Shown: positions 1 through 64,000 of the stretch, in pieces | Position numbering within the stretch: position 1 is the stretch's first letter | Layout of the letters: each line of letters starts with the position of its first letter | Source of the DNA: Petrimonas mucosa | GTDB lineage: Bacteria; Bacteroidota; Bacteroidia; Bacteroidales; Dysgonomonadaceae | Direction: 5' to 3' | Length of the DNA: 64,000 nucleotides | Assembly (NCBI RefSeq): GCF_900095795.1 | Contig: NZ_LT608328.1 | Location: 1,791,001-1,855,000, forward strand | Made by a program: the position numbers and the translations under genes | Notes under the pieces: model-generated | The model's database searches: none | Seen by the model: the letters and a program-made list of their open reading frames with translations, nothing else | Told to the model about the DNA's origin: nothing

Positions 1-1049
1 ATGTGTTGCTGACGAATGTGACCGGGACAGGTTACAAGGGACGGATTCATAAAGAGGATGTTGCCGGATGGAATTTCCAGGGCAAGACTCATGTTTCGCC
101 GCTTGCACGTAGAATTGCCGAGGAACACAACATCGACCTGAAGGGTGTCAGGGGCACCGGACACAACGGTAAAATCATGAAGGATGATGTGCTGTTACTG
201 ATCTCCGATCCCGTACTGAAAGCACGGCTTACGCGTGATTCTTTTGCCGAGGCTACGGCAGCGCCGAAAATCCAGACTGGAATCAGCAAGCAGCTACAGA
301 TAGTACAGACCGAACCGAAGCCTGGTCAGCCGGCCAGGGTTGAAGAGGCCACAGCCTCGGAGACCGTTCCCTTGACCATGATGCGTAAAGTGATAGCCAA
401 GCGGATGTCGGAAAGCTATTTCTCGATCCCTTCGTTTATCCAGACTTGGGAAATCGATATGACCGAACTGCTTGATCTGCGCAAACGGCTATTGGAACCG
501 ATAAAGGAGAAAACCGGCAAGAAACTGACCGTCACCGATCTGATCTCGTTTGCCGTGGTGAAGACACTGATGAAGCACAAGTATATCAATGCGAGTTTGA
601 ATAGCGAGGTTACGGAAATCACTTTCCACAACTACGTGAACCTGGGAATGGCCGTAGGGATGGATGAGGGATTGCTGGTACCGGTAGTGAAGAATGCCGA
701 CAAAATGTCGCTCAGTGAACTGGTCGTCTCGCTGAAGGATCTCACCGAACGGACTCTCAACAAGAAACTGTTGCCCGACGAGCAGACCGGCAGCACCTTT
801 ACCATCAGTAATCTGGGCATGTATGGTGTGGAGCATTTCACGGCGATCATCAATCAGCCCAATGCTGCTATCTTGAGTGTTTCATCTACAAAGGAGACGC
901 TAGTGGTACGTAACGGGGAAGCGGTAATCCGCCCGATAATGAAGGTAAGCCTCACAAGCGATCACCGGATCATCGACGGACTGACGGCAGCCAAATTCAT
1001 GACCGATCTGAAGCAATTGCTTGAGAATCCGCTCTCACTATTAATATAA
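1..1049 (+). CDS. 2-oxoacid dehydrogenase acyltransferase (E2), 3' part
   Basis: This is the C-terminal part of the E2 subunit of a pyruvate or branched-chain 2-oxoacid dehydrogenase complex, which moves the acyl group from lipoyl-lysine to CoA in the cytoplasm. The reading frame is open to the window edge, so the N-terminal lipoyl domain must lie upstream; the GTG at 3 is probably internal. Two E1/E3-binding-domain signatures follow one another: the tail of one (VTGTGYKGRIHKEDV, residues 6-20) and a complete one (about residues 31-65, SPLARRIAEEH...GTGHNGKIMKDDV). A linker leads to the catalytic domain (about 120-348), which ends with the active-site HxxxD motif (DHRIIDG, H321/D325). The E3 gene follows 41 bp later, so the two are likely co-transcribed. 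Substrate specificity cannot be read from this fragment. Confidence 0.9.
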   Translation, partial: VLLTNVTGTGYKGRIHKEDVAGWNFQGKTHVSPLARRIAEEHNIDLKGVRGTGHNGKIMKDDVLLLISDPVLKARLTRDSFAEATAAPKIQTGISKQLQIVQTEPKPGQPARVEEATASETVPLTMMRKVIAKRMSESYFSIPSFIQTWEIDMTELLDLRKRLLEPIKEKTGKKLTVTDLISFAVVKTLMKHKYINASLNSEVTEITFHNYVNLGMAVGMDEGLLVPVVKNADKMSLSELVVSLKDLTERTLNKKLLPDEQTGSTFTISNLGMYGVEHFTAIINQPNAAILSVSSTKETLVVRNGEAVIRPIMKVSLTSDHRIIDGLTAAKFMTDLKQLLENPLSLLI

Positions 1050-1055
1050 AGTTGA

Positions 1056-1090
1056 TGTCTACTCAAAACTTATAACTCACAACTCAGAAC
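1056..1090 (+). repeat. Heptad-like repeat before lpdA
   Basis: The short gap before lpdA reads as 7-base steps (ACTCAAA, ACTTATA, ACTCACA, ACTCAGA) ending directly at the ATG. It resembles the longer heptad arrays at 49.9-56.2 kb. No function is known to me; it could simply be spacer DNA. Confidence 0.4.
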
Positions 1091-2794
1091 ATGGCATACG
1101 AAATTATAATGCCCAAAGCCGGGATCGACATGACCGAGGGGCAAATTGTAAAATGGTTGAAGAAAGAAGGTGATCCCGTAACAGAGGGAGAGATTATCCT
1201 CGAGATCATGACCGATAAAACCAGCATGGAACTCGAAGCGGAGGCTTCGGGCGTGCTCCTCAAGATTCTTCGTCACGATGGCGAAACGGTTCCGGTAACC
1301 GAAGTTATCGGTTATATCGGCCAAGAGGGCGAGGAGATTGTCACGAGCGACCAGGAGGAAGAGAAACCGGCAGTGGAGGAAGAGACCACAGACGGATCGC
1401 TGACCCGGCTTGAGGATTCCTACAACGTGATCGTTATCGGCGGTGGCCCGGCCGGCTATGTGGCGGCAATCCGTGCAGCCCAGCTCGGCGCAAAGGTGGC
1501 CATCGTGGAAAAGAAGGAGTTTGGCGGAACCTGTCTCAACCAGGGCTGTATTCCGACGAAAGCATACCTGAAGAGCGGAGAGATCATCGAGGAGGTAGAG
1601 ATGGCCGCTTCGCGGGGAATCCTCTTCGACAGCACCCACTACAAGGTAGATATGAAGAAGGTAGTGCAACACAAGAACTCGGTGGTGAAGAAATTGACCA
1701 GCGGTGTGGAGGCACTGCTCAGAAGCAACAAGGTGGAGATCTTCAAGGGTGTTGCCCGGATCAACAAAAACAAGGATGTGGTAGTGAACGGTTCTACCGT
1801 GATAAAGGGTGACAAGATCATTCTGGCAGGTGGATCCAAGGTTTCAAGAATCAACATCCCGGGTGTGGATCATCCCGGTGTGCTCTCCAGCGATGATCTG
1901 CTCTCCCTGGAGGAGCTGCCCGAAAGCCTGGCGGTGATTGGTGGTGGCGTGATCGGGATCGAGATGGCACAGGCCTTCAGTGCACTGGGAACGAAGGTAA
2001 CCGTCATCGAGATGATGGACCGGATCATCCCGTCGGTAGATGTAGAAGCTTCGGCTCTGCTTACCAAACTGCTGAAGAAGAGGAATGTGAAGATCATGAC
2101 CTCTACCAAGATTACGGAGATTGTCGACAAGAAAGGCAAGGTGGAGGTCCGGACCGAAGGTGGCGAATCGGTAGTAGCTGAGAAGGCGCTGGTTTCCATC
2201 GGACGTCTGCCCGATATCGAAGGAATGGGTGAAATCCAGTTCGAAATGGAGCGGGGCCGGATCAAGGTCGACAAATATATGGAGACCAGCGTGAAGGGAA
2301 TTTACGCGCCGGGCGATATCAACGCCATCAAGATGTTGGCTCACGTAGCTTTCCGTATGGGCGAGGTGGCTGCCGATAACGCTGTAAAAGGGAATCACCG
2401 TGAATTGAAATTGCATTCAGCTCCATCAGTTGTCTACACCCATCCCGAAGTGGCTATGGTTGGTCTGACTGAAGAGGAGGCCCGAGAACGGTACGATATC
2501 CGTGTAGGCCGGTTCGACTTTGCAGCTAACGGACGGGCTATGGCCTCCGGCGATAACGTTGGGTTTGTAAAGGTGATTGCCGACAACAAGTATGGTGAGA
2601 TCCTTGGCATTCACATCGTGGGTCCGGCAGCAGCCGAAATCATCAACCAGGCATCGTTGCTGATGGAGATGGAGATTACCGTGGATGAAGTGGTCAAAAC
2701 CATTTACGGTCACCCCACCTATTCCGAAGCACTCTTCGAAGCTTGCGCCGATGTATTGGGTGAAGCCATACACAATGTAAAGAAGCAGAAATAG
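1091..2794 (+). CDS. lpdA: Dihydrolipoyl dehydrogenase (E3) with N-terminal lipoyl domain
   Basis: Flavoprotein that reoxidises dihydrolipoamide with NAD+ in 2-oxoacid dehydrogenase complexes. The 567-residue protein has an extra N-terminal lipoyl domain (residues 1-80, lipoylation lysine K43 in MTDKTSME), an acidic linker (about 85-105), then the E3 core. The core shows the FAD site VIGGGPAG (about 115-122), the redox disulfide C148/C153 in GGTCLNQGCIP, a second Rossmann motif for NAD (VIGGGVIGIE) and the C-terminal His-Glu dyad H541/E546 in GHPTYSEA. It lies 41 bp after the E2 gene and is followed by a strong terminator. Lipoyl-E3 fusions are known in several bacteria; with the E2 they would supply a swinging arm on both subunits. 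Confidence 0.95.
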   Translation: MAYEIIMPKAGIDMTEGQIVKWLKKEGDPVTEGEIILEIMTDKTSMELEAEASGVLLKILRHDGETVPVTEVIGYIGQEGEEIVTSDQEEEKPAVEEETTDGSLTRLEDSYNVIVIGGGPAGYVAAIRAAQLGAKVAIVEKKEFGGTCLNQGCIPTKAYLKSGEIIEEVEMAASRGILFDSTHYKVDMKKVVQHKNSVVKKLTSGVEALLRSNKVEIFKGVARINKNKDVVVNGSTVIKGDKIILAGGSKVSRINIPGVDHPGVLSSDDLLSLEELPESLAVIGGGVIGIEMAQAFSALGTKVTVIEMMDRIIPSVDVEASALLTKLLKKRNVKIMTSTKITEIVDKKGKVEVRTEGGESVVAEKALVSIGRLPDIEGMGEIQFEMERGRIKVDKYMETSVKGIYAPGDINAIKMLAHVAFRMGEVAADNAVKGNHRELKLHSAPSVVYTHPEVAMVGLTEEEARERYDIRVGRFDFAANGRAMASGDNVGFVKVIADNKYGEILGIHIVGPAAAEIINQASLLMEMEITVDEVVKTIYGHPTYSEALFEACADVLGEAIHNVKKQK

Positions 2795-2818
2795 ATTGTG
2801 CCGTTAACGGCATAAATG

Positions 2819-2854
2819 AAAAGGAGTTCCGGTAAAATCGGAACTCCTTTTTTT
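2819..2854 (+). terminator. Rho-independent terminator after lpdA
   Basis: Hairpin AAGGAGTTCCG / CGGAACTCCTT with a short AT-rich loop and a run of T. It ends the E2-lpdA unit. The first bases of group II intron 1 come immediately after the T run. Confidence 0.85.
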
Positions 2855-3254
2855 GTTTGCTATGCATGTTCATTATCTATAGGGTTAAAGTCCCGAGCGG
2901 GCTTATTTTGGCGAGAACCGTTAGTTGATGGCAAGGGTGTTACCGCGAGGTATAACCTGAAAGAAGCCTAAAACAAAAGTTGGTACTAACGAACAGAAAC
3001 TGCATACTAAGGCTTACCCGGGGGGTAATGTGGCAATAAACACAGACGCCCTAAAGCCGTCCGTAACCCGGGGTAGTAAATGCAGTAGTATTAACAGGAA
3101 GATAATGCACTTAACGTAGGAGGTCTCTAACCCGAAAGGGGCAGAGAAGTCAGCAGAGGCCATAGTACCGCTATAAATATTGAGTAACGTCAATACAGGG
3201 AAGGGCTGAATTTTCAATTAAGGAGCAGTTATTTTGTAAATTGTAACGACCATT

Positions 3255-4649
3255 ATGAACCCAGGTAAACACGGGAACTTACAGATGAGTCTTTTTGACG
3301 AATGGGAGCGTGGCCAAAAGGTGAAGGGGACTGACGTATTCAGTTCAGGAAGCGGTTTGGTACGGGACGAGTGGTTGTCAGGTTGCAAAGAGGAACGAGC
3401 CTTAACCCAAGATTTAATGAGTGATATAACGGACTTAAAGAATCTTGATGCCGCATTGCGGCAAGTAATCAGTAACAGGGGAAGTGCGGGCATTGACGGG
3501 ATGACCGTTGACGAACTTAGAGATTGGCTTAACAGCCACCACCGAGAACTTCAACGCCAGTTAATGACAGGCACATACCAAGTTACGGCAGTTAAAGAGG
3601 TATTAATCCCGAAGCCTGATGGCGGGAAACGCCAACTGGGTATTCCCACGGTCAAAGATCGCTTGGTACAACAAGCGATAAGCCAAGTACTGTCGAAACG
3701 TTATGACCCTATATTCTCCGAATACAGCTACGGTTTTCGTCCACGGCGTAACGCTCATCAAGCATTACGTAAAGCGGGCGAATACGTGGCCGAAGGAAAG
3801 GATTGGGTTATCGACATAGACTTGGCAAAATTCTTTGACGAGGTGAATCACGACCGATTGCTTTGGCAGTTAAGTACTCGCGTTGGTGACAAGCGCGTAC
3901 TTAAGTTGATAGGTAAATTTCTTCGAGCAGGAATGCTAATCGGGGGGATGGCCAATCAACGGGTGAAAGGGACACCGCAAGGCAGCCCACTATCACCCCT
4001 GTTGTCGAATATCGTCTTAGACGAACTGGACAAGGAGTTAGAGCGGAGAGGACACTGCTTTGTACGCTACGCCGATGATATTATCATAATGGTCGGAAGC
4101 GAACCAGCCGCGGAGCGATCGATGCAAAGCCTCTCCAAGTTTATCGAAAATCGGATGCGATTAAGAATAAACAAGGAAAAGAGCCATATCGTCCGTCCTC
4201 ATCAACTCAATTATCTCGGTCATACTATCTTAAAAGGCGGGAGTTTAGGATTAAGCCGAAAGAGCGAACAACGCTTCAAGGCGAAACTAAAATCGCTTAC
4301 CAAACGCAACAGGGGCATTAGCTTCGATCAGTTAATAAGCGAGCTAAATCCCGTTCTACGAGGCTGGCTAAACTACTTCAAGCACGCAAAGATGAAAAGT
4401 CGTCTTCGCAACCTTGAAGCTTGGCTTCGTCGTAGATTAAGATGCTATCGTTTAAAACAATGCAAACGGGCGTTGGGCATAGCCAGGTTCTTGACCAAGT
4501 TGGGCGTTCCTTGGAACCGGAGCTGGACAACGGCGGGAAGTTCTAAGGGATGGTTTAGACTGTCAATGACCCACGCTGCACACGAGGGAATGAACCTTGA
4601 ATGGTTCAAGAAAACGGGACTTTACAGTTTAACGGCCAATTACGGTTAA
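3255..4649 (+). CDS. ltrA: Group II intron reverse transcriptase/maturase
   Basis: Intron-encoded protein (464 residues) that helps its intron fold and copies it into new DNA sites. It has RT fingers and palm with GIDGMTVDEL, the RT motif PKPDGGKRQLGIPTV, GFRPRRNAHQAL, the palm motif KGTPQGSPLSPLLSN and the catalytic YADD, then the maturase (X/thumb) domain RGWLNYFKHAK and RRRLRCYRLKQCKR. No HNH endonuclease domain follows, as in class C introns. The ATG at 3255 lies a little downstream of TTAAGGAGCAG; an in-frame ATG at 3285 (MSLFDEWERG) is an alternative. All key residues are present, so it may be active. Confidence 0.92.
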   Translation: MNPGKHGNLQMSLFDEWERGQKVKGTDVFSSGSGLVRDEWLSGCKEERALTQDLMSDITDLKNLDAALRQVISNRGSAGIDGMTVDELRDWLNSHHRELQRQLMTGTYQVTAVKEVLIPKPDGGKRQLGIPTVKDRLVQQAISQVLSKRYDPIFSEYSYGFRPRRNAHQALRKAGEYVAEGKDWVIDIDLAKFFDEVNHDRLLWQLSTRVGDKRVLKLIGKFLRAGMLIGGMANQRVKGTPQGSPLSPLLSNIVLDELDKELERRGHCFVRYADDIIIMVGSEPAAERSMQSLSKFIENRMRLRINKEKSHIVRPHQLNYLGHTILKGGSLGLSRKSEQRFKAKLKSLTKRNRGISFDQLISELNPVLRGWLNYFKHAKMKSRLRNLEAWLRRRLRCYRLKQCKRALGIARFLTKLGVPWNRSWTTAGSSKGWFRLSMTHAAHEGMNLEWFKKTGLYSLTANYG

Positions 4650-4658
4650 ACATTGAAG

Positions 4659-4695
4659 AAACCGCCTAATACGAGAGACGTACGTTGGGTGGTGT
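4659..4695 (+). ncRNA. Group II intron 1 domain V
   Basis: The 37-base hairpin pairs ACCGCCTAA with TTGGGTGGT, has a two-base bulge (CG) and an upper stem TACG/CGTA. This is the domain V layout. The catalytic triad reads CGC with the G wobble-paired to T(U), as in IIC-type introns, rather than the commoner AGC. Confidence 0.75.
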
Positions 4696-4748
4696 GAGAG
4701 GATAGCAGAGTTAGGAGTAATTACCTATCTTTGCATCCTACTCGATTG

Positions 4749-6197
4749 CTACAGGCTCTCACCGAAATCTTCCTTGAACTTGGCTATCAGCTTCTGTGGC
4801 CAGTCGTCAACCGGTTCCAGTCCTCCCATGAAGAAACGGAGTACAGGAGGCTCATAGACAAATTTCAGCCCGCCGATAAGGGTGCGATTCTGATTGAGCC
4901 AGCTGACACGGTCGATCACATATTTGATCTGCGAGAGGGTGAAGACGCGCCGTGGAACGGCCAGCCGTACCAGCTCCATGTCGGCATAGGTCTCGTTTCC
5001 ATACTCGTCGCGCTGATTGGAGACCGAGCCACGCTCCATACCCCGGATACCGGAAATCAGGAAGAGGGCTGCAGCAAGTGCCCCGGCAGGATATTGGGTT
5101 TGGGGGATATGTGAACAGATGTCCATGGCATCCAGATGGGCGCCGAGTACACCGGCCGGCTTCAGCATTGGAACCCCGTTTTTGTCCAGCTCATTTACGA
5201 GGTAGCGGATAAATTCGGGACTTTGGCAGATCATGGTCTCGTCGAGTGTCTCATAGAGTCCCACCGCCATCGACTCGATCTCGCGGACCGAAATGCCTCC
5301 ATAGGTCAAGAATCCCTCATAGAGCGGAACGAGTGCTTCCAGCTCCTTGTAAATCGCCTCGTTGTTGGTGCAGATACCTCCACCTCGGGAAGAGCTGAGT
5401 TTCCGGGCCGAAAAGTAAACGATATCAGCCATGTCGGTCATTGTTTTGATGATGGTCTCCATGGAGGAGTCGTTGAACTCCTTTTCGCGTAATTTCACCA
5501 GATAAGCATTTTCACCCAACAGGCTGGCATCGAGCACCAGGCGGATATTGTATTTGTCGGCAATGGCTCGCACATCGCGCAGATTCTGGATCGAGAAGGG
5601 TTGTCCGCCAATCAGGTTGGTGGATGCCTCCATCCGGATAAAGGGGATGTTTTTTGCACCGTGACGCTTGATGTTCTCTTCCAGCTTCTCGATGTTCATA
5701 TTGCCCTTGAACGGATGATCTGAATTCATCACATACCCCTCATCGTAAAGCAGTTCCACGATACGCCCCCCGCACTCGGTGATATGTGCCAGTGTGGTAG
5801 TGAAATGGTAGTTCATCGGAACCAGGCTGCCCTGCTTGATATAGGCTTTCGACAGGATATTCTCGGCTGCACGTCCCTGATGGACCGGCAGGTAGTACTT
5901 TTTACCCAACACCTCCTCTACGGCTTTCTGCAGCCGGTAAAAACTCTGAGAACCGGCATATGCATCGTCGGCCTGCATCATGGCAGCCATCTGGTTGTCG
6001 CTCATGGCATTGGTTCCGCTGTCGGTAAGCATGTCCAGAAATACATCTTTCGTGTTTAGTCTGAATGTGTTAAATCCTCCCTCCTGCAATGCTTCCAACC
6101 GGCGCTCGATAGGTACTAAATGTAGTTTTTGTACAACACGTACTTTGTGCAATTCCAACGGTATCTCTTCACCGCTGTAAAATTTAATCTCCTGCAT
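4749..6197 (-). CDS. Tryptophanase / tyrosine phenol-lyase family beta-eliminating lyase
   Basis: PLP enzyme of the aromatic amino-acid lyase family (482 residues), which would split tryptophan or tyrosine into indole or phenol, pyruvate and ammonia in the cytosol. Visible family features: LTDSGTNAMS (58-67), DDAYAGSQSFYRL (77-89), the HQGRAAE motif (106-112), the PLP-nitrogen aspartate D223 in LVLDASLLGENAY, and the Schiff-base lysine K266 in FSARKLSSSRGGG. The segment around the lysine differs from classical TnaA (SAKKDAMV) and TPL, so substrate is uncertain and I assign no symbol. It is convergent with the intron and diverges from the ROK kinase gene. Its stop codon lies three bases beyond the inferred intron end. 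Confidence 0.87.
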   Translation of the reverse strand: MQEIKFYSGEEIPLELHKVRVVQKLHLVPIERRLEALQEGGFNTFRLNTKDVFLDMLTDSGTNAMSDNQMAAMMQADDAYAGSQSFYRLQKAVEEVLGKKYYLPVHQGRAAENILSKAYIKQGSLVPMNYHFTTTLAHITECGGRIVELLYDEGYVMNSDHPFKGNMNIEKLEENIKRHGAKNIPFIRMEASTNLIGGQPFSIQNLRDVRAIADKYNIRLVLDASLLGENAYLVKLREKEFNDSSMETIIKTMTDMADIVYFSARKLSSSRGGGICTNNEAIYKELEALVPLYEGFLTYGGISVREIESMAVGLYETLDETMICQSPEFIRYLVNELDKNGVPMLKPAGVLGAHLDAMDICSHIPQTQYPAGALAAALFLISGIRGMERGSVSNQRDEYGNETYADMELVRLAVPRRVFTLSQIKYVIDRVSWLNQNRTLIGGLKFVYEPPVLRFFMGGLEPVDDWPQKLIAKFKEDFGESL

Positions 6198-6400
6198 AAT
6201 TCTTGTTATTGTTTGTAAAGTTAAAAGTCTCTATTGCTTTATTCGGTCAAAATATTAGAGAAAAACATGTCGTTTTGTTATGACGATTTGCAAAGATATG
6301 TCAAAATATAACATTTCAAACCTAAATTCAAGTTTAAATTGAAAAAATGAGCATCAACCATTTTTTTTAACAATATAAAGGCATGATGACAAATAAATCG

Positions 6401-6408
6401 TATATTTG
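6401..6408 (+). promoter_or_regulatory. Bacteroidota -7 promoter element, ROK gene
   Basis: TATATTTG matches the TAnnTTTG -7 consensus and lies 43 bases before the ATG at 6452. The 254-base divergent gap (6198-6451) is otherwise AT-rich. No clear matching element was found for the minus-strand lyase. Confidence 0.6.
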
Positions 6409-6451
6409 CGAGAAGAATTAATCTCATTGAATAACATTTAAAAATAAACTC

Positions 6452-7414
6452 ATGGATAAACCTTATGTAATAGGTATTGACGTGGGCGGTACAAATACAG
6501 TAGTTGGTATCGTCGACAAGAGAGGACAGATTTTGCGTAGCGGAAGCCTTAAAACTGCCAAACATGCCAATGTGGAAGACTATCTCGATGAGTTGGCTGA
6601 GGTGATTGAAGATGTGATCAAGGACATCGCCACCAAAGAACAGATCAAGGGAATCGGAGCCGGAACGCCAAACGGCAACTATTTCACCGGTAGCATTGAG
6701 TTTGCGCCCAACCTCCGCTGGAAGGGTATTATTCCGTTTGCTCAAATGCTGGAAGAGAGGGTGGGTATTCCCGTAGCACTGACCAACGACGCCAATGCGG
6801 CGGCAATCGGGGAGATGACTTACGGAGCAGCCCGTGGTATGAAAGACTTCATTGTGATCACGCTCGGTACTGGTGTCGGAAGCGGAATTGTGGTCAACGG
6901 CCAGCTGGTGTACGGTCATGACGGCTTTGCCGGTGAACTTGGCCATGTCATTATGCGTCGTTCAAACGGACGGGTGTGCGGTTGCGGAAGATCGGGATGT
7001 TTGGAGGCTTACACTTCGGCAACGGGTGTGGCACGTACTGCACGCGAATACCTCGAGCTTCAGCACGACGCAAAGAGCCAGTTGCGCAATATTCCCATCG
7101 ACGAGATTACCTCGAAGGATGTTTTCGATGCAGCTATGGCCGGCGATGAGATGGCAAAGGAGATATTCCGTTTCACAGGCGAGATGCTGGGTGAAGCTTT
7201 TGCCGACTTCGTGGCGTTCTCGAGTCCCGAAGCCATCATCCTTTTCGGAGGATTGGCCAAAGCGGGTGATCTCATCATGAATCCAGTCCGCGAATCGATG
7301 GAACGGAACCTGTTGCCCATTTTCAAGAACAAGGTAAAACTGCTCTTCTCCGAACTCAAGGAGAGCGATGCAGCCGTACTCGGAGCAAGTGCACTCGGTT
7401 GGGAGGTGAGATAA
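6452..7414 (+). CDS. ROK family kinase, probable glucokinase
   Basis: Cytosolic ATP-dependent sugar kinase (320 residues), probably phosphorylating glucose. It has the phosphate-binding motif GIDVGGTNT (8-16), the catalytic NDANAAAIGE region, the ATP-binding LGTGVGSGIV, and the ROK zinc site formed by the His of GELGHVIM with the cysteines in CGCGRSGCLEAY. The C-terminal adenosine motif is LFGGLAKAGDL. It stands alone with its own promoter and terminator. Specificity within ROK (glucose, N-acetylmannosamine or other sugars) cannot be fixed from the sequence; glucokinase is the usual role of this form in Bacteroidales. Confidence 0.9.
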   Translation: MDKPYVIGIDVGGTNTVVGIVDKRGQILRSGSLKTAKHANVEDYLDELAEVIEDVIKDIATKEQIKGIGAGTPNGNYFTGSIEFAPNLRWKGIIPFAQMLEERVGIPVALTNDANAAAIGEMTYGAARGMKDFIVITLGTGVGSGIVVNGQLVYGHDGFAGELGHVIMRRSNGRVCGCGRSGCLEAYTSATGVARTAREYLELQHDAKSQLRNIPIDEITSKDVFDAAMAGDEMAKEIFRFTGEMLGEAFADFVAFSSPEAIILFGGLAKAGDLIMNPVRESMERNLLPIFKNKVKLLFSELKESDAAVLGASALGWEVR

Positions 7415-7438
7415 CCATCCAGTTGACTAGAAAAGACA

Positions 7439-7470
7439 AAAACCGCCTCGTATCCGGGGCGGTTTTTCTG
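7439..7470 (+). terminator. Rho-independent terminator after ROK kinase
   Basis: AAACCGCC / GGCGGTTT stem around a 10-base loop, followed by TTTTCTGTTT. Confidence 0.85.
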
Positions 7471-7562
7471 TTTAAGGATTGTTGTCTGTCACCGGGATAA
7501 GAATTTTTTCGTACCTTGTTGAATCTAACATTTTTTATTTATTAAAATTACGATAGATTTTA

Positions 7563-7570
7563 TACCTTTG
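7563..7570 (+). promoter_or_regulatory. Bacteroidota -7 promoter element, purH
   Basis: TACCTTTG fits TAnnTTTG, 25 bases before the purH ATG. Confidence 0.6.
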
Positions 7571-7595
7571 TACTCTTTAAAAAAAGGAATCACTA

Positions 7596-9119
7596 ATGTC
7601 AAAGAAGATCAATTCAGCGCTGATTTCAGTGTTTCATAAAGATGGTTTGGAAGAAATATTGAAACTGCTGAACAGCCTAAATGTGAAGTTCATATCCACG
7701 GGAGGAACCCGTGATTTTATCCAGTCGTTGGGATATGAGTGCGAATCTGTGGAAGATATTACCGGCTATCCGTCAATTCTGGGCGGACGTGTAAAGACGC
7801 TGCATCCCAAGATTTTTGGTGGAATCCTTTATCGGCGTGACGAGGAACAGGACCGGAAGATTATCAAGTCATACGATATTCCATCTATCGACCTGGTGAT
7901 TGTTGATCTCTATCCGTTTGAGAAAACAGTTGCAGCCAATGCAACCGAAGAAGAAATCATCGAGAAAATTGATATCGGAGGTATCTCCCTGATCCGCGGT
8001 GCAGCCAAGAATTATAAAGATGTGATTGTGGTGGCATCGAAGCAGCAGTATAAACCTCTGCTCGATCTGTTGAAGGAGAAGAACGGCAACAGCGATATTG
8101 AAGATCGCCGCTGGTTTGCCAAAGAGGCTTTTGCAGTTTCGTCGGCATATGATTCCGCCATCTTCAGCTATTTCGATACCGGCGTGAATTCGGCACTAAG
8201 GGTGACTGCAGGTAGCGGTAAAACACTGAGATATGGTGAGAACCCGCACCAGAAGGGAATCTTCTATGGAAATTTCAGTGAGGCATTTGAGCAGTTGCAC
8301 GGCAAGGAGATCTCCTACAACAACTTGCTCGACATTGATGCTGCTGTTTCATTGATTGCCGATTTTGACGAGACTGCCCTGGCCATCCTGAAGCACAACA
8401 ACGCCTGCGGCATGGCATGCCGAGATACGGTCAAAGAGGCTTGGGAGGCAGCATTGGCCGCCGATCCGATCTCTGCTTTCGGTGGGATCGTGGTTACCAA
8501 CCGGCCGGTAGATGCAGAGGCGGCAAAGGCTATCAACGAAATTTTCTTTGAGGTGATCATCGCACCCGACTTCCTGCCTGACGCACTTGCCATACTCTCA
8601 CAGAAGAAGAACAGGATCATTCTGAAACAGAAATTGATTGCCGGAGAGGTAAACAACCTCATGATCCGTTCGGCACTGAATGGTTTTCTGGTACAGGACA
8701 GGGATACGGCTGTACAGACCAGGCAGGACCTGACGGTTGTAACCGAGAAATTTCCCACTGAAAAGGAGACGGAAGATCTGCTCTTTGCCAATATACTGGT
8801 GAAACATACCAAGTCGAATGCCATCGTGCTGGCAAAAAACAAACAGTTGATTGCCAGCGGAACCGGACAGACATCACGGGTGGATGCATTGAACCAGGCT
8901 ATCGAGAAGGCCAGAACATTCAAGTTCGACCTTCAGGGAGCCGTTATGGCATCGGATGCTTTCTTCCCATTTCCCGACTGTGTGGAGATTGCGCATAAGG
9001 CAGGGATAACAGCTGTGATTCAGCCTGGGGGTTCCATCAAGGATGCCGAGTCGGTTGCATACTGCAACAAGCATGGCCTGGCGATGGTGACGACTGGAAT
9101 CAGACATTTCAAACATTAA
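7596..9119 (+). CDS. purH: Bifunctional AICAR transformylase / IMP cyclohydrolase
   Basis: Catalyses the last two steps of IMP synthesis: formylation of AICAR by 10-formyl-THF, then ring closure (507 residues, normal length). The N-terminal MGS-like cyclohydrolase domain (about 1-145) shows STGGTRDFI and GGRVKTLHPKIFGGIL. The transformylase domain (about 150-507) shows RYGENPHQKG, the catalytic region KHNNACGMA (canonical KHxNPCG, with Ala in place of Pro), DPISAFGG and a C-terminal SDAFFPFPD...IQPGGSIKD block. In Bacteroidales purH is often followed by mreB; here an IS1595 element now separates them. Confidence 0.97.
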   Translation: MSKKINSALISVFHKDGLEEILKLLNSLNVKFISTGGTRDFIQSLGYECESVEDITGYPSILGGRVKTLHPKIFGGILYRRDEEQDRKIIKSYDIPSIDLVIVDLYPFEKTVAANATEEEIIEKIDIGGISLIRGAAKNYKDVIVVASKQQYKPLLDLLKEKNGNSDIEDRRWFAKEAFAVSSAYDSAIFSYFDTGVNSALRVTAGSGKTLRYGENPHQKGIFYGNFSEAFEQLHGKEISYNNLLDIDAAVSLIADFDETALAILKHNNACGMACRDTVKEAWEAALAADPISAFGGIVVTNRPVDAEAAKAINEIFFEVIIAPDFLPDALAILSQKKNRIILKQKLIAGEVNNLMIRSALNGFLVQDRDTAVQTRQDLTVVTEKFPTEKETEDLLFANILVKHTKSNAIVLAKNKQLIASGTGQTSRVDALNQAIEKARTFKFDLQGAVMASDAFFPFPDCVEIAHKAGITAVIQPGGSIKDAESVAYCNKHGLAMVTTGIRHFKH

Positions 9120-9154
9120 CTGGGTCCATGCACGTAGACCTCCTTAAAATAAAT

Positions 9155-10239
9155 AATGATTATCCGCAGTTATTCCTAAAGAATTTAACGGGAAAAAGTT
9201 ATAAATAAGTTTCAAAAACACTTGCACAATTCACTGATATTCATTATATTTACATCGCTAACGATATAAAGATTCAAACTATGAATATCCTGGATTTTGC
9301 TATAAATTACCCCGATGAGGAATCCTGTCGGAAAAAATTCAAAGAACAAAGAGACCAAATGGGAGTAACCTGTCGTCATTGTAATTGTAAAGAACATTAT
9401 TGGCTGGAAAACAAGCAGGCCTATGAATGCAAGCGTTGTCGCGCACGCCAAACCTTGCGTTCAGGCACCGTCATGCAGCACTCCAACCTGCCTTACCGTT
9501 ACTGGTTCGTGGCCATGCACCTGCTCACGGCGACCAAGGGCTCCTTTTCCGCGGCGGAGCTGCAGCGCCAGCTGGGGCACAAGCGTTACCAGCCCATATG
9601 GGAAATGGTCAATAAACTGCGTGACGTGATGGGCAAACGCGATGATGAGTACACCCTCGAGGGAGCCATCGAGTTGGACGACGCCTTCTTTTCCACCGAA
9701 ATATCCCTTGAAGAGAGGGACAAACCGTTGAAGCGCGGCCGCGGGAGCCAAAAAAAGACCAAAGTGCTGGTAATGGCTGAAAGCAAAACGGTTGAAAACC
9801 CCAAGCCGGGTAAGAAACCCAAGAAGGTTAGATACCTGAAAATGAAAGTGATCAGTGACTTGAAGTCCGGTACAATTACAAGGAATGTCAAAGAGCACGT
9901 TGAAAGCACGGCGGATCTGACCACCGATGACTCAACATCTTACACTAAATTGAAAGAGCATGTTCATTCACATACGGCATCTGTTATTCCACACCAGGAT
10001 CTTTCCAAGGTGCTGCCCTGGGTGCATACCGCGATCAGCAATGCCAAACGACAGCTCCTGGGCGTGTATTACAAGATAAAACCAGAATACTTGCAATATT
10101 ACCTCAACCAGTTCTGTTATAAATTCAACAGGCGTTACTTCGGGGAAAACCAGTTTGAAAGACTGTTGATAGCCGCTGTAACGTATGCTCCTGATTTCAA
10201 GTCAAGAATTTACAATAGGAACTATTGCGGATAATCATT
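9155..10239 (+). mobile_element. IS1595-family insertion sequence, copy 1
   Basis: A 1085-base element with ends AATGATTATCCGCA and TGCGGATAATCATT. It is flanked by an exact 8-bp target duplication AAATAAAT (9147-9154 and 10240-10247). An apparently identical copy in inverted orientation lies at 46263-47347. It has inserted between purH and mreB in the same orientation as both, 38 bases before the mreB start. Confidence 0.95.
9281..10234 (+). CDS. IS1595 family transposase (ISXO2-like)
   Basis: 317-residue DDE transposase with an N-terminal zinc ribbon (CRHCNCKEHYWLENKQAYECKRC cysteine pattern, about residues 31-53; first Cys pair CRHC, second CKRC) followed by the IS1595/ISXO2-type catalytic domain. 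The likely first acidic residues are in EGAIELDDAFF, and later ones in STADLTTDDSTSY. Its sequence is identical to the transposase at 46268-47221, so one of the two copies arose recently. It appears intact and probably active. Confidence 0.93.
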   Translation: MNILDFAINYPDEESCRKKFKEQRDQMGVTCRHCNCKEHYWLENKQAYECKRCRARQTLRSGTVMQHSNLPYRYWFVAMHLLTATKGSFSAAELQRQLGHKRYQPIWEMVNKLRDVMGKRDDEYTLEGAIELDDAFFSTEISLEERDKPLKRGRGSQKKTKVLVMAESKTVENPKPGKKPKKVRYLKMKVISDLKSGTITRNVKEHVESTADLTTDDSTSYTKLKEHVHSHTASVIPHQDLSKVLPWVHTAISNAKRQLLGVYYKIKPEYLQYYLNQFCYKFNRRYFGENQFERLLIAAVTYAPDFKSRIYNRNYCG

Positions 10240-10277
10240 AAATAAATTGAAGCAAACTTAAAACAAGCATAATTAAT

Positions 10278-11303
10278 ATGGGATTATTTTCATTCACACA
10301 GGAGTTGGCAATGGACCTGGGAACGGCCAATTCCATTATTGTAAACAACGCCGGGAAAATTCTGCTGGACGAGCCCTCCATCGTTGCTTTGGACCGCAAG
10401 ACCGACAGGATGATTGCGCTGGGTGAGAAAGCCCGCCAAATGCACGGAAAAACGCACGAGAACATACATACAGTAAGACCTTTAAGAGATGGGGTGATCG
10501 CCGACTTCAACGCTGCCGAACAGATGATTCGCGGCATGATAAAAATGGCTACGAAAAACAAGGGTGGCCTCTTCTCCCCTTCGCTCCGCGTGGTCATTTG
10601 TATCCCATCCGGAAGTACCGAAGTGGAGATCCGTGCCGTACGCGACTCTGCCGAACATGCCGGGGGCCGGGATGTCTATATGATTTTCGAACCGATGGCG
10701 GCGGCACTGGGTATTGGACTTGATGTGGAACTGCCGGAGGGAAACATGATTGTGGATATCGGCGGTGGAACGACGGAGATTGCCGTTATCTCGCTCGGCG
10801 GAATCGTATCGAACAAATCGATCAAGATTGCAGGTGACGATCTGACCGAAGATATCATGGATTATATGGGTCGCCAGCATAACATGAAGGTAGGGGAGAG
10901 AACGGCAGAGCAGATCAAGATTAATGTAGGTTCCGTGCTGACCGAACTGCAGGATCCACCAGAAGATTTTATTGTTCACGGTCCCAACCGCATGACCTTC
11001 CTGCCCATGGATGTGCCAGTCTCTTACCAGGAGATTGCTCACTGTCTGGAAAAATCTATTTCCAAAGTTGATTCGGCAGTATTGAGTGCCTTGGAACAGA
11101 CTCCTCCTGAGTTGTATGCAGATATCGTGCGGAACGGAATCTATCTGACAGGTGGTGGTGCCTTGCTGCGCGGTCTGGATAAGCGGTTGACCGACAAGAT
11201 CGGTATCCCGTTCAAAGTAGTGGATGATCCGTTGCATGTGGTAGCCAAAGGAACTGCTATTGCCTTGAGGAATATCGACAAGTTTACATTCCTGATGAGA
11301 TAG
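10278..11303 (+). CDS. mreB: Rod shape-determining protein MreB
   Basis: Actin-like ATPase (341 residues) that forms membrane-associated filaments guiding side-wall peptidoglycan synthesis. Actin-fold signatures are present: phosphate-1 DLGTANSIIV (about 14-23), phosphate-2 DIGGGTTEIAV and the adenosine motif LTGGGALLRGLDKRL near the C-terminus. It is the first gene of mreB-mreC-mreD-mrdA-rodA; mreC begins one base after its stop. The IS1595 element sits just upstream, so native transcription from or through purH may be altered. Confidence 0.97.
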   Translation: MGLFSFTQELAMDLGTANSIIVNNAGKILLDEPSIVALDRKTDRMIALGEKARQMHGKTHENIHTVRPLRDGVIADFNAAEQMIRGMIKMATKNKGGLFSPSLRVVICIPSGSTEVEIRAVRDSAEHAGGRDVYMIFEPMAAALGIGLDVELPEGNMIVDIGGGTTEIAVISLGGIVSNKSIKIAGDDLTEDIMDYMGRQHNMKVGERTAEQIKINVGSVLTELQDPPEDFIVHGPNRMTFLPMDVPVSYQEIAHCLEKSISKVDSAVLSALEQTPPELYADIVRNGIYLTGGGALLRGLDKRLTDKIGIPFKVVDDPLHVVAKGTAIALRNIDKFTFLMR

Positions 11304-11304
11304 G

Positions 11305-12147
11305 ATGAAGAACCTTCTCGCGTTTATTATCAGAAATAGCTCGTGGCTGGTAGCAATTGTCTTGGTTGTTATCAGCTTCTACTTGGTTTTTTCTTATAAT
11401 TCATACCAGAGAAGTGTCTTTCTTACATCGGCAAATCGGGTAACCGGCTGGATCTATGATCTGTCCGGTAAGACGACCGCTTTTATTCATCTCAACAAGA
11501 GCAACAAGCTCCTGTTGGAACGGAATGCACAACTTGCTGCCGAATTGCATGCATTGAAAACCCATCTTGCAGATCTGCAGATGGATTCGTTGACAACGAA
11601 TGCTTTTCAGGGGGACTCCGTACCGGCATCACGCTTTTCGTTTATTCCGGCGGAGGTGATTAACGTCAGTTTCTCGGGTCCCAATAATTTCATAACGGTG
11701 AACAAGGGTTCTGATCATGGAGTCAGGCCCGACATGGGGGTAGTATCACAAAACGGCGTGGTAGGGGTGGTGTTGAAGAGCTCTTCATCTTTCTCGGTGA
11801 TTATCCCCATCGTGAATCCTAAATTCAGGCTAAGTGCCAGGCTGAAGAACTCCAGCAATACCGGTTCGGTTTCATGGAACGGCAAGGAGTTGGGAGTGGC
11901 TCAGCTTGGAGAGTTGCCCAAACATGAAGTCTTTCAACCGGGCGATACGGTGTTGACCAGTTTCTCGCGTATCTTTCCGAGAGATATCGTCATCGGATAT
12001 GTCATTGGACAGATTCCATCTAAAGATGACAGTTTCAATACATTAGACGTGCGAATAGCCACGGATTTCCACTCCGTAAGGGATATTCTCATTATAGATG
12101 ACAAAAGTTATGATGAGCAAAAGCAATTAGAAAACTCGATTCAGTAA
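11305..12147 (+). CDS. mreC: Rod shape-determining protein MreC
   Basis: Periplasmic scaffold (280 residues) linking MreB and MreD to the elongation PBP2/RodA pair. One N-terminal membrane segment (about 11-30), a coiled coil (about 62-95, LLLERNAQLAAELHALKTHL) and the two-lobed beta domain (about 110-265, with NKGSDHGVRPDMGVVSQNGVVGVV). The mreB stop is one base upstream, and its own stop overlaps the mreD ATG (ATGA-type overlap). Confidence 0.93.
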   Translation: MKNLLAFIIRNSSWLVAIVLVVISFYLVFSYNSYQRSVFLTSANRVTGWIYDLSGKTTAFIHLNKSNKLLLERNAQLAAELHALKTHLADLQMDSLTTNAFQGDSVPASRFSFIPAEVINVSFSGPNNFITVNKGSDHGVRPDMGVVSQNGVVGVVLKSSSSFSVIIPIVNPKFRLSARLKNSSNTGSVSWNGKELGVAQLGELPKHEVFQPGDTVLTSFSRIFPRDIVIGYVIGQIPSKDDSFNTLDVRIATDFHSVRDILIIDDKSYDEQKQLENSIQ

Positions 12148-12662
12148 TGAAAGCAGTTTCCTTGTTCTATGAGTTTCTATGGTTTCTGATACTGGTATTG
12201 CTGCAGGTATTGCTGCTTAACCGTATCGCTGTTTTCGGACTGGCTGTGCCCATTCTCTATATCTATTTTCTCATCAAGCTGCCCTATGGAAGAAGCCCCT
12301 TTTACGTCATCATATCGGGCTTCCTGCTGGGGCTGATTATTGATATCTTTTTAAACACTCCCGGAATGAATGCTGCAGCGACCACGATGGTTGCTGCGAT
12401 GAGAGGGGTTGTGCTGAACCTCTATTATCCCAAAAACGAGTATGAGGAACTGATTCCCGGTATCCATACTTCTGCGGCGGCCTTTGTAAAGTATACGGTT
12501 ACCATGGTGCTGCTGCATCAAACGTTGCTCTTTTTCATCGAAGCCTTTACGTTGTTTAATCTCACCAGTACCCTTATCAGGATAGCCACCTCTTCGATAT
12601 TGACAATCTTTCTGATACTGGCGCTGGATTCCTTATCAATCAGGAGGGAGAAAGGTGGTTAA
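12147..12662 (+). CDS. mreD: Rod shape-determining protein MreD
   Basis: Small inner-membrane protein (171 residues) with about five hydrophobic segments and the conserved loop FLLGLIIDIFLNTPGMNA. It overlaps mreC by one base and the next gene by eight bases, so the three are translationally coupled. The divergent sequence is typical of MreD; position supports the call strongly. Confidence 0.88.
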   Translation: MKAVSLFYEFLWFLILVLLQVLLLNRIAVFGLAVPILYIYFLIKLPYGRSPFYVIISGFLLGLIIDIFLNTPGMNAAATTMVAAMRGVVLNLYYPKNEYEELIPGIHTSAAAFVKYTVTMVLLHQTLLFFIEAFTLFNLTSTLIRIATSSILTIFLILALDSLSIRREKGG

Positions 12663-14574
12663 CAAAAAGAAATACGAGGGGAGACGGTATGTCATCGCAT
12701 CTGTTGTCGTCATAACATTGCTGGTATATATTGCCCAGCTGTTTAACCTGCAGATATTGAGTCCAGAATACCGTAATTTTGCCGACAGCAACGCCTTTTT
12801 CAGAAGAACACTCTATCCTGCCCGCGGAGCGATTTACGACCGGAATGGCGAATTGCTGGTCTACAATCAGCCAACCTACGATGTCATGATGGTTGTGCGT
12901 GAAATGAAAGCCTTCGACACGCTCGATTTTTGCAATACGTTGAATATCGACAAGGCAACTTTCAAGCAGTTGGAAGCCGATATGAAGGATCCACGCAAGA
13001 ATCCCGGATACTCTTCATATACCCCTCAACTCTTCATGTCGCAGCTCGACGTGGAGGAGTATGGACTGCTGCAGGAAAAGTTGTACAAATTTCCCGGCAT
13101 TTACATCCAGAACCGGACGGAACGACAATACAAGTATCCCTACATGGGGTTGATCCTGGGCTATGTGGCCGAGGTGGATAAAAACAAGATGGCTGCCGAC
13201 CCCTACTACGTGCGTGGTGACTATGTCGGTAAATCTGGCGTGGAACTCTCGCACGAGGAGGATTTGCGAGGGGAAAAGGGAGTGGAGGTGCTTCTGCGCG
13301 ATGCGCATGGTCGCGTGCAGGGAAAATACCGCGACGGGGAGTTCGACAAAATGCCTGTTTCAGGGCGTGATCTGACGCTCTCCATCGACGTCAATCTGCA
13401 GGCATACGGAGAATATCTGATGCAAAACAAGATCGGCTCCATCATCATGATCGAACCCAAAACGGGCGAGATTCTCTGCATGGTGGCTGCACCCTCATAC
13501 GATCCCTCCATACTTACCGGAAAGAATTTCAGTCAGAACTACCTCAAACTTGAACGGGATCCCTATAAGCCGCTTATCAACCGGGCCATTTCGGGACTAT
13601 ACCCACCCGGGTCAACCTTCAAGCCCTCACAGGGATTGGTTTTTCTGCAAGAGGGGATAATTACCGCCGACACCAGGTACAGCTGCTTCGGCGGGTATCC
13701 GCCCTTGGGCGGGCGACCTGCCTGTCACGGTCACGCATCACCGCTCAACCTGCAGCCCGCACTGGCCACCTCCTGTAACTCCTTTTTCTGCTATGGCCTT
13801 AACGCCATGCTGAATGACCGGACCAAGTACGGCAGTACCATTGAAGCTTTCGAAGTGTGGAAAGAGCATATGGTTGATTTGGGTTTTGGCTACAAGACAG
13901 ATGTAGATCTGCCATCGGAGAAGAGGGGCTTTATTCCAAACAGCAAATACTATTCAAACGCGTTCAAGACCGACAGGTGGGTGGCGCACAACATCATCTC
14001 CATTGCCATCGGTCAGGGAGAGATACTGGCTACTCCCCTTCAGCTTGCCAATTATACGGCCATCATAGCCAATCGGGGGTACTACTACAAGCCACACGTG
14101 GTAAAAGCACGGAAAGGTGCACCCCCGGACACGCTTTACAGCAAGAGGAGGGAGTCGAACATCCTCCCCGAACATTTTGAACTGACAATAGAGGGAATGG
14201 CGGATGCCGTCAGACACGGAACTTGCCGCAGGGCAAACATGGAACCCTACTTTACCGTTTGTGGCAAAACCGGTACCGCTGAAAACCCGCACGGCGAAGA
14301 TCACTCGCTTTTTATCGGTTTCGCCCCGAAGGATGATCCGCAGGTGGCCATCGCCGTCATTGTGGAGAACGGGGGATTCGGGGCTACAAATGCCGTCCCC
14401 ATCGGAAGATTGATGATGCAGAAGTACCTGATGGGTGAAATCATGCCGCAGGATAAAGTGTTGGAAGAGACCATTGCGAACCGGGTAATATTGCCTTTTG
14501 CCTATAGGAAGACTACTCCCGTACAACGTGTGGATACAACTGCAATAAAAGAGAGAGATGTACAAAGGGATTAA
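12655..14574 (+). CDS. mrdA: Penicillin-binding protein 2 (elongasome transpeptidase)
   Basis: Class B PBP that cross-links peptidoglycan during elongation (639 residues). One N-terminal membrane anchor (about 12-32), the PBP dimerisation region with ARGAIYDRNG (57-65), and the transpeptidase domain with active-site S320xxK323 (PPGSTFKP), the SxN motif S373-C-N375 and KTG at 538-540. It starts with GTG overlapping the end of mreD, and its 3' end overlaps the start of rodA by 17 bases. The target of mecillinam-type beta-lactams in related bacteria. Confidence 0.95.
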   Translation: MVNKKKYEGRRYVIASVVVITLLVYIAQLFNLQILSPEYRNFADSNAFFRRTLYPARGAIYDRNGELLVYNQPTYDVMMVVREMKAFDTLDFCNTLNIDKATFKQLEADMKDPRKNPGYSSYTPQLFMSQLDVEEYGLLQEKLYKFPGIYIQNRTERQYKYPYMGLILGYVAEVDKNKMAADPYYVRGDYVGKSGVELSHEEDLRGEKGVEVLLRDAHGRVQGKYRDGEFDKMPVSGRDLTLSIDVNLQAYGEYLMQNKIGSIIMIEPKTGEILCMVAAPSYDPSILTGKNFSQNYLKLERDPYKPLINRAISGLYPPGSTFKPSQGLVFLQEGIITADTRYSCFGGYPPLGGRPACHGHASPLNLQPALATSCNSFFCYGLNAMLNDRTKYGSTIEAFEVWKEHMVDLGFGYKTDVDLPSEKRGFIPNSKYYSNAFKTDRWVAHNIISIAIGQGEILATPLQLANYTAIIANRGYYYKPHVVKARKGAPPDTLYSKRRESNILPEHFELTIEGMADAVRHGTCRRANMEPYFTVCGKTGTAENPHGEDHSLFIGFAPKDDPQVAIAVIVENGGFGATNAVPIGRLMMQKYLMGEIMPQDKVLEETIANRVILPFAYRKTTPVQRVDTTAIKERDVQRD

Positions 14575-16015
14575 CGATATTGAGGAGAATGGACGGGTGG
14601 ACTGGTTCATGGTAATCATCTACCTGATCTGTATCGTGCTGGGCTGGCTCAATATCTATGCAGCCAGCTTCGACCTAGAGAACGCGGTCGGCCTTTTCGA
14701 CCTTTCTGGCCGTGCCGGCATGCAGCTGGTATGGATGGGAACATCCTTGTTGCTTGCTTTTGCCCTGCTCAAGATCGATACCTCCTTTTATGAGACATAT
14801 GCCTTCGTAGCTTATATTGCCGGGATCGCACTCCTGGTAATCACTTTTGCAGTTGCACCAGAGATCAAGGGATCACGCTCCTGGCTGGTGATCGGTCCGG
14901 TCCGCTTGCAGCCTGCCGAGTTCATGAAATTTATCCTGGCACTCACCTTGGCGAAGATATTTAATGTCTATAATTTCCAGCTGATGGAAAGGAAGAACCT
15001 GCTTGTGGTCTCTGCAATCCTGCTCCTTCCGTTGATACTGGTGATCCTGCAGAGTGAAACAGGTACGGCGCTGGTCTATCTGAGTCTGATATTCGTCTTG
15101 TATCGTGAAGGGTTGCCCGGTGGCATCCTTTTCATGGGGGTAGCTGCAATTCTCTACTTTGTACTGACCATCCGTTTCTCCGAAAGCCAGCTCGGCATGT
15201 TGTCAGTCGGCGAGTTCATTTCGCTGGTGCTGATTATTCTCTTTACGGCAGGTCTTGTCTGGAGTTATGCGAAAAAAATGGGTGCCGCCTTTATGATTAT
15301 CGGGTTTGGCCTTCTGGCGCTAATTGCAGGATGGGTCTTGCACCTCCTTCATCTCCCGGTCGATCCCGGTCTGCTGGCTCTAATCGCCTCAGGGTTAGTG
15401 TTGCTCTATCTGATCTTTCTCTCACTCCGTTTCTGGAAGAGGGTCTATCTCTATATCTTCCTCTTTGTGATAGGCTCCTTTGCATTTGTCGAGTCCAGCG
15501 AATATGTATTCAGCGATGTGCTGCAGCCGCACCAGCAGATGCGGATCAAAGTTACACTGGGGATTGAGCAGGATCTGCGCGGATCGGGGTATCATGTGGG
15601 TCAATCGAAGATTGCCATCGGATCGGGCGGTTTGTCGGGGAAAGGCTTTCTGAACGGTACACAGACCAAGCTGAAGTATGTTCCCGAACAGGACACCGAC
15701 TTTATTTTCTGCACCATCGGTGAGGAGTGGGGATTTATCGGTTCGACAGTTATCCTGATGCTGTTCGGCCTTTTTATCCTGAGACTGATCTACCTGGCGG
15801 AGCGTCAGACCACAACCTTCGGACGCGTATACGGCTATGGGGTGGTAAGTATCTTCCTGTTCCATCTGCTGGTGAATATCGGGATGGTGATCGGCATCAT
15901 GCCGGTAATCGGTATCCCGTTACCCTTTTTCAGTTACGGCGGGTCGTCGTTGTGGGGGTTCACCATCCTGCTTTTTATCTTCCTCCGGATAGATAAAGGG
16001 CGGAAAAAAGCCTGA
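14558..16015 (+). CDS. rodA: Peptidoglycan glycosyltransferase RodA
   Basis: SEDS-family polymerase (485 residues), partner of PBP2, with about ten membrane helices. SEDS motifs include RLQPAEFMKF, LQSETGTALVY and the C-terminal PLPFFSYGGSSLW. It is longer than the E. coli protein because of extra hydrophobic segments between about 200 and 310, as in other Bacteroidota homologues. It overlaps mrdA, which fits their joint function. A hairpin without a T run follows. Confidence 0.95.
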   Translation: MYKGINDIEENGRVDWFMVIIYLICIVLGWLNIYAASFDLENAVGLFDLSGRAGMQLVWMGTSLLLAFALLKIDTSFYETYAFVAYIAGIALLVITFAVAPEIKGSRSWLVIGPVRLQPAEFMKFILALTLAKIFNVYNFQLMERKNLLVVSAILLLPLILVILQSETGTALVYLSLIFVLYREGLPGGILFMGVAAILYFVLTIRFSESQLGMLSVGEFISLVLIILFTAGLVWSYAKKMGAAFMIIGFGLLALIAGWVLHLLHLPVDPGLLALIASGLVLLYLIFLSLRFWKRVYLYIFLFVIGSFAFVESSEYVFSDVLQPHQQMRIKVTLGIEQDLRGSGYHVGQSKIAIGSGGLSGKGFLNGTQTKLKYVPEQDTDFIFCTIGEEWGFIGSTVILMLFGLFILRLIYLAERQTTTFGRVYGYGVVSIFLFHLLVNIGMVIGIMPVIGIPLPFFSYGGSSLWGFTILLFIFLRIDKGRKKA

Positions 16016-16020
16016 AATTG

Positions 16021-16052
16021 AATGCACGCCAGTTTCACAACCGGCGTGCACC
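16021..16052 (+). terminator. Hairpin after rodA
   Basis: Perfect 8-bp stem TGCACGCC / GGCGTGCA with a 12-base loop. No T tract follows, so it may be a weak terminator or an mRNA-end stabiliser. Nothing else is recognised between 16053 and 16171. Confidence 0.5.
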
Positions 16053-16171
16053 ATATCAATTAGAACCCAATTATAAATCATTCACAGCTCTTTTCGCGCT
16101 GATTGTTTGATTCAGATGCTTTGACCGCAGTAGAGGAAAAAAAGTTTAATTGTGTTGCCAAAACAATAGAT

Positions 16172-16951
16172 ATGAAGAGTACCGCATTAATAACAGGTGC
16201 ATCGAAGGGGTTGGGTGCCGAATTTGCCCGCTTGTTCGCTTCGAAGCAGGTAGACCTGATCCTCGTTGCCCGCAGCGAAAACGAGTTGAAGGAGATAAAG
16301 AGTGAGTTGGAAAATCGATTTAACATATCGGTTCGGACGATTGTAAGTGATCTTAGCCTGCCGGAAAATGTCCGGTCGGTTTACGACGAGATAAAGGCGG
16401 ACCGGATCGAAGTGGATTATCTGGTGAACAACGCCGGATTTGGCGATTTTGGTGATTTTTCAGATACCGAATGGGAGAGACATGAGCAGATGATAAATCT
16501 GAATATGACTGCATTAACCCAGTTTTGTTATCTTTTTCTTCAGGATTGGATTTCGCGCGGCCGGGGAAAGATTCTGAACGTGGCCTCCACGGCAGCCTTC
16601 CAGCCGGGACCCGGAATGTCGGTCTATTTTGCCTCCAAGGCATATGTGGCCAGTTTCTCGCAGGCGATCGCCTACGAATGCCGGAAACATGGCATTACAG
16701 TTACTGCCCTCTGTCCCGGTCCCGTCAAGACCAACTTCGGCAAGGCGGCCCGCATGAAGCATCCCAATGGTTTTGTGAAAGGGATGAATACTCCCTCGCC
16801 CGCTGAGGTGGTAGCTTTCGGATACCGTGCGATGATGAAGGGTCGCACGTTGGCCATTCACGGGAGATTGAACCGGATTGTGGCCAATATCGTCAGGTTT
16901 ATTCCCCGCAGCTGGCAACTCTATCTTTCTGCAAAAGTGATATCATGGTAA
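16172..16951 (+). CDS. Short-chain dehydrogenase/reductase
   Basis: Classical NAD(P)-dependent SDR (259 residues from the chosen start). It has the nucleotide motif TGASKGLG (8-15), the NNAG motif (86-89) and the catalytic Y152xxxK156 (VYFASK) with an upstream Ser/Thr (S139/T140). The ATG at 16172 gives the usual MKSTALITGASKG start; an in-frame ATG at 16103 would add 23 residues not expected in the family. The substrate is unknown; homologues are often annotated as DltE-like or oxidoreductases. It overlaps tcdA by seven bases, so the two are probably co-transcribed. Confidence 0.88.
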   Translation: MKSTALITGASKGLGAEFARLFASKQVDLILVARSENELKEIKSELENRFNISVRTIVSDLSLPENVRSVYDEIKADRIEVDYLVNNAGFGDFGDFSDTEWERHEQMINLNMTALTQFCYLFLQDWISRGRGKILNVASTAAFQPGPGMSVYFASKAYVASFSQAIAYECRKHGITVTALCPGPVKTNFGKAARMKHPNGFVKGMNTPSPAEVVAFGYRAMMKGRTLAIHGRLNRIVANIVRFIPRSWQLYLSAKVISW

Positions 16952-17706
16952 ACGAGAAAGAGATCTTCCAACGAACCGCACTCCTGATGGGGGACCGCTA
17001 TATGGAGCTTGCGGCACAACAGCGGGTAATCATCTTCGGTGTGGGCGGAGTAGGCAGCTGGTGCGCCGAGATGTTGATCAGAAGCGGAATCGGCAATCTT
17101 ACGCTAGTCGATTCAGACCGGGTGGCTCTCTCCAATATCAACCGGCAGCTGATGGCTACGGTGAAGACCATTGGAGAGGTAAAAGTGGACCTATTGAGAG
17201 AGCGACTGCTGGAGATAAATCCCAATGCCCGGATACGTCCCATGCAGGCGGTGTACAGTCCCGATACGGCCGACTCCTTTGAACTGGATAGCTACGATTT
17301 CATCATTGATGCCATCGACAGCCTTTCCAATAAAGTGCACCTGCTGCGTACTGCGTCAAAGATGCCGGGAACCCTCTTTTCCTCTATGGGAGCTGCATTG
17401 AAGATCGACCCATCGGCAATCAGGGTTGATGAGTTCTGGAAAGTGAAGGGTTGTCCGTTGGGAGCTGCACTCCGTTCGAGGATAAAGAAACTGGGCGGAT
17501 TGGAGAAGAAGGTACTTTGCGTCTATAGCAATGAGGTGCGTGAAAACAGAGGAGAGAAATCATTTCTTGAAGGAGAGAACAGGGCTGTTTCCCAGTGGGA
17601 TACAAAAAAAGCACGAATTAACGGTACAATGTCGTACCTCCCTGCAATCTTCGGTATGACGCTAGCCTCACTGGTGGTGAAGGAGATTGATGCCCGCTCG
17701 CAATAG
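16945..17706 (+). CDS. tcdA: tRNA threonylcarbamoyladenosine dehydratase
   Basis: ThiF/E1-like ATP-dependent enzyme (253 residues) that cyclises t6A37 to ct6A in tRNAs reading ANN codons. It has the Rossmann ATP motif FGVGGVGSWCAE (31-42), LVDSDRVALSNINRQ and the ADP-contact region FIIDAIDSLSNK. Length and motifs fit TcdA (CsdL/YgdL) better than ThiF or MoeB, because the C-terminal CxxC zinc motifs of those are absent. Coupled to the upstream SDR gene. Confidence 0.9.
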   Translation: MVNEKEIFQRTALLMGDRYMELAAQQRVIIFGVGGVGSWCAEMLIRSGIGNLTLVDSDRVALSNINRQLMATVKTIGEVKVDLLRERLLEINPNARIRPMQAVYSPDTADSFELDSYDFIIDAIDSLSNKVHLLRTASKMPGTLFSSMGAALKIDPSAIRVDEFWKVKGCPLGAALRSRIKKLGGLEKKVLCVYSNEVRENRGEKSFLEGENRAVSQWDTKKARINGTMSYLPAIFGMTLASLVVKEIDARSQ

Positions 17707-17749
17707 CCTCCCTCATAACCCTTATCTTCAATTTTTAAGGGGCAGAATG

Positions 17750-17790
17750 AAAAGATTTTAGCCGCTTCTCCCTAAAAGAGAATCTTTTTT
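17750..17790 (+). terminator. Terminator-like hairpin after tcdA
   Basis: AAAAGATT pairs with AATCTTTT across a 23-base loop, followed by TT. It is immediately followed by TATCTTTC (17792-17799), a one-mismatch -7 element for the next gene. Confidence 0.5.
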
Positions 17791-17820
17791 GTATCTTTCG
17801 CCATCAGATGACTGAAAGGA

Positions 17821-19125
17821 ATGAAGAGCATTGTCTGTGTGGTTTTGATCTCCCTCTTTATCCCTGTGGCGGCAGGACAAAACCCCGTGATCGACAGGGA
17901 TAGCATACTGCACTATTTCGGGCAGGTAAGACAGGCTACGCGTGAGAATGTGAGGATATGGGAGAAGGATATTTACGGTCCCATCATGTTGATCGATGAG
18001 CATACCCGTACGGTATTTGCAAATGAACCGGACAACGGCAATCAGCTGGTGGAAACGGACGGCTACTATACGGGGGTTCTGCCCAAGACGATCAGTTTTC
18101 ACAACACCTCACTCGAATGGAACGGAAAAACATGGGCGACTGTTGTTCTGCCGCTCTCTTCCGACAAGCATCCGCGGCTCGATCTCATTACTCATGAGCT
18201 GTTTCACTGCGCACAACCATCACTGGGATTCGACATGCGTGTATCGGACAACCATCACCTGGATGAGAAGGATGGCAGGGTGTTGCTCCGGCTCGAGATT
18301 GAAGCGCTCAAGAAAGCACTGAAGGCCCGCAGGCTCTATCAGGCAGAGGAGCATTTGAGGAATGCGCTTCTCTTCAGGAGGTACAGGCACCTGGTATACA
18401 GCGGTTCGCAAACCTCCGAAAACAGGCTTGAGCTGCTCGAAGGGCTTGCTACCTATACGGGACAGATGATGAGTGGGCGTAGCAAGTTGCAACTGCGGCA
18501 GTATCTTATCGAAAGGTTGGAAAATTATGCCAGGATCCCCTCTTTTGTCCGCTCATTCGCCTATGAGACGGTTCCGGTATATGCTTTCTTCCTCTACCAG
18601 AAAAATAGCGACTGGAACAAGGGAATCAGTTCCTCAACCGATCTTACAGATCTGTTTGAGGAGGCTTTTGAGTTGGAGATGCGAATCGTCTTACCCTCCT
18701 ATATCAGTCAGCTTGCCGAAGAGTATCACGGCAGGGAGATCCTCGATCAGGAGGTTTTGAGAGAGGAAAAACAGAGGTTGCGGTTGGAGGAGTTGCGCGA
18801 AAAATTCATGGAAAGGGCCCGTCTGGAGATCAAACTGGAAAAGATGAACATGTCGTTCGACCTCACCAATCCGATCGCCCTTGACGTTGATGAAGGGATG
18901 GTTTATCCCACACTCCGTATCAGCGACAACTGGGGAATACTGACCGTGAACGGTGGTGGGGCACTGCTCTCTCCCGGCCATATCTGGGTGGTGCTCTCCG
19001 AACCGATCGAGATCGGGGAGACCGAAATCATCGGCGAGGGGTGGCATATCGAGTTGAACGAGGGGTATCACCTCGAGAAGAACAGCCAGGGGAATTATTT
19101 GATGACAAAGAAAAAGGAGAGGTGA
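17821..19125 (+). CDS. Secreted protein with HExxH and EGLATY motifs, putative zinc peptidase
   Basis: I do not recognise the family. The 434-residue protein starts with a signal peptide (1-19, cut near AAG-QN). H125-E126-L-F-H129 in THELFHCAQ is a zinc-peptidase HExxH motif. E207, in LELLEGLATYTG, lies 78 residues later in the EGxAxY context that supplies the third zinc ligand in gluzincins. The middle is rich in charged helices (about 155-190 and 300-340), and the C-terminus (about 350-430) looks like a beta domain (LTVNGGGALLSPGHIWVVL). This suggests an exported metallopeptidase or a relative. No operon partner helps: the gap to the next gene contains a new promoter. Confidence 0.65.
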   Translation: MKSIVCVVLISLFIPVAAGQNPVIDRDSILHYFGQVRQATRENVRIWEKDIYGPIMLIDEHTRTVFANEPDNGNQLVETDGYYTGVLPKTISFHNTSLEWNGKTWATVVLPLSSDKHPRLDLITHELFHCAQPSLGFDMRVSDNHHLDEKDGRVLLRLEIEALKKALKARRLYQAEEHLRNALLFRRYRHLVYSGSQTSENRLELLEGLATYTGQMMSGRSKLQLRQYLIERLENYARIPSFVRSFAYETVPVYAFFLYQKNSDWNKGISSSTDLTDLFEEAFELEMRIVLPSYISQLAEEYHGREILDQEVLREEKQRLRLEELREKFMERARLEIKLEKMNMSFDLTNPIALDVDEGMVYPTLRISDNWGILTVNGGGALLSPGHIWVVLSEPIEIGETEIIGEGWHIELNEGYHLEKNSQGNYLMTKKKER

Positions 19126-19132
19126 TTTTTCT

Positions 19133-19140
19133 TATCTTTG
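19133..19140 (+). promoter_or_regulatory. Bacteroidota -7 promoter element, AlaX-like gene
   Basis: TATCTTTG, a full TAnnTTTG match, 16 bases before the ATG at 19157, implying a very short leader. Confidence 0.6.
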
Positions 19141-19156
19141 CATATCAAAACAGGTT

Positions 19157-19612
19157 ATGGAATTTCAACTCAACGAACACAACAAACAGGAGTACCCGCC
19201 AATGCATACAGCTGAGCATATTCTCAACCAGACCATGGTGAGGATGTTCGGTTGTGAACGCTCAAAAAATACACATATCGAGCGCAAGAAGAGCAAAGCC
19301 GATTATTTGCTCCCCAATCCGCCTACCGATGAAGAGGTAAAGGCCATCGAAGCAAAAGTTAACGAAGTGATTGGCCGTCATCTTCCGGTTTTGGAAGAGT
19401 TCATGCCGATGAAAGAGGCGGCTGAAATTGTCGACCTGTCTAAACTGCCTGAAAATGTGTCGGAAACATTGCGCATAGTGAGGGTGGGCGACTACGATGT
19501 CTGTGCCTGTATCGGTTCACACGTAGAGAATACGTCGGAAATCGGTCATTTTGAGATTATCAGCCACGATTTTGCCGACGGAAGGTGGCGGGTAAGGTTC
19601 AAATTGAGGTAG
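19157..19612 (+). CDS. Alanyl-tRNA editing domain protein (AlaX-like)
   Basis: Stand-alone homologue of the editing (SAD) domain of AlaRS/ThrRS (151 residues), expected to hydrolyse mischarged tRNA such as Ser-tRNA(Ala). The zinc ligands are visible as HxxxH (H17, H21 in MHTAEHILN) and CxxxH (C118, H122 in CACIGSHVEN). The order and spacing match AlaX-type proteins. Which mischarged tRNA it clears is not determinable here. It has its own promoter and is 12 bases ahead of mtgA. Confidence 0.85.
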   Translation: MEFQLNEHNKQEYPPMHTAEHILNQTMVRMFGCERSKNTHIERKKSKADYLLPNPPTDEEVKAIEAKVNEVIGRHLPVLEEFMPMKEAAEIVDLSKLPENVSETLRIVRVGDYDVCACIGSHVENTSEIGHFEIISHDFADGRWRVRFKLR

Positions 19613-19624
19613 TGAAGTAGCATC

Positions 19625-20314
19625 ATGAGAAAGATATCCCGGTTTATTGGTAAGATTGTGCTCTATTTTGTTCTGTGGAGCATTGCGTCGGTATTGGGAT
19701 ACCGGTTTCTTCCAGTCCATTTCACCCCGTTGATGGGTATAAGGGTGATGGAACAGCTCGTTGATGGTGAAAAGCCGAAGGTAAGCCACAGGTGGGTCCC
19801 TTACTCGCAGATCTCCGACAACATGAAGCGTGCGGTGCTTGCTTCGGAGGATCAGCGTTTCTTCAATCACAACGGTTTTGACATGGTTGAGATTAAAAAG
19901 GCACTCAAGGAGAACAAGACCCGTAAGCGTCCCCGTGGAGCAAGCACCATCAGCCAGCAGACGGCCAAAAATCTCTTCCTCTGGCCCAGGTCGTCTTGGC
20001 TGAGAAAGGGGTTGGAGGCCTATTTCACCGTTCTGATCGAGCTCTTCTGGTCGAAAGAACGGATCTTGACGGTTTATCTGAACTGTATTGAGACAGGTGA
20101 CGGCATCTATGGCGTTGAGGCGGTAGCCCGGGAACATTTCGATACGACAGCCGACAAGCTTACGGCTTCACAGTCGGCCCTGATCGCCGCAACGCTGCCC
20201 AATCCGTTGAAATACAGCTCAAAAAATCCATCCTCATATATGAAGCGGCGGCAATCGCAGATACTTAAACAGATGCGGACCGTGAAGTTGCCTCCTGTCG
20301 CGGAAAAAGGGTGA
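19625..20314 (+). CDS. mtgA: Monofunctional peptidoglycan glycosyltransferase
   Basis: GT51 enzyme (229 residues) that polymerises lipid II without transpeptidase activity. One N-terminal membrane segment (about 8-28), the catalytic motif [13 protein letters not shown] with E75, the [17 protein letters not shown] motif and [13 protein letters not shown]. Full length for the monofunctional class. It directly follows the AlaX-like gene and probably shares its transcript. Confidence 0.94.
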
Positions 20315-20414
20315 GTGGACTTTTTTTCAATTCTGGTTCTCCCGATTTTGAGAAGAGGAATAAAAAGGTTACTTTTACGGCACTGTAAAAAAACCGTGAC
20401 TTCTTTTACTTGGT

Positions 20415-20765
20415 ATGAACGAAAGCGAAAAAAAAGTGGTGAGCAGAATGATCGCTATCTATTGCAGGGCGAATCACAATCAGGCTTCGCAGTTGTGCGA
20501 AGAGTGCATCAACCTTAGAGATTATGCGAGCAGGCGGCTTGAGAACTGTCCTTTCGGCGAAGATAAACCTACTTGCGCTGCATGTTCCATCCACTGTTAC
20601 AAGAATGAGATGCGGTTGAAAATTAAAGAGGTCATGCGGTTTTCAGGCCCAAGGATGATATACCATAATCCCATTGATGCAATCATCCATTTTTTCAAAA
20701 AACTGAGGCGGAATCAACCCCGATCGGTTGCTGAAGGAACTTCCCGTAGAAATGGCAGACATTAA
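20415..20765 (+). CDS. ygbA: YgbA-family protein (nitrous oxide-stimulated promoter family)
   Basis: Small cysteine-rich cytosolic protein (116 residues) with the family core: C-x2-C in LCEECINL, NCPFGEDKPTCAACSIHCY, then MRFSGPRMIYHNP. E. coli ygbA belongs to the NsrR/NO-responsive genes and has been linked to recovery from nitrosative stress. The function here is inferred from the family. Its 3' end overlaps the next gene, a regulator with an RIC/hemerythrin-like domain, which also points to NO or iron-sulfur stress. The cysteines could bind metal or a cluster. Confidence 0.82.
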   Translation: MNESEKKVVSRMIAIYCRANHNQASQLCEECINLRDYASRRLENCPFGEDKPTCAACSIHCYKNEMRLKIKEVMRFSGPRMIYHNPIDAIIHFFKKLRRNQPRSVAEGTSRRNGRH

Positions 20766-21630
20766 CAAGAACGTGATTCTATCTGACCTGCTGACCGAGC
20801 ACAGCGAGCTGATTCCGGTCGTGAACAGGTTCGGCATCAAGCTTGGGGTGGGAGAGAAGACAATCGAGAAAATCTGCCAGGAGAATGAGTTGAATCCCGA
20901 CTTCATACTGGCTATCCTGAATGTCTACATGGACGAGAGCTACGATCCGGGAAAGGATCTGGATAAATTTGATGTCTCCCTCATTGTGGACTACCTCAAA
21001 CGTACCGTCGAGAATTACCTGCAGGCATCCGTACCTAACCTGGAGAAGCACTTCACCCCTTTTGTCGCGATGAATAACGGGGAGAATGAAGAGTTGAAGC
21101 TGCTGCACAAGATATTCTACCAGTTCAAGTCGGAACTTGCCGACCACCTTCAACAGGGTCTCGATCAGCCGGGCGACTACCCGAACGAGTTGCTGCATGA
21201 CCTGAAGAACATCATAATCAGGCATATTTCCGGAAACTATAACCAGAACCTGGCTTATGCAGTGATCTTTTCCATTACTGCCCTCGAGAGGGAGCTGCAT
21301 ATTCATAACCGGTTACTGGAAAAAGTGCTGCGTCCCAAACTGAGAGAGCTCGATTCGGGTCATATCGAACACCTGAGCCACACATTTTCAGATGATTCCA
21401 AGTCGCCGGCCGGAGACAGGCAGTTGACTAACCGGGAGATCGAGGTGCTGAAACTTATCGTTCAGGGACGGTTAAACAAGGAGATTGCGGAAAAACTGAA
21501 CATCAGCCTGAATACCGTTCTTTCACACCGGAAAAACATCATGGCAAAAACCGGTATCAAGACTGTTTCAGGGTTGACCTTCTACTCCATATCGAATGGA
21601 CTGGTCTCGCCAGGCGACGAGATTATCTAG
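20752..21630 (+). CDS. LuxR-type regulator with RIC/ScdA-hemerythrin-like N-terminus
   Basis: 292-residue predicted transcription factor. N-terminal residues about 8-50 (LSDLLTEHSELIPVVNRFGI...ILNVY) resemble the ScdA_N domain of iron-sulfur repair proteins. Residues about 75-200 resemble the hemerythrin-like di-iron part of YtfE/ScdA, with LLHKIFYQFKSELADHL and ELHIHNRLLEKVLRP, although the first His position appears lost. The C-terminus is a LuxR helix-turn-helix (LTNREIEVLKLIVQGRLNKEIAEKL, residues about 213-237). I chose ATG 20752 (MADINKN), which overlaps ygbA by 14 bases; ATG 20728 is an alternative. Overlap with ygbA suggests that it senses NO or redox and controls the pair. Confidence 0.8.
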   Translation: MADINKNVILSDLLTEHSELIPVVNRFGIKLGVGEKTIEKICQENELNPDFILAILNVYMDESYDPGKDLDKFDVSLIVDYLKRTVENYLQASVPNLEKHFTPFVAMNNGENEELKLLHKIFYQFKSELADHLQQGLDQPGDYPNELLHDLKNIIIRHISGNYNQNLAYAVIFSITALERELHIHNRLLEKVLRPKLRELDSGHIEHLSHTFSDDSKSPAGDRQLTNREIEVLKLIVQGRLNKEIAEKLNISLNTVLSHRKNIMAKTGIKTVSGLTFYSISNGLVSPGDEII

Positions 21631-21672
21631 CCGTTTTATTGATTGAGATGAACAATAAATCAACAAGTGATT

Positions 21673-22419
21673 ATGAATGCAATTGATATCAGCTCCGCCA
21701 ACTGGAAAGATGTAAAAGAGACGCGATACGATGCGGTGATACTGCCCTGGGGCGCATGTGAGCCGCACAATTACCACCTGCCCTACCTTACCGACTGTTT
21801 TTTGTCGCACCATATCGCCCTGGAGAGCGCATCGCTTGCCTATGAAAGATCGGGTGTGCTTTGCGCTGTCCTGCCACCGGTCTATTTTGGATCACAAAAC
21901 CCGGGACAGTGGGATCTGCCGCTCTGTATCCACACGAACAGTGAAACACAGAAAGCGATCCTGAGTGATGTGGTGGAGTCGTTACAGGTTCAGGGGTTCT
22001 CAAAACTGGTTATTCTGAACGGACACGGTGGCAACACCTTCAAGCCATATATCCGTGATCTGGCAAAACGACAGCCCGGTTTTACCATCATTGCGGTGGA
22101 CTGGTGGACGATCGTGCCTACTGGCGACTACTTTGAGGAGAGGGTCGATGAGCACGGTGGAGAACAGGAGACCTCGGTGTTGCTCCATTACCGACCAGAT
22201 CTGGTGAAGCTGGAACAGGCTGGCGATGGTAAGCCTGCGCCACTTCCGATGGAGTCGATCAACCAGAAAGTGGGATGGATGCCCCGTCACTGGCAACAGG
22301 TTACCAGCGATACTGGAATCGGTAATCCCAAAAAATCGACAGCAGAAAAGGGTAAAAGATATTCCCGAGCCGTCGTGGAAAAGATAGCCGGCCTGTTGTC
22401 GGAGTTGAAAACGTTCTGA
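21673..22419 (+). CDS. Creatininase family protein
   Basis: Metal-dependent amidohydrolase of the creatininase/FAPy-deformylase family (248 residues). Metal-ligand motifs: WGACEPHNYHLPYLTDC (Glu, His and Asp ligands), LNGHGGNTFKP and, further on, DEHGGEQETS. The true substrate is unknown; the family includes creatininase and formamide hydrolases of riboflavin/F420-type pathways. ATG 21673 was chosen; GTG 21667 in frame is possible. A single gene before the terminator that carries intron 2. Confidence 0.87.
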   Translation: MNAIDISSANWKDVKETRYDAVILPWGACEPHNYHLPYLTDCFLSHHIALESASLAYERSGVLCAVLPPVYFGSQNPGQWDLPLCIHTNSETQKAILSDVVESLQVQGFSKLVILNGHGGNTFKPYIRDLAKRQPGFTIIAVDWWTIVPTGDYFEERVDEHGGEQETSVLLHYRPDLVKLEQAGDGKPAPLPMESINQKVGWMPRHWQQVTSDTGIGNPKKSTAEKGKRYSRAVVEKIAGLLSELKTF

Positions 22420-22522
22420 GCCAAGAACACTGCTTCCGAAACCTTCAGCCATTTAGCCCCCCTGCAGCAGCCTGAAAGGGGCTCGATCTCCCGTTGACAT
22501 CTTATAAAACAAATGGGTAAAA

Positions 22523-22550
22523 CGCTTTTTTAACTAAGCAAAAAAGCGTA
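22523..22550 (+). terminator. Terminator hairpin upstream of intron 2
   Basis: ACGCTTTTTT / AAAAAAGCGT inverted repeat with an 8-base loop, followed by AATTT. It could act in both directions. Intron 2 starts directly behind it. The stretch 22420-22520 holds only a GC-rich imperfect hairpin (AGCCCC / GGGGCT). Confidence 0.7.
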
Positions 22551-22982
22551 ATTTGTATGTCGGGCATGGTATTAAGCTGACAGGATGCAAGTTCCTGTAT
22601 GTGCCGAGTTGATAGGAAACATTAGCGACTGGCAAGGGTGTTGCGGGTAACTGCAAATCTGAAAGAAGCCATCAGCAAATCTGAAGTTCTGACGCACAGA
22701 AACCTGATATAAGGCTCACAAGAGAGGGCAACCGAGCAATGGATTGGGAACGCCCAAAATTCAACCGTAACTCAAGTGGAGTAAATCAGGCAGAACGCAG
22801 AGAAAGTTTAATATCTTATCCCGAGAGATCTTGTAGGATGCACCAACAGTGCAGGACGGGCAGTGATGCAAGTTCATGTCTTACAAGAAGTCAGCAGAGG
22901 ACATAGTATTCCGGAGCAGGAACAGCACGGAAGAAGGTCTGAATCTTTTAATTTAAGGAGCAGTCAGTTCAAAATTTGTTTT

Positions 22983-24395
22983 ATGGCGCAACAGCAAGCA
23001 AAAACTTACCAGTACGATCTGTTTTCTGAAACGGGTCAGGAGGTTGATCGCCCTTATGACAAGAGTGAAGCCGTACGTGGAGCTCAGTCAGCAAAGGCGT
23101 TGCAAGTAAAAGAAGCAGGCGAACAGGGACGAGCCTTAGCCCCGGATTTAATGGGAGCGATATTGTGTCACAGCAATATCAAACAAGCCTACAAACAGGT
23201 AAGGCAGAACAAAGGAGTAGCGGGAATCGATCAAATGGCGGTAGGAGGATTTGCCGTATGGTACGCAGGAGATGGAAAAAGTCTACTGGACAAACTATAC
23301 AACGGCACTTACCAACCCCAAGGGGTCAAGCAGGTCGAAATACCCAAGCCGGGCGGAGGTAAACGCAAACTGGGTATCCCCACGGTAACCGACAGGATCA
23401 TCCAGCAGGCGATAGCACAGGTACTAAGTCCAATTTACGAGCAGAAATTTTCCGAAAACAGCTACGGATTTCGTCCCAACCGGAGCGCCCATCAAGCGTT
23501 AAAGAAAGGGAGCGAATATGTGGAGGAAGGAAGAAATATCGTTGTAGACATGGACTTGAAAACGTTCTTCGATGTCGTCAATCATGACCGGTTAATGTAT
23601 CGGCTGTCAGAGACCATTGGCGATAAAACGCTATTGAGACTGATACGCAAATACCTTCAAAGTGGAATACTGGTTGATGGCGTTGTAAGTCAACGTACCG
23701 AAGGCACCCCCCAGGGGAGCCCCCTGTCCCCACTCTTATCCAACATAGTTTTAGACGAACTGGACAAGGAGTTAGAACGCAGGGGACACAAATTTGTTCG
23801 ATATGCGGACGATTGCAACATCTACGTACGCAGCCAAACGGCAGGCGAGAGAGTAATGGAATCGATAACAGGCTTTATTGAAAGCAAACTGAAACTACTT
23901 GTCAACAAAGACAAAAGTCAGGTTTGCGAGGTAAATCAAACCAAATTCTTAGGCTACACCATCCAAAAGGATGGGAACCTGACCATAGCAGAGAAGAGCA
24001 TTGAACGCTTCAAGGAGAAAGTACGCAGTATAACCAAGCGAAACAGGGGAGTGAAGTTCGAACAAGTAATTGCAGAACTCGTACCCGTGATGCGCGGTTG
24101 GCTTAACTACTTTCGCTACGCCCGATGTAAAAGAGTATTAAAGAATCTTGATTCATGGATACGCAGGAAACTTCGGTGCTATAGATTAAAGCAGTGCAAG
24201 AGGGTCATTACCTTGCAACGTTTTCTTGAAAGACAGGGCGTTGAAAGCTGGCAAAGCTGGATATTAGCCCTCTCCGGTAAAGGACACTGGCGCAAGTCAG
24301 GATGCCCACAAGCCCACCAGGCTCTCAACAACAAATGGTTTGATGCAGCAGGTCTTTACAACCTCACATTAAATTACGACAGGTTAAACAATTAA
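22983..24395 (+). CDS. ltrA: Group II intron reverse transcriptase/maturase
   Basis: 470-residue intron-encoded protein with RT motifs GIDQMAVGGF, PKPGGGKRKLGIPTV, GFRPNRSAHQAL, EGTPQGSPLSPLLSN and catalytic YADD, then maturase domain RGWLNYFRYARCK and RRKLRCYRLKQCKR. No HNH domain. The start at 22983 (MAQQQAKTYQ) lies after TTAAGGAGCAGT, as in intron 1. An upstream in-frame ATG at 22863 would add 40 residues inside the structured RNA and is unlikely. Intact by inspection. Confidence 0.92.
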   Translation: MAQQQAKTYQYDLFSETGQEVDRPYDKSEAVRGAQSAKALQVKEAGEQGRALAPDLMGAILCHSNIKQAYKQVRQNKGVAGIDQMAVGGFAVWYAGDGKSLLDKLYNGTYQPQGVKQVEIPKPGGGKRKLGIPTVTDRIIQQAIAQVLSPIYEQKFSENSYGFRPNRSAHQALKKGSEYVEEGRNIVVDMDLKTFFDVVNHDRLMYRLSETIGDKTLLRLIRKYLQSGILVDGVVSQRTEGTPQGSPLSPLLSNIVLDELDKELERRGHKFVRYADDCNIYVRSQTAGERVMESITGFIESKLKLLVNKDKSQVCEVNQTKFLGYTIQKDGNLTIAEKSIERFKEKVRSITKRNRGVKFEQVIAELVPVMRGWLNYFRYARCKRVLKNLDSWIRRKLRCYRLKQCKRVITLQRFLERQGVESWQSWILALSGKGHWRKSGCPQAHQALNNKWFDAAGLYNLTLNYDRLNN

Positions 24396-24398
24396 AAG

Positions 24399-24432
24399 AA
24401 ACCGCCGTGTGCGAAAGCATGCACGGTGGTGT
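24399..24432 (+). ncRNA. Group II intron 2 domain V
   Basis: Canonical 34-base hairpin: ACCGCCGTG / CACGGTGGT, a two-base TG bulge, upper stem TGC/GCA and a GAAA tetraloop. CGC triad with a G-U wobble, as in intron 1. Confidence 0.82.
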
Positions 24433-24559
24433 GAGAGGGCGGGGGAGTAATCCCCCTACCTACTCGATTGCGAACTTGTTGACGATAAGAATTTAAGCGA
24501 TATCAACAGTTGAAAAATCTGAAATTTGGAAAAACCAATATATTTAATATGAATAAATT

Positions 24560-26458
24560 ATGAGTAATCAGAAAGAAAAACTTTTTACAGATTTCCCTCC
24601 GGTTTCCACCGAAGAGTGGATGGAAGTCATTACCAAAGACCTGAAAGGGGCTGACTTCCAAAAAAAACTGGTGTGGAAAACAAACGAAGGTTTTAATGTG
24701 AATCCTTTCTACAGGGCAGAAAATATCGAAGGACTCGCACAGGTCACAAACCTGCCGGGACAATTCCCTTATGTACGAAGCACGAGAAAGGAGAATGTCT
24801 GGTATGTACGTCAGGATATCGACGTGAAAGACTATGCCGAGGCCAACAAGAAAGCACTGATGCTGTTGGAAAAGGGGGTTACGTCGCTTGGTTTCCATCT
24901 TCCGAAGAATAACCTTTCGGCAGAAAACCTCGCACTCCTTCTCAACGGTATTGCTCCAGAAAAGGTGGAGTTGAATTTCAGGACCTGCATCTCCAAAACC
25001 GACGAACTGGCACGGCTGGTAGTAGCCTACCTTACATCACAAAACCTCGATCTCCTTAATTGTTACGGCTCCATCGAATATGATCCTTTCAGGAAGATAC
25101 TGAAGAAGGGGGTGGATGTGCCCAACTGGATTGACGATGCTGTTGAAATGGTTAAAATCACGGCTCCGCTTCCCCGTTACAGAAGTCTCTCCGTAACAGG
25201 TAACCTGCTGAACGATGCCGGTGCATACAGTTATCAGGAGCTGGGTTTCAGCCTCTCCTACGGAAATCAGCTGTTGGGTGCGCTTATCGAAAAGGGAGTT
25301 GCCCCGTCGCTGGCTGCAAAGAAAATTAAATTTGAGTTTGGCGTAGGCTCAAACTATTTCATGGAGATTGCCAAGTTCCGTGCTGCACGGTGGTTATGGG
25401 CCGAGATCGTGAATGCATACAATCCACCATGCCCTCCCCATATCACATGCGACAATACAGCGGAAGACGGTACTTGCCGCTGCGCTGCCAAAATGAATAT
25501 TCATGCCTCTACATCGCGCTTTAACCAGTCGCTTTACGACCCGTATGTCAACATGCTCCGTACACAGACCGAAGCTATGTCTGCCACTATCGGTGCAGTA
25601 GATTCGCTCACGGTACGTCCTTTCGACGAAGCATTCGAGACACCTACCGAGTTTGCGGAACGGATTGCCGTAAACCAGCAGCTGTTGCTGAAAGAGGAGG
25701 CCCATTTCGATAAGGTGACCGATCCGGCTTCGGGTTCATATTACATCGAGACGCTGACGGTTTCACTCGCCGAACAGGCCTGGAAACTCTTCCTGGAGAC
25801 AGAGGAGAAAGGGTTCTATGAAGCCCTCAAGGCCGGTTTTGTGCAGGATGCCGTTGCAGCTTCGTCGCAAGCCCGTTTCAATGCAGTTGCCAACAGAAAA
25901 GAGATACTGCTGGGCACCAACCAGTATCCAAACTTTACGGAAACCATGGCTGAGAAGATTACTGATCCAAAAGATCACTCATGCGGTTGTGGCAGCGTAG
26001 ATAAAACCGAACTCAAACCATTGGTGATAAGGAGATTGTCGGAGCAGTTCGATGCGCTCAGACTGGCTACCGAAAAAAGTGGCAAGACTCCTAAGGTCTT
26101 TATGCTCACTATCGGAAACCTGGCGATGCGTCTGGCCCGTTCTCAATTCTCGAGCAACTTCTTCGCGTGTGCCGGATACCGGATTATCGACAACAACGGT
26201 TTCCCGACTGTGGAGGAGGGTGTTGCCGCTGCCCGTAATGCCGGTGCCGATGTGGTTGTACTCTGTTCGAGCGATGATGAGTATGTGGAGTATGCTCCCA
26301 AGGCTTTCGATCTGCTGAAAGGAGGAAAAGAGATCTTTGTCGTTGCAGGGGCTCCCGCTTGTATGGATGAGTTGAAAGCTCATGGAATTGAACATTTCAT
26401 TCACGTTCGCAGCAACGTATATGAGACGTTGAAGGCGTTCAACGGGAAACTTCTATAG
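24560..26458 (+). CDS. mutA: Methylmalonyl-CoA mutase small subunit
   Basis: Beta subunit (632 residues) of the B12-dependent mutase that interconverts succinyl-CoA and methylmalonyl-CoA, used in propionate formation or use. It has the mutase barrel with EWMEVITKDLKGADF at the N-terminus and FEFGVGSNYFMEIAKFRAARWLWAEI in the core. The C-terminal domain is B12-binding-like but lacks DxHxxG (residues 530-632), as expected for the non-catalytic subunit. Upstream, intron 2 fills the gap to the preceding gene. A membrane protein starts three bases after the stop, then mutB. Confidence 0.95.
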   Translation: MSNQKEKLFTDFPPVSTEEWMEVITKDLKGADFQKKLVWKTNEGFNVNPFYRAENIEGLAQVTNLPGQFPYVRSTRKENVWYVRQDIDVKDYAEANKKALMLLEKGVTSLGFHLPKNNLSAENLALLLNGIAPEKVELNFRTCISKTDELARLVVAYLTSQNLDLLNCYGSIEYDPFRKILKKGVDVPNWIDDAVEMVKITAPLPRYRSLSVTGNLLNDAGAYSYQELGFSLSYGNQLLGALIEKGVAPSLAAKKIKFEFGVGSNYFMEIAKFRAARWLWAEIVNAYNPPCPPHITCDNTAEDGTCRCAAKMNIHASTSRFNQSLYDPYVNMLRTQTEAMSATIGAVDSLTVRPFDEAFETPTEFAERIAVNQQLLLKEEAHFDKVTDPASGSYYIETLTVSLAEQAWKLFLETEEKGFYEALKAGFVQDAVAASSQARFNAVANRKEILLGTNQYPNFTETMAEKITDPKDHSCGCGSVDKTELKPLVIRRLSEQFDALRLATEKSGKTPKVFMLTIGNLAMRLARSQFSSNFFACAGYRIIDNNGFPTVEEGVAAARNAGADVVVLCSSDDEYVEYAPKAFDLLKGGKEIFVVAGAPACMDELKAHGIEHFIHVRSNVYETLKAFNGKLL

Positions 26459-26460
26459 CC

Positions 26461-27096
26461 ATGTCCACACTCAGACACCGGTTGACAGTTAATTCCCCCT
26501 GGCTCTGGTCCATCTCCGGATCAACAGTGCTGGTGGTCTTCTCTTACCTGTTTTATCTCTATAGAACCGGTGTTGTTGCCGAATTGTACTGTTCCAATGG
26601 CATGGTTGCCATAATCGGCGCGCTTTCGCTTTATGCTGCCGGTTGCATGTTGTACCAAAAGTTCAGGCATGTCGGTCTGAGTGGAGTGTTGCTATTTCTC
26701 TGCTATGGATTGTCTATCGGATGGGGCGTTGTTTATGTCATGACAGGTCGGCTCGTCTGGCCGGTATTGCTGGTAGGTGCCCCTTCGGGGTTGTTGTTGG
26801 CTGCCCTTCTTCATGCATCCGATACCGCATATGTGGTTCAGGATGAGGGCGCACAACTTCACTATCAGACAATGTTGCTGGCAGCCTATCTTCTGGTAGC
26901 TATTGCCGTGACGTTGCATCTTTTGCACCCGCTGGTTTTCCTGGTGTTGGTTGCCTTTCCATCGGCCATAACAAGCATCCGGCTGATGAAAGCTTCTACC
27001 GAAGGTGACCCGTCACTGGTTGCCCGCACTGCAAAACTGGTGTTGATGTTCAATCTCCTGCTCTCAGCGGCAAATTTCATCTCACCGTTTCTATAG
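26461..27096 (+). CDS. Membrane protein of unknown function between mutA and mutB
   Basis: 211 residues with about six hydrophobic segments (about 15-33, 45-62, 70-90, 95-115, 135-160, 185-205) and short polar loops. I recognise no catalytic motif. It starts two bases after the mutA stop and lies between the two mutase subunit genes, so it is very likely transcribed with them. It may be a chance passenger or a partner in propionate/succinate metabolism (for example transport or sodium/pH balance); nothing in the sequence decides. Confidence 0.7.
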   Translation: MSTLRHRLTVNSPWLWSISGSTVLVVFSYLFYLYRTGVVAELYCSNGMVAIIGALSLYAAGCMLYQKFRHVGLSGVLLFLCYGLSIGWGVVYVMTGRLVWPVLLVGAPSGLLLAALLHASDTAYVVQDEGAQLHYQTMLLAAYLLVAIAVTLHLLHPLVFLVLVAFPSAITSIRLMKASTEGDPSLVARTAKLVLMFNLLLSAANFISPFL

Positions 27097-27189
27097 ACGA
27101 TTCAGTACGCTTATATTTAACGCAAAGAAAAATTAAACCTGTAAGTCTTGACTCCAGATTCGGAAGTCCTGACTCAAAACAAACAAAAT

Positions 27190-29340
27190 ATGAAACCAGA
27201 TTTCAAAAGTATCGATATTAAATCTGCCGGCTTCGAAGCGACAAATGTTGCCGAGTGGGCCGAAAAGAATGAGATAAAAGCCGACTGGCTTACGCCGGAG
27301 CAGATTCCGGTGAAACCTGTATATACGAAGGAAGACCTTGAAGGAATGGAACATCTGGGATATGCAGCCGGTGTGCCCCCTTTCCTGAGAGGACCCTACT
27401 CAACCATGTATGTAATGCGTCCGTGGACCATCCGCCAGTATGCCGGATTTTCCACTGCCGAAGAGTCAAATGCCTTCTATCGCCGTAACCTGGCTTCTGG
27501 CCAGAAGGGATTGTCGGTGGCATTCGACCTGCCCACGCACCGCGGATACGATGCCGATAACGAGCGTGTGGTTGGTGATGTTGGAAAGGCAGGGGTTTCG
27601 ATCTGCTCGGTTGAGGACATGAAAGTGCTCTTCGACGGTATTCCCCTCAACAAGATGTCTGTCTCCATGACCATGAACGGAGCCGTATTGCCAATCATGG
27701 CCTTCTATATCGTGGCTGCCCAGGAGCAGGGTGCCAAGCTTGAGGAGATGGCAGGAACCATTCAGAACGACATCCTGAAGGAGTTCATGGTGCGGAATAC
27801 CTACATCTATCCACCCGAATTCTCAATGAAGATCATTGCCGACATCTTTGAGTTCACCTCGCAGAAGATGCCGAAGTTCAACTCCATCTCCATTTCTGGA
27901 TACCACATGCAGGAGGCGGGAGCCACTGCCGATATCGAACTGGCCTATACCCTGGCCGACGGTATCGAATATCTGCGGGCCGGAATCAATGCCGGTATCG
28001 ATATCGATGCTTTTGCTCCCCGTTTGTCCTTCTTCTGGGCCATCGGCATGAATCACTTCATGGAGATTGCCAAGATGCGGGCGGCGCGACTGCTTTGGGC
28101 TAAGATCGTAAAAAGCATGGGGGCAAAGAATCCGAAGTCGATGGCACTCAGAACCCACTCGCAGACGTCGGGCTGGTCGTTAACCGAACAGGATCCGTTC
28201 AACAATGTGGGACGTACCTGTATTGAAGCGATGGCTGCTGCGCTGGGTCATACGCAGTCGTTGCACACCAACGCACTGGATGAAGCCATTGCCTTGCCGA
28301 CCGACTTCTCTGCACGTATTGCGCGCAATACGCAGATCTACATTCAGGAAGAGACGCAAATCACCAGACATGTAGATCCATGGGCCGGTTCCTATTACGT
28401 GGAATCGCTTACGCAGGAGCTGGTGGACAAAGCCTGGAATCTTATTCAGGAGATTGAAAAACTGGGCGGAATGGCAAAAGCCATCGAGACGGGAGTTCCG
28501 AAGATGCGTATCGAAGAGGCTGCTGCACGTACACAGGCCCGCATCGATTCAGGAATTCAGAAGATCATCGGTGTAAATGTCTGCCGTCTCGAAAAAGAAG
28601 ATCCTATTGATATTCTTGAAGTGGATAACACCGAGGTTCGCAAGCAGCAGATTGCCCGCCTGGAGCAACTCAAGGCTAACCGCGACAATGAGGCGGTACG
28701 CAAGGCGCTTGATGCCATCACCAGATGTGTGGAGACAAAAGAGGGAAATCTGTTGGAACTGTCGATCGAAGCAGCCCGGGTTCGCGCCACGCTTGGCGAA
28801 ATTTCCGATGCCTGCGAAAAAGTTGTAGGACGTTATAATGCAGTAATCAGAACAATTTCAGGAGTGTATTCATCAGAATCTAAATCGGATGCCACGCTCG
28901 AGGAAGCGCGTGCAATGACCGAAAAGTTTGCTAAGAAAGAGGGCCGTCAGCCGAGAATCATGATTGCGAAGATGGGACAGGACGGACACGATCGTGGTGC
29001 CAAGGTGGTGGCCACGGGGTATGCCGATTGTGGTTTCGACGTGGATATGGGGCCGCTGTTCCAGACACCGGCCGAGGCTGCCCGTCAGGCAGTGGAGAAC
29101 GACGTTCACGTATTGGGTGTGTCGTCGCTGGCTGCCGGTCACAAGACCCTGATTCCCCAGGTTATTGAGGAGCTGGCCAAATTGGGCCGTCCCGACATTG
29201 TTGTAATCGCCGGGGGTGTAATACCGGCCCAGGATTACGATTTCCTCTACAAAGCGGGAGTTGCCGCCATTTTCGGACCGGGTTCCCCCGTTGCGAAATC
29301 GGCCATCCTGATTGTAAAGATCCTGTTGGGCGAGGAGTAA
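27190..29340 (+). CDS. mutB: Methylmalonyl-CoA mutase large subunit
   Basis: Catalytic alpha subunit (716 residues from ATG 27190; a TTG at 27148 is less likely). The N-terminal (beta/alpha)8 barrel shows [21 protein letters not shown] split by the substrate-binding Tyr/Arg motif, [12 protein letters not shown], and [13 protein letters not shown]. The C-terminal cobalamin domain has D-G-H600-D-R-G, the lower-axial His motif, and [12 protein letters not shown]. With MutA it forms the active heterodimer. The leader at 27148-27185 contains an imperfect direct repeat (AGTCTTGACTC / AGTCCTGACTC). Confidence 0.96.
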
Positions 29341-29371
29341 TACGATTCGCTTAAAACCTCTTCTTTCTGTT

Positions 29372-29399
29372 GCGGGTTACGAAATATTTCGTAGCCCGC
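29372..29399 (+). terminator. Palindromic hairpin after mutB
   Basis: Near-perfect 14-bp stem GCGGGTTACGAAAT / ATTTCGTAGCCCGC with one mismatch. No T run, so its role as terminator is uncertain. Confidence 0.5.
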
Positions 29400-29419
29400 G
29401 ACTGTTTCAGAGAAATGGT

Positions 29420-29427
29420 TATCTTTG
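29420..29427 (+). promoter_or_regulatory. Bacteroidota -7 promoter element, corA
   Basis: TATCTTTG, full match to TAnnTTTG, 51 bases before the corA ATG. Confidence 0.55.
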
Positions 29428-29478
29428 CCGTGGGCCTGAAGCCCGAATAATCTTTAAAACCGGAAGTGGGCATTTACT

Positions 29479-30543
29479 ATGGCTTACATTACACACAAAA
29501 AGAGAGAAGATATCGGTCTCTCCCCGTATGAATTGAAGTTCAGGGGGAAGAGAAAGGCGGAAGCTGTCCGTATCCGGGTTATCGATTTCGACCTGGAGTC
29601 GGTGCGCGAAACCGAGGTGAAAGAGACGGAGGAGCTGAGGCGATATCTCAACTCCGACTCCATCACCTGGATAAACGTTGACGGGCTGCATAACAGTCAA
29701 CTCATCCGTGATCTGTCGGAAATCTTTGCCATCCCCGGCGACATTCTCTCCGACGTGATGGATCCGTCGTCCCGTCCCCAGGTGGAGGTATTCAACAATG
29801 GATTCTTCGTCTCAATGAAAATGATGAGAGTCAGCGAGAATAAGAGGACGGTGTCGGTAAATAACCTGAGCCTTGTCGTGATGAACAGGCTGCTTATCTC
29901 TTTTCAGGAGGAGAAAGGCGACCTGTTTGATCCTGTCAGGGAGAGGATCCGCAATCATAAAACAAAGATCCGCATTTCCGGATCAGATTATCTGGCATTT
30001 ACCCTGATGGATGTAGTTATCGATAATTATATCTACATCTTGGATGCATATGGCGAAAAAGTGGAATCCCTGGAAGAGAGGCTGATATTGGAAACCAACA
30101 GGGAGATGCTTCGGATCATTGACAAGTTCAGGCGTGAACTCAGTAATCTGCGTGTGGATATAAAACCGGCAAAAGAGATGGTGATGGGACTGGTGAAGCT
30201 CGATACCGACTTTATCCAGGAGGAGAACAGGAGGCATTACAAGGAGCTGCTGGACAATATCAATCAGGCGGTGGATCTGCTGGACTACTATCGCGAGGTT
30301 CTCTATGACGACCTGAACATCTACCACTCATCGATGAGTACAAAGTTAAACGATACCATGACCCTGCTCACCATCTTCTCGGTCATTTTTATCCCGCTCA
30401 CCTTTATTGTGGGTGTTTACGGGATGAACTTCGATAACCTTCCCGAACTGCATTGGCATTACGGTTATTTCATTGTCTGGGGAATAATGGTGCTCATTGT
30501 GGTGGTGATGATCGTCTATTTCAGGAGAAAAAGATGGTTTTAA
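29479..30543 (+). CDS. corA: Magnesium/cobalt transporter CorA
   Basis: Pentameric divalent-cation channel of the inner membrane (354 residues). A long cytosolic N-terminal domain with charged helices (about 200-285) is followed by two C-terminal membrane helices (about 293-312 and 326-347). The selectivity motif GMN (VYGMNFDNL) follows the first helix, and the C-terminus is basic (RRKRWF). Full length and complete. The macrodomain gene starts 11 bases later. Confidence 0.95.
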   Translation: MAYITHKKREDIGLSPYELKFRGKRKAEAVRIRVIDFDLESVRETEVKETEELRRYLNSDSITWINVDGLHNSQLIRDLSEIFAIPGDILSDVMDPSSRPQVEVFNNGFFVSMKMMRVSENKRTVSVNNLSLVVMNRLLISFQEEKGDLFDPVRERIRNHKTKIRISGSDYLAFTLMDVVIDNYIYILDAYGEKVESLEERLILETNREMLRIIDKFRRELSNLRVDIKPAKEMVMGLVKLDTDFIQEENRRHYKELLDNINQAVDLLDYYREVLYDDLNIYHSSMSTKLNDTMTLLTIFSVIFIPLTFIVGVYGMNFDNLPELHWHYGYFIVWGIMVLIVVVMIVYFRRKRWF

Positions 30544-30554
30544 GGTGACAAGAT

Positions 30555-31052
30555 ATGAAGATCAGTTGGATAAAAGCCGATATTACACGGCTTGATACAG
30601 ATGCAATTGTAAATGCTGCAAACAATTCGCTATTGGGCGGAGGCGGTGTTGACGGAGCCATTCACCGGGCGGCAGGTCCCGCATTGCTCGAGGAGTGCCG
30701 GAAACTGAACGGTTGCGAGACCGGTAAAGCCAAAATAACGCGGGGATACCGGTTGCCGGCAAAGTATGTCATCCATACGGTGGGTCCGGTCTGGTACGGT
30801 GGAAACCGGAACGAGGAGAGTCTGTTGAGGGATTGTTATCTCAATTCGCTCAGACTTGCCGAGGAGCGCGGTTTAAAAACGGTAGCCTTTCCCAACATCA
30901 GCACAGGAGTATATCGGTTTCCAAAAGAGCGGGCGGCCGAAATTGCGGTGGATGCAGTGAAACATTTTCCGGCCGTATCGGTGGAAGAGGTGATCTTTGT
31001 CTGTTTTGACGAAGAGAATTGTGCCATCTACGAACGGATCATCTCCCGTTGA
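30555..31052 (+). CDS. Macrodomain protein (O-acetyl-ADP-ribose deacetylase type)
   Basis: Single macrodomain (165 residues) of the MacroD/YmdB type, which binds ADP-ribose and removes acetyl or ADP-ribose groups. Key features: [22 protein letters not shown] pattern (A-D-I-T at 8-11, NAANN at 21-25), [14 protein letters not shown] and [12 protein letters not shown]. Probably co-transcribed with corA. It converges with the LytTR gene on the other strand; the two overlap by 14 bases at their 3' ends. Confidence 0.92.
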
Positions 31053-31749
31053 TCTCCTCCATGAATGATTTGCGGTAGGTCTCCCCGATGGGAATCTCGT
31101 GCTTGCCGATGATGATTCGGTTTTTCTCCACCCGGTCGATCTTGTTGCGGTGTACGATGAACGACCGGTGCACGCGTATGAAACGGGATTGAGGCAGTTC
31201 GTCCTCCATCGATTTCATGCTCATCAACGTCAGGATCGGTCTCTGATCCTTGTTGGTATAAATCTTTACATAATCCTTCAGTCCCTCAATCAACAGGATC
31301 TCATCGAAGAGGACATGCACCAGCTTGTAGTCCGAGCGGACGAAGATTCCGGTAACTCCGGCTTCGCCTTTTTCAACTGAAGCCGCTTTTATTTCAAACC
31401 ACTCCAGCGCCCTTTTCGAGGCACTTAGAAATTCGGTGTAGGAGAAAGGTTTCAACAGGTAATCCAGGGCGTTTACCCTATATCCGTCCAGGGCATACTC
31501 GCTGAATGCGGTTGTGAAAATGATCCGCGTATCCTTGTCGATAAAACGGGCAAACTCCATGCCGCTCACTTCGGGCATCTGGATATCGAGAAAGATCACA
31601 TCTACGCGTTCGCCGCTCATGTTGTTCATCGCCTGTATGGCACTGGAGAACTTGCCGGTCAACTTTAAGAACGGAGTCTTCTGCACGTAGGAGTCGAGCA
31701 GTTCAAGCGCCAGCGGTTCATCATCGACTATCCAGCAAGTCAGTTTCAT
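31039..31749 (-). CDS. LytTR family response regulator
   Basis: 236-residue two-component regulator. The receiver domain (1-120) has acidic pocket residues D9/D10 and the phospho-acceptor D55 in [11 protein letters not shown], followed by a LytTR DNA-binding domain (about 135-236, [18 protein letters not shown]...[14 protein letters not shown]). It starts six bases after the stop of the sensor kinase gene, so they form one operon and a cognate pair. The neighbouring outer-membrane protein is the likely partner or target. Confidence 0.93.
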
Positions 31750-31755
31750 CGTTAT

Positions 31756-32874
31756 TTATTTCTCTTTAGACTTCTCACCGTTGTCGGGGATCGCAGCCCG
31801 GCCTCCCTCTTTTGTGTCGATGATCAAGGTGGTGGAATAGGTGTCGTCGGTTATTTCGGAATTCCATTTATACCTTCCCGGGTATGCCATCTCCAGCCTT
31901 TTTTTGACCAGTTCCAGTCCGATCCCGCTTCCGCTCTTGTCTGCTACCGATTTTGGATAGTAGCTGTTTCGGGAGACAAATTCAACTTTCCCGTCAGGAG
32001 TCTCAGACAGCGAGATGTCGATGAAGGAAGGTTTATTGCCGCTGATCCCATGCTTAAATGCATTTTCAATCAAAGATATAAAAATTAATGGAGCTATGGG
32101 CGTATCGCTTGCCGTTTTTATGGAGAGCCGGGTATTCAGTTTTACGTTATCGGCCAATCTGATCCGCATCAGGTCGACATAATTCCGGATAAAATCTACC
32201 TCCTGACGTAATGGTACAAGCGTCTTGTCGTTATCGTAGAGAATGTGGCGAAGCAGTTTGCTCAAGTCGAGTATCGCCTGCTGCGCCTTGGACGGGTTGA
32301 ACACTACCAGGGCATAGATGTTGTTGAGGGTGTTCAGCAGAAAGTGGGGACTGATCTGATTTTTCATGTTTTGCAGTTCAGCTTCCGATTTTGCCTTTTC
32401 CAGCTCCTTCCGTTCGCTCTCGACTTCAAACCAGCGGAATGTCATTTTCAGGGCAACGCTTAACCCCATCATGGTTGCCAGTGTGGTGAGGTTCCTGATA
32501 ACGAAAAGCCATGGCGAAGGCCTGAAACGGCGGCTTCCGCGACGCATGGCACGTACGGGATCGATCAGCCTCAGCAGATCGTTCCCAAAATGCATAAGTA
32601 CTGCAGCTCCTATAATCAATAGCAGATTGTAAATGATGAATTCCCTGGTTTTTCCCTTGAACAGAAACTGTTTTATCAGCAGGAAATAGTTGACATAGAA
32701 GACCAGCAATAATCCCAATGTGTCGGGAGTGGAGCGGATAAAGAGATCCCACCTGAAAATCCTTACCCGGTCGATAAAAAAGTAGGGGGCCACCACAATC
32801 ATGCTCCACAACAAGATATGTACGAGAACTACGGCATACGTGTTGGTTGAATTATTCCTGATCCGATCTTCCAT
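31756..32874 (-). CDS. LytS/YehU-type sensor histidine kinase
   Basis: Membrane histidine kinase (372 residues) with four predicted membrane helices (about 14-34, 51-71, 78-98, 122-143), a short coiled coil (150-172) and a His_kinase domain whose phospho-acceptor is H177 in ISPHFLLNTLNNI. The C-terminal ATPase shows the N-box SLIENAFKHG and G-box GSGIGLELVKKRL. No extracytoplasmic sensor domain is present, so signals probably come through the membrane part. It lies between the outer-membrane protein gene (38 bases upstream) and the LytTR regulator. Confidence 0.93.
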   Translation of the reverse strand: MEDRIRNNSTNTYAVVLVHILLWSMIVVAPYFFIDRVRIFRWDLFIRSTPDTLGLLLVFYVNYFLLIKQFLFKGKTREFIIYNLLLIIGAAVLMHFGNDLLRLIDPVRAMRRGSRRFRPSPWLFVIRNLTTLATMMGLSVALKMTFRWFEVESERKELEKAKSEAELQNMKNQISPHFLLNTLNNIYALVVFNPSKAQQAILDLSKLLRHILYDNDKTLVPLRQEVDFIRNYVDLMRIRLADNVKLNTRLSIKTASDTPIAPLIFISLIENAFKHGISGNKPSFIDISLSETPDGKVEFVSRNSYYPKSVADKSGSGIGLELVKKRLEMAYPGRYKWNSEITDDTYSTTLIIDTKEGGRAAIPDNGEKSKEK

Positions 32875-32912
32875 CTCTTTCGGTTTTTATGTTAGAATGA
32901 ATTGTTTTCTCA

Positions 32913-35717
32913 TCATTCAGAGGGACCTCGGCCACGACCGGAACCGGGGCCGAAACCTCTGCCCTGAGGATTTCCTGGTCCGCGCATCGGCATCATGTCT
33001 TCCTGCGTTGCACCATTTTTAAAGATATTGAAACGGTAGACAAAATGTACCATGAAATATGTCGTCAACGTGTTGGTGGTCGTGTCACGAATATAGTTGG
33101 AGGTGACCGATCTGCTGATATTGCTGCGCTGCTGCAGGATATCGTATATCTTGAGGCGGATGGTGCCGTTCTTCTGACTGAAGAGCTGTTTCTGGATGGA
33201 GGCGTTCCACAACCATTCATCCTGCGTAAAACCATCGGAGTAACCGGAATTGGTGCTGTAGTTGATGTCGCTCTCGATGGAGATATCCCAGGGGAGATAG
33301 AGGGTGGTATTGGCATTTCCACCATAATTGAGATATTCCTGGTCGCGTTGCCCCTCCAGGCTGTTCTTCACCTTATTGTGGTTGATATTGCCACGGATTC
33401 CGAAGTCGATCAGGTCCGACCGGTAGTTCAATCCGAGCGTTTCGCCCAAATTGAGCCTGCGGCTCAGGTTTTTCTCCAGGTTTGAGAATCCGTTTGCATG
33501 GTTGTAGCTGGCAAACGTCATGGAGAAGATCGAGAATCGGATATTCTTCAGCGGCACATTCAACATCATACGGCCGTTGGCGTTCCAGTTGCCTGCAACA
33601 TTCTCGTAGGTAGTCTCCCTGCGTCCGGTTTCCCTGTCCGTAAAGGTGGATGAAACGATATCGTTGGTCAGGTATCGGAAATCACCGAAGAAACCCATTG
33701 AACTGTTCTTCTCGGGAATAAAGTTCTGGTAGCGCAGGTTGAGCCTGTGCGTGAAAGAGGGCTTCAGATCGGGATTACCGTATGTTATGTTAAGCGGATT
33801 TGAAACATCTACAACCGGTGAGAGTTGCGTAACCGAAGGCTGTTCGGTATTGCCGAAATAGCGGAGCCTCAAGTTGTGCTGGCGCGACCATCTATAGTTA
33901 AACTGTGCGGTGGGGGCGTAATTGACCACGTCGCGAGTGATATCGCTGATCATGTTTTCACCCACAAAGGTCTTGCTCTGTGAGCTTGACGGCTGAATGG
34001 AGAACCCTACCGTATAGTCGTACTGTTGGCGGACCGACTGGAAATTGAGCTCGATCTCCTGATTGGTGAAGTTATTCTCCAGCCGCTTGCTGTACTGTTC
34101 GTCCAATATGGTGTAGTTTCCTGCCTCATCCTTTTTGCGGGTATCCTTGTCCGACTCCGATATGTTTTGCCGGTACTGGTAGGCAAACTGGATGGCGTAA
34201 TTGTTACCCAGCGGTTCAACATAGGAGAGATAGGTCTGCCAGTTTCTGGAATCGCTGGTATTGACAAACCGCTGATCGATCAGGCTATCTTGCTGGGTAA
34301 TGTTGTAGAATGTACTGGAGAGGTTTGTACCCCTGTTTTCCGAATCGGAGATTCCTCCCCGCAATTGTACACTCACTGTACGGCCAGGCTTGCCAAGTGT
34401 GCGGCTCACATCCAGGCGGGCGGCGAGATTCTTTCCATCTCCTTCGGAATGATACCTTGAGTCCCCGTAATTGATGGAATCCTCCATGTTCTCGGTGGTC
34501 GTCAGAAAGTCGCTAAGCTCCGTTCTACGATTGTTGTAGACCGATCCCTCCGGATTGAAAATGATCTTCGTCAGCGTGTCTGGCGTCCACTCCAGCCTCA
34601 TGTCCATATTGAAATTCTGGCTGTAGTTGTTGTTCGAGTTGCTCTCATCCTCGATGGTGTTCCCGCTGCTGAGGATGTTCTGGGTATGTGTCTTCGAGAT
34701 CGTATTGTTGTCTGTACTTCCATAACGGAGATTTCCTCCAAGTTTCAGTTTTTGGGTGAACTGCTGACTGAAGTTGAAACCTGCATTTCCCGACGTGGTG
34801 ATACCGCTTTGACCGCCAAAGAACATTCTTCTTCCGCCACCGCCGCCACCGAACATCGAGGAGGCCAGATCTGAAAAACCGGCGTTGTTGGTGTTGTTAA
34901 ATCCGCCGATGGCTGTATACTGGTTTTTATCTTTCATGTAGTTGACCATCGCATTGCCTTCGTACCGCTCTTTTGTACCGTACCCAAGGAAAGCGTTCCC
35001 GAACAGACCCTCTTTCATTCCGGGTCTCACCATCAGGTTGATGATCGTCTCTTCCTCACCATCGTCAAAGCCGGTCATTCGCGCCATATCGGTTTTCCGG
35101 TCGAGCACCTGCAGTTTCTCAACCATCTTGGCGGGGAGGTTTTTCGATGCCACTTTCGGATCGGTGCTGAAGAACTCCTCACCATCCACCATGATCTTCT
35201 TGATCTCCCTTCCGTTCACGGTAATCTTACCATCGGAATCAACTTCAACCCCCGGCATCTTTTTCAGCAGCTCTTCCAGAACAGCACTTTCGGTCACCTT
35301 ATACGAATCGGCATTATATTCTACCGTATCTCCCTTTACAACTATCTCGGCAGCTTTGGCTGTGACCACTGCCGCGTCAAGCAGGATGTTGTCCGTTGCA
35401 AGTTCAACGGTGCCTAAGTTGGCCGTCCGGTTTGCATTGTTTACAGTTACATTGCGGAACAAGTCGTGGTGCCCCACGTAGGTGATCTGTACAATATAGC
35501 TTCCAAAGGGGACCGAAATGGCGAAATCGCCCTCCAGGCCACTGGCTACTCCGTTGACATAGAGACTGTCTTTCTGTTGTAAAATGCGAATATTAGCCTG
35601 TGGAACAGGTTCCTTTGTATCCTGTTCGACAATTTTTCCAGTAATTCTTCCGTTGTTTTGAGCGAAAATATTGAAACCGATAAGCAGTAAACCGATAAAA
35701 AAAACAGATCTTTTCAT
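32913..35717 (-). CDS. Outer-membrane beta-barrel protein with carboxypeptidase-regulatory domain
   Basis: 934-residue outer-membrane protein: signal peptide (1-19, ends NIFA), carboxypeptidase-regulatory-like beta sandwich (about 22-105, GRITGKIVEQDTKEPVPQA), plug-like region (about 130-230, KKMPGVEVDSDGKITVNG) and a long TonB-receptor-type barrel. The tail is rich in Gly, Arg and Pro (from about residue 905). The barrel resembles the OMP_b-brl_3 type found in Bacteroidota; no substrate can be named. It heads a probable operon with the LytS/LytTR genes. The IS110 element lies in its upstream region, within about 50 bases of the ATG, and may have displaced its promoter. Confidence 0.87.
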   Translation of the reverse strand: MKRSVFFIGLLLIGFNIFAQNNGRITGKIVEQDTKEPVPQANIRILQQKDSLYVNGVASGLEGDFAISVPFGSYIVQITYVGHHDLFRNVTVNNANRTANLGTVELATDNILLDAAVVTAKAAEIVVKGDTVEYNADSYKVTESAVLEELLKKMPGVEVDSDGKITVNGREIKKIMVDGEEFFSTDPKVASKNLPAKMVEKLQVLDRKTDMARMTGFDDGEEETIINLMVRPGMKEGLFGNAFLGYGTKERYEGNAMVNYMKDKNQYTAIGGFNNTNNAGFSDLASSMFGGGGGGRRMFFGGQSGITTSGNAGFNFSQQFTQKLKLGGNLRYGSTDNNTISKTHTQNILSSGNTIEDESNSNNNYSQNFNMDMRLEWTPDTLTKIIFNPEGSVYNNRRTELSDFLTTTENMEDSINYGDSRYHSEGDGKNLAARLDVSRTLGKPGRTVSVQLRGGISDSENRGTNLSSTFYNITQQDSLIDQRFVNTSDSRNWQTYLSYVEPLGNNYAIQFAYQYRQNISESDKDTRKKDEAGNYTILDEQYSKRLENNFTNQEIELNFQSVRQQYDYTVGFSIQPSSSQSKTFVGENMISDITRDVVNYAPTAQFNYRWSRQHNLRLRYFGNTEQPSVTQLSPVVDVSNPLNITYGNPDLKPSFTHRLNLRYQNFIPEKNSSMGFFGDFRYLTNDIVSSTFTDRETGRRETTYENVAGNWNANGRMMLNVPLKNIRFSIFSMTFASYNHANGFSNLEKNLSRRLNLGETLGLNYRSDLIDFGIRGNINHNKVKNSLEGQRDQEYLNYGGNANTTLYLPWDISIESDINYSTNSGYSDGFTQDEWLWNASIQKQLFSQKNGTIRLKIYDILQQRSNISRSVTSNYIRDTTTNTLTTYFMVHFVYRFNIFKNGATQEDMMPMRGPGNPQGRGFGPGSGRGRGPSE

Positions 35718-35726
35718 ATATAAATT
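35711..35726. repeat. 16-bp direct repeat flanking the IS110 element (left copy)
   Basis: TTTCATATATAAATTG is repeated exactly at 37368-37383, on the other side of the IS110-type element. The left copy covers the start codon of the outer-membrane protein gene (minus strand). It is AT-rich, so chance cannot be excluded. Confidence 0.5.
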
Positions 35727-35851
35727 GTTCGATATATAAATATCTATTAATTAATGATTTAATTCATTTTAAAAATTATATTTCTTCGTTTTGACAAAAC
35801 AAAAGACAGCACTCATCTTTTGGACAAATGCACCGGTTATCGGAAAGACAA

Positions 35852-35917
35852 ACAGGTAAGAAGGGTTTAAAATTTCATATGCGTGCTCTTGGGCAACAAC
35901 CTTGGGTGCTTACCTGT
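35852..35917 (-). ncRNA. Candidate IS110-element bridge RNA stem-loop
   Basis: A perfect 9-bp stem (ACAGGTAAG at 35852-35860 with CTTACCTGT at 35909-35917) closes a 48-base loop holding GCTCTTGGGCAACAACC. It lies in the non-coding DNA between the transposase stop and the element end. IS110-family elements encode a bridge RNA with large internal loops in one non-coding end. That this is such an RNA is inference from position and pairing; its limits may extend to about 36015. Confidence 0.4.
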
Positions 35918-36019
35918 TGAGGTCAGTTTCATATTCGACTTGGACGCTTTGTCGCGCCGTGCGCCAGTAAAAATCGACCTTTGGCTCTTGTTTCCCGTTT
36001 ATGTCAGGGTTGGAGACTT

Positions 36020-37281
36020 TCAACTTCCGGCAGGACTGACGGGATTATGCGGGACAAGCTCGACGCAATATCCCATCTTTTCCAGCTCTGCCTTCAGATA
36101 CCTTTTGCGCCTTGCTTCCACCCGGCTGTTCAAATAATCGGCTCCCAGTTCATCGTAAGGGACCTCGTCTTTCAAGACATGATACACCGATTTGAGGATG
36201 GAGTGGGCCACGGCCACAATGGCCCTTTTCTTGCCGCGTCGGGCTGCCAGGCGATGGTACCGGGCGTGGTAGAACGTGCCTTTTGTCCGCGACGCCGCCC
36301 ATGCCGATTGGCTCAGGATGGATTTGGCCTGCTTGTTCCCGTGGGTGGTGCGTCCGTTTTTTTTTTACCGGCACTCTCGTTGTTACCCGGTGAAACGCCC
36401 ACCCAACTGCTTAGATGATTCTCATTGGGGAAGACATCCATATCCAGCCCGATCTCGGCGATAAGATCCTCCACGCTCTTGCGGTTCAATCCCGGGATCT
36501 CCCGCAGGCGTTCCAGGGCATTCTCATAAGGGGCAAGGGCATGTTTGATCTTTTCATCCAAATCCCGTATGAGAGACTCCAGGTGGTGGTTGTCCCCCCG
36601 GATAGTGCCCAGCAGGTAGATGTGGTGGTCGGTGATGTAACCGTTACAGGCTTCAAAAAGCTCCTCTTTGGTGGCTTCTATCTTTTTGTGGTATACCTCT
36701 TCAATATCGCCCATGGTAACTTCTTTCCCCTGACACAACTTGTCGATCAGTCTGGTTGCCGTTACTCCCGAGGTATCGCTTAACACGCTCGAAAGTTTCA
36801 CATTGCAGTCTTCCAGGATGCGGATGATACGGTTCTTGTTCGAGGAGATATCCTGTACCAGTTTGCTCCGGTAACGCGTCAAATCCCGTAACTCCCGTTG
36901 TTCACGAGGGGGAATATAACTGGGTTTTAGCAAGCCGGCAAGCAATAACTTGCACAGCCACCTGCTGTCCTGCTTGTCCGTCTTATGCCCCGGGACGTTC
37001 TTCACGTGGCGGGCATTGACTATCCAGACCGTCAATCCCGAGGGCTCGAGGACATGATAGACAGGCTTCCAGTAGACTCCCGTACTCTCCATTACAACGT
37101 GGGTTACCCTGTTTTCCAATAACCAGTCTTTCAATTCTGTCAAAGAGCGCGTCACGGTCCCGAATTCACGGGTTTCCGTATTAAGTCCTTCGCCACTTAT
37201 GGTGGCCACTAACATCTTCTTGTGGACGTCAATCCCGCATCCCCGGGAGACGACCTGGTTGAATGACACTTGTGATTCCAT
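36020..37281 (-). pseudogene. IS110 family transposase, frameshifted at A10
   Basis: DEDD/RuvC-type recombinase guided by a bridge RNA. The N-terminal frame (residues 1-303) shows the RuvC-like part (GIDVHKKMLVATI, VMESTGVYWKP, HKTDKQDS) and the start of the Tnp20 domain (LREIPGLNRKSVEDLIAEIG and WVGVSPGNNESAGKKK with the expected Ser). At a run of ten A (36357-36366, read on the minus strand) the frame is lost. Reading on in the -1 frame gives NGRTTHGNKQAKSILSQSAW and continues to a stop at 36020, about 420 residues in all. The cause may be a one-base deletion, a sequencing error, or programmed slippage at the A run. Confidence 0.8.
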
Positions 37282-37538
37282 AAATTATTCCGTTCAATGA
37301 GTACGGCAAATGTACGGAAATCTTCCATTTTCATTCCCTTGGATGTTTTAAATTCTCAACATGGATGTTTCATATATAAATTGCAATAATACTGTTTTGG
37401 TTAGCAGGCATTGAAACAGTTGCCCCCTATACAAAAGTGCAACAAAAATACGCTGATGCACCCTTGTTAACAAAAGAAATAGACAAACGTTTAGATTCAA
37501 TCGACGAAATGTAACAAACAGGGGATAAAATGGGGTGG

Positions 37539-38429
37539 TTATTTCCCTGGGCGGAACTTAAGTTCCAGCTTCGGTTGCGGACGCATCTTGCCGGAAAAGA
37601 TATCGCGCACCCAGATCAATCCGGCCTCTGCACCCATTGTTGGTTGAAACCAGTATTCAACTGTGCCGCCATAATGTGTATTGTCCATCATCGGCATCAA
37701 GTTGCGGGAGGGGAGGTTGCTCTTCTGAGAAACCGGAAATCCGCCATAGGCATTCAAGAACCAGTCGTCGGTCAATCTGTATCGGCCGTGTAAATCGATC
37801 TGGACGGCCGATTGGTCCAGATTGAACGGATTGTTGGCTGTCTGCATGTACGATAGACTGCTTTCCAGCATCAGGTTCCTGCCTGCCATGTATTGCAGGT
37901 CTGCGGAGAGACTCCAGAAAGGAATGAGGTTGAAGTTTGAATTGTACATCCCCGATATTCCTGCGTTCAGGTTGGAGGAAAGCAGATAGTTCACGCCGCC
38001 ATTCAGGATGTAGTAGTTGGCCTTCCCGAAAAAGGGTGTCTCCACCAATCCCAGTGTTGCTGCCGAATAGAGGCTTATTCTGGGAGCCGGGGTGTAGGTT
38101 GCCACTGCCGTCCGTGATTTGCTGTTGATATCGTCAGATCCGGTACCGTGGAACTGGATGTTCGATCGCTGCGTGCGGGGTGTCAGATATGGGGCGATCG
38201 AGAAGTCGCTGAAGCGGTTGTATTGCAGTCCCCCTTTTCCCAATACCGGATGTATGGTGGGAATAGTGACAGAAACTCCACTGGTGACTGCAGAATCGGT
38301 CGTCGAGACGTGCGATTCTCGTGACGGGAGCTTTATACTGTCTTTCCGTATCAGGTTCTCTTGTGCCTTTACCGGAAGAGTCAACAGTCCGCTTAGGAAA
38401 AGCAAGAGTAGGGTCAACTTCGGGTTCAT
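37539..38429 (-). CDS. Predicted outer-membrane protein, unknown function
   Basis: 296 residues from ATG 38429, which gives a signal peptide (MNPKLTLLLLFLSGLL, cut near KAQ-EN). An in-frame upstream start at 38558 would add 43 residues before it and is rejected. The mature part has alternating hydrophobic strands, many aromatic residues (SLYSAATLG, YILNGGVNYLL, YGGTVEYWFQP) and a Lys-rich strand end, which suggests a small beta barrel. I recognise no family. It is alone on its strand, between the IS110-type element and the IS1182 copy. Confidence 0.7.
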   Translation of the reverse strand: MNPKLTLLLLFLSGLLTLPVKAQENLIRKDSIKLPSRESHVSTTDSAVTSGVSVTIPTIHPVLGKGGLQYNRFSDFSIAPYLTPRTQRSNIQFHGTGSDDINSKSRTAVATYTPAPRISLYSAATLGLVETPFFGKANYYILNGGVNYLLSSNLNAGISGMYNSNFNLIPFWSLSADLQYMAGRNLMLESSLSYMQTANNPFNLDQSAVQIDLHGRYRLTDDWFLNAYGGFPVSQKSNLPSRNLMPMMDNTHYGGTVEYWFQPTMGAEAGLIWVRDIFSGKMRPQPKLELKFRPGK

Positions 38430-38576
38430 CGTCCACGCTTTTTTTTTCAAAAGTAGCGATTTTTTCTGAACAGGCGACTGATAATTGATAAAGACAACAT
38501 AAGAAAAGTTAAATAGATAGGGGATGTTGCGATCTGACGGGATAAGGGAGGATGGCAAATATCCGGCAAATATGAA

Positions 38577-38584
38577 TATCTTTG
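38577..38584 (+). promoter_or_regulatory. Orphaned -7 promoter element next to IS1182
   Basis: TATCTTTG lies 16 bases left of the IS1182 end, with no native gene directly after it. If the DNA from 38600 to 63104 is removed, it would lie 25 bases before the ATG of the peptidase gene at 63114, which is the normal distance here. It therefore looks like that gene's original promoter. Confidence 0.6.
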
Positions 38585-38599
38585 CAAAAATTTAAAAAC

Positions 38600-39911
38600 G
38601 AGTCCGCTCCGAAAAGTCGGAGGGATAATTTTAGTTTATAATTTTTTCTGTTCATAACCTTTTATTCACCGGGTGATTTTCACCCTGAAAAATCTCCTTG
38701 AAATATTCGCGTATGTAATTATTATTCAATATCTTATCGGTGTATTTAAACTCGTTACAACATGTTTAAGAAATCAGATTCCCATAGTCAATTAGACCTG
38801 TTTTCATCGCCAACGGAGTACTTCAGGGGCTCCAAGAAGAAGGAATACCTGAAAGATGGCTCCTGGCATAACCTGTTTCGCAAAGAGGTCGTGATGCGCG
38901 TTGACGAGAATATATTCAGCGTGCTCTATTCCGAGGGTAACGGCGCGCCCAACGCTTCGATACGCGTACTGGTCGGGATGATGATCCTGAAGGAGGGCCA
39001 GGGATGGAGCGACAGGCAGCTGTTTTCCGAATGCGGGTACAACCTTTTGACTCGAAGCGCGCTGGGACTCATGTCCCTCGAGGACGCCGAGCCGGTCCCG
39101 TCCACCTATTACCTTTTCCGCCGTAACCTGGTTGAACACGAGAAGGAACACGGCGTGGACCTGTTCAAGGAGTGCCAGTCGCGAATCACCCGCGACCAGG
39201 CCCTCGAGTTCAACGTGGAAGGCAAGCGGGTGCGCATGGACAGCAAGCTGGTCGGCAGCAACATCGCCTGGTACTCCCGGTACGAGTTGATCCACGAGAC
39301 CCTTCGCCTGTTCATCGCTGAAAGAGAGGAGCATATCTTCAAAAGAAGCCTTTCCAAAGAGATGTTCTCCCTTATCGAGAGCATCCGGGGCGAAACGGGA
39401 AACAAGGTGGTCTACCGCAGCACGAAGGAGGAGGTGGACGCCCGTTTCTTGGAGTTGGGCAAACTAATGTACCTGTTTATCAACCTCTTCAAGAAGCATG
39501 ACTATGGACAGTACGGGACCCTTAAAGCGGTCTTCGAGCAGCAATACACCGTCAGCCGGGAAAAGGTCGTCCTCCCGCTCGAGAAGGAAAAGGTGAGCGC
39601 CAAGTCCATCCAGTCGCCCCACGACACCGACTGCCACTACCGCGACAAGGACGGCAACAAGGTCAAGGGGTACTCGGTGAACATCACCGAGACATGCGAT
39701 CAGGAACGTGACGGTCAAGAGGCGGCGTTGAACCTGATCACCGACACGCGGGTAAAGGAGGTTTCAGCCCCGGACAACGGTTTCTTTCAGCAAGCCCTGG
39801 AACAGACACGGGAAGTAATAACCGGCGAGATCGAGAAGGTGCATGCCGACGGGGCTTACAACAGTGCCGAGAACCGGGAGTACTGCCAAAGCGATGAAAG
39901 CGGCATCGACA
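38600..39911 (+). mobile_element. IS1182-family insertion sequence, left copy, 3'-truncated
   Basis: Begins with GAGTCCGCTCCGAAAA, the terminal repeat also found at both ends of the right copy (60165-63098). It matches that copy almost base for base, then stops at 39911 inside the transposase gene, where SNF2 helicase sequence (minus strand) begins. The right 40% or so of the element, including its right terminal repeat, is missing. The 162-base leader contains a TTTTCACCC-type hairpin. Confidence 0.9.
38762..39911 (+). pseudogene. IS1182 family transposase, C-terminally truncated
   Basis: The first 383 codons are intact (MFKKSDSHSQLDLFSSPTEY..., DUF772-type N-terminus RVLVGMMILKEGQGWSDRQL, then the DDE part with KVHADGAYNSAENREYC). 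After SDESGID the frame runs on into antisense helicase DNA until 40204, giving a hybrid of 480 residues. Compared with the right copy, the catalytic C-terminal third (from about MVITAIQGAMPRYD on) is lost, so this copy cannot transpose alone. A few base changes near its end show the copies are not identical. Confidence 0.85.
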
Positions 39912-41388
39912 ATTTGGTCAAGCTTGGCAGCCCCTCCCTGGTAATCGACGATCGACAGGGCAGGATGGTTCGCGAGTTGCCGCAATCGGGTGAGCCCGGT
40001 CAACACGACCGCGGCAAGCCCCCGTTCGTCTTCCCCTGTTCGTTCCAGCAGCGCCTTACGAATCTTGCTCTTCTCTTCGATGTAAACCATCTCTTGCTCT
40101 TCATCCATTTCACAGTACACGCTCTCTTGTATCAACGGGGGAAGCTCCGGTGCCACCTCCTCTTTGGTACGACGAAGAATAAAGGGGTCGATGATTTTCA
40201 GTAGCTTTTGTTGTTCCGTATCGTTATTGATCACGTCTGCCTCTCGATACCGCGCCTTGAACTCGCTATGTTTACCCAGTATACCTTCGTTTAAGAAATC
40301 CATCTGGGACCATAAGTCGGAAAGAGAATTCTCCACGGGGGTTCCGGTCAACGCGAGTTTATAGGTTGAACGCAACTGCTTCACGCGACTAAAAATTTGG
40401 GATGCTTGATTTTTAATATACTGGCTTTCATCCAGGATCAGGTAATGGAACGGGTAGTGACTCAAGAAATCGATATCTTGCCGGACAATGCCGTACGTTG
40501 TCAAGATGATTTGAACCCCTTCTGTCGCTTTCTCAAAGTCGTTGGAACGAAGGCGTTGTGCTCCCGTGTGGACATAGAGTTCAAAGCGGGGAGCGAATTT
40601 CTGAAACTCGTTGATCCAATTATGAATCAACGAAGTAGGCATCACGATAAGCGTGGGAGGCAGCTCATTATTTACAAGGGCCGTTAACTGTCCATCGCCC
40701 GCTTGCTCTTCCACCAAATCGTCGAAAAGCGAAAGTTGACGCGGGTCCCTCTTTTTTTGGCCCTTCCGCGTAAGGGACGTGCCCATAGCAGGCAGATCAG
40801 TTCGGGAGGGCTCCCCCGCGCGTGACAACGACTCCTCCCCCTCGCGAAACCCGGAATAGGTATGCAACAGCAGCGCGATGGTTTGCAAGGTCTTTCCCAA
40901 TCCCATATCGTCGGCAAGGCACCCTCCGAACCCGTTTTGCTGTAAGTAGGCTAACCAGCGGAAACCATCTACCTGATAAGGCCTTAGTGTAGCATTCAAA
41001 ATAGCCGGAATCGCGGGCTCTTCATGGGTTACCCTCTCATCTCTCTCGAACTTTTTTTCGGAGAAAGAACCGTTTACCGCCAGTTGTTTTACCCGAAAAT
41101 GATAGCTTTGGAGACGGATGGCCTTCCTCGAAATTTCACCGTACCGGAACATGTCCCCAAACCGTGAGAACCACACCGAAGGGAGAACGGCCACCCGGCC
41201 ATCGGGGAGTACGTACTCTCTTATGTGCTGCAACACGTGCTCCCGGAAATTAATAAAGGGAATCTCCACATCCCCAAAACGAACCATGCAGTTGATATCA
41301 AACCAGTCAAATCCTTCGTCAACATCAAGTTGCACGTTTATTTCACCCGTGTAATATAGCTGTTTACATGATGCCTGTTTCAAATCAA
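39912..41388 (-). pseudogene. SNF2-type helicase, middle fragment
   Basis: Continuation of the helicase that starts at 43726. It contains the RecA-1 lobe: LRPYQVDGFRWLAYLQ, Walker A DDMGLGKTLQT, LIVMPTSLIHNWINEF, LDESQYIKN (DExQ box), ALTGTPVENSLSDLW, and the region up to HPALSIVDYQGG. It stops at the IS1182 junction, so the whole RecA-2 lobe (motifs IV-VI) is missing. The first in-frame ATG is at 41383 because ISL3 cuts off the N-terminal part. The open frame continues into antisense IS1182 to 39764. It should be inactive as an ATP-driven translocase. Confidence 0.85.
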
Positions 41389-42658
41389 GGTTCTATATGA
41401 TATTGTATGGGTAAATTAAAATTGAATTAACTTTGTGGAATGAATTCAATAGCACTTTTCACTTTAGCATTAGGTTTGGAAAAACCGTGGATCATTACCA
41501 AAATAGATATTGATCCAAGCATATCACAGTTGGATATCCACATAGACTTTGAGCGAGGCTCAAAGTTTTTAATGCCCGACGGAGCTTATTATACAGCTTA
41601 TGACAGTAGCGATCATACATGGCAACATCTGAATTTTTTCCAGTATCGCTGCTATTTGCATGCGCGCATACCCCGGGTAAAACAATCTGACGGCAAGACG
41701 GAGGTTCAAAGTGTACCTTGGGCACGAAAAGGAAGTGGTTTCACTTTATTGTTTGAAGCGTTCTCTATGTTGCTGATAGAGAAAGAAATGCCTGTAAGCA
41801 GCGTTGCTTCCACGTTAAAGGTTTACGCACAACGTATCTGGGGAATTTTCAATTATTGGGTAGAACGTGCACATAAAAAAGATATCCCTGAAAACTTAAC
41901 TCAAATCGGTTTTGATGAAACTTCACAGAAGAAGGGGCATAACTACATCACACATTTGGTCGATTTGAACGAACGGCGTGTACTTTACGCCTGTCAGGGC
42001 AAAGGTTCTGATTGTATCGAAGAGAGCGTAAAGTATTTAGAAAGCAAACATGTAGATACCACTCAAATCGAAGATGTTTGTATAGATATGTCACCCTCTT
42101 TTATCGCGGGTTGCACAGCGTATCTTCCAGAGAGTCAAATAACATTTGATAAGTTTCACGTGGTAAAAGAGGTCAATAAGGCGATGGATGAACTCCGTAA
42201 ATTAGAACGAACAGGAAATGAGCTGCTGAAAGGACATAAGTATACTTTTCTGAAAAAGAAATTGAGCGACAAACTACAAACAGAGAAGGATATACTACTC
42301 GAGATGTATCCAAAGCTAGGGCAGGGATATTGGCTTAAAGAAATGTTTGAGGACTTTTGGCAGATAAAGGACACGGAAGAAGCAGAAAGCTATTTGGCCT
42401 TTTGGTGTGACTTTGCCATGGAATCTAAAATACAACCTTTTATCCGATTGGTAAATACCATTAAAGCCCACTGGAGAGGCATTGTGAGATATATAAAGAG
42501 TAAAATCTCAAATGGCATACTCGAAGGAATAAACTCAAAAATTCAATTGGCTAAAAAAAGAGCAAGGGGTTATAGAAACTCCCGGAATTTTATTAACATG
42601 ATTTACTTTACCTGTGGCAAACTCAAATTTGACTACCCACAGTATTTCATATAGAACC
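41389..42658 (+). mobile_element. ISL3-family insertion sequence
   Basis: 1270-base element with terminal repeats GGTTCTATATGA / TCATATAGAACC and an exact 8-bp target duplication CAAATCAA (41381-41388 and 42659-42666). Removing it together with one duplicate restores the helicase frame (KSFDL joined to KQASC), so it inserted into an intact gene. Confidence 0.95.
41440..42654 (+). CDS. ISL3 family transposase
   Basis: 404-residue DDE transposase of the ISL3 family: IGFDETSQKKGHNYITHL and CIDMSPSFIAGC hold the first acidic residues, FDKFHVVKEVNKAMDELRK is the family signature, and the C-terminus shows NGILEGINSKIQLAKKRARG with the final Glu. The N-terminal zinc-finger part is shorter than in many relatives. 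The stop codon lies within the right terminal repeat. Apparently intact. Confidence 0.92.
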   Translation: MNSIALFTLALGLEKPWIITKIDIDPSISQLDIHIDFERGSKFLMPDGAYYTAYDSSDHTWQHLNFFQYRCYLHARIPRVKQSDGKTEVQSVPWARKGSGFTLLFEAFSMLLIEKEMPVSSVASTLKVYAQRIWGIFNYWVERAHKKDIPENLTQIGFDETSQKKGHNYITHLVDLNERRVLYACQGKGSDCIEESVKYLESKHVDTTQIEDVCIDMSPSFIAGCTAYLPESQITFDKFHVVKEVNKAMDELRKLERTGNELLKGHKYTFLKKKLSDKLQTEKDILLEMYPKLGQGYWLKEMFEDFWQIKDTEEAESYLAFWCDFAMESKIQPFIRLVNTIKAHWRGIVRYIKSKISNGILEGINSKIQLAKKRARGYRNSRNFINMIYFTCGKLKFDYPQYFI

Positions 42659-43726
42659 CAAATCAAAGCTTTTCAACAATTCACCGTGTTGATTGATCCA
42701 CTCGATCAACGCGATCGAGTCCGGTTCTTGTTCTCTTTCGCTGCCGGACACGATAAACTGCCTCGTCCGGGATAACGACAATCCCCCTTCGGTCAGCAGT
42801 CGGACTTGTTCTCTCTCCCACGCTTCGTTCCGGTAAAACCAGCCAATTCTGAATTCACCGCCCTCTTCCAGCACCTCAACCTCTTTCTTGTAAGGTTTGT
42901 CGATAGCGAAACGGCGTTCTCCGTAGTGAAAATACAGGGTGAGGACCGGGCGTAAATCAAAATCCGGTTCGAGCATTAACACGGCGACCGGACGGTGTTT
43001 TTGTTCGAAAACAGGAATTCCCTCGCTCTTAACCGTGTAGTTTTTCATACACTGCACCACGAAACCACGTATATACTCGGGCACGCTACGCGGGGGAACT
43101 TCAATATTTTTTTTCTTGAAAAAGGGCCTGAGTTTTTTTTCATCGATATCCACGAAATGGTGCAGTTGCTTGCCGATAACCGCTACAGCCGGATTAGACA
43201 CGAGCGGTGCAAAAAACCGGTCGTGAAGGTTCACGCTGGAGGCTCCATTCTGAACTTCCACATGGTATGTGAATGTCTCCTTATTTCGAAAATGAAAAAC
43301 CATCGTTGACGGTTCCCTCAAGACTTCTAATTTTTGGTTTGTCCTGAAATCACGAATTCTGGTTTTTTCTCGTGAAAAAAGCGGCGTTCCGGTCGCCTGC
43401 ATAATTTCAATCAGTCTCCCTTGCTTTTTCTCGATAAATGGCCGGATATAGGTTTCAATGGTAGACGCGGTAACCTTTCTCAGGAATTCAACCTCGTTAT
43501 CCTCGTTCGAGTAAGCTCTCATTAAATTTTTACCGGAATAACGCTCGGCCAGTTTCACGATCTCTTGTTCTTCTTCTGTCAACGTTTGAAATGTGGGAGA
43601 ATCGGCACGAGCCATTTCGGTAATGGAGTATACCTCCGTTTCCGGGCAAAACGAAGCAAAGAGTGGCTGTAGCATATAACCAAAAGAGGGATGCTGAACA
43701 AGAGAGATAACGAGTGAATCGCGCAT
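42659..43726 (-). pseudogene. SNF2-type helicase, N-terminal fragment
   Basis: 356 native residues of the N-terminal, non-ATPase part of a Bacteroidota SNF2/DEAD-like helicase (MRDSLVISLVQHPSFGYMLQ...HGELLKSFDL), then three residues read from ISL3 before a stop at 42647-42649. It contains no ATPase motif on its own. It starts 37 bases downstream of the PIF1-like helicase stop, so the two helicases formed an operon before the insertions. Confidence 0.8.
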
Positions 43727-43762
43727 GCCGTGAATTTAACGTTTGTAACCCATACAAGCAAG

Positions 43763-46201
43763 TTATGTAATAGATAAAGAGCGGTTTCGATGATACGCGA
43801 GGATCATCATGATCTCGGTATTCGAGAAATCGAACTGCAACGCGTAATACATGGATTCGTCGGGAGAACGTGCCCGAAGTTTCTCTTCAGCGAGCTGAAG
43901 CCTGTCCCGGGAAACAAAATCGGTTACATCCAGTTCTCCTTTTTCCACGTATTTCGCCAGATGCGTGCCGATGGTAGAAACGGCCAGGTTCCGTTCTTCG
44001 GCAATCTCCTCGATATTTTTTCCGGCACGGTGCAGTTCCAGGCTGATCCGTTGGCTGTCGCCCTTCTGTTTCTTCTCTTTCGATTTCCTTTTGGACGCTT
44101 TCTTTTCCAATAAACGAGACGGCAGGTCCCGTTCTTCGCAATAGGAGCGGATAATCGACAAAAACGCCTGTCCGTATTTTTCCACTTTGACAGCCCCGAA
44201 GCCGCTGATCTGCAATAATTCTTTTTCGTTTTGAGGCAGGTACTCTGCCATCTCGTACAACGTCTTACTGCCCGCCACGATATAGATAGGCAGATCCCGG
44301 GGTTCGCAGATTCGATCGCGCTCCTCCACCAGCAGGCGGTATAACCCGGGATGCGATAGGTCGGCCCGTGCAGTGGATGATTTCGTGTAGGCGTTCACGT
44401 GGAAAGAAGGAAGCACGAAACCGTTTCGTTCCTCGAAGTATGCTTCGATGCTCGCGTCTGATTTCATGTTGCCCAGCATGTGCTTCTTTAATGCCAAATC
44501 AGAAAAAATATCCTGAATCGCTTCGTTGTATTCAGCGGCATGATTCCGGCTATCGGTTTTTGCGGGTGATTGCCGTAAGGTTTTTATTAACCGGTCGATC
44601 TTTTCCGAGAAAAAATCATGCGCGGCATGCAATCGTTCCTGCAGATACTCCTCTTTAATAGGTTCCTGATGAAAGATGGAGCGCAATTGCACCCGGAACT
44701 TTACTGCCACCTCATCTACTGCCTGCAATTGCCCGTGAATATCACGCAGGTGAGTCAACGTTTCTTCATTGAACGACGCCCGGATTGCATCCATCTCGGA
44801 TAGCATGCGCTTGCATTGCCGGGCAATCCCGGTGAAATCAAAAACCGACTCCAATAACCGTAAACGGTATACCCCACGGGCATCCGCCAATTGCTGTTCA
44901 ATCGCGGTTATCGGCTGCCGGTTTTTTTCGTGGTCAATCACCTGGTAATCCGTGGAGATACTCTCCGGACGGATCTTGCTCAGGAGTACTATCCCTTCCA
45001 GCGAGCGGCACCGGCTCAGTGCCACGTATACCTGTCCCGGCGCGAAAGCCATTCCGGCGTCTATCACCGCTTTGTCGAAGGTAAGGCCCTGGCTCTTGTG
45101 AATGGTGATCGCCCACGCTAACCGCAACGGGTATTGAGAGAACTTTCCCAGCACGTTCTCCTCTACCTGCTTTGTCTCGGTATCGACCGTGTAACCGATG
45201 TTTTCCCATGTCGCACGCTCTACTTCGATATACTCGTCCTCCTTACAACGCACCACGATACGGTCGTCATCAATAGCATCGACGACGCCTATTTTTCCAT
45301 TGTAAAAGCGACGGGGCGTTTCGGTATCGTTCCTCAGGAACATCACCCTGGCGCCCACCTTCAATTCCAGGACCGGCTCCGTGGGATAGTTCCTTTCGGG
45401 ATAGTCTCCTCCGATCCCGGCTTCGAACGTGTAGGTTTCTCCTTCCAGTTTATCCAGCTCTTCGGCATTGATGCGGTCGGCTTTATTGTTATGGGTGGTA
45501 AGGATGATATAGTCTTCCTCTTCCGGGGGCGTAAACAGCGGGTTGTATCGTTTTTCGAGCAACCGGAAACTCTCATCGGTAAGGCTATTATCGCGAATCT
45601 CGTTTAATACACGGATAAAAGAGCTGTTTGTCTGGCGGTAAATCTTTTCAAACTCTATATAAAAAGGCGGATCTTGTATGACGGCCTGGCTATGAAAAAA
45701 ATAGGGACTTTGATAATAGCGCGACAATAAACGCCATTCTTCTTCTTTTGCTACCGGCGCAAGCTGGAACATATCGCCGATAAAGATGACCTGTACCCCC
45801 CCAAAAAGCTCGTTGTTCCTGTACCGGAAATGGCGGAGGGTTGCATCCATCGCGTCCAGTAAGTCGGCACGAACCATGCTTATCTCGTCAATCACCAGCA
45901 GTTCCAATTCTTGCAGCACCCGTCGGCGGGAACTCCTCATCCGTGACTTGGCGACCAGGTTCTTTCGTCCTTCCGGCGTGGGAATGAAAGGCGTGAACGG
46001 CAACTGGAAAAAAGAATGGATCGTGGTTCCTCCCGCGTTAATGGCAGCTACCCCTGTCGGCGCGACCACGGCCATCTGTTTCCGGGAAGCTTCTTTCAGC
46101 CGATGCAGGAAGGTGGTTTTCCCGGTTCCCGCTTTTCCGGTGACAAATAAACTCCGATCGGTGTTAAGGGCAATATCGAACGCTAATTGGTAGGGATCCA
46201 T
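43763..46201 (-). CDS. PIF1/RecD2-like ATP-dependent DNA helicase with HRDC-like region
   Basis: 812-residue superfamily 1B helicase expected to act on replication forks or special DNA structures. Walker A TGKAGTGKTT (21-30), the APTGVAAINAGGTTIHSFFQ block, Walker B LLVIDEISMVRADLLD, VQVIFIGDMFQLAPV and the C-terminal AITIHKSQGLTFDKAVID, which is typical of PIF1/RecD2. A C-terminal HRDC-like segment (about 660-710, LPQNEKELLQISGFGAVKVE) and a helix-turn-helix (RAGKNIEEIAEERNLAVSTIGTHLAK, about 745-770) follow. Intact, with IS1595 copy 2 directly upstream (62 bases), so its native promoter may be lost. Confidence 0.9.
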   Translation of the reverse strand: MDPYQLAFDIALNTDRSLFVTGKAGTGKTTFLHRLKEASRKQMAVVAPTGVAAINAGGTTIHSFFQLPFTPFIPTPEGRKNLVAKSRMRSSRRRVLQELELLVIDEISMVRADLLDAMDATLRHFRYRNNELFGGVQVIFIGDMFQLAPVAKEEEWRLLSRYYQSPYFFHSQAVIQDPPFYIEFEKIYRQTNSSFIRVLNEIRDNSLTDESFRLLEKRYNPLFTPPEEEDYIILTTHNNKADRINAEELDKLEGETYTFEAGIGGDYPERNYPTEPVLELKVGARVMFLRNDTETPRRFYNGKIGVVDAIDDDRIVVRCKEDEYIEVERATWENIGYTVDTETKQVEENVLGKFSQYPLRLAWAITIHKSQGLTFDKAVIDAGMAFAPGQVYVALSRCRSLEGIVLLSKIRPESISTDYQVIDHEKNRQPITAIEQQLADARGVYRLRLLESVFDFTGIARQCKRMLSEMDAIRASFNEETLTHLRDIHGQLQAVDEVAVKFRVQLRSIFHQEPIKEEYLQERLHAAHDFFSEKIDRLIKTLRQSPAKTDSRNHAAEYNEAIQDIFSDLALKKHMLGNMKSDASIEAYFEERNGFVLPSFHVNAYTKSSTARADLSHPGLYRLLVEERDRICEPRDLPIYIVAGSKTLYEMAEYLPQNEKELLQISGFGAVKVEKYGQAFLSIIRSYCEERDLPSRLLEKKASKRKSKEKKQKGDSQRISLELHRAGKNIEEIAEERNLAVSTIGTHLAKYVEKGELDVTDFVSRDRLQLAEEKLRARSPDESMYYALQFDFSNTEIMMILAYHRNRSLSIT

Positions 46202-46262
46202 CTAATACAATTTAAGATGCTCTTGAAGGGCATCATCGGGATGATACGCGAAAATAACTAAA

Positions 46263-47347
46263 AATGATTATCCGCAATAGTTCCTATTGTAAATTCTTGA
46301 CTTGAAATCAGGAGCATACGTTACAGCGGCTATCAACAGTCTTTCAAACTGGTTTTCCCCGAAGTAACGCCTGTTGAATTTATAACAGAACTGGTTGAGG
46401 TAATATTGCAAGTATTCTGGTTTTATCTTGTAATACACGCCCAGGAGCTGTCGTTTGGCATTGCTGATCGCGGTATGCACCCAGGGCAGCACCTTGGAAA
46501 GATCCTGGTGTGGAATAACAGATGCCGTATGTGAATGAACATGCTCTTTCAATTTAGTGTAAGATGTTGAGTCATCGGTGGTCAGATCCGCCGTGCTTTC
46601 AACGTGCTCTTTGACATTCCTTGTAATTGTACCGGACTTCAAGTCACTGATCACTTTCATTTTCAGGTATCTAACCTTCTTGGGTTTCTTACCCGGCTTG
46701 GGGTTTTCAACCGTTTTGCTTTCAGCCATTACCAGCACTTTGGTCTTTTTTTGGCTCCCGCGGCCGCGCTTCAACGGTTTGTCCCTCTCTTCAAGGGATA
46801 TTTCGGTGGAAAAGAAGGCGTCGTCCAACTCGATGGCTCCCTCGAGGGTGTACTCATCATCGCGTTTGCCCATCACGTCACGCAGTTTATTGACCATTTC
46901 CCATATGGGCTGGTAACGCTTGTGCCCCAGCTGGCGCTGCAGCTCCGCCGCGGAAAAGGAGCCCTTGGTCGCCGTGAGCAGGTGCATGGCCACGAACCAG
47001 TAACGGTAAGGCAGGTTGGAGTGCTGCATGACGGTGCCTGAACGCAAGGTTTGGCGTGCGCGACAACGCTTGCATTCATAGGCCTGCTTGTTTTCCAGCC
47101 AATAATGTTCTTTACAATTACAATGACGACAGGTTACTCCCATTTGGTCTCTTTGTTCTTTGAATTTTTTCCGACAGGATTCCTCATCGGGGTAATTTAT
47201 AGCAAAATCCAGGATATTCATAGTTTGAATCTTTATATCGTTAGCGATGTAAATATAATGAATATCAGTGAATTGTGCAAGTGTTTTTGAAACTTATTTA
47301 TAACTTTTTCCCGTTAAATTCTTTAGGAATAACTGCGGATAATCATT
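46263..47347 (-). mobile_element. IS1595-family insertion sequence, copy 2
   Basis: 1085 bases, the same element as 9155-10239 in opposite orientation, with an exact 8-bp target duplication TAACTAAA (46255-46262 and 47348-47355). No difference from copy 1 was seen in the parts I compared. Confidence 0.95.
46268..47221 (-). CDS. IS1595 family transposase (ISXO2-like)
   Basis: 317 residues, identical in every position to the transposase of copy 1 (9281-10234). Zinc-ribbon N-terminus and ISXO2-like catalytic domain; see copy 1 for motifs. It is intact and lies upstream of, and on the same strand as, the PIF1-like helicase gene. Confidence 0.93.
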   Translation of the reverse strand: MNILDFAINYPDEESCRKKFKEQRDQMGVTCRHCNCKEHYWLENKQAYECKRCRARQTLRSGTVMQHSNLPYRYWFVAMHLLTATKGSFSAAELQRQLGHKRYQPIWEMVNKLRDVMGKRDDEYTLEGAIELDDAFFSTEISLEERDKPLKRGRGSQKKTKVLVMAESKTVENPKPGKKPKKVRYLKMKVISDLKSGTITRNVKEHVESTADLTTDDSTSYTKLKEHVHSHTASVIPHQDLSKVLPWVHTAISNAKRQLLGVYYKIKPEYLQYYLNQFCYKFNRRYFGENQFERLLIAAVTYAPDFKSRIYNRNYCG

Positions 47348-47472
47348 TAACTAAAATAGGGGATAACCCGAAATATAAAAATCCAAATTGGCTGGCAGGA
47401 TTCACGCCTAAACCGATATGCACCGGCGAATAACGATCAATAAAATTATTTCCTAAAAGTCTCAAATAAAAG

Positions 47473-47543
47473 TTGCATGTATCAGATAAAGTATTTATCT
47501 TTAAGGTGTTAAATAAAAAATAACACTCACCTGACACATGCAA
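47473..47543 (+). promoter_or_regulatory. Inverted repeat over the start of the IS1380-like transposase gene
   Basis: TTGCATGTATCAG pairs with CTGACACATGCAA (one mismatch) across a loop that contains a TATCTTTA -7-like motif and a second small hairpin (GTGTTA / TAACAC). The right arm covers the ATG at 47538, so transcripts entering from outside could hide the start codon, as in other IS elements. Confidence 0.45.
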
Positions 47544-48866
47544 TACAAAAATAGTAAAAAAATCTCATTTACTGCCTGTTCAGTAAAGAAAAAGTTCAGT
47601 TCAGAACAATTAACATCATATTCAGGGTTAAGCGTAACCTCTGATTTTATCAACCATTGCGGTATTTATGGCAAGCTGGAACATCTTTTTCCAACCATCC
47701 GCCACAATGCAAGCCGTTTCAGCACAGCCCAAATACTCTCAAGTATCCTGTTGGCATCGTTGTGCGGTGTTCACCGTTTGAAGCGGATTGAAAACTTCAC
47801 CTTTGACGCCTTGGTTGCCCGCTTGTTGAAGTTACCCAAGAACATTGACCAGGACACCATCCGCCGCCATTTGACAGGTTTGGGTGAAAGGGGCGCCCGT
47901 TCGCTTCACGAGCTGTTGTTGGGTTTTACAGGCATGCAAGTTTCCCGTTGCGGTTTAAGCCGCTTGACACTTGATTGCGACTCAAGCACATTTACCGTTT
48001 ACGGCAACCAACAAGGGGCTGAGGTGGGTTATAACTCGCATAAGAAGGGTTCGAAAAGCTATCACCCCATCTTATGTTTTGTCACGGAGATGAAACTGCT
48101 TGTCAATTCATGGCTCCGCCCGGGTTCAGCTTACACCTCAAACGGAGTTTGTGAGTTTGTCAAAGAAACCTTGGCCGCTCTTCCCCAAAAGGTGGAGAAG
48201 GTGTTTTTCAGGGCCGACAGCGGTTTTTTCAATGGTGGATTATTTAATTTGTTAGAAGACGGTAAACATGAATATTTGGTGAAAGTAAAGCTGAAAAACC
48301 TGAAAGATTTACTTGCCGGGCAGACTTGGCAGCCGATTGGCCCACGGACGGCGACCTGTCAGTTTACACATCAATGTAGCGGTTGGAGGAATCCCCGCAT
48401 GTTTTATGCCGTGCGCATCATAAAGCAAATGGTTGAAGTCGATTATTTTGGCGAAAAACAATTTGTACCCGAGTATGAGTACTTTTGCTATTGCTCGAAC
48501 CTGAAAGGATTGGATGCCTTGCAGCTCCATACCCTTTATGGATCCCGATCAGAGAGTGAGAATTGGATCGAGCAAACCAAAAACTCGCTTTGTGCGGGAA
48601 AAACCATCACGCATGATTTTTGGGTAAACGATATTCTTTGGCAACTTTCGTCATTTGCCTACAGTTTATCGGTGCTCATGCGATACCGGGGCGACTTTTG
48701 GGTTTGGCGTCAAGAGCACTCTACCTTCCGAGAATGGTTTATCCGAGTGCCGGGAAAAGTGGTGAAATCCGGCAGGCAGGTCACGGTAAAAATGCCTAAG
48801 GAGTATTACCGAAAAGCGGGGTGGCGTGATTTTGAGCAGCGAATAACGACAACGATGACCGGATGA
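47538..48866 (+). CDS. IS1380-like DDE transposase
   Basis: 442-residue transposase of the DDE_Tnp_1/IS1380 type: LTLDCDSSTFTVYGNQQGAE (first Asp), KKGSKSYHPILCF, VFFRADSGFFNGGLF (second Asp) and LYGSRSESENWIEQTKNSL (final Glu), followed by the C-terminal WLSSFAYSL-like membrane-facing helix. Looks full length. I could not find convincing terminal repeats: candidate DNA is 47356-47537 on the left and 48867-49100 on the right. The element limits are therefore open. Confidence 0.85.
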   Translation: MQYKNSKKISFTACSVKKKFSSEQLTSYSGLSVTSDFINHCGIYGKLEHLFPTIRHNASRFSTAQILSSILLASLCGVHRLKRIENFTFDALVARLLKLPKNIDQDTIRRHLTGLGERGARSLHELLLGFTGMQVSRCGLSRLTLDCDSSTFTVYGNQQGAEVGYNSHKKGSKSYHPILCFVTEMKLLVNSWLRPGSAYTSNGVCEFVKETLAALPQKVEKVFFRADSGFFNGGLFNLLEDGKHEYLVKVKLKNLKDLLAGQTWQPIGPRTATCQFTHQCSGWRNPRMFYAVRIIKQMVEVDYFGEKQFVPEYEYFCYCSNLKGLDALQLHTLYGSRSESENWIEQTKNSLCAGKTITHDFWVNDILWQLSSFAYSLSVLMRYRGDFWVWRQEHSTFREWFIRVPGKVVKSGRQVTVKMPKEYYRKAGWRDFEQRITTTMTG

Positions 48867-49167
48867 CGGATTTTCACTTAATCGTCCATCGCCATCTTTC
48901 GTGTCGTAAAAGGGTTTATGACAAGGAATTGCCATGCCTTGGAAGAGTGATAATGTTAATATATATAAAAATGCCACCATAAAAAGTAAATCAACACGTT
49001 AAACGTGCAAGAAACAGTGAAGATGAAAAGAAAATAAAACGGTATCTCTCGAAAAAAAAGAGAAATTCCGCTTTGAAAACTATTAACTTGAGTTGGGAAT
49101 TTCAAATGAGATTTTTAAGTATTTTTCAAAAAAAGTATACTATTTTTGTCATAATATAATATTTTCG
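48867..49167. other. AT-rich intergenic region, IS end to ABC cluster
   Basis: About 300 bases without a supported gene. It probably holds the right end of the IS1380-like element, which I could not define, and the upstream region of the ABC operon. The second half is very AT-rich. Confidence 0.5.
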
Positions 49168-49175
49168 TATATTTG
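49168..49175 (+). promoter_or_regulatory. Bacteroidota promoter of the ABC export cluster
   Basis: TATATTTG (-7) with TTG at 49146-49148, 19 bases apart: both parts of the Bacteroidota sigma-factor consensus at the expected spacing. It excludes the in-frame ATG at 49173 as the start of the first gene. Confidence 0.7.
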
Positions 49176-49211
49176 CATCCGAATAGTATACAAAACAAAA
49201 GATTCAAAACG

Positions 49212-49934
49212 ATGAGCGAAAAAGAAAAAATCATTCGATTGACCGGTCTCGTGAAACAGTTTCCCGTGGGAGACGGCCATTTCACGGCACTGAACGGGAT
49301 TAACCTGACCATCGAACGTGGGGAGTTCCTCGGGCTGGTCGGGCCCAGCGGATCGGGTAAAACCACCCTGCTGAACATCATCGGCTCGCTTGACACGCCC
49401 ACAGAGGGGGAAGCGATCGTTCTGGAACACTCCGTTTCGTCACTCACCGCCAAAGAGTCGGCCGCGTTGCGCAACAAAAGCATCGGGTTTATTTTCCAGA
49501 GCTACAACCTGCTGCCGGTTCACACGGTGTACGAGAACGTGGAGTTTCCCCTGCTGCTCCAGAAGAGATCGGCCGGAGAGCGCTACAAGGCGGTAATGAA
49601 CGCCCTCGAGTGGGTGGGATTAACGGATAAAGCGGCATCGCGCCCGGCACAGCTATCGGGAGGGGAGAGCCAGCGGGTAGCCATTGCCCGCGCGATGGTG
49701 AAGCGTCCCGACGTTGTCCTGGCCGACGAGCCTTCGGCAAACCTCGATGCAAAAAACTCGCATACCATCCTTCAAACAATGCGGCAACTGAACGAAGAGC
49801 TAAACACGACCTTCGTTTTCGCCACGCACGACGAGAAAGTGATGCAGTACCTTCGACGAATTGTTTATCTGGAAGACGGAAAAGTGGAAAAAGACGAGAT
49901 AATTCAAGATTCAACGTTCAACATTCAAAATTGA
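49212..49934 (+). CDS. ABC transporter ATP-binding protein (LolD/MacB type)
   Basis: 240-residue ATPase of the lipoprotein-export/MacB group: Walker A GPSGSGKTT, Q-loop IFQSYNLLP, signature LSGGESQRVAIARA, Walker B VVLADEPSANLD, H-loop FATHDEKV. With the two permeases downstream it would form a LolCDE-like or MacB-like exporter. The start at 49212 (MSEKEK) follows the promoter; 49173 is inside the -7 box. The last residues (IIQDSTFNIQN) are encoded by the heptad array that begins at 49901, so the array has replaced or extended the native C-terminus. Confidence 0.9.
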   Translation: MSEKEKIIRLTGLVKQFPVGDGHFTALNGINLTIERGEFLGLVGPSGSGKTTLLNIIGSLDTPTEGEAIVLEHSVSSLTAKESAALRNKSIGFIFQSYNLLPVHTVYENVEFPLLLQKRSAGERYKAVMNALEWVGLTDKAASRPAQLSGGESQRVAIARAMVKRPDVVLADEPSANLDAKNSHTILQTMRQLNEELNTTFVFATHDEKVMQYLRRIVYLEDGKVEKDEIIQDSTFNIQN

Positions 49935-49972
49935 ACATAAAATCTGGAATCTTAAATTTGGAATTTGGAATT
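49901..49972. repeat. Heptad array A1
   Basis: Left-type heptads (ATTCAAG, ATTCAAC, GTTCAAC, ATTCAAA) followed by right-type ones (AATCTGG, AATCTTA, AATTTGG, AATTTGG), ending directly before the ATG of the first permease. It overlaps the end of the ATPase gene. Overall an imperfect inverted repeat. Confidence 0.75.
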
Positions 49973-51145
49973 ATGTTACTATTTAAAACAGCAATAAAAA
50001 ACATCCTGGGCGCGGGCAGGCGTACATGGTTAAACGTGGCTGTCCTCTCTTTCACTTTCGTTCTGATGACCGCGTTCAACGGATTGATAGACGGGTGGGT
50101 GAACGACGCGATCGTGGACACCCGCGACTGGGAAACGGGAGCGGGACAATTCTGGCACGAGAACTACGACCGGTATGACGTGTTTACATTACAGGACGCG
50201 CACGGCATGCCCCCGGACGCGTTCGCTCCCTGTCTTGCCGATAAATCGCTCACTCCCATCCTCGTGATACAGGCGGTCGCGTACGAATCGGGAAACATGC
50301 AGAATATCCAGTTAAAGGGCATCGACCCGTCGCAACAACTGCTGGAGATTCCTTCACGCTATTTACACGCGGACGACGATGCCCTTAACGCGGTAATCGG
50401 CGCGAGAATGGCCCGAACGCTGAACGCGGACGAGGGAGACCGCCTGCTTATACGATGGCGGGACAAGAACGGGGCTTTTGATGCACGGGAGATCGTGATC
50501 GCGTCCATATTCAACTCGAGCATCGCCACCGTGGACGAAGGGCAGGTGTGGATCGCCCTTGATAAGCTCCGTGAAATGACCGGAATGCAGGACGAAGCAA
50601 CCTACCTGGTAAGATCGGCCGACTGTCCCCTTGAACAGGACGTGAACGGGTGGCACTATAAAGATTCGGATTTCCTGCTGGAGGACCTCTACCTCATGGC
50701 GCAACACAGCCGCGTGGAGTCGCTCATCATCTTCACCATCCTGCTGGCCATCGCTTTGTTGGCGGTATTCGATACCCAGACGCTCTCCATCTTCCGACGC
50801 CAAAAGGAGATAGGAACCTATATCTCCCTCGGAATGACACCCAAGCAGGTGACAAGACTATTCACGCTGGAAGGCACTACCTACAGCCTGCTGGGCATAC
50901 TGGTGGGTGTTCTCTGGGGAACACCCCTTTTATACTGGTACGGACAAACAGGAATCACGCTGCCGGAAAGTTACACCGAGATTGGCCTGGGCATGCGTGA
51001 AACCATGCGACCCGTATACGACCCCGGGACAATCCTGACCAGCATCGCGATCATCATATTCATGTCGATGCTGATAAGCTGGCTCCCCACCCGTAAAATA
51101 GCCAAAAGCAACGTGGTAGAAGCATTAAAAGGAAGAATCACCTGA
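49973..51145 (+). CDS. ABC transporter permease (FtsX/LolE type), first
   Basis: 390 residues from ATG 49973; the longer frame from 49931 would be translated from the repeat array. One N-terminal membrane helix (about 20-40), a large periplasmic MacB-PCD-like domain (about 45-250) and three C-terminal helices (about 263-285, 310-335, 358-380), the FtsX layout. Partner of the ATPase and of the second permease at 51275. Confidence 0.88.
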   Translation: MLLFKTAIKNILGAGRRTWLNVAVLSFTFVLMTAFNGLIDGWVNDAIVDTRDWETGAGQFWHENYDRYDVFTLQDAHGMPPDAFAPCLADKSLTPILVIQAVAYESGNMQNIQLKGIDPSQQLLEIPSRYLHADDDALNAVIGARMARTLNADEGDRLLIRWRDKNGAFDAREIVIASIFNSSIATVDEGQVWIALDKLREMTGMQDEATYLVRSADCPLEQDVNGWHYKDSDFLLEDLYLMAQHSRVESLIIFTILLAIALLAVFDTQTLSIFRRQKEIGTYISLGMTPKQVTRLFTLEGTTYSLLGILVGVLWGTPLLYWYGQTGITLPESYTEIGLGMRETMRPVYDPGTILTSIAIIIFMSMLISWLPTRKIAKSNVVEALKGRIT

Positions 51146-51148
51146 GAT

Positions 51149-51274
51149 CATTCAAGATTTCAGATTCAAGATTCATAATTTATGAATGGATGAATTGAAA
51201 CAACGTTCGGCGGAGCCAAAATCGACGTAGTCGAATCTTGAATTTTAAATTTTAAATTTTGAATTTGTAAAATT
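51149..51274. repeat. Heptad array A2 with spacer
   Basis: Left-type half at 51149-51181 (ATTCAAG, ATTTCAG, ATTCAAG, ATTCATA), a non-repeat spacer of about 50 bases, then right-type half from 51231 (AATCTTG, AATTTTA, AATTTTA, AATTTTG) ending before the ATG of the second permease. Same order of halves as A1 and A3. Confidence 0.7.
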
Positions 51275-52546
51275 ATGTTTGCATTTTTATGGAAAGGAAT
51301 CATCCGGGATAAAAGCAGGAGCCTGCTGCCCGTTATTGTCGTGGCCATCGGTGTTTTTGCCATCATCTTTGCTTACGGGCTGATAAGCGGCATGATGTCG
51401 AACATGATTCAAGCTACCGCGAACTTTCAAACCGGCCACCTGAAAGTAATGACGCGGGCGTACAGCGACAACCAGGGACAAAAACCCAACGATCTGGCAC
51501 TGTTAGACGCGGATATGCTCGTGGAACAGCTAACGGCTGATTTTCCCGGCGTGGAGTGGGTTCCCCGTATCTTTTTCGGTGGCCTCCTCGATATTCCCGA
51601 TCAGGACGGCGAGACCAGAGCGCAAGGGCCGGTATCGGGAACGGCCTACGATTTCCTGTCGGGCAATAATGGCGAGATAGAGCGCATCGGTTTGAGAACC
51701 GCGCTGGTATCCGGCAACATTATCCGACAACCGAACGAGATCATCATCAGCATCGATTTTGCAGAAACACACGAGGTTCTTCCCGGGGACAGGATTACTT
51801 TTTTCGGTTCCACGATGCATGGGGCGATGAGTTTTGCCAACTATACCGTGGCGGGAATTGCACGCTTCGGCATGGCACAGCTCGATAGGGGAGCCGTTAT
51901 ATTGGATATCTCGGACGCGCGGCTGCTATTGGATATGGAGAACGCGACGAGTGAACTGTTCGGCTATCTTCCCGGTAACACGTACGACCAGGAGGAGACG
52001 GAGCGGATAAAGTCGGCGTTCAATGAACGGTACACCGATGAAACAGACGAGTTCGCGCCGGTGATGCTTCAATTGGTGGATCAAAATTTCATGAACCAAA
52101 CCATCGCGATGATGGACGCGATATTGGTTATCATGGTGATTCTACTGGTGGTCGCGCTCTCCATCGTTCTTTGGAACACGGGCGTGTTAGGAGGGATAAG
52201 ACGTTATAACGAGTTTGGCGTACGCCTGGCTTTGGGGGAAGAAAAAAAGCATATCTATCGCACCCTGTTGAGCGAATCAATGCTGATAGGTGTGATCGGG
52301 TCCGCGGTCGGGACTGCCGCGGGAGTTGCCCTCTCGCTCTACCTGCAGAAGCATGGCATCGACTACAGCGCGATGATGGAAAACGTGAACATGATGATCA
52401 CCCCCGTCATTCGATCGGAAGTGACGCCCCAACTCTATTATATAGGATTTATCCCGGGTGTTATCTCCATGCTTGTCGGATCGGCACTGGCCGGGACAGC
52501 CGTTTACAAGCGTAACACGGCCATGTTGTTTAAGGAACTGGATTAA
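51275..52546 (+). CDS. ABC transporter permease (FtsX/LolE type), second
   Basis: 423 residues, FtsX layout: N-terminal helix (about 14-40, VIVVAIGVFAIIFAYGLISG), periplasmic MacB-PCD-like domain (about 45-270), and three C-terminal helices (about 280-305, 335-358, 385-408). The motif RRYNEFGVRLALGEEKKHI precedes the second of these, as in LolC/LolE. With the first permease and the ATPase it forms a complete exporter; the LolA-like protein follows. Confidence 0.88.
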   Translation: MFAFLWKGIIRDKSRSLLPVIVVAIGVFAIIFAYGLISGMMSNMIQATANFQTGHLKVMTRAYSDNQGQKPNDLALLDADMLVEQLTADFPGVEWVPRIFFGGLLDIPDQDGETRAQGPVSGTAYDFLSGNNGEIERIGLRTALVSGNIIRQPNEIIISIDFAETHEVLPGDRITFFGSTMHGAMSFANYTVAGIARFGMAQLDRGAVILDISDARLLLDMENATSELFGYLPGNTYDQEETERIKSAFNERYTDETDEFAPVMLQLVDQNFMNQTIAMMDAILVIMVILLVVALSIVLWNTGVLGGIRRYNEFGVRLALGEEKKHIYRTLLSESMLIGVIGSAVGTAAGVALSLYLQKHGIDYSAMMENVNMMITPVIRSEVTPQLYYIGFIPGVISMLVGSALAGTAVYKRNTAMLFKELD

Positions 52547-52548
52547 AC

Positions 52549-52625
52549 TATTCAAGATTCAAAATTCAAGATTCAAAATTACGGTAATCTGAAATCTGGA
52601 ATCTGAAATCTGAAATTATAAAATT
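52549..52625. repeat. Heptad array A3
   Basis: The clearest array: four left-type heptads (ATTCAAG, ATTCAAA, ATTCAAG, ATTCAAA), centre TTACGGT, then four right-type (AATCTGA, AATCTGG, AATCTGA, AATCTGA), ending shortly before the next ATG. The halves are imperfect inverted copies and could form a hairpin in RNA. Confidence 0.8.
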
Positions 52626-53360
52626 ATGAAAAAGCTAACTGTATTATTACTTATTACTGTTTTTACAAGTTCTGTTTTCGCGCAAGACGCGGAACAGATT
52701 ATCAGGGACGTGGACAGGAACCTCTCTGCCGACAGCCGGATCGTGGAATCGAGCATGACGGTACACGGGAGGCGAAGCAGCCGCACGATGACTTCAAAAA
52801 GTTATACCGTCGGAAATGAAAAATCGTTCACGGAATACCTCTCGCCCGCGCGCGAAAAAGGGACGAAGATGTTGAAGCTGGACAAAGAGATGTGGCTTTA
52901 TTCACCTTCGACCGACCGCACGATCATGATCTCGGGACATATGCTGCGGCAATCGGTGATGGGTTCCGATCTGTCCTACGAGGATATGATGGAGGATCGA
53001 AAGCTTTCCGATATGTACACCGCTTCACTTGCCGGCGAAGAGACCATAGAGGGGCGCGCGTGTCATGTCCTGCAGCTGAAATCCAAAGTGGCCGACGCGG
53101 CCTACGATGTTCAAAAGCTATGGGTCGATATCGAGCGGCTCGTCCCGTTGAAACAAGAGCTCTACGCGAAAAGCGGGCAGCTCCTCAAACAGGTAAGCCT
53201 GGGCGACGTGCAACGGGTCAATGACCGGTGGTATCCCATGAAGATGGTATACAAGGATATGCTCAAGGATGGTAAGGGAACAGAATGGATGATCACGAAG
53301 ATTGAATTCGACACACGAATACCGGAACATGTTTTCTCGAAAGCAAGTTTGAAACAATAG
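52626..53360 (+). CDS. Outer-membrane lipoprotein-sorting protein (LolA-like)
   Basis: 244-residue periplasmic protein with a signal peptide (MKKLTVLLLITVFTSSVFA, 1-19) and a LolA-like half-barrel. It matches the group annotated as outer-membrane lipoprotein-sorting proteins: KMLKLDKEMWLYSPSTDRTIMIS split around the WLYSP motif, RQSVMGSDLSYEDMM, and VQKLWVDIERLVPLKQELYA. Next to an FtsX-type exporter it is likely to receive a lipid or lipoprotein cargo released from the inner membrane. Confidence 0.88.
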   Translation: MKKLTVLLLITVFTSSVFAQDAEQIIRDVDRNLSADSRIVESSMTVHGRRSSRTMTSKSYTVGNEKSFTEYLSPAREKGTKMLKLDKEMWLYSPSTDRTIMISGHMLRQSVMGSDLSYEDMMEDRKLSDMYTASLAGEETIEGRACHVLQLKSKVADAAYDVQKLWVDIERLVPLKQELYAKSGQLLKQVSLGDVQRVNDRWYPMKMVYKDMLKDGKGTEWMITKIEFDTRIPEHVFSKASLKQ

Positions 53361-53361
53361 G

Positions 53362-53399
53362 ATTTAAGATTCAAGATTCAAAATTTAAGATTTAAGATT
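53362..53399. repeat. Heptad array A4, left-type half before the S23 gene
   Basis: Only left-type heptads (ATTTAAG, ATTCAAG, ATTCAAA, ATTTAAG, ATTTAAG), ending directly at the ATG of the four-helix-bundle gene. Confidence 0.75.
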
Positions 53400-53789
53400 A
53401 TGTCGAAGATAGAACGTTTCGAAGATTTAGAAGTATGGAAAATGGCTCGTTCTTTTTCGAAGAATATATACCTGATATTAGAGAAAGAGCTCTTTTTGAA
53501 AGACTTTCGGTTACGAGATCAAATGAGAGGATCTGTCGGATCAATTATGGATAATATTGCAGAGGGATTTGAACGTAACGGCAATAAGGAATTTGTTCAG
53601 TTTCTCTTTATATCAAAAGGTTCTTGCGGAGAAGTTCGTAGTCAACTATACAGAGCGTTAGATATAGGATATATTTGTCAAGAAGAATTTGATAAGCTAT
53701 ATCAGGAAGCATTAAAGATATCTCAATCCCTGTCCGGATTTATCAAATATTTAAAGGCTTCTGAGTTTCAAGGAACAAAATATAAATAA
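53400..53789 (+). CDS. Four-helix-bundle protein (S23 / 23S rRNA intervening-sequence family)
   Basis: 129-residue all-helical protein of the S23 family: RFEDLEVWKMARSFSKNIY at the start, then RLRDQMRGSVGSIMDNIAEGFER and LFISKGSCGEVRSQLYRALDIG, the family signatures. Members occur inside 23S rRNA intervening sequences and, as the Avd relative, in diversity-generating retroelements; the biochemical role is unclear. It interrupts an otherwise coherent export operon, is visibly more AT-rich than its neighbours, and is bounded by a left-type and a right-type heptad half, so it looks like an inserted unit. Confidence 0.9.
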   Translation: MSKIERFEDLEVWKMARSFSKNIYLILEKELFLKDFRLRDQMRGSVGSIMDNIAEGFERNGNKEFVQFLFISKGSCGEVRSQLYRALDIGYICQEEFDKLYQEALKISQSLSGFIKYLKASEFQGTKYK

Positions 53790-53847
53790 AATCTGGAATC
53801 TGAAATCTGAAATCTGGAATCTGAAATCTGGAATCTGAAATTATAAA
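53788..53847. repeat. Heptad array A5, right-type half after the S23 gene
   Basis: Seven right-type heptads (AATCTGG, AATCTGA, AATCTGA, AATCTGG, AATCTGA, AATCTGG, AATCTGA), then AATTATAAAC and the ATG of the TetR gene. It starts at the stop codon of the S23 gene. Confidence 0.8.
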
Positions 53848-53850
53848 CAT

Positions 53851-54441
53851 ATGACGAAAAAGCAAAACGATATTTTTGAGGCGGCAAAAAAACTCTTTTA
53901 CAAGTTTGGCGTACGAAGAGTGACGATTGAAGATATTTGTGAGGAAGCCAACGCGAGTAAAATGACATTTTACAAGTATTTTCCTAACAAAATAGAACTG
54001 GTTAAAGCCGTTGTAGACAATTATTTTTCCAATGCAATGGAAAAATATCGGGAAATGATGCAATCAGAAATAACGGCTGAAGAAAAAATCAGGAGAACAT
54101 TTGAATTAAAGTTGGAAAGTGCCATGGGCCTCGAAATGGATTTTCTGGCAGATCTGTATAAATATCCCGACGACGCGCTTAAGGAACATTTAAACGTATG
54201 GAAACAGAGAAGCATCGATCTCACGAAAAGCTGGTTTATTGAAATGCAACAAAACGGACTGATCATAAAAGAGCTCAATTTCCCGGTTTTCATGCTGTAT
54301 GCCGACGCCATACAATCTTTTGTCCTCAACGATGAAACGATGAATTTTTTCGGGACTACGCGAGAATTAACGCACACCGTCTCAAGGCTCTTATTGTACG
54401 GCATCACGGAAAGAAAAGGAGAAGAAAACCCGACGGAATAG
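53851..54441 (+). CDS. TetR/AcrR family transcriptional regulator
   Basis: 196 residues. The N-terminal helix-turn-helix (about 8-55) contains FGVRRVTIEDICEEANASKMTFYKYFPNK split around the recognition helix MTFYKYF, typical of TetR. The helical C-terminal domain (60-196) would bind a ligand that is not identifiable. It lies in the exporter cluster and probably controls it. AT-rich compared with the exporter genes. Confidence 0.92.
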   Translation: MTKKQNDIFEAAKKLFYKFGVRRVTIEDICEEANASKMTFYKYFPNKIELVKAVVDNYFSNAMEKYREMMQSEITAEEKIRRTFELKLESAMGLEMDFLADLYKYPDDALKEHLNVWKQRSIDLTKSWFIEMQQNGLIIKELNFPVFMLYADAIQSFVLNDETMNFFGTTRELTHTVSRLLLYGITERKGEENPTE

Positions 54442-54467
54442 TTTTTTGACGGATAGGGCTTCAGTGG

Positions 54468-54503
54468 GATCTGAAATCTGAAATCTGAAACCTGAAATTG
54501 TAA
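54468..54503. repeat. Heptad array A6
   Basis: Right-type heptads only (ATCTGAA repeated, one ACCTGAA), ending just before the ATG at 54507. No left half is recognisable in the preceding 25 bases. Confidence 0.7.
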
Positions 54504-54506
54504 ACA

Positions 54507-55787
54507 ATGAACAAGACTTATATACTCCTACTATTTGCTTTCTATGTATCCTTGTTAGCTGCACAAGGAAGCAACAATTCCACGAAATTCCCAGGAAATC
54601 AAACAGAATATGAGGCGGAAAGAGACAGCGTGGTGCATCCGGGAAAAGACGTTACGGAAGATCAACCAGAACGTGAGACAGACCGAGACAGCGTGGTAAA
54701 CAGGGGAAACAGGCCGGCAAGAGATCCTATCCAATTTCGATACAGCGGGCAGCTATCCGGATGGGGACAGGTTACTCCCGATACCCCCACGAAAGGGTGG
54801 CTGGGAGGGCGTTACATTCCACAGATCAATCTCACTCAACCGCTTGAAAACAATCAATTAATAGACCTCGAAGCATCCGTCAACCTCTTCGGCGATATAG
54901 GGATCCGCTCGTTCGACAATACCTCAACCGACGCTACAATAAAACCGTACAGGGCATGGGCACGTTATGCATCCACAAGAGCGGAAGTAAGGCTTGGCCT
55001 GCAAAAAATTAATTTCGGCTCGGCCCAAATGTTCCGCCCGCTGATGTGGTTCGACAGCATGGACCCGCGTGACCCGCTACAGCTCACCGATGGAGTCTGG
55101 GGAGGACTGTTCCGGTACTACTTCCCCAATAATACCACCTTGTGGTTGTGGTCCCTCTACGGCAACGATAAGAACAAAGGGTGGGAAATACTCCCTTCAT
55201 CCAGTTCGTTCCCCGAAATAGGCGGCAGGGTGCAGATACCGATCCCAAAAGGAGAAGGAGCGCTCTCCTATCATTTCCGCGAAGCGGATGCAAGCGCGTA
55301 CGGCCTTGAAAAGATCGCGGAAAACCGTTTCGGGCTTGATGTGCGGCTCGACGCGACCGTGGGACTCTGGTTCGAAAGCTCGTGGACGCACCTGAACGGC
55401 GACATGGGCGAACTTACCAACCAACAGATGGCAACATTGGGAACGGATTACACGTTCGGGATCGGGAACGGCCTTGGCCTCACCTTTGAACAGTTCTTCT
55501 ATTCATACGGCGAGAGAGGGATCGACTTCAACCAATCACTCAACTTCTCGGGGCTGAACCTCTCCTACCCGCTCTCGATGGCCGATAACCTCAGCGCGAT
55601 GGTGTATTACGACTGGGGGAACCAGCGTTTTTATAATTTTCTAAACTGGCAACATCAACGAAACAACGTGACCTTCTACACGATCGGGTACTGGAACCCG
55701 AGCGAATTCGGCATTCCTTCCCAAATGGGTACTGGATCCCGCTTTGCCGGTAAAGGCATCCAACTAATTATTGCCTGGCATCACTGA
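54507..55787 (+). CDS. Predicted outer-membrane porin-like protein
   Basis: 426 residues with a signal peptide (1-19, LLFAFYVSLLAAQG), a charged linker with two similar ERDSVV segments (about 35-70), then a region of alternating strands with many aromatic residues ending in an aromatic C-terminus (IQLIIAWHH), as for a porin-like barrel. No family is recognised. Its place after the exporter, LolA-like protein and TetR gene suggests an outer-membrane part of the same system; a role as export channel or cargo is inference. Confidence 0.75.
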   Translation: MNKTYILLLFAFYVSLLAAQGSNNSTKFPGNQTEYEAERDSVVHPGKDVTEDQPERETDRDSVVNRGNRPARDPIQFRYSGQLSGWGQVTPDTPTKGWLGGRYIPQINLTQPLENNQLIDLEASVNLFGDIGIRSFDNTSTDATIKPYRAWARYASTRAEVRLGLQKINFGSAQMFRPLMWFDSMDPRDPLQLTDGVWGGLFRYYFPNNTTLWLWSLYGNDKNKGWEILPSSSSFPEIGGRVQIPIPKGEGALSYHFREADASAYGLEKIAENRFGLDVRLDATVGLWFESSWTHLNGDMGELTNQQMATLGTDYTFGIGNGLGLTFEQFFYSYGERGIDFNQSLNFSGLNLSYPLSMADNLSAMVYYDWGNQRFYNFLNWQHQRNNVTFYTIGYWNPSEFGIPSQMGTGSRFAGKGIQLIIAWHH

Positions 55788-56153
55788 TACACGTTCATCA
55801 ATTAGCAATTAATTTGGCGCGAGATACCAAAACCGGCGAACTGAAAACCATGCTCTACTCTATAACCAATAGATTTGAATACAGGGTGGTCGGGGAGACC
55901 ATAACAGGGAAGGTGATCGAATCGAGAAGCAATCCTCAAGGGATTCTATGGAGATTTGAGGGAGGGTATTGGTTTTTTTTGTAATTTTGAAACCTATTTC
56001 AAAAAAGAACCGGATTCCAGATTTTTATTGGTTTGTATGGGGTTATGTCCCATATTGACCTGGTATGTTTATAAAACGATCAGATAAAACAATCGCGTGA
56101 AACGAGCATGAGAGACAAGGACTCGTGAAGACAAGATTAAAACATCTTGGTCC
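55788..56153. other. Intergenic region with a possible gene remnant
   Basis: About 370 bases before the pheT leader. A 44-codon frame at 55850-55984 (MLYSITNRFEYRVVGETITG..., open upstream to about 55791 without a start) could be the tail of a decayed gene; I cannot assign it. The rest shows no supported feature. Confidence 0.35.
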
Positions 56154-56209
56154 TTGAATCTGAAATCTTGAATCTGAAATTTGAAATCCGGAATCCGGAA
56201 TCTTAAAGA
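56154..56209. repeat. Heptad array A7 before pheT
   Basis: Right-type heptads in degenerate form (GAATCTGAAATCTTG, AATCTGA, AATTTGA, AATCCGG, AATCCGG, AATCTTA), ending 13 bases before the pheT ATG. Confidence 0.7.
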
Positions 56210-56222
56210 TAAAAACAATCGT

Positions 56223-58684
56223 ATGAATATTTCGTACAACTGGCTCAAAGAGTACCTGCAATTCGACCTTTCCCCGCGAGAGACTGCCGATGCCCTCACG
56301 GACATCGGGCTGGAAGCCGAAGGGGTGGAAGAGATTCAATCCATAAAGGGAGGGCTGGAAGGACTGGTGATCGGCGAGGTGCTTACCTGCACGGCGCACC
56401 CCAATTCCGACCACCTGCACCTGACCACCGTGGATATCGGTAACGGCGAAGCCCCGCTCGACATCGTGTGCGGTGCACCCAACGTGGCTGCCGGCCAAAA
56501 AGTGGTGGTAGCCACCATCGGTACAAAGCTGTATATAGACGAGAAAGAGTTCACCATCAAACGCTCCAAGATACGGGGCGAAGAGTCCAGGGGCATGATT
56601 TGCGCCGAAGACGAGATCGGCATCAGCACATCGCACGACGGCATTATCGTGCTCCCCGACGATGCGGTAGTGGGCACTCCCGCCAAAGAATACTACAACG
56701 TGCAGAGCGATCACCTGCTGGAGATCGACATCACGCCCAACCGGGTGGACGCCGCTTCGCATTTTGGCGTGGCACGCGACTTGGCGGCCTACCTGAAGCA
56801 GGCCGGAAAGCCGTGCGAGCTGAAGAAGCCGTCGGTAGAGGCGTTCGCGGTCGATACCGACAACGGAGGTATCGAGGTGATCGTGGAAAACAGCACCGCC
56901 TGTCCCCGCTACTCGGGGCTGACCATCCGCGGGGTGACGGTGAAAGAGAGCCCCGGTTGGCTAAAAAACTACCTGACGACCATCGGGCTGCGCCCCATCA
57001 ACAACGTGGTGGATATCACCAATTTCGTGCTTCACGAAACGGGACACCCCCTCCACGCGTTCGACGCGGCATACATCACCGGCGATGAGGTAGTGATTCG
57101 TACCCTGCCGGCGAAAACAAAATTCATCACGCTCGACGAGCAGGAACGTGAACTCGACGAGAACGACCTGATGATCTGCAACTCCGAAGAGGGGATGTGC
57201 ATCGCGGGGGTGTTCGGCGGGCTGCACTCGGGAGTCACGGAACAAACCCGGGACGTGTTCCTGGAATCGGCCTACTTTAACCCCACGTGGGTACGAAAGA
57301 CCGCCCGGCGACACGGGCTGAACACCGACTCGTCGTTCCGCTTCGAGCGAGGAGCCGACCCTAACAACACGGTCCACGTGCTGAAACGAGCCGCCATGCT
57401 GATCAAAGAAATGGCCGGCGGAACCATCGCGGGAGCCATACGGGATATCTATCCCACGCCCATCGAGCGGCCGCGGGTGACGCTCTCCTACCAAAAGATA
57501 ACATCGCTAATCGGTAAAGAGATCCCCCCGCGAGCGTGAAGAGCATCCTTCATAGCCTGGAGGTCGAGATCGAAAGCGAAACGGAGAACGAACTCCAGTT
57601 GCGTGTTCCCACCTACCGGATAGACGTCACCCGCGACGTGGACGTGATCGAGGACATCCTGCGTATCTACGGGTACAATAACGTGGAGATCAGCGATTCG
57701 CTAAAGGCAAACCTGTCATACCAGACCCCGACCGACCGCAAACAGAAACTGCAAACGCTTGTATCGGAACAACTCACCGCGAACGGGTTCCACGAGATCA
57801 TGAACAACTCGCTGACCAAAAAGAGTTACTACGAATCGCGCGCGACCTACCCGGCCAAAAACAGCGTATCATTAGTAAACCCGTTGAGCAACGATCTGGG
57901 TGTCATGCGCCAGACACTCCTCTTCGGGGGACTCGAGAGCATTGCCTACAACCGCAACCGGAAGCATCTCGACCTTCGCTTTTATGAATTCGGGAACTGC
58001 TACTTCTACGATCGGGAACGGAAGAAAGAAGACAATATACTGGCCGAGTACTCGGAGGAGTTCCATATTGGCTTGTGGATATGCGGAAAACGTACCCATA
58101 AAAACTGGGCGGCCGCGGAAGAGCAAAGCTCGGTGTACGAACTGAAAGCGCACGTGGAGAATATCCTGAAGAGGTTGGGAATAAACGAAAATCGGTTGGT
58201 TTTCGAATCGATCGAAAACGATATTCTATCCACGGGGATAAGCATCCGCACACGGAAACACCCTGTCGGGAGCTTTGGCATCGTCTCCCCGGGAATCCGG
58301 AAATCGTTCGATATCGAAACCGATGTTTTCTATGCTGAACTGAACTGGGACCGGCTGATGAAAGAAACCGAGAAGCAGCCGGTACGTTTCTCCGAAATCT
58401 CTAAATTCCCTGCCGTGAGCAGGGACCTGGCACTGCTGGTCGACCGGCAGATCCCCTTCTCGCGGATCCGCCAGATAGCCTTCGAATCGGAGAAGAAGCT
58501 GCTGAGAGAAGTATCGCTGTTCGACGTGTACGAAGGCAAAAACCTGCCGGAAGGCAAGAAGTCCTACGCGGTGAATTTCCTGTTGCAAGACGAGGAGAAA
58601 ACGCTTACCGACAATCAGATCGACAAGGCAATGAAGAAGATCCAGCAAAACCTGGAAAAAGAATTGGAAGCACAACTAAGGTAA
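56223..58684 (+). CDS. pheT: Phenylalanyl-tRNA synthetase beta subunit, frameshifted
   Basis: Beta subunit of the (alpha-beta)2 PheRS; it carries the editing site and tRNA contacts. The first frame (56223-57539) holds the EMAP-like tRNA-binding domain (about 40-150, CGAPNVAAGQKVVVA), the B3/B4 editing domain (RPINNVVDITNFVLHETGHPLHAFD split around VVDITNF) and part of B5. The second frame (57536-58684) holds the rest of B5, the core and the anticodon-binding FDX domain. The break lies at a run of six C (57524-57529): one more C would join GKEIPP to ASVKSILHSLE in one frame of about 820 residues. As the gene is normally essential, a sequencing error is the likely reason, but a real indel is possible. 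Confidence 0.9.
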
Positions 58685-58717
58685 CCCCTTGGCAACGATT
58701 AAACAATAACTTATCGC

Positions 58718-58745
58718 CCTGGTACTTTCCACGAAAGTGTCAGGG
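58718..58745 (+). promoter_or_regulatory. Hairpin in the yebC leader
   Basis: CCCTG..ACTTTC / GAAAGT..CAGGG stem-loop with a two-base internal mismatch, 14 bases before the yebC ATG. It could terminate pheT transcripts or affect yebC translation. Confidence 0.4.
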
Positions 58746-58759
58746 TAAAACGGATAAAC

Positions 58760-59479
58760 ATGGGAAGAGCATTTGAATACCGCAAAGCAACCAAGATGAA
58801 ACGCTGGGGCAATATGGCCCGCGTATTCACGAAATTAGGAAAACAGATCACTATTGCTGTCCGTGAGGGTGGCCCCGATGCTGACACCAACCCGCGTTTA
58901 CGCGTATTGATACAGCAGGCGAAGAAAGAGAATATGCCGAAAGACAACGTGGAGCGGGCCATCAAAAAGGCGACCGACAAGGATCACTCCGATTATAAAG
59001 AAGTGGTATATGAAGGATACGGGCCTTATGGCATCGCGATCGTGGTGGAAACGGCAACCGATAATACCACGCGCACCGTGGCTAATGTACGCAGCTATTT
59101 CAATAAGCACGGCGGTTCGCTGGGAACAACCGGCAGCCTGGAATTCTTATTCGAACACAAGTGCGTCTTTAAAATAGCCCCGAAGGAAGGAATGGCCCTT
59201 GATGAGTTGGAGCTGGAACTGATCGACTTTGGAGTAGATGAAGTAGTGGAAGAGGAAGAAGATATCCTCCTTTATGGTGACTTCAAATCCTACTCCGAGA
59301 TACAAACCTACCTCGAGGAGAACGACTTCGAGATCCATTCGGCCGAGTTTGAACGCATTCCACACGACACCAAGGAATTGAACGACGAAGAACGAGCACA
59401 AATAGAGAAATTACTCGAGAAGTTTGAAGAGGACGAGGATGTTCAAAATGTATTTCATAATATGGCGGAAGAATCCTGA
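58760..59479 (+). CDS. YebC/PmpR family regulatory protein
   Basis: 239 residues, full length. Three-domain YebC fold: the N-terminal basic motif (GRAFEYRKATKMKRWGNMAR at 2-21), KENMPKDNVERAIKKAT, and the middle/C-terminal domains with VVETATDNTTRTVANVRSYF split around DNTTRT, then GSLGTTGSLEFLFEHK. The family is described both as a transcriptional regulator and as a translation factor that relieves ribosome stalling. It follows pheT and is likely co-transcribed. Confidence 0.94.
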   Translation: MGRAFEYRKATKMKRWGNMARVFTKLGKQITIAVREGGPDADTNPRLRVLIQQAKKENMPKDNVERAIKKATDKDHSDYKEVVYEGYGPYGIAIVVETATDNTTRTVANVRSYFNKHGGSLGTTGSLEFLFEHKCVFKIAPKEGMALDELELELIDFGVDEVVEEEEDILLYGDFKSYSEIQTYLEENDFEIHSAEFERIPHDTKELNDEERAQIEKLLEKFEEDEDVQNVFHNMAEES

Positions 59480-59486
59480 TCACAAG

Positions 59487-60164
59487 CTATCCGGTGGTAT
59501 CGTCCAGCATTTTCAGGTATTGATACAGATCTGTTTTGGAAGGTATTCCCAGCCTTTTGCGAAGACGGTTCTTCCGGGTTTGAACAGAGCGGTGCTCCAC
59601 GGTGAGAATCTGAGCGATTTCTTTTGAGGTGAAATGAAGGTAAATTAACACGCAAAACGAATATTCCGAATTGGTAAGGTTCGGATGGCGCGTGTAAATA
59701 TCGCGGGTAAAATGGGGGTAGAGCTCGTTGAAGCGGACAAGAAATGCATCATCGTTCTTTTTGGCTAAAGCAATTACCTCTTTTGCCGCATCGCTCAATT
59801 TCCCTTCCAGTTCTGCCACTTCGCTCTCCTTTTCGGCAATAATTTTTTTATTCCGTTTTCTCCAAGAGTACCAGAGAAGTAGGGTCAACAAGATAAAAGC
59901 GGCAGCACTAATGGCGATATAGAATAGGGTTACCCTAAATCTGAAGGTGGTTTGCACGTGATGCTCATCCAGCAGTGCAGTGACCGCTTTATCCAGGGCA
60001 TTGGCATTGGTGGCGTTTAGTTCTTTCTCTAATTCACTCTTTTTATGGAGGTAATGCCGTGAAGAATCGGGCTCTTCGATGTGTAGATAGGCATCCGAGA
60101 TCGCTTGGTAGAGGGAGAGAAGACCCTGATTGATCCCTGTTTCTTTCTGGTTATTTAATCCTTT
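59487..60164 (-). pseudogene. LuxR-type HTH regulator, 5'-truncated by IS1182
   Basis: The remaining 225 codons encode a helical, TPR-like segment (QGLLSLYQAISDAYLHIEE region), a membrane helix (about residues 75-95, LFYIAISAAAFILLTLLLW), a coiled coil (about 100-125) and a C-terminal LuxR helix-turn-helix (LTNSEYSFCVLIYLHFTSKEIAQIL). The frame is open up to the left end of the IS1182 copy at 60165, so the N-terminal TPR part and start codon are lost. A GTG at 59957 could start a shorter product. This architecture is common in Bacteroidota TPR-LuxR regulators. Convergent with yebC. Confidence 0.8.
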
Positions 60165-60676
60165 GAGTCCGCTCCGAAAAGTCGGAGGGATAATTTTAGT
60201 TTATAATTTTTCCTGTTCATAACCTTTTATTCACCGGGTGATTTTCACCCTGAAAAATCTCCTTGAAATATTCGCGTATGTAATTATTATTCATTATCTT
60301 AGCGGTGTATTTAAACTCGTTACAACATGTTTAAGAAATCAGATTCCCATAGTCAATTAGACCTGTTTTCATCGCCAACGGAGTACTTCAGGGGCTCCAA
60401 GAAGAAGGAATACCTGAAAGATGGCTCCTGGCATAACCTGTTTCGCAAAGAGGTCGTGATGCGCGTTGACGAGAATATATTCAGCGTGCTCTATTCCGAG
60501 GGTAACGGCGCGCCCAACGCTTCGATACGCGTACTGGTCGGGATGATGATCCTGAAGGAGGGCCAGGGATGGAGCGACAGGCAGCTTTTTTCCGAATGCG
60601 GGTACAACCTTTTGACTCGAAGCGCGCTGGGACTCATGTCCCTCGAGGACGCCGAGCCGGTCCCGTCCACCTATTA

Positions 60677-61710
60677 ACGTGAGTTCGGGATAAGAAAATC
60701 ATAAAAAAAGTTGTGATATAGGGAGATTATTTGTATATTTATAGCTGTTAATCAAACAAATAACAAACATCAACCCTATGATCACAACAGACAAAGTTAT
60801 TGAAATATTTTGTATTGCCGACGATTTTTGTGCAGAATATGAGAATGAAATCCGGAATCACCAACTTCAAGCAGGTGACATAACGAAAAGGAGAAACAGG
60901 AAAACGCAAATGTCTCAGAGCGAGATTATTGCCGTGATGGTCTGCTTCCACTGTGGAACCTTTCATAATTTCAAGAATTATTACCTGTTTTATATTTGCA
61001 AGCACATGAAGAGCTATTTTCCAAATGCCGTTTCCTACAACCGTTTTGTCGAGTTGCAACCCAGGGTGATTGTACCTTTCATGCTGTTGCTCAAACTCTT
61101 TGGATTTGGTGAATGCACAGGCATTACATATGTGGATAGCACTCCAATCAAAGTATGTCATAACAAGCGTATCCACTCGAATAAAGTATTCAGGGATTTG
61201 GCACAAAGAGGGAAAAGTACGATGGGCTGGTTTTTTGGATTCAAGCTTCATCTGGTCTGTAATGAAAAGGGTGAATTGCTGAATTTCTCTCTCACAAAAG
61301 GCAATGTCGACGATAGAAACCCTGACGTAATCAATGTTCTTACCAAAGATCTTTTCGGTAAACTATATGCAGACAAGGGTTACATCAGCACAAAGCTCTT
61401 CGAGATGCTGTTTGACCAGGGAGTTCATTTAGTGACCGGTATACGCTCAAATATGAAAAATTCCCTGATGTCATTCCGCGACAAGATTCTCTTACGCAAA
61501 AGATCTGTAATTGAGTCCATCAATGATGAACTGAAGAATATCTGCCAGATAGAACATTCAAGGCATCGTTCCACACATAATTTCATCATGAACATAATTG
61601 CTGCATTGGTGGCATATTGTTTCTTTCCCAAAAAGCCTTCAATCAAATTTGAAGTGGAAAAGTCAAGTCAATTAACCATTTGGGGATAATATGTTATCCC
61701 GAACTCACGT
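60677..61710 (+). mobile_element. IS982-family insertion sequence
   Basis: 1034 bases with perfect 17-base ends ACGTGAGTTCGGGATAA / TTATCCCGAACTCACGT and target duplication TATTA (60672-60676 and 61711-61715). The uninterrupted target sequence is seen in the left IS1182 copy (CACCTATTACC), which confirms the boundaries. Confidence 0.92.
60778..61689 (+). CDS. IS982 family transposase
   Basis: 303-residue DDE transposase: TQMSQSEIIAVMVCFHCG (N-terminal family motif), YVDSTPIKVCHNKRI (first Asp), LYADKGYISTKLF (second Asp) and KRSVIESINDELKNIC (final Glu), as in IS982. Apparently intact. A GTG/TTG-free leader of about 100 bases precedes the ATG. Confidence 0.93.
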   Translation: MITTDKVIEIFCIADDFCAEYENEIRNHQLQAGDITKRRNRKTQMSQSEIIAVMVCFHCGTFHNFKNYYLFYICKHMKSYFPNAVSYNRFVELQPRVIVPFMLLLKLFGFGECTGITYVDSTPIKVCHNKRIHSNKVFRDLAQRGKSTMGWFFGFKLHLVCNEKGELLNFSLTKGNVDDRNPDVINVLTKDLFGKLYADKGYISTKLFEMLFDQGVHLVTGIRSNMKNSLMSFRDKILLRKRSVIESINDELKNICQIEHSRHRSTHNFIMNIIAALVAYCFFPKKPSIKFEVEKSSQLTIWG

Positions 61711-63113
61711 TATTACCTTTTCCGCCGTAACCTGGTTGAACACGAGAAGGAACACGGCGTGGACCTGTTCAAGGAGTGCCAGTCGCGAATCACCCGCGAC
61801 CAGGCCCTCGAGTTCAACGTGGAAGGCAAGCGGGTGCGCATGGACAGCAAGCTGGTCGGCAGCAACATCGCCTGGTACTCCCGGTACGAGTTGATCCACG
61901 AGACCCTTCGCCTGTTCATCGCTGAAAGAGAGGAGCATATCTTCAAAAGAAGCCTTTCCAAAGAGATGTTCTCCCTTATCGAGAGCATCCGGGGCGAAAC
62001 GGGAAACAAGGTGGTCTACCGCAGCACGAAGGAGGAGGTGGACGCCCGTTTCTTGGAGTTGGGCAAACTAATGTACCTGTTTATCAACCTCTTCAAGAAG
62101 CATGACTATGGACAGTACGGGACCCTTAAAGCGGTCTTCGAGCAGCAATACACCGTCAGCCGGGAAAAGGTCGTCCTCCCGCTCGAGAAGGAAAAGGTGA
62201 GCGCCAAGTCCATCCAGTCGCCCCACGACACCGACTGCCACTACCGCGACAAGGACGGCAACAAGGTCAAGGGGTACTCGGTGAACATCACCGAGACATG
62301 CGATCAGGCGGGGGATGGGCAAGAGGCGGCGTTGAACCTGGTAACCGACACGCGGGTAAAGGAGGTTTCAGCCCCGGACAACGGTTTCTTTCAGCAAGCC
62401 CTGGAACAGACACGGGAAGTAACAACCGGCGAGATCGAGAAGGTGCATGCCGACGGGGCTTACAACAGTGCCGAGAACCGGGAGTACTGCCAAAGCGATG
62501 AAAGCGGCATCGACATGGTGATCACCGCCATTCAGGGAGCGATGCCGAGATATGACATCCGCCTGGATGAACATGACGATAGCAACCTGATAGTCAAAGA
62601 TAACAAGACGGGGGAACTAGTACAATCGTACCCGGTAAAACCCCGGGGAGACAAGACGAAAAGGAAATGGAGTATCAAGACCGGTGAAAGGAAATACCGC
62701 TACTTCGACGAGGAAAACCTCAGGGTTGCCGGGTTGCGACGGAAACTAAAGGATATCCCCCCGGGGGAATCCTGCCTCAGGAACAATGTCGAGGCGACCA
62801 TCTTCCAGCTTGGCTACCATTACCCGGATGACAAGAGCCGTTACAGGACACTTGCCAAGCACAAGCTATGGGCTTACTCCCGCTCGTTGTGGATAAACTT
62901 CGTCAGGATAGCAAATTACACGACGCGAACATGTCAAAGAGCACTTTCGGGGCAAAAAACGTCCCGATATATGACTAATTTATGTTTCAATATGCATATT
63001 ATTGTAAACAAATTTATTTTCAACAAGAACAATCAAAACTGTCCGGCGAAATCGCTTTTTTCAGCAATTTGAAAAAAAGAGGTTTTCAGAGCGGACTCAA
63101 AAACAGATTTCGA

Positions 63114-64000
63114 ATGAACAGTATCAGAAAACTCTTTTTCTTCATTCTGCTGGCAGCATCTTTACCGGCAGTTGCTCAAAACAAGGTGAGTAAAAAGATC
63201 ATGGAGATCGGTAAAACAGATAACCAGACCATGCTGCACCTGGATGTTCTAACCAATCGCATCGGTGGACGACCCATTGGCTCGGATGCATACGAGAATG
63301 CCACATATTGGGTGGCCAGCAAGCTGAAGGAGTGGGGGCTGGAGGTTGAGATCCAGGAGGTTGGAGAACTGCCCGTGGGATTTAACCGCGGACCCTGGTT
63401 CGGGAAGATGTACGCTGAAACATCCATGTCGCTCGACTTTGTCACTCCCAGCTATACGACAGGAACCAAGGGCGTTCAGCGCGGACATGTGGTTATCGAA
63501 CCCAAGACCCGGCAAGAGTTTGAACGGATGAAAGGAAAACTGAAAGGTGCCTGGGTGCTGATTGAAGGAAAAAGTACAGGTTTTCCGATCGATCACTCTG
63601 AAAGCGGCGATTCGTTGCGAAGTGTCATCATTGCCCGTAACGAGGCGGCGAAGAGCAGTTCTGAACGGGTTGAGGAGCCGGCTCTCTTCTATAAAGAGAT
63701 GGTAGAGGCAGGAATTCTCGGGATAATCCAGTCAGCCCCGGTTCCACTGGTGGCCATGTACGACCGGAAAAATCTCTATAAGCTGTCGTTTGATAACCTG
63801 CCTGCCGTTCCCGACATCAAACTGAATGAAGACCAGTACGACCTGATCCGCAAGAAAGTTGAGAGAAGAGAATATATCTTGCTGGAGTTTGATATCCGCA
63901 ACCATTTCAGGCCGGGACCGGTGAAGTACCATAATGTGATAGGCAAGATCAGGGGGACGAAATATCCGGATGAATATGTGATGAGCGGTTGTCATCTCGA
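63114..64000 (+). CDS. M28-type metallopeptidase, 5' part
   Basis: Secreted peptidase, incomplete at the window edge (295 codons visible). Signal peptide at 1-21 (FFFILLAASLPAVAQ). The N-terminal part (MEIGKTDNQTMLHLDVLTNRIGGRPIGS region) and a PA-like insert (about 90-250) match carboxypeptidase Q-like M28 proteins. The last residues, GKIRGTKYPDEYVMSGCHL, lead to the first zinc-binding His (GCHLDS in relatives). Its ATG is only 16 bases after the IS1182 end; the native promoter seems to have been left at 38577. Confidence 0.85.
   Translation, partial: MNSIRKLFFFILLAASLPAVAQNKVSKKIMEIGKTDNQTMLHLDVLTNRIGGRPIGSDAYENATYWVASKLKEWGLEVEIQEVGELPVGFNRGPWFGKMYAETSMSLDFVTPSYTTGTKGVQRGHVVIEPKTRQEFERMKGKLKGAWVLIEGKSTGFPIDHSESGDSLRSVIIARNEAAKSSSERVEEPALFYKEMVEAGILGIIQSAPVPLVAMYDRKNLYKLSFDNLPAVPDIKLNEDQYDLIRKKVERREYILLEFDIRNHFRPGPVKYHNVIGKIRGTKYPDEYVMSGCHL

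Follow-up and report, generated by a model that had tools for sequence, protein, structure and literature searches.

The S23 gene of Petrimonas mucosa and the two arrays of seven-base repeats that enclose it are read here, with somewhat better than even confidence, as an insertable hairpin unit, built of S23 between a left and a right heptad arm, in which the S23 protein would recognize the arms and a separate enzyme would act as the mover. Comparative evidence at the level of sequence documents the anatomy of the unit, an inverted pairing specific to each locus, a period of 7 (at some loci 8 or 9) and presence or absence at an exact gene junction, as well as closely related S23 genes that occupy different sites, copies of a unit's arrays that lack the gene, both near it and farther away, and sampled S23-less DNA that is free of arrays. 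The parts, S23 and heptad arrays, have been known separately, and it is their joining that appears to be new: a search of the open-access literature (subscription papers and bioRxiv preprints being outside its scope) found no paper that connects S23 with heptad arrays, and for S23 with repeats it gave nothing relevant besides the paper on the intervening sequence (IVS) of Coxiella.

Organization of the S23 locus

The window is the whole 64,000-nucleotide stretch analyzed, and the features discussed here are collected in Table 1. The left arm begins at the stop codon of the LolA-like gene. As the preliminary description had reported, it finishes at the S23 ATG, and the first base of the right arm directly follows the S23 stop codon. 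The space between the LolA-like and TetR genes is filled by the left array, S23 and the right array, and the host operon is an export operon.

Table 1. Heptad arrays and genes at and around the S23 locus (window coordinates).
Feature	Position	Strand	Basis or details
Array at ABC ATPase / FtsX1 junction	49902-49972 (49902-49932 + 49955-49972)	+	TRF
Gene-less array with ~57-base spacer, FtsX1 / FtsX2 junction	51150-51271	+	TRF
Gene-less joined array, FtsX2 / LolA-like junction	52550-52616 (left 52550-52580, right 52586-52616)	+	sequence, TRF, scan
LolA-like outer-membrane lipoprotein-sorting protein, upstream host gene	52626-53360	+	PF17131 E 1.1e-59
Left arm of S23 unit	53361-53399	+	5.6 heptads, ATTYAAR type; sequence, TRF, array scan
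S23 / 23S_rRNA_IVP four-helix-bundle gene	53400-53789	+	129 aa; PF05635 E 4.7e-33; TIGR02436 E 1.4e-31
Right arm of S23 unit	53790-53841	+	~7.4 heptads, ATCTGRA type; sequence, TRF, array scan
TetR-family regulator, downstream host gene	53851-54441	+	PF00440
Right-type array, TetR / porin-like gene gap	54469-54497	+	TRF
Right-type array, upstream of next + strand gene (ATG 56223)	56157-56202	+	TRF

The left-arm unit varies among ATTTAAG, ATTCAAG and ATTCAAA and the right-arm unit between ATCTGGA and ATCTGAA, the right arm being an imperfect inverted complement of the left. The pairing score of the locus is 19.0, and in an earlier run over 58 loci its own right flank ranked first of 58. In the predicted RNA fold of the unit the left and right arms pair with each other, with only a moderate excess over shuffled sequences (z −2.2, 1/100 shuffles). 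The S23 gene is AT-rich, as had been noted before: its GC content is 0.336, compared with 0.393 for the TetR gene, 0.50 for the LolA-like gene, 0.52–0.53 for the porin-like, FtsX2 and ABC genes and 0.485 for the window. An Rfam search of window positions 48000-58000 gave no match.

According to the ORF list, Pfam and the predicted fold, S23 is the sole gene of the unit, which contains neither a transposase gene nor a recognized nuclease domain, and it is the only S23 gene in the genome (3,717,632 bases, single contig). The AF2 model has a pLDDT of 92.5, and its nearest folds in Foldseek are 2GSC and 2RLD, followed by Avd (4DWL; E 0.02, TM 0.75, ~11% identity), with 8UB7 matched as well. Two S23 sequences in the PDB have been solved, each with five chains and both labelled uncharacterized, and the Xanthomonas one of the two is described in the available text of PMC4990558 as a pentameric ring. 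Genomes with S23 made up 225 of the 295 sampled in the order, 232 of 296 in the phylum and 68 of 101 in the family; a search of a phage collection gave no match.

The whole contig was scanned for three copies of the left or the right unit with at most two mismatches. The scan returned 14 and 16 overlapping matches for the two units, all within C1:1840941-1847191 (window 49941-56191, ~6.3 kb); a backward control pattern in the same genome gave no match for the right unit and 3, on the reverse strand, for the left. The joined array at the FtsX2/LolA-like junction lies ~750 bases upstream of the S23 unit; its halves, first described as joined by a few bases, are 5 bases apart, and the spacer of the FtsX1/FtsX2 array, put at ~50 bases at that time, measures ~57. 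Among 147 S23 loci, the flanks of the window's own S23 are the best match both to the unit of the joined array, which has a weak predicted hairpin (z −1.8), and to the 51233-51266 part of the spaced array. The two arrays downstream of the TetR gene are further members of the set. Six of 101 family genomes carry the window's right unit; in the five others the inspected loci are not beside S23, and all six genomes have S23 somewhere. The first part of the ABC ATPase/FtsX1 array extends into the coding region of the ABC ATPase at its 3′ end (stop at 49934), and the last residues of this gene are encoded by heptad repeat sequence (49902-49934). Transposase-like ORFs spotted by eye flank the operon region a few kb off (window 46268-48866 and 60327-63072).

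Inverted pairing and period of S23 flanks

The locus pool comprised 170 S23 loci, namely the best-scoring loci of the order, phylum and family searches, 80 named loci and the window. A usable S23 ORF and both 120-bp flanks were available for 161 of them, and 147 were left after removal of near-duplicates; the Bacteroidota loci in the pool are top-scoring S23 matches, and divergent S23 are under-sampled. When the left 150 bp was compared with the right 150 bp in inverted orientation, pairing averaged 14.99 for the locus's own flanks versus 8.18 for cross combinations (0 of 10,000 permutations). Scores of at least 12 were obtained for 95 of the 147 S23 loci versus 9 of 279 control genes, in line with the enrichment of heptads at S23 flanks that had been predicted, and low pairing (<10) was found at 26 of the 147. 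Inverted pairing was higher than direct pairing at 109 loci, equal at 4 and lower at 34. Direct pairing is likewise raised (11.95 vs 7.98 over the 147 loci) because same-direction arrays occur on both sides at some loci. The idea that the window is one odd locus is rejected by the 147-locus comparison.

The best period of either flank is 7 at 90 loci, 8 at 14, 9 at 3 and 5 at 1, with none at 39; shuffled flanks have no period in 143 of 147 cases. In a set of 59 loci examined before, arrays with a score of at least 10 were located within 300 bp of S23 with period 7 at 28 loci and period 8 at 8, and period-7 arrays were located beside 15 of the 274 control genes of that set. General AT-rich slippage was considered as a source of the periodicity and rejected, there being little signal at lags besides 7, its multiples and 8, and no array in the S23-less DNA sampled. 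The left/right heptad unit of the preliminary description has thus turned out to be general in its period and inverted pairing and not in its word, since the repeat unit differs by locus and lineage. Left arms lean to RAGWNNN, with AG in 86 of 95 and at least two AG in 81 of 95, and with C at only 0.10. The AG words are a tendency and not a rule, the left arms of L046, L049 and L250 being without AG.

Pairing was also compared inside each of six groups of loci with similar junctions, for which the names HCDH, thiolase, SdhAB, MutAB and acyl-CoA dehydrogenase are by-eye assignments from the protein sequences. Own versus cross pairing is 18.4 versus 9.8 in the thiolase/acyl-CoA dehydrogenase group (own best at 7 of 9 loci), 15.4 versus 7.8 in the mutase group (4 of 5), 16.7 versus 12.2 in the SdhAB group (3 of 10), 13.2 versus 9.3 in the HCDH/thiolase group (5 of 19), 15.3 versus 10.8 in the f142 group (3 of 5) and 15.8 versus 14.9 in the last group (1 of 4). 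These values fit arms that change jointly, via selection for pairing or exchange between the arms; in groups with separate insertions, the own-pair excess may also come from different starting units.

The choice between periods 8 and 7 tracks the S23 tree, requiring 9 changes against a shuffled mean of 13.4, with none of 2,000 shuffles as low. Of 114 loci with a clear period, this test excluded the 3 with period 9 and used the 110 of the remaining 111 that were represented in the tree; the tree was built from 121 columns for 146 rows, and many of its forks are poorly supported. The signal weakens but persists when each combination of site and period is reduced to a single row (at most 14 of 500). 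The tracking of period along the tree is the main pointer, and a hint, that the S23 protein itself may set the spacing. At the sdhA|sdhB locus L277 (G622) the two arms, judged by eye, apparently differ, with a period of 8 on the left and of 7 on the right.

S23 on cyanobacterial plasmids and in other phyla

A plasmid collection of 72,556 records contained 24 matches to the S23 of L064; all twelve listed matches are cyanobacterial, and ten of the 24 loci were analyzed. A period-7 array lies within 200 bp of S23 at 8 of the ten, pairing is at least 12 at 7, and at least one of these signs is present at all ten, where own pairing averages 18.75 versus 9.0 for cross pairing. S23 is co-directional with both annotated neighbors at 6 of the 10 loci and opposes both at L394, L395 and L396. 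It is located between cas6 and cas4, type I-D genes, on Pseudanabaena and Anabaena plasmids, and between cas10/cmr2 and a cmr3-family gene on a Picosynechococcus plasmid; the Pseudanabaena stretch carries heptad arrays at several junctions, mostly of the TTAGCTT/AAAAGCT word. The S23 genes within CRISPR-Cas operons are those of L393, L398 and L401 (cas6-S23-cas4 twice, cmr2-S23-cmr3 once). Outside the cyanobacteria, S23 genes with flanking arrays are also seen in Thiohalocapsa halophila DSM 6210 (L252) and several bins of other phyla, among which misbinned contigs are possible.

Presence and absence at gene junctions

Both neighbors are co-directional with S23 at 121 of 140 loci (7 more at contig edges were set aside) versus 301 of 576 control genes. 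In the family, 94 genomes had an SdhB match, and the sdhA|sdhB junction was surveyed for the best 30 of these. S23 is present at 13 of the 30 junctions, which measure 311-529 bp (12 measured), and the other 17 have 6-38 bp between the genes, with no array visible by eye in any of them. The SdhB of a non-carrier can be 96% identical to that of a carrier, and on the sdhB tree carriage needs 8 changes, at least 6 of them on well-supported branches, gains and losses being pooled. No obvious target-site duplication was seen at this junction by eye. Two non-carriers (G630 and G625) have ~ten bases that by eye resemble a single repeat of the right arm in a carrier and may be a scar.

The site occupied in the window was also examined in relatives, eight of which have the ABC-FtsX-FtsX-LolA-porin genes and no S23 match. 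Arrays with a score of at least 10 occur in two of these stretches, one with a TAACTGA-type array upstream of lolA (L076) and the other with an array outside the ABC-FtsX-FtsX-LolA-porin genes (L081). In G019, tetR directly adjoins lolA, with no S23 between them. Empty sites of the kind envisaged in the preliminary description are thus found in relatives, both in the 17 of 30 sdhA|sdhB junctions and in the direct passage from lolA to tetR in G019. That description had taken the joined array for an empty version, and the S23 gene with its two arms for an occupied version, of one unit; the unit itself is upheld by the enrichment and by the empty sites. Because the true empty sites seen carry no array, joined arrays such as 52550-52616 look like gene-less copies, not pre-insertion sites. 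Insertion of S23 into pre-existing arrays was likewise rejected as a candidate, on the by-eye absence of arrays from all 17 empty sdhA|sdhB junctions.

Position and kinship of S23 do not always coincide. L202 and L224 are sister S23 genes (100/97) yet belong to different site groups, the L206 gene is nested in a clade of another site group, and the window's S23 is ~70% identical to its nearest kin L182, none of whose three neighboring ORFs matches the window. The proposal that all S23 genes at one site stem from a single insertion is rejected, the site groups not being single clades. The HCDH-thiolase, SdhAB and f142 labels cluster on the S23 tree, and inheritance in place is therefore also common; the thiolase-ACD and MutAB labels are scattered to roughly the same degree as shuffled ones. 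This distribution suggests that the S23 unit is mobile.

Arrays without the gene and their apparent dependence on S23

Around 74 S23 loci, array density per 10 kb is 4.22 within 400 bp of S23 and then 1.22, 0.90, 0.25, 0.27 and 0.20 at increasing distance, the last value applying to 4-6 kb. Thirty-three arrays are located more than 400 bp from S23; 15 of them match the flanks of their own S23 best among the 147 loci (0.22 expected), 20 have these flanks in the top five, and for 13 the unit of their own S23 falls outside the top five. The 15 come from five loci (six from L204, five from the window, two from L252 and one each from L205 and L219). In Thiohalocapsa (L252), a gene-less inverted pair ~3.9 kb away shares the repeat of its own S23. 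The GTTTAC unit of the S23 locus L092 (G319), arrays of which also occur at L110 of G319, has 33 overlapping matches in the congener G136 and none in 142 of 149 order genomes. Gene-less inverted pairs with the repeat of S23 elsewhere in the genome, a REPIN-like property, are thus found for the window, L252 and the GTTTAC set. Three gene-less GTTTAC arrays of G136 (L314, L318 and L320) stand beside T-run inverted repeats that are terminator-like by eye.

The tie between arrays and S23 is upheld by the enrichment at S23 flanks but is looser than first described: none of the 27 array loci inspected in other genomes, which include 19 of the 30 loci from the GTTTAC search, has S23 within ~1.5 kb, and S23 is therefore not required beside every array. 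It seems, on comparison of genomes, to be needed somewhere in the genome. Arrays with a score of at least 11 away from S23 number 22 in 872 kb of random DNA from S23-bearing genomes and 0 in 704 kb of random DNA from 24 S23-less genomes, a contrast with a chance of 2e-6 if the arrays were independent, which they are not: clustered arrays enter the count as separate events, and GC is unequal between the sets (0.37-0.46). The earlier alternative, that arrays might be equally frequent without S23, did not hold in the DNA sampled.

Proposed mechanism and alternative explanations

The S23 protein probably recognizes the repeat arms, a reading to which period tracking, pairing, distance decay and dependence on S23 all point. 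The unit would enter and leave gene junctions as a single piece, mostly in sense to the operon. S23 would bind the arms as single-stranded RNA or DNA, with approximately one repeat per subunit, and this recognition would keep period and pairing while the letters drift. It would also act in trans on gene-less arrays, which would be non-autonomous copies. Cutting and joining, or copying of the hairpin, would fall to an enzyme encoded outside the unit, because the sole gene of the unit is an Avd-like bundle with no recognized nuclease domain. In the transcript, pairing of the arms would enclose the S23 ORF in a loop, an arrangement also found in rRNA intervening sequences.

The strongest rival, unlikely but deserving serious weight, is a module of RNA regulation in which S23 binds the heptads of its own transcript in the manner of TRAP and tunes the stability or coupling of the neighboring operon genes, with junction arrays as targets and slow spread by ordinary horizontal transfer. 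The predominance of units between co-directional genes (121/140), the repeated AG of the left arms (86 of 95 with AG, 81 with at least two, C at only 0.10), the recurrence of related arrays at the junctions of one operon (the window and the Pseudanabaena cas region) and the five chains of the solved S23 relatives are all consistent with such a module, as is the effect on transcript stability or translation coupling suggested for cyanobacterial 7-bp repeat hairpins in the available text of PMC2670836. A regulator of its neighbors is harder to reconcile with 17 of 30 sdhA|sdhB junctions that are wholly without the unit, with host operons as diverse as the export operon of the window and the cas and cmr operons of plasmids, and with close S23 kin beside unrelated genes.

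It is more doubtful still, and improbable in our view, that S23 is a passenger that merely lands in, or is tolerated within, arrays formed by replication slippage and hairpin repair. Slippage would account for variable period and length, and some genomes are rich in arrays without the gene (G136, with its 33 overlapping matches to one unit), but arrays are absent by eye from the 17 empty sdhA|sdhB junctions and from 704 kb of the sampled S23-less genomes, their density drops away from S23, and their period tracks the S23 tree. An ordinary insertion sequence or MITE, with the arrays as terminal repeats for a transposase encoded elsewhere and S23 as cargo, would explain presence and absence at a single junction (sdhA|sdhB) and the transposase-like ORFs seen by eye a few kb away in the window, but is highly improbable given that the terminal inverted repeats are mostly not common to separate loci (own 14.99 vs cross 8.18), that insertions are mostly sense-oriented and that the constant across phyla is the S23 family and not a transposase.

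Comparison with known systems

By analogy, the insertable hairpin unit is best read as working like REPIN/RAYT systems and rRNA IVSs while being a member of neither. It shares with the 23S rRNA IVSs of Coxiella and Leptospira an S23-family ORF between complementary, stem-forming termini and a sporadic presence; in the window the termini are complementary and can form a stem around the ORF, with a predicted fold only moderately above shuffles. The Coxiella IVS also has a GC content below that of its genome, according to the available text of PMC4990558. Unlike these elements, the unit is located between protein genes (in the window between lolA-like and tetR, not inside a 23S rRNA gene) and has tandem arms of 7-9-base repeats, a locus-specific word and gene-less copies. 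REPIN/RAYT systems are described, in the text available of PMC3116915, as a repeat-associated gene with gene-less inverted pairs that form predicted hairpins in extragenic DNA. The S23 unit likewise combines a repeat-linked gene with gene-less inverted pairs, but RAYTs are tyrosine transposases, whereas the only gene of the window unit encodes a four-helix bundle, and of the repeat only period and pairing are kept, the word being free.

Among intergenic heptamers, the cyanobacterial STRRs are described as 7-bp repeats that form hairpins between genes and whose function is given as unknown (PMC2670836), and the P6b stem of the Nostoc trnL intron contains the heptads TDNGATT and NNTGAGT (PMC4476775); in the available text of these two papers no gene partner is named. 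S23 arrays are likewise intergenic, made of 7-bp units in tandem and capable of hairpin formation, and the cyanobacterial plasmid S23 genes sit within heptamer arrays that resemble these 7-bp repeats. NNTGAGT fits the RAGWNNN tendency of S23 left arms, a similarity of motif alone. TAACTGA heptamers are reported from Beggiatoaceae, Cyanobacteria and Bacteroidetes as intergenic, often upstream of start codons and patchy across phyla (MacGregor 2015, PMC4679880), and an array of this type is present in G019 between FtsX2 and lolA. That paper treats one fixed heptamer, however, and its main text as available contains neither "S23" nor "four helix". Four-helix-bundle genes are listed in PMC5524665 and PMC8700078, where repeats are not mentioned in the text available.

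Avd of diversity-generating retroelements has the same bundle fold as S23, but identity is ~11% and the S23 unit contains no reverse transcriptase. The trp RNA-binding attenuation protein (TRAP) is a ring protein that reads evenly spaced NAG triplets (GAG/UAG), and its fold is unrelated to that of S23. AG-containing words at 7-base spacing and a family with five chains resemble it as a binding analogy only.

A broader proposal, held tentatively and at rather less than even probability, is that S23 is the partner of bacterial heptamer intergenic repeats generally (STRRs, TAACTGA and the Bacteroidota arrays), with a ring that would read approximately one repeat per subunit, with the lineage setting the spacing (7, 8 or 9) and not the letters, and with S23 building, spreading and pairing arrays in cis and in trans. 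If true, mobile hairpins of RNA or DNA would form a class whose defining features are the period of the repeat and its self-complementarity, not its sequence. The ends of such a mobile unit would vary freely while keeping the spacing and the pairing rule, and searches for conserved terminal repeats would miss it. The S23 family is widespread and uncharacterized, and heptamer repeats, in the literature available, have no partner assigned to them; a link between the two would provide each with a function that can be tested.

Two further observations concern the host operon. The LolA-like protein of the window matches that of G019, which belongs to another genus, at 67%, more closely than it does its best counterparts from the same genus (L023, L024, L027-L029; 53-56%), hinting that the operon may have been exchanged between genera. 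The FtsX2/lolA junction carries a TAACTGA-type array in G019 (L076 7184-7207) versus ATTCAAG/ATCTGAA arrays in the window, and a single junction can therefore hold different units in different genomes.
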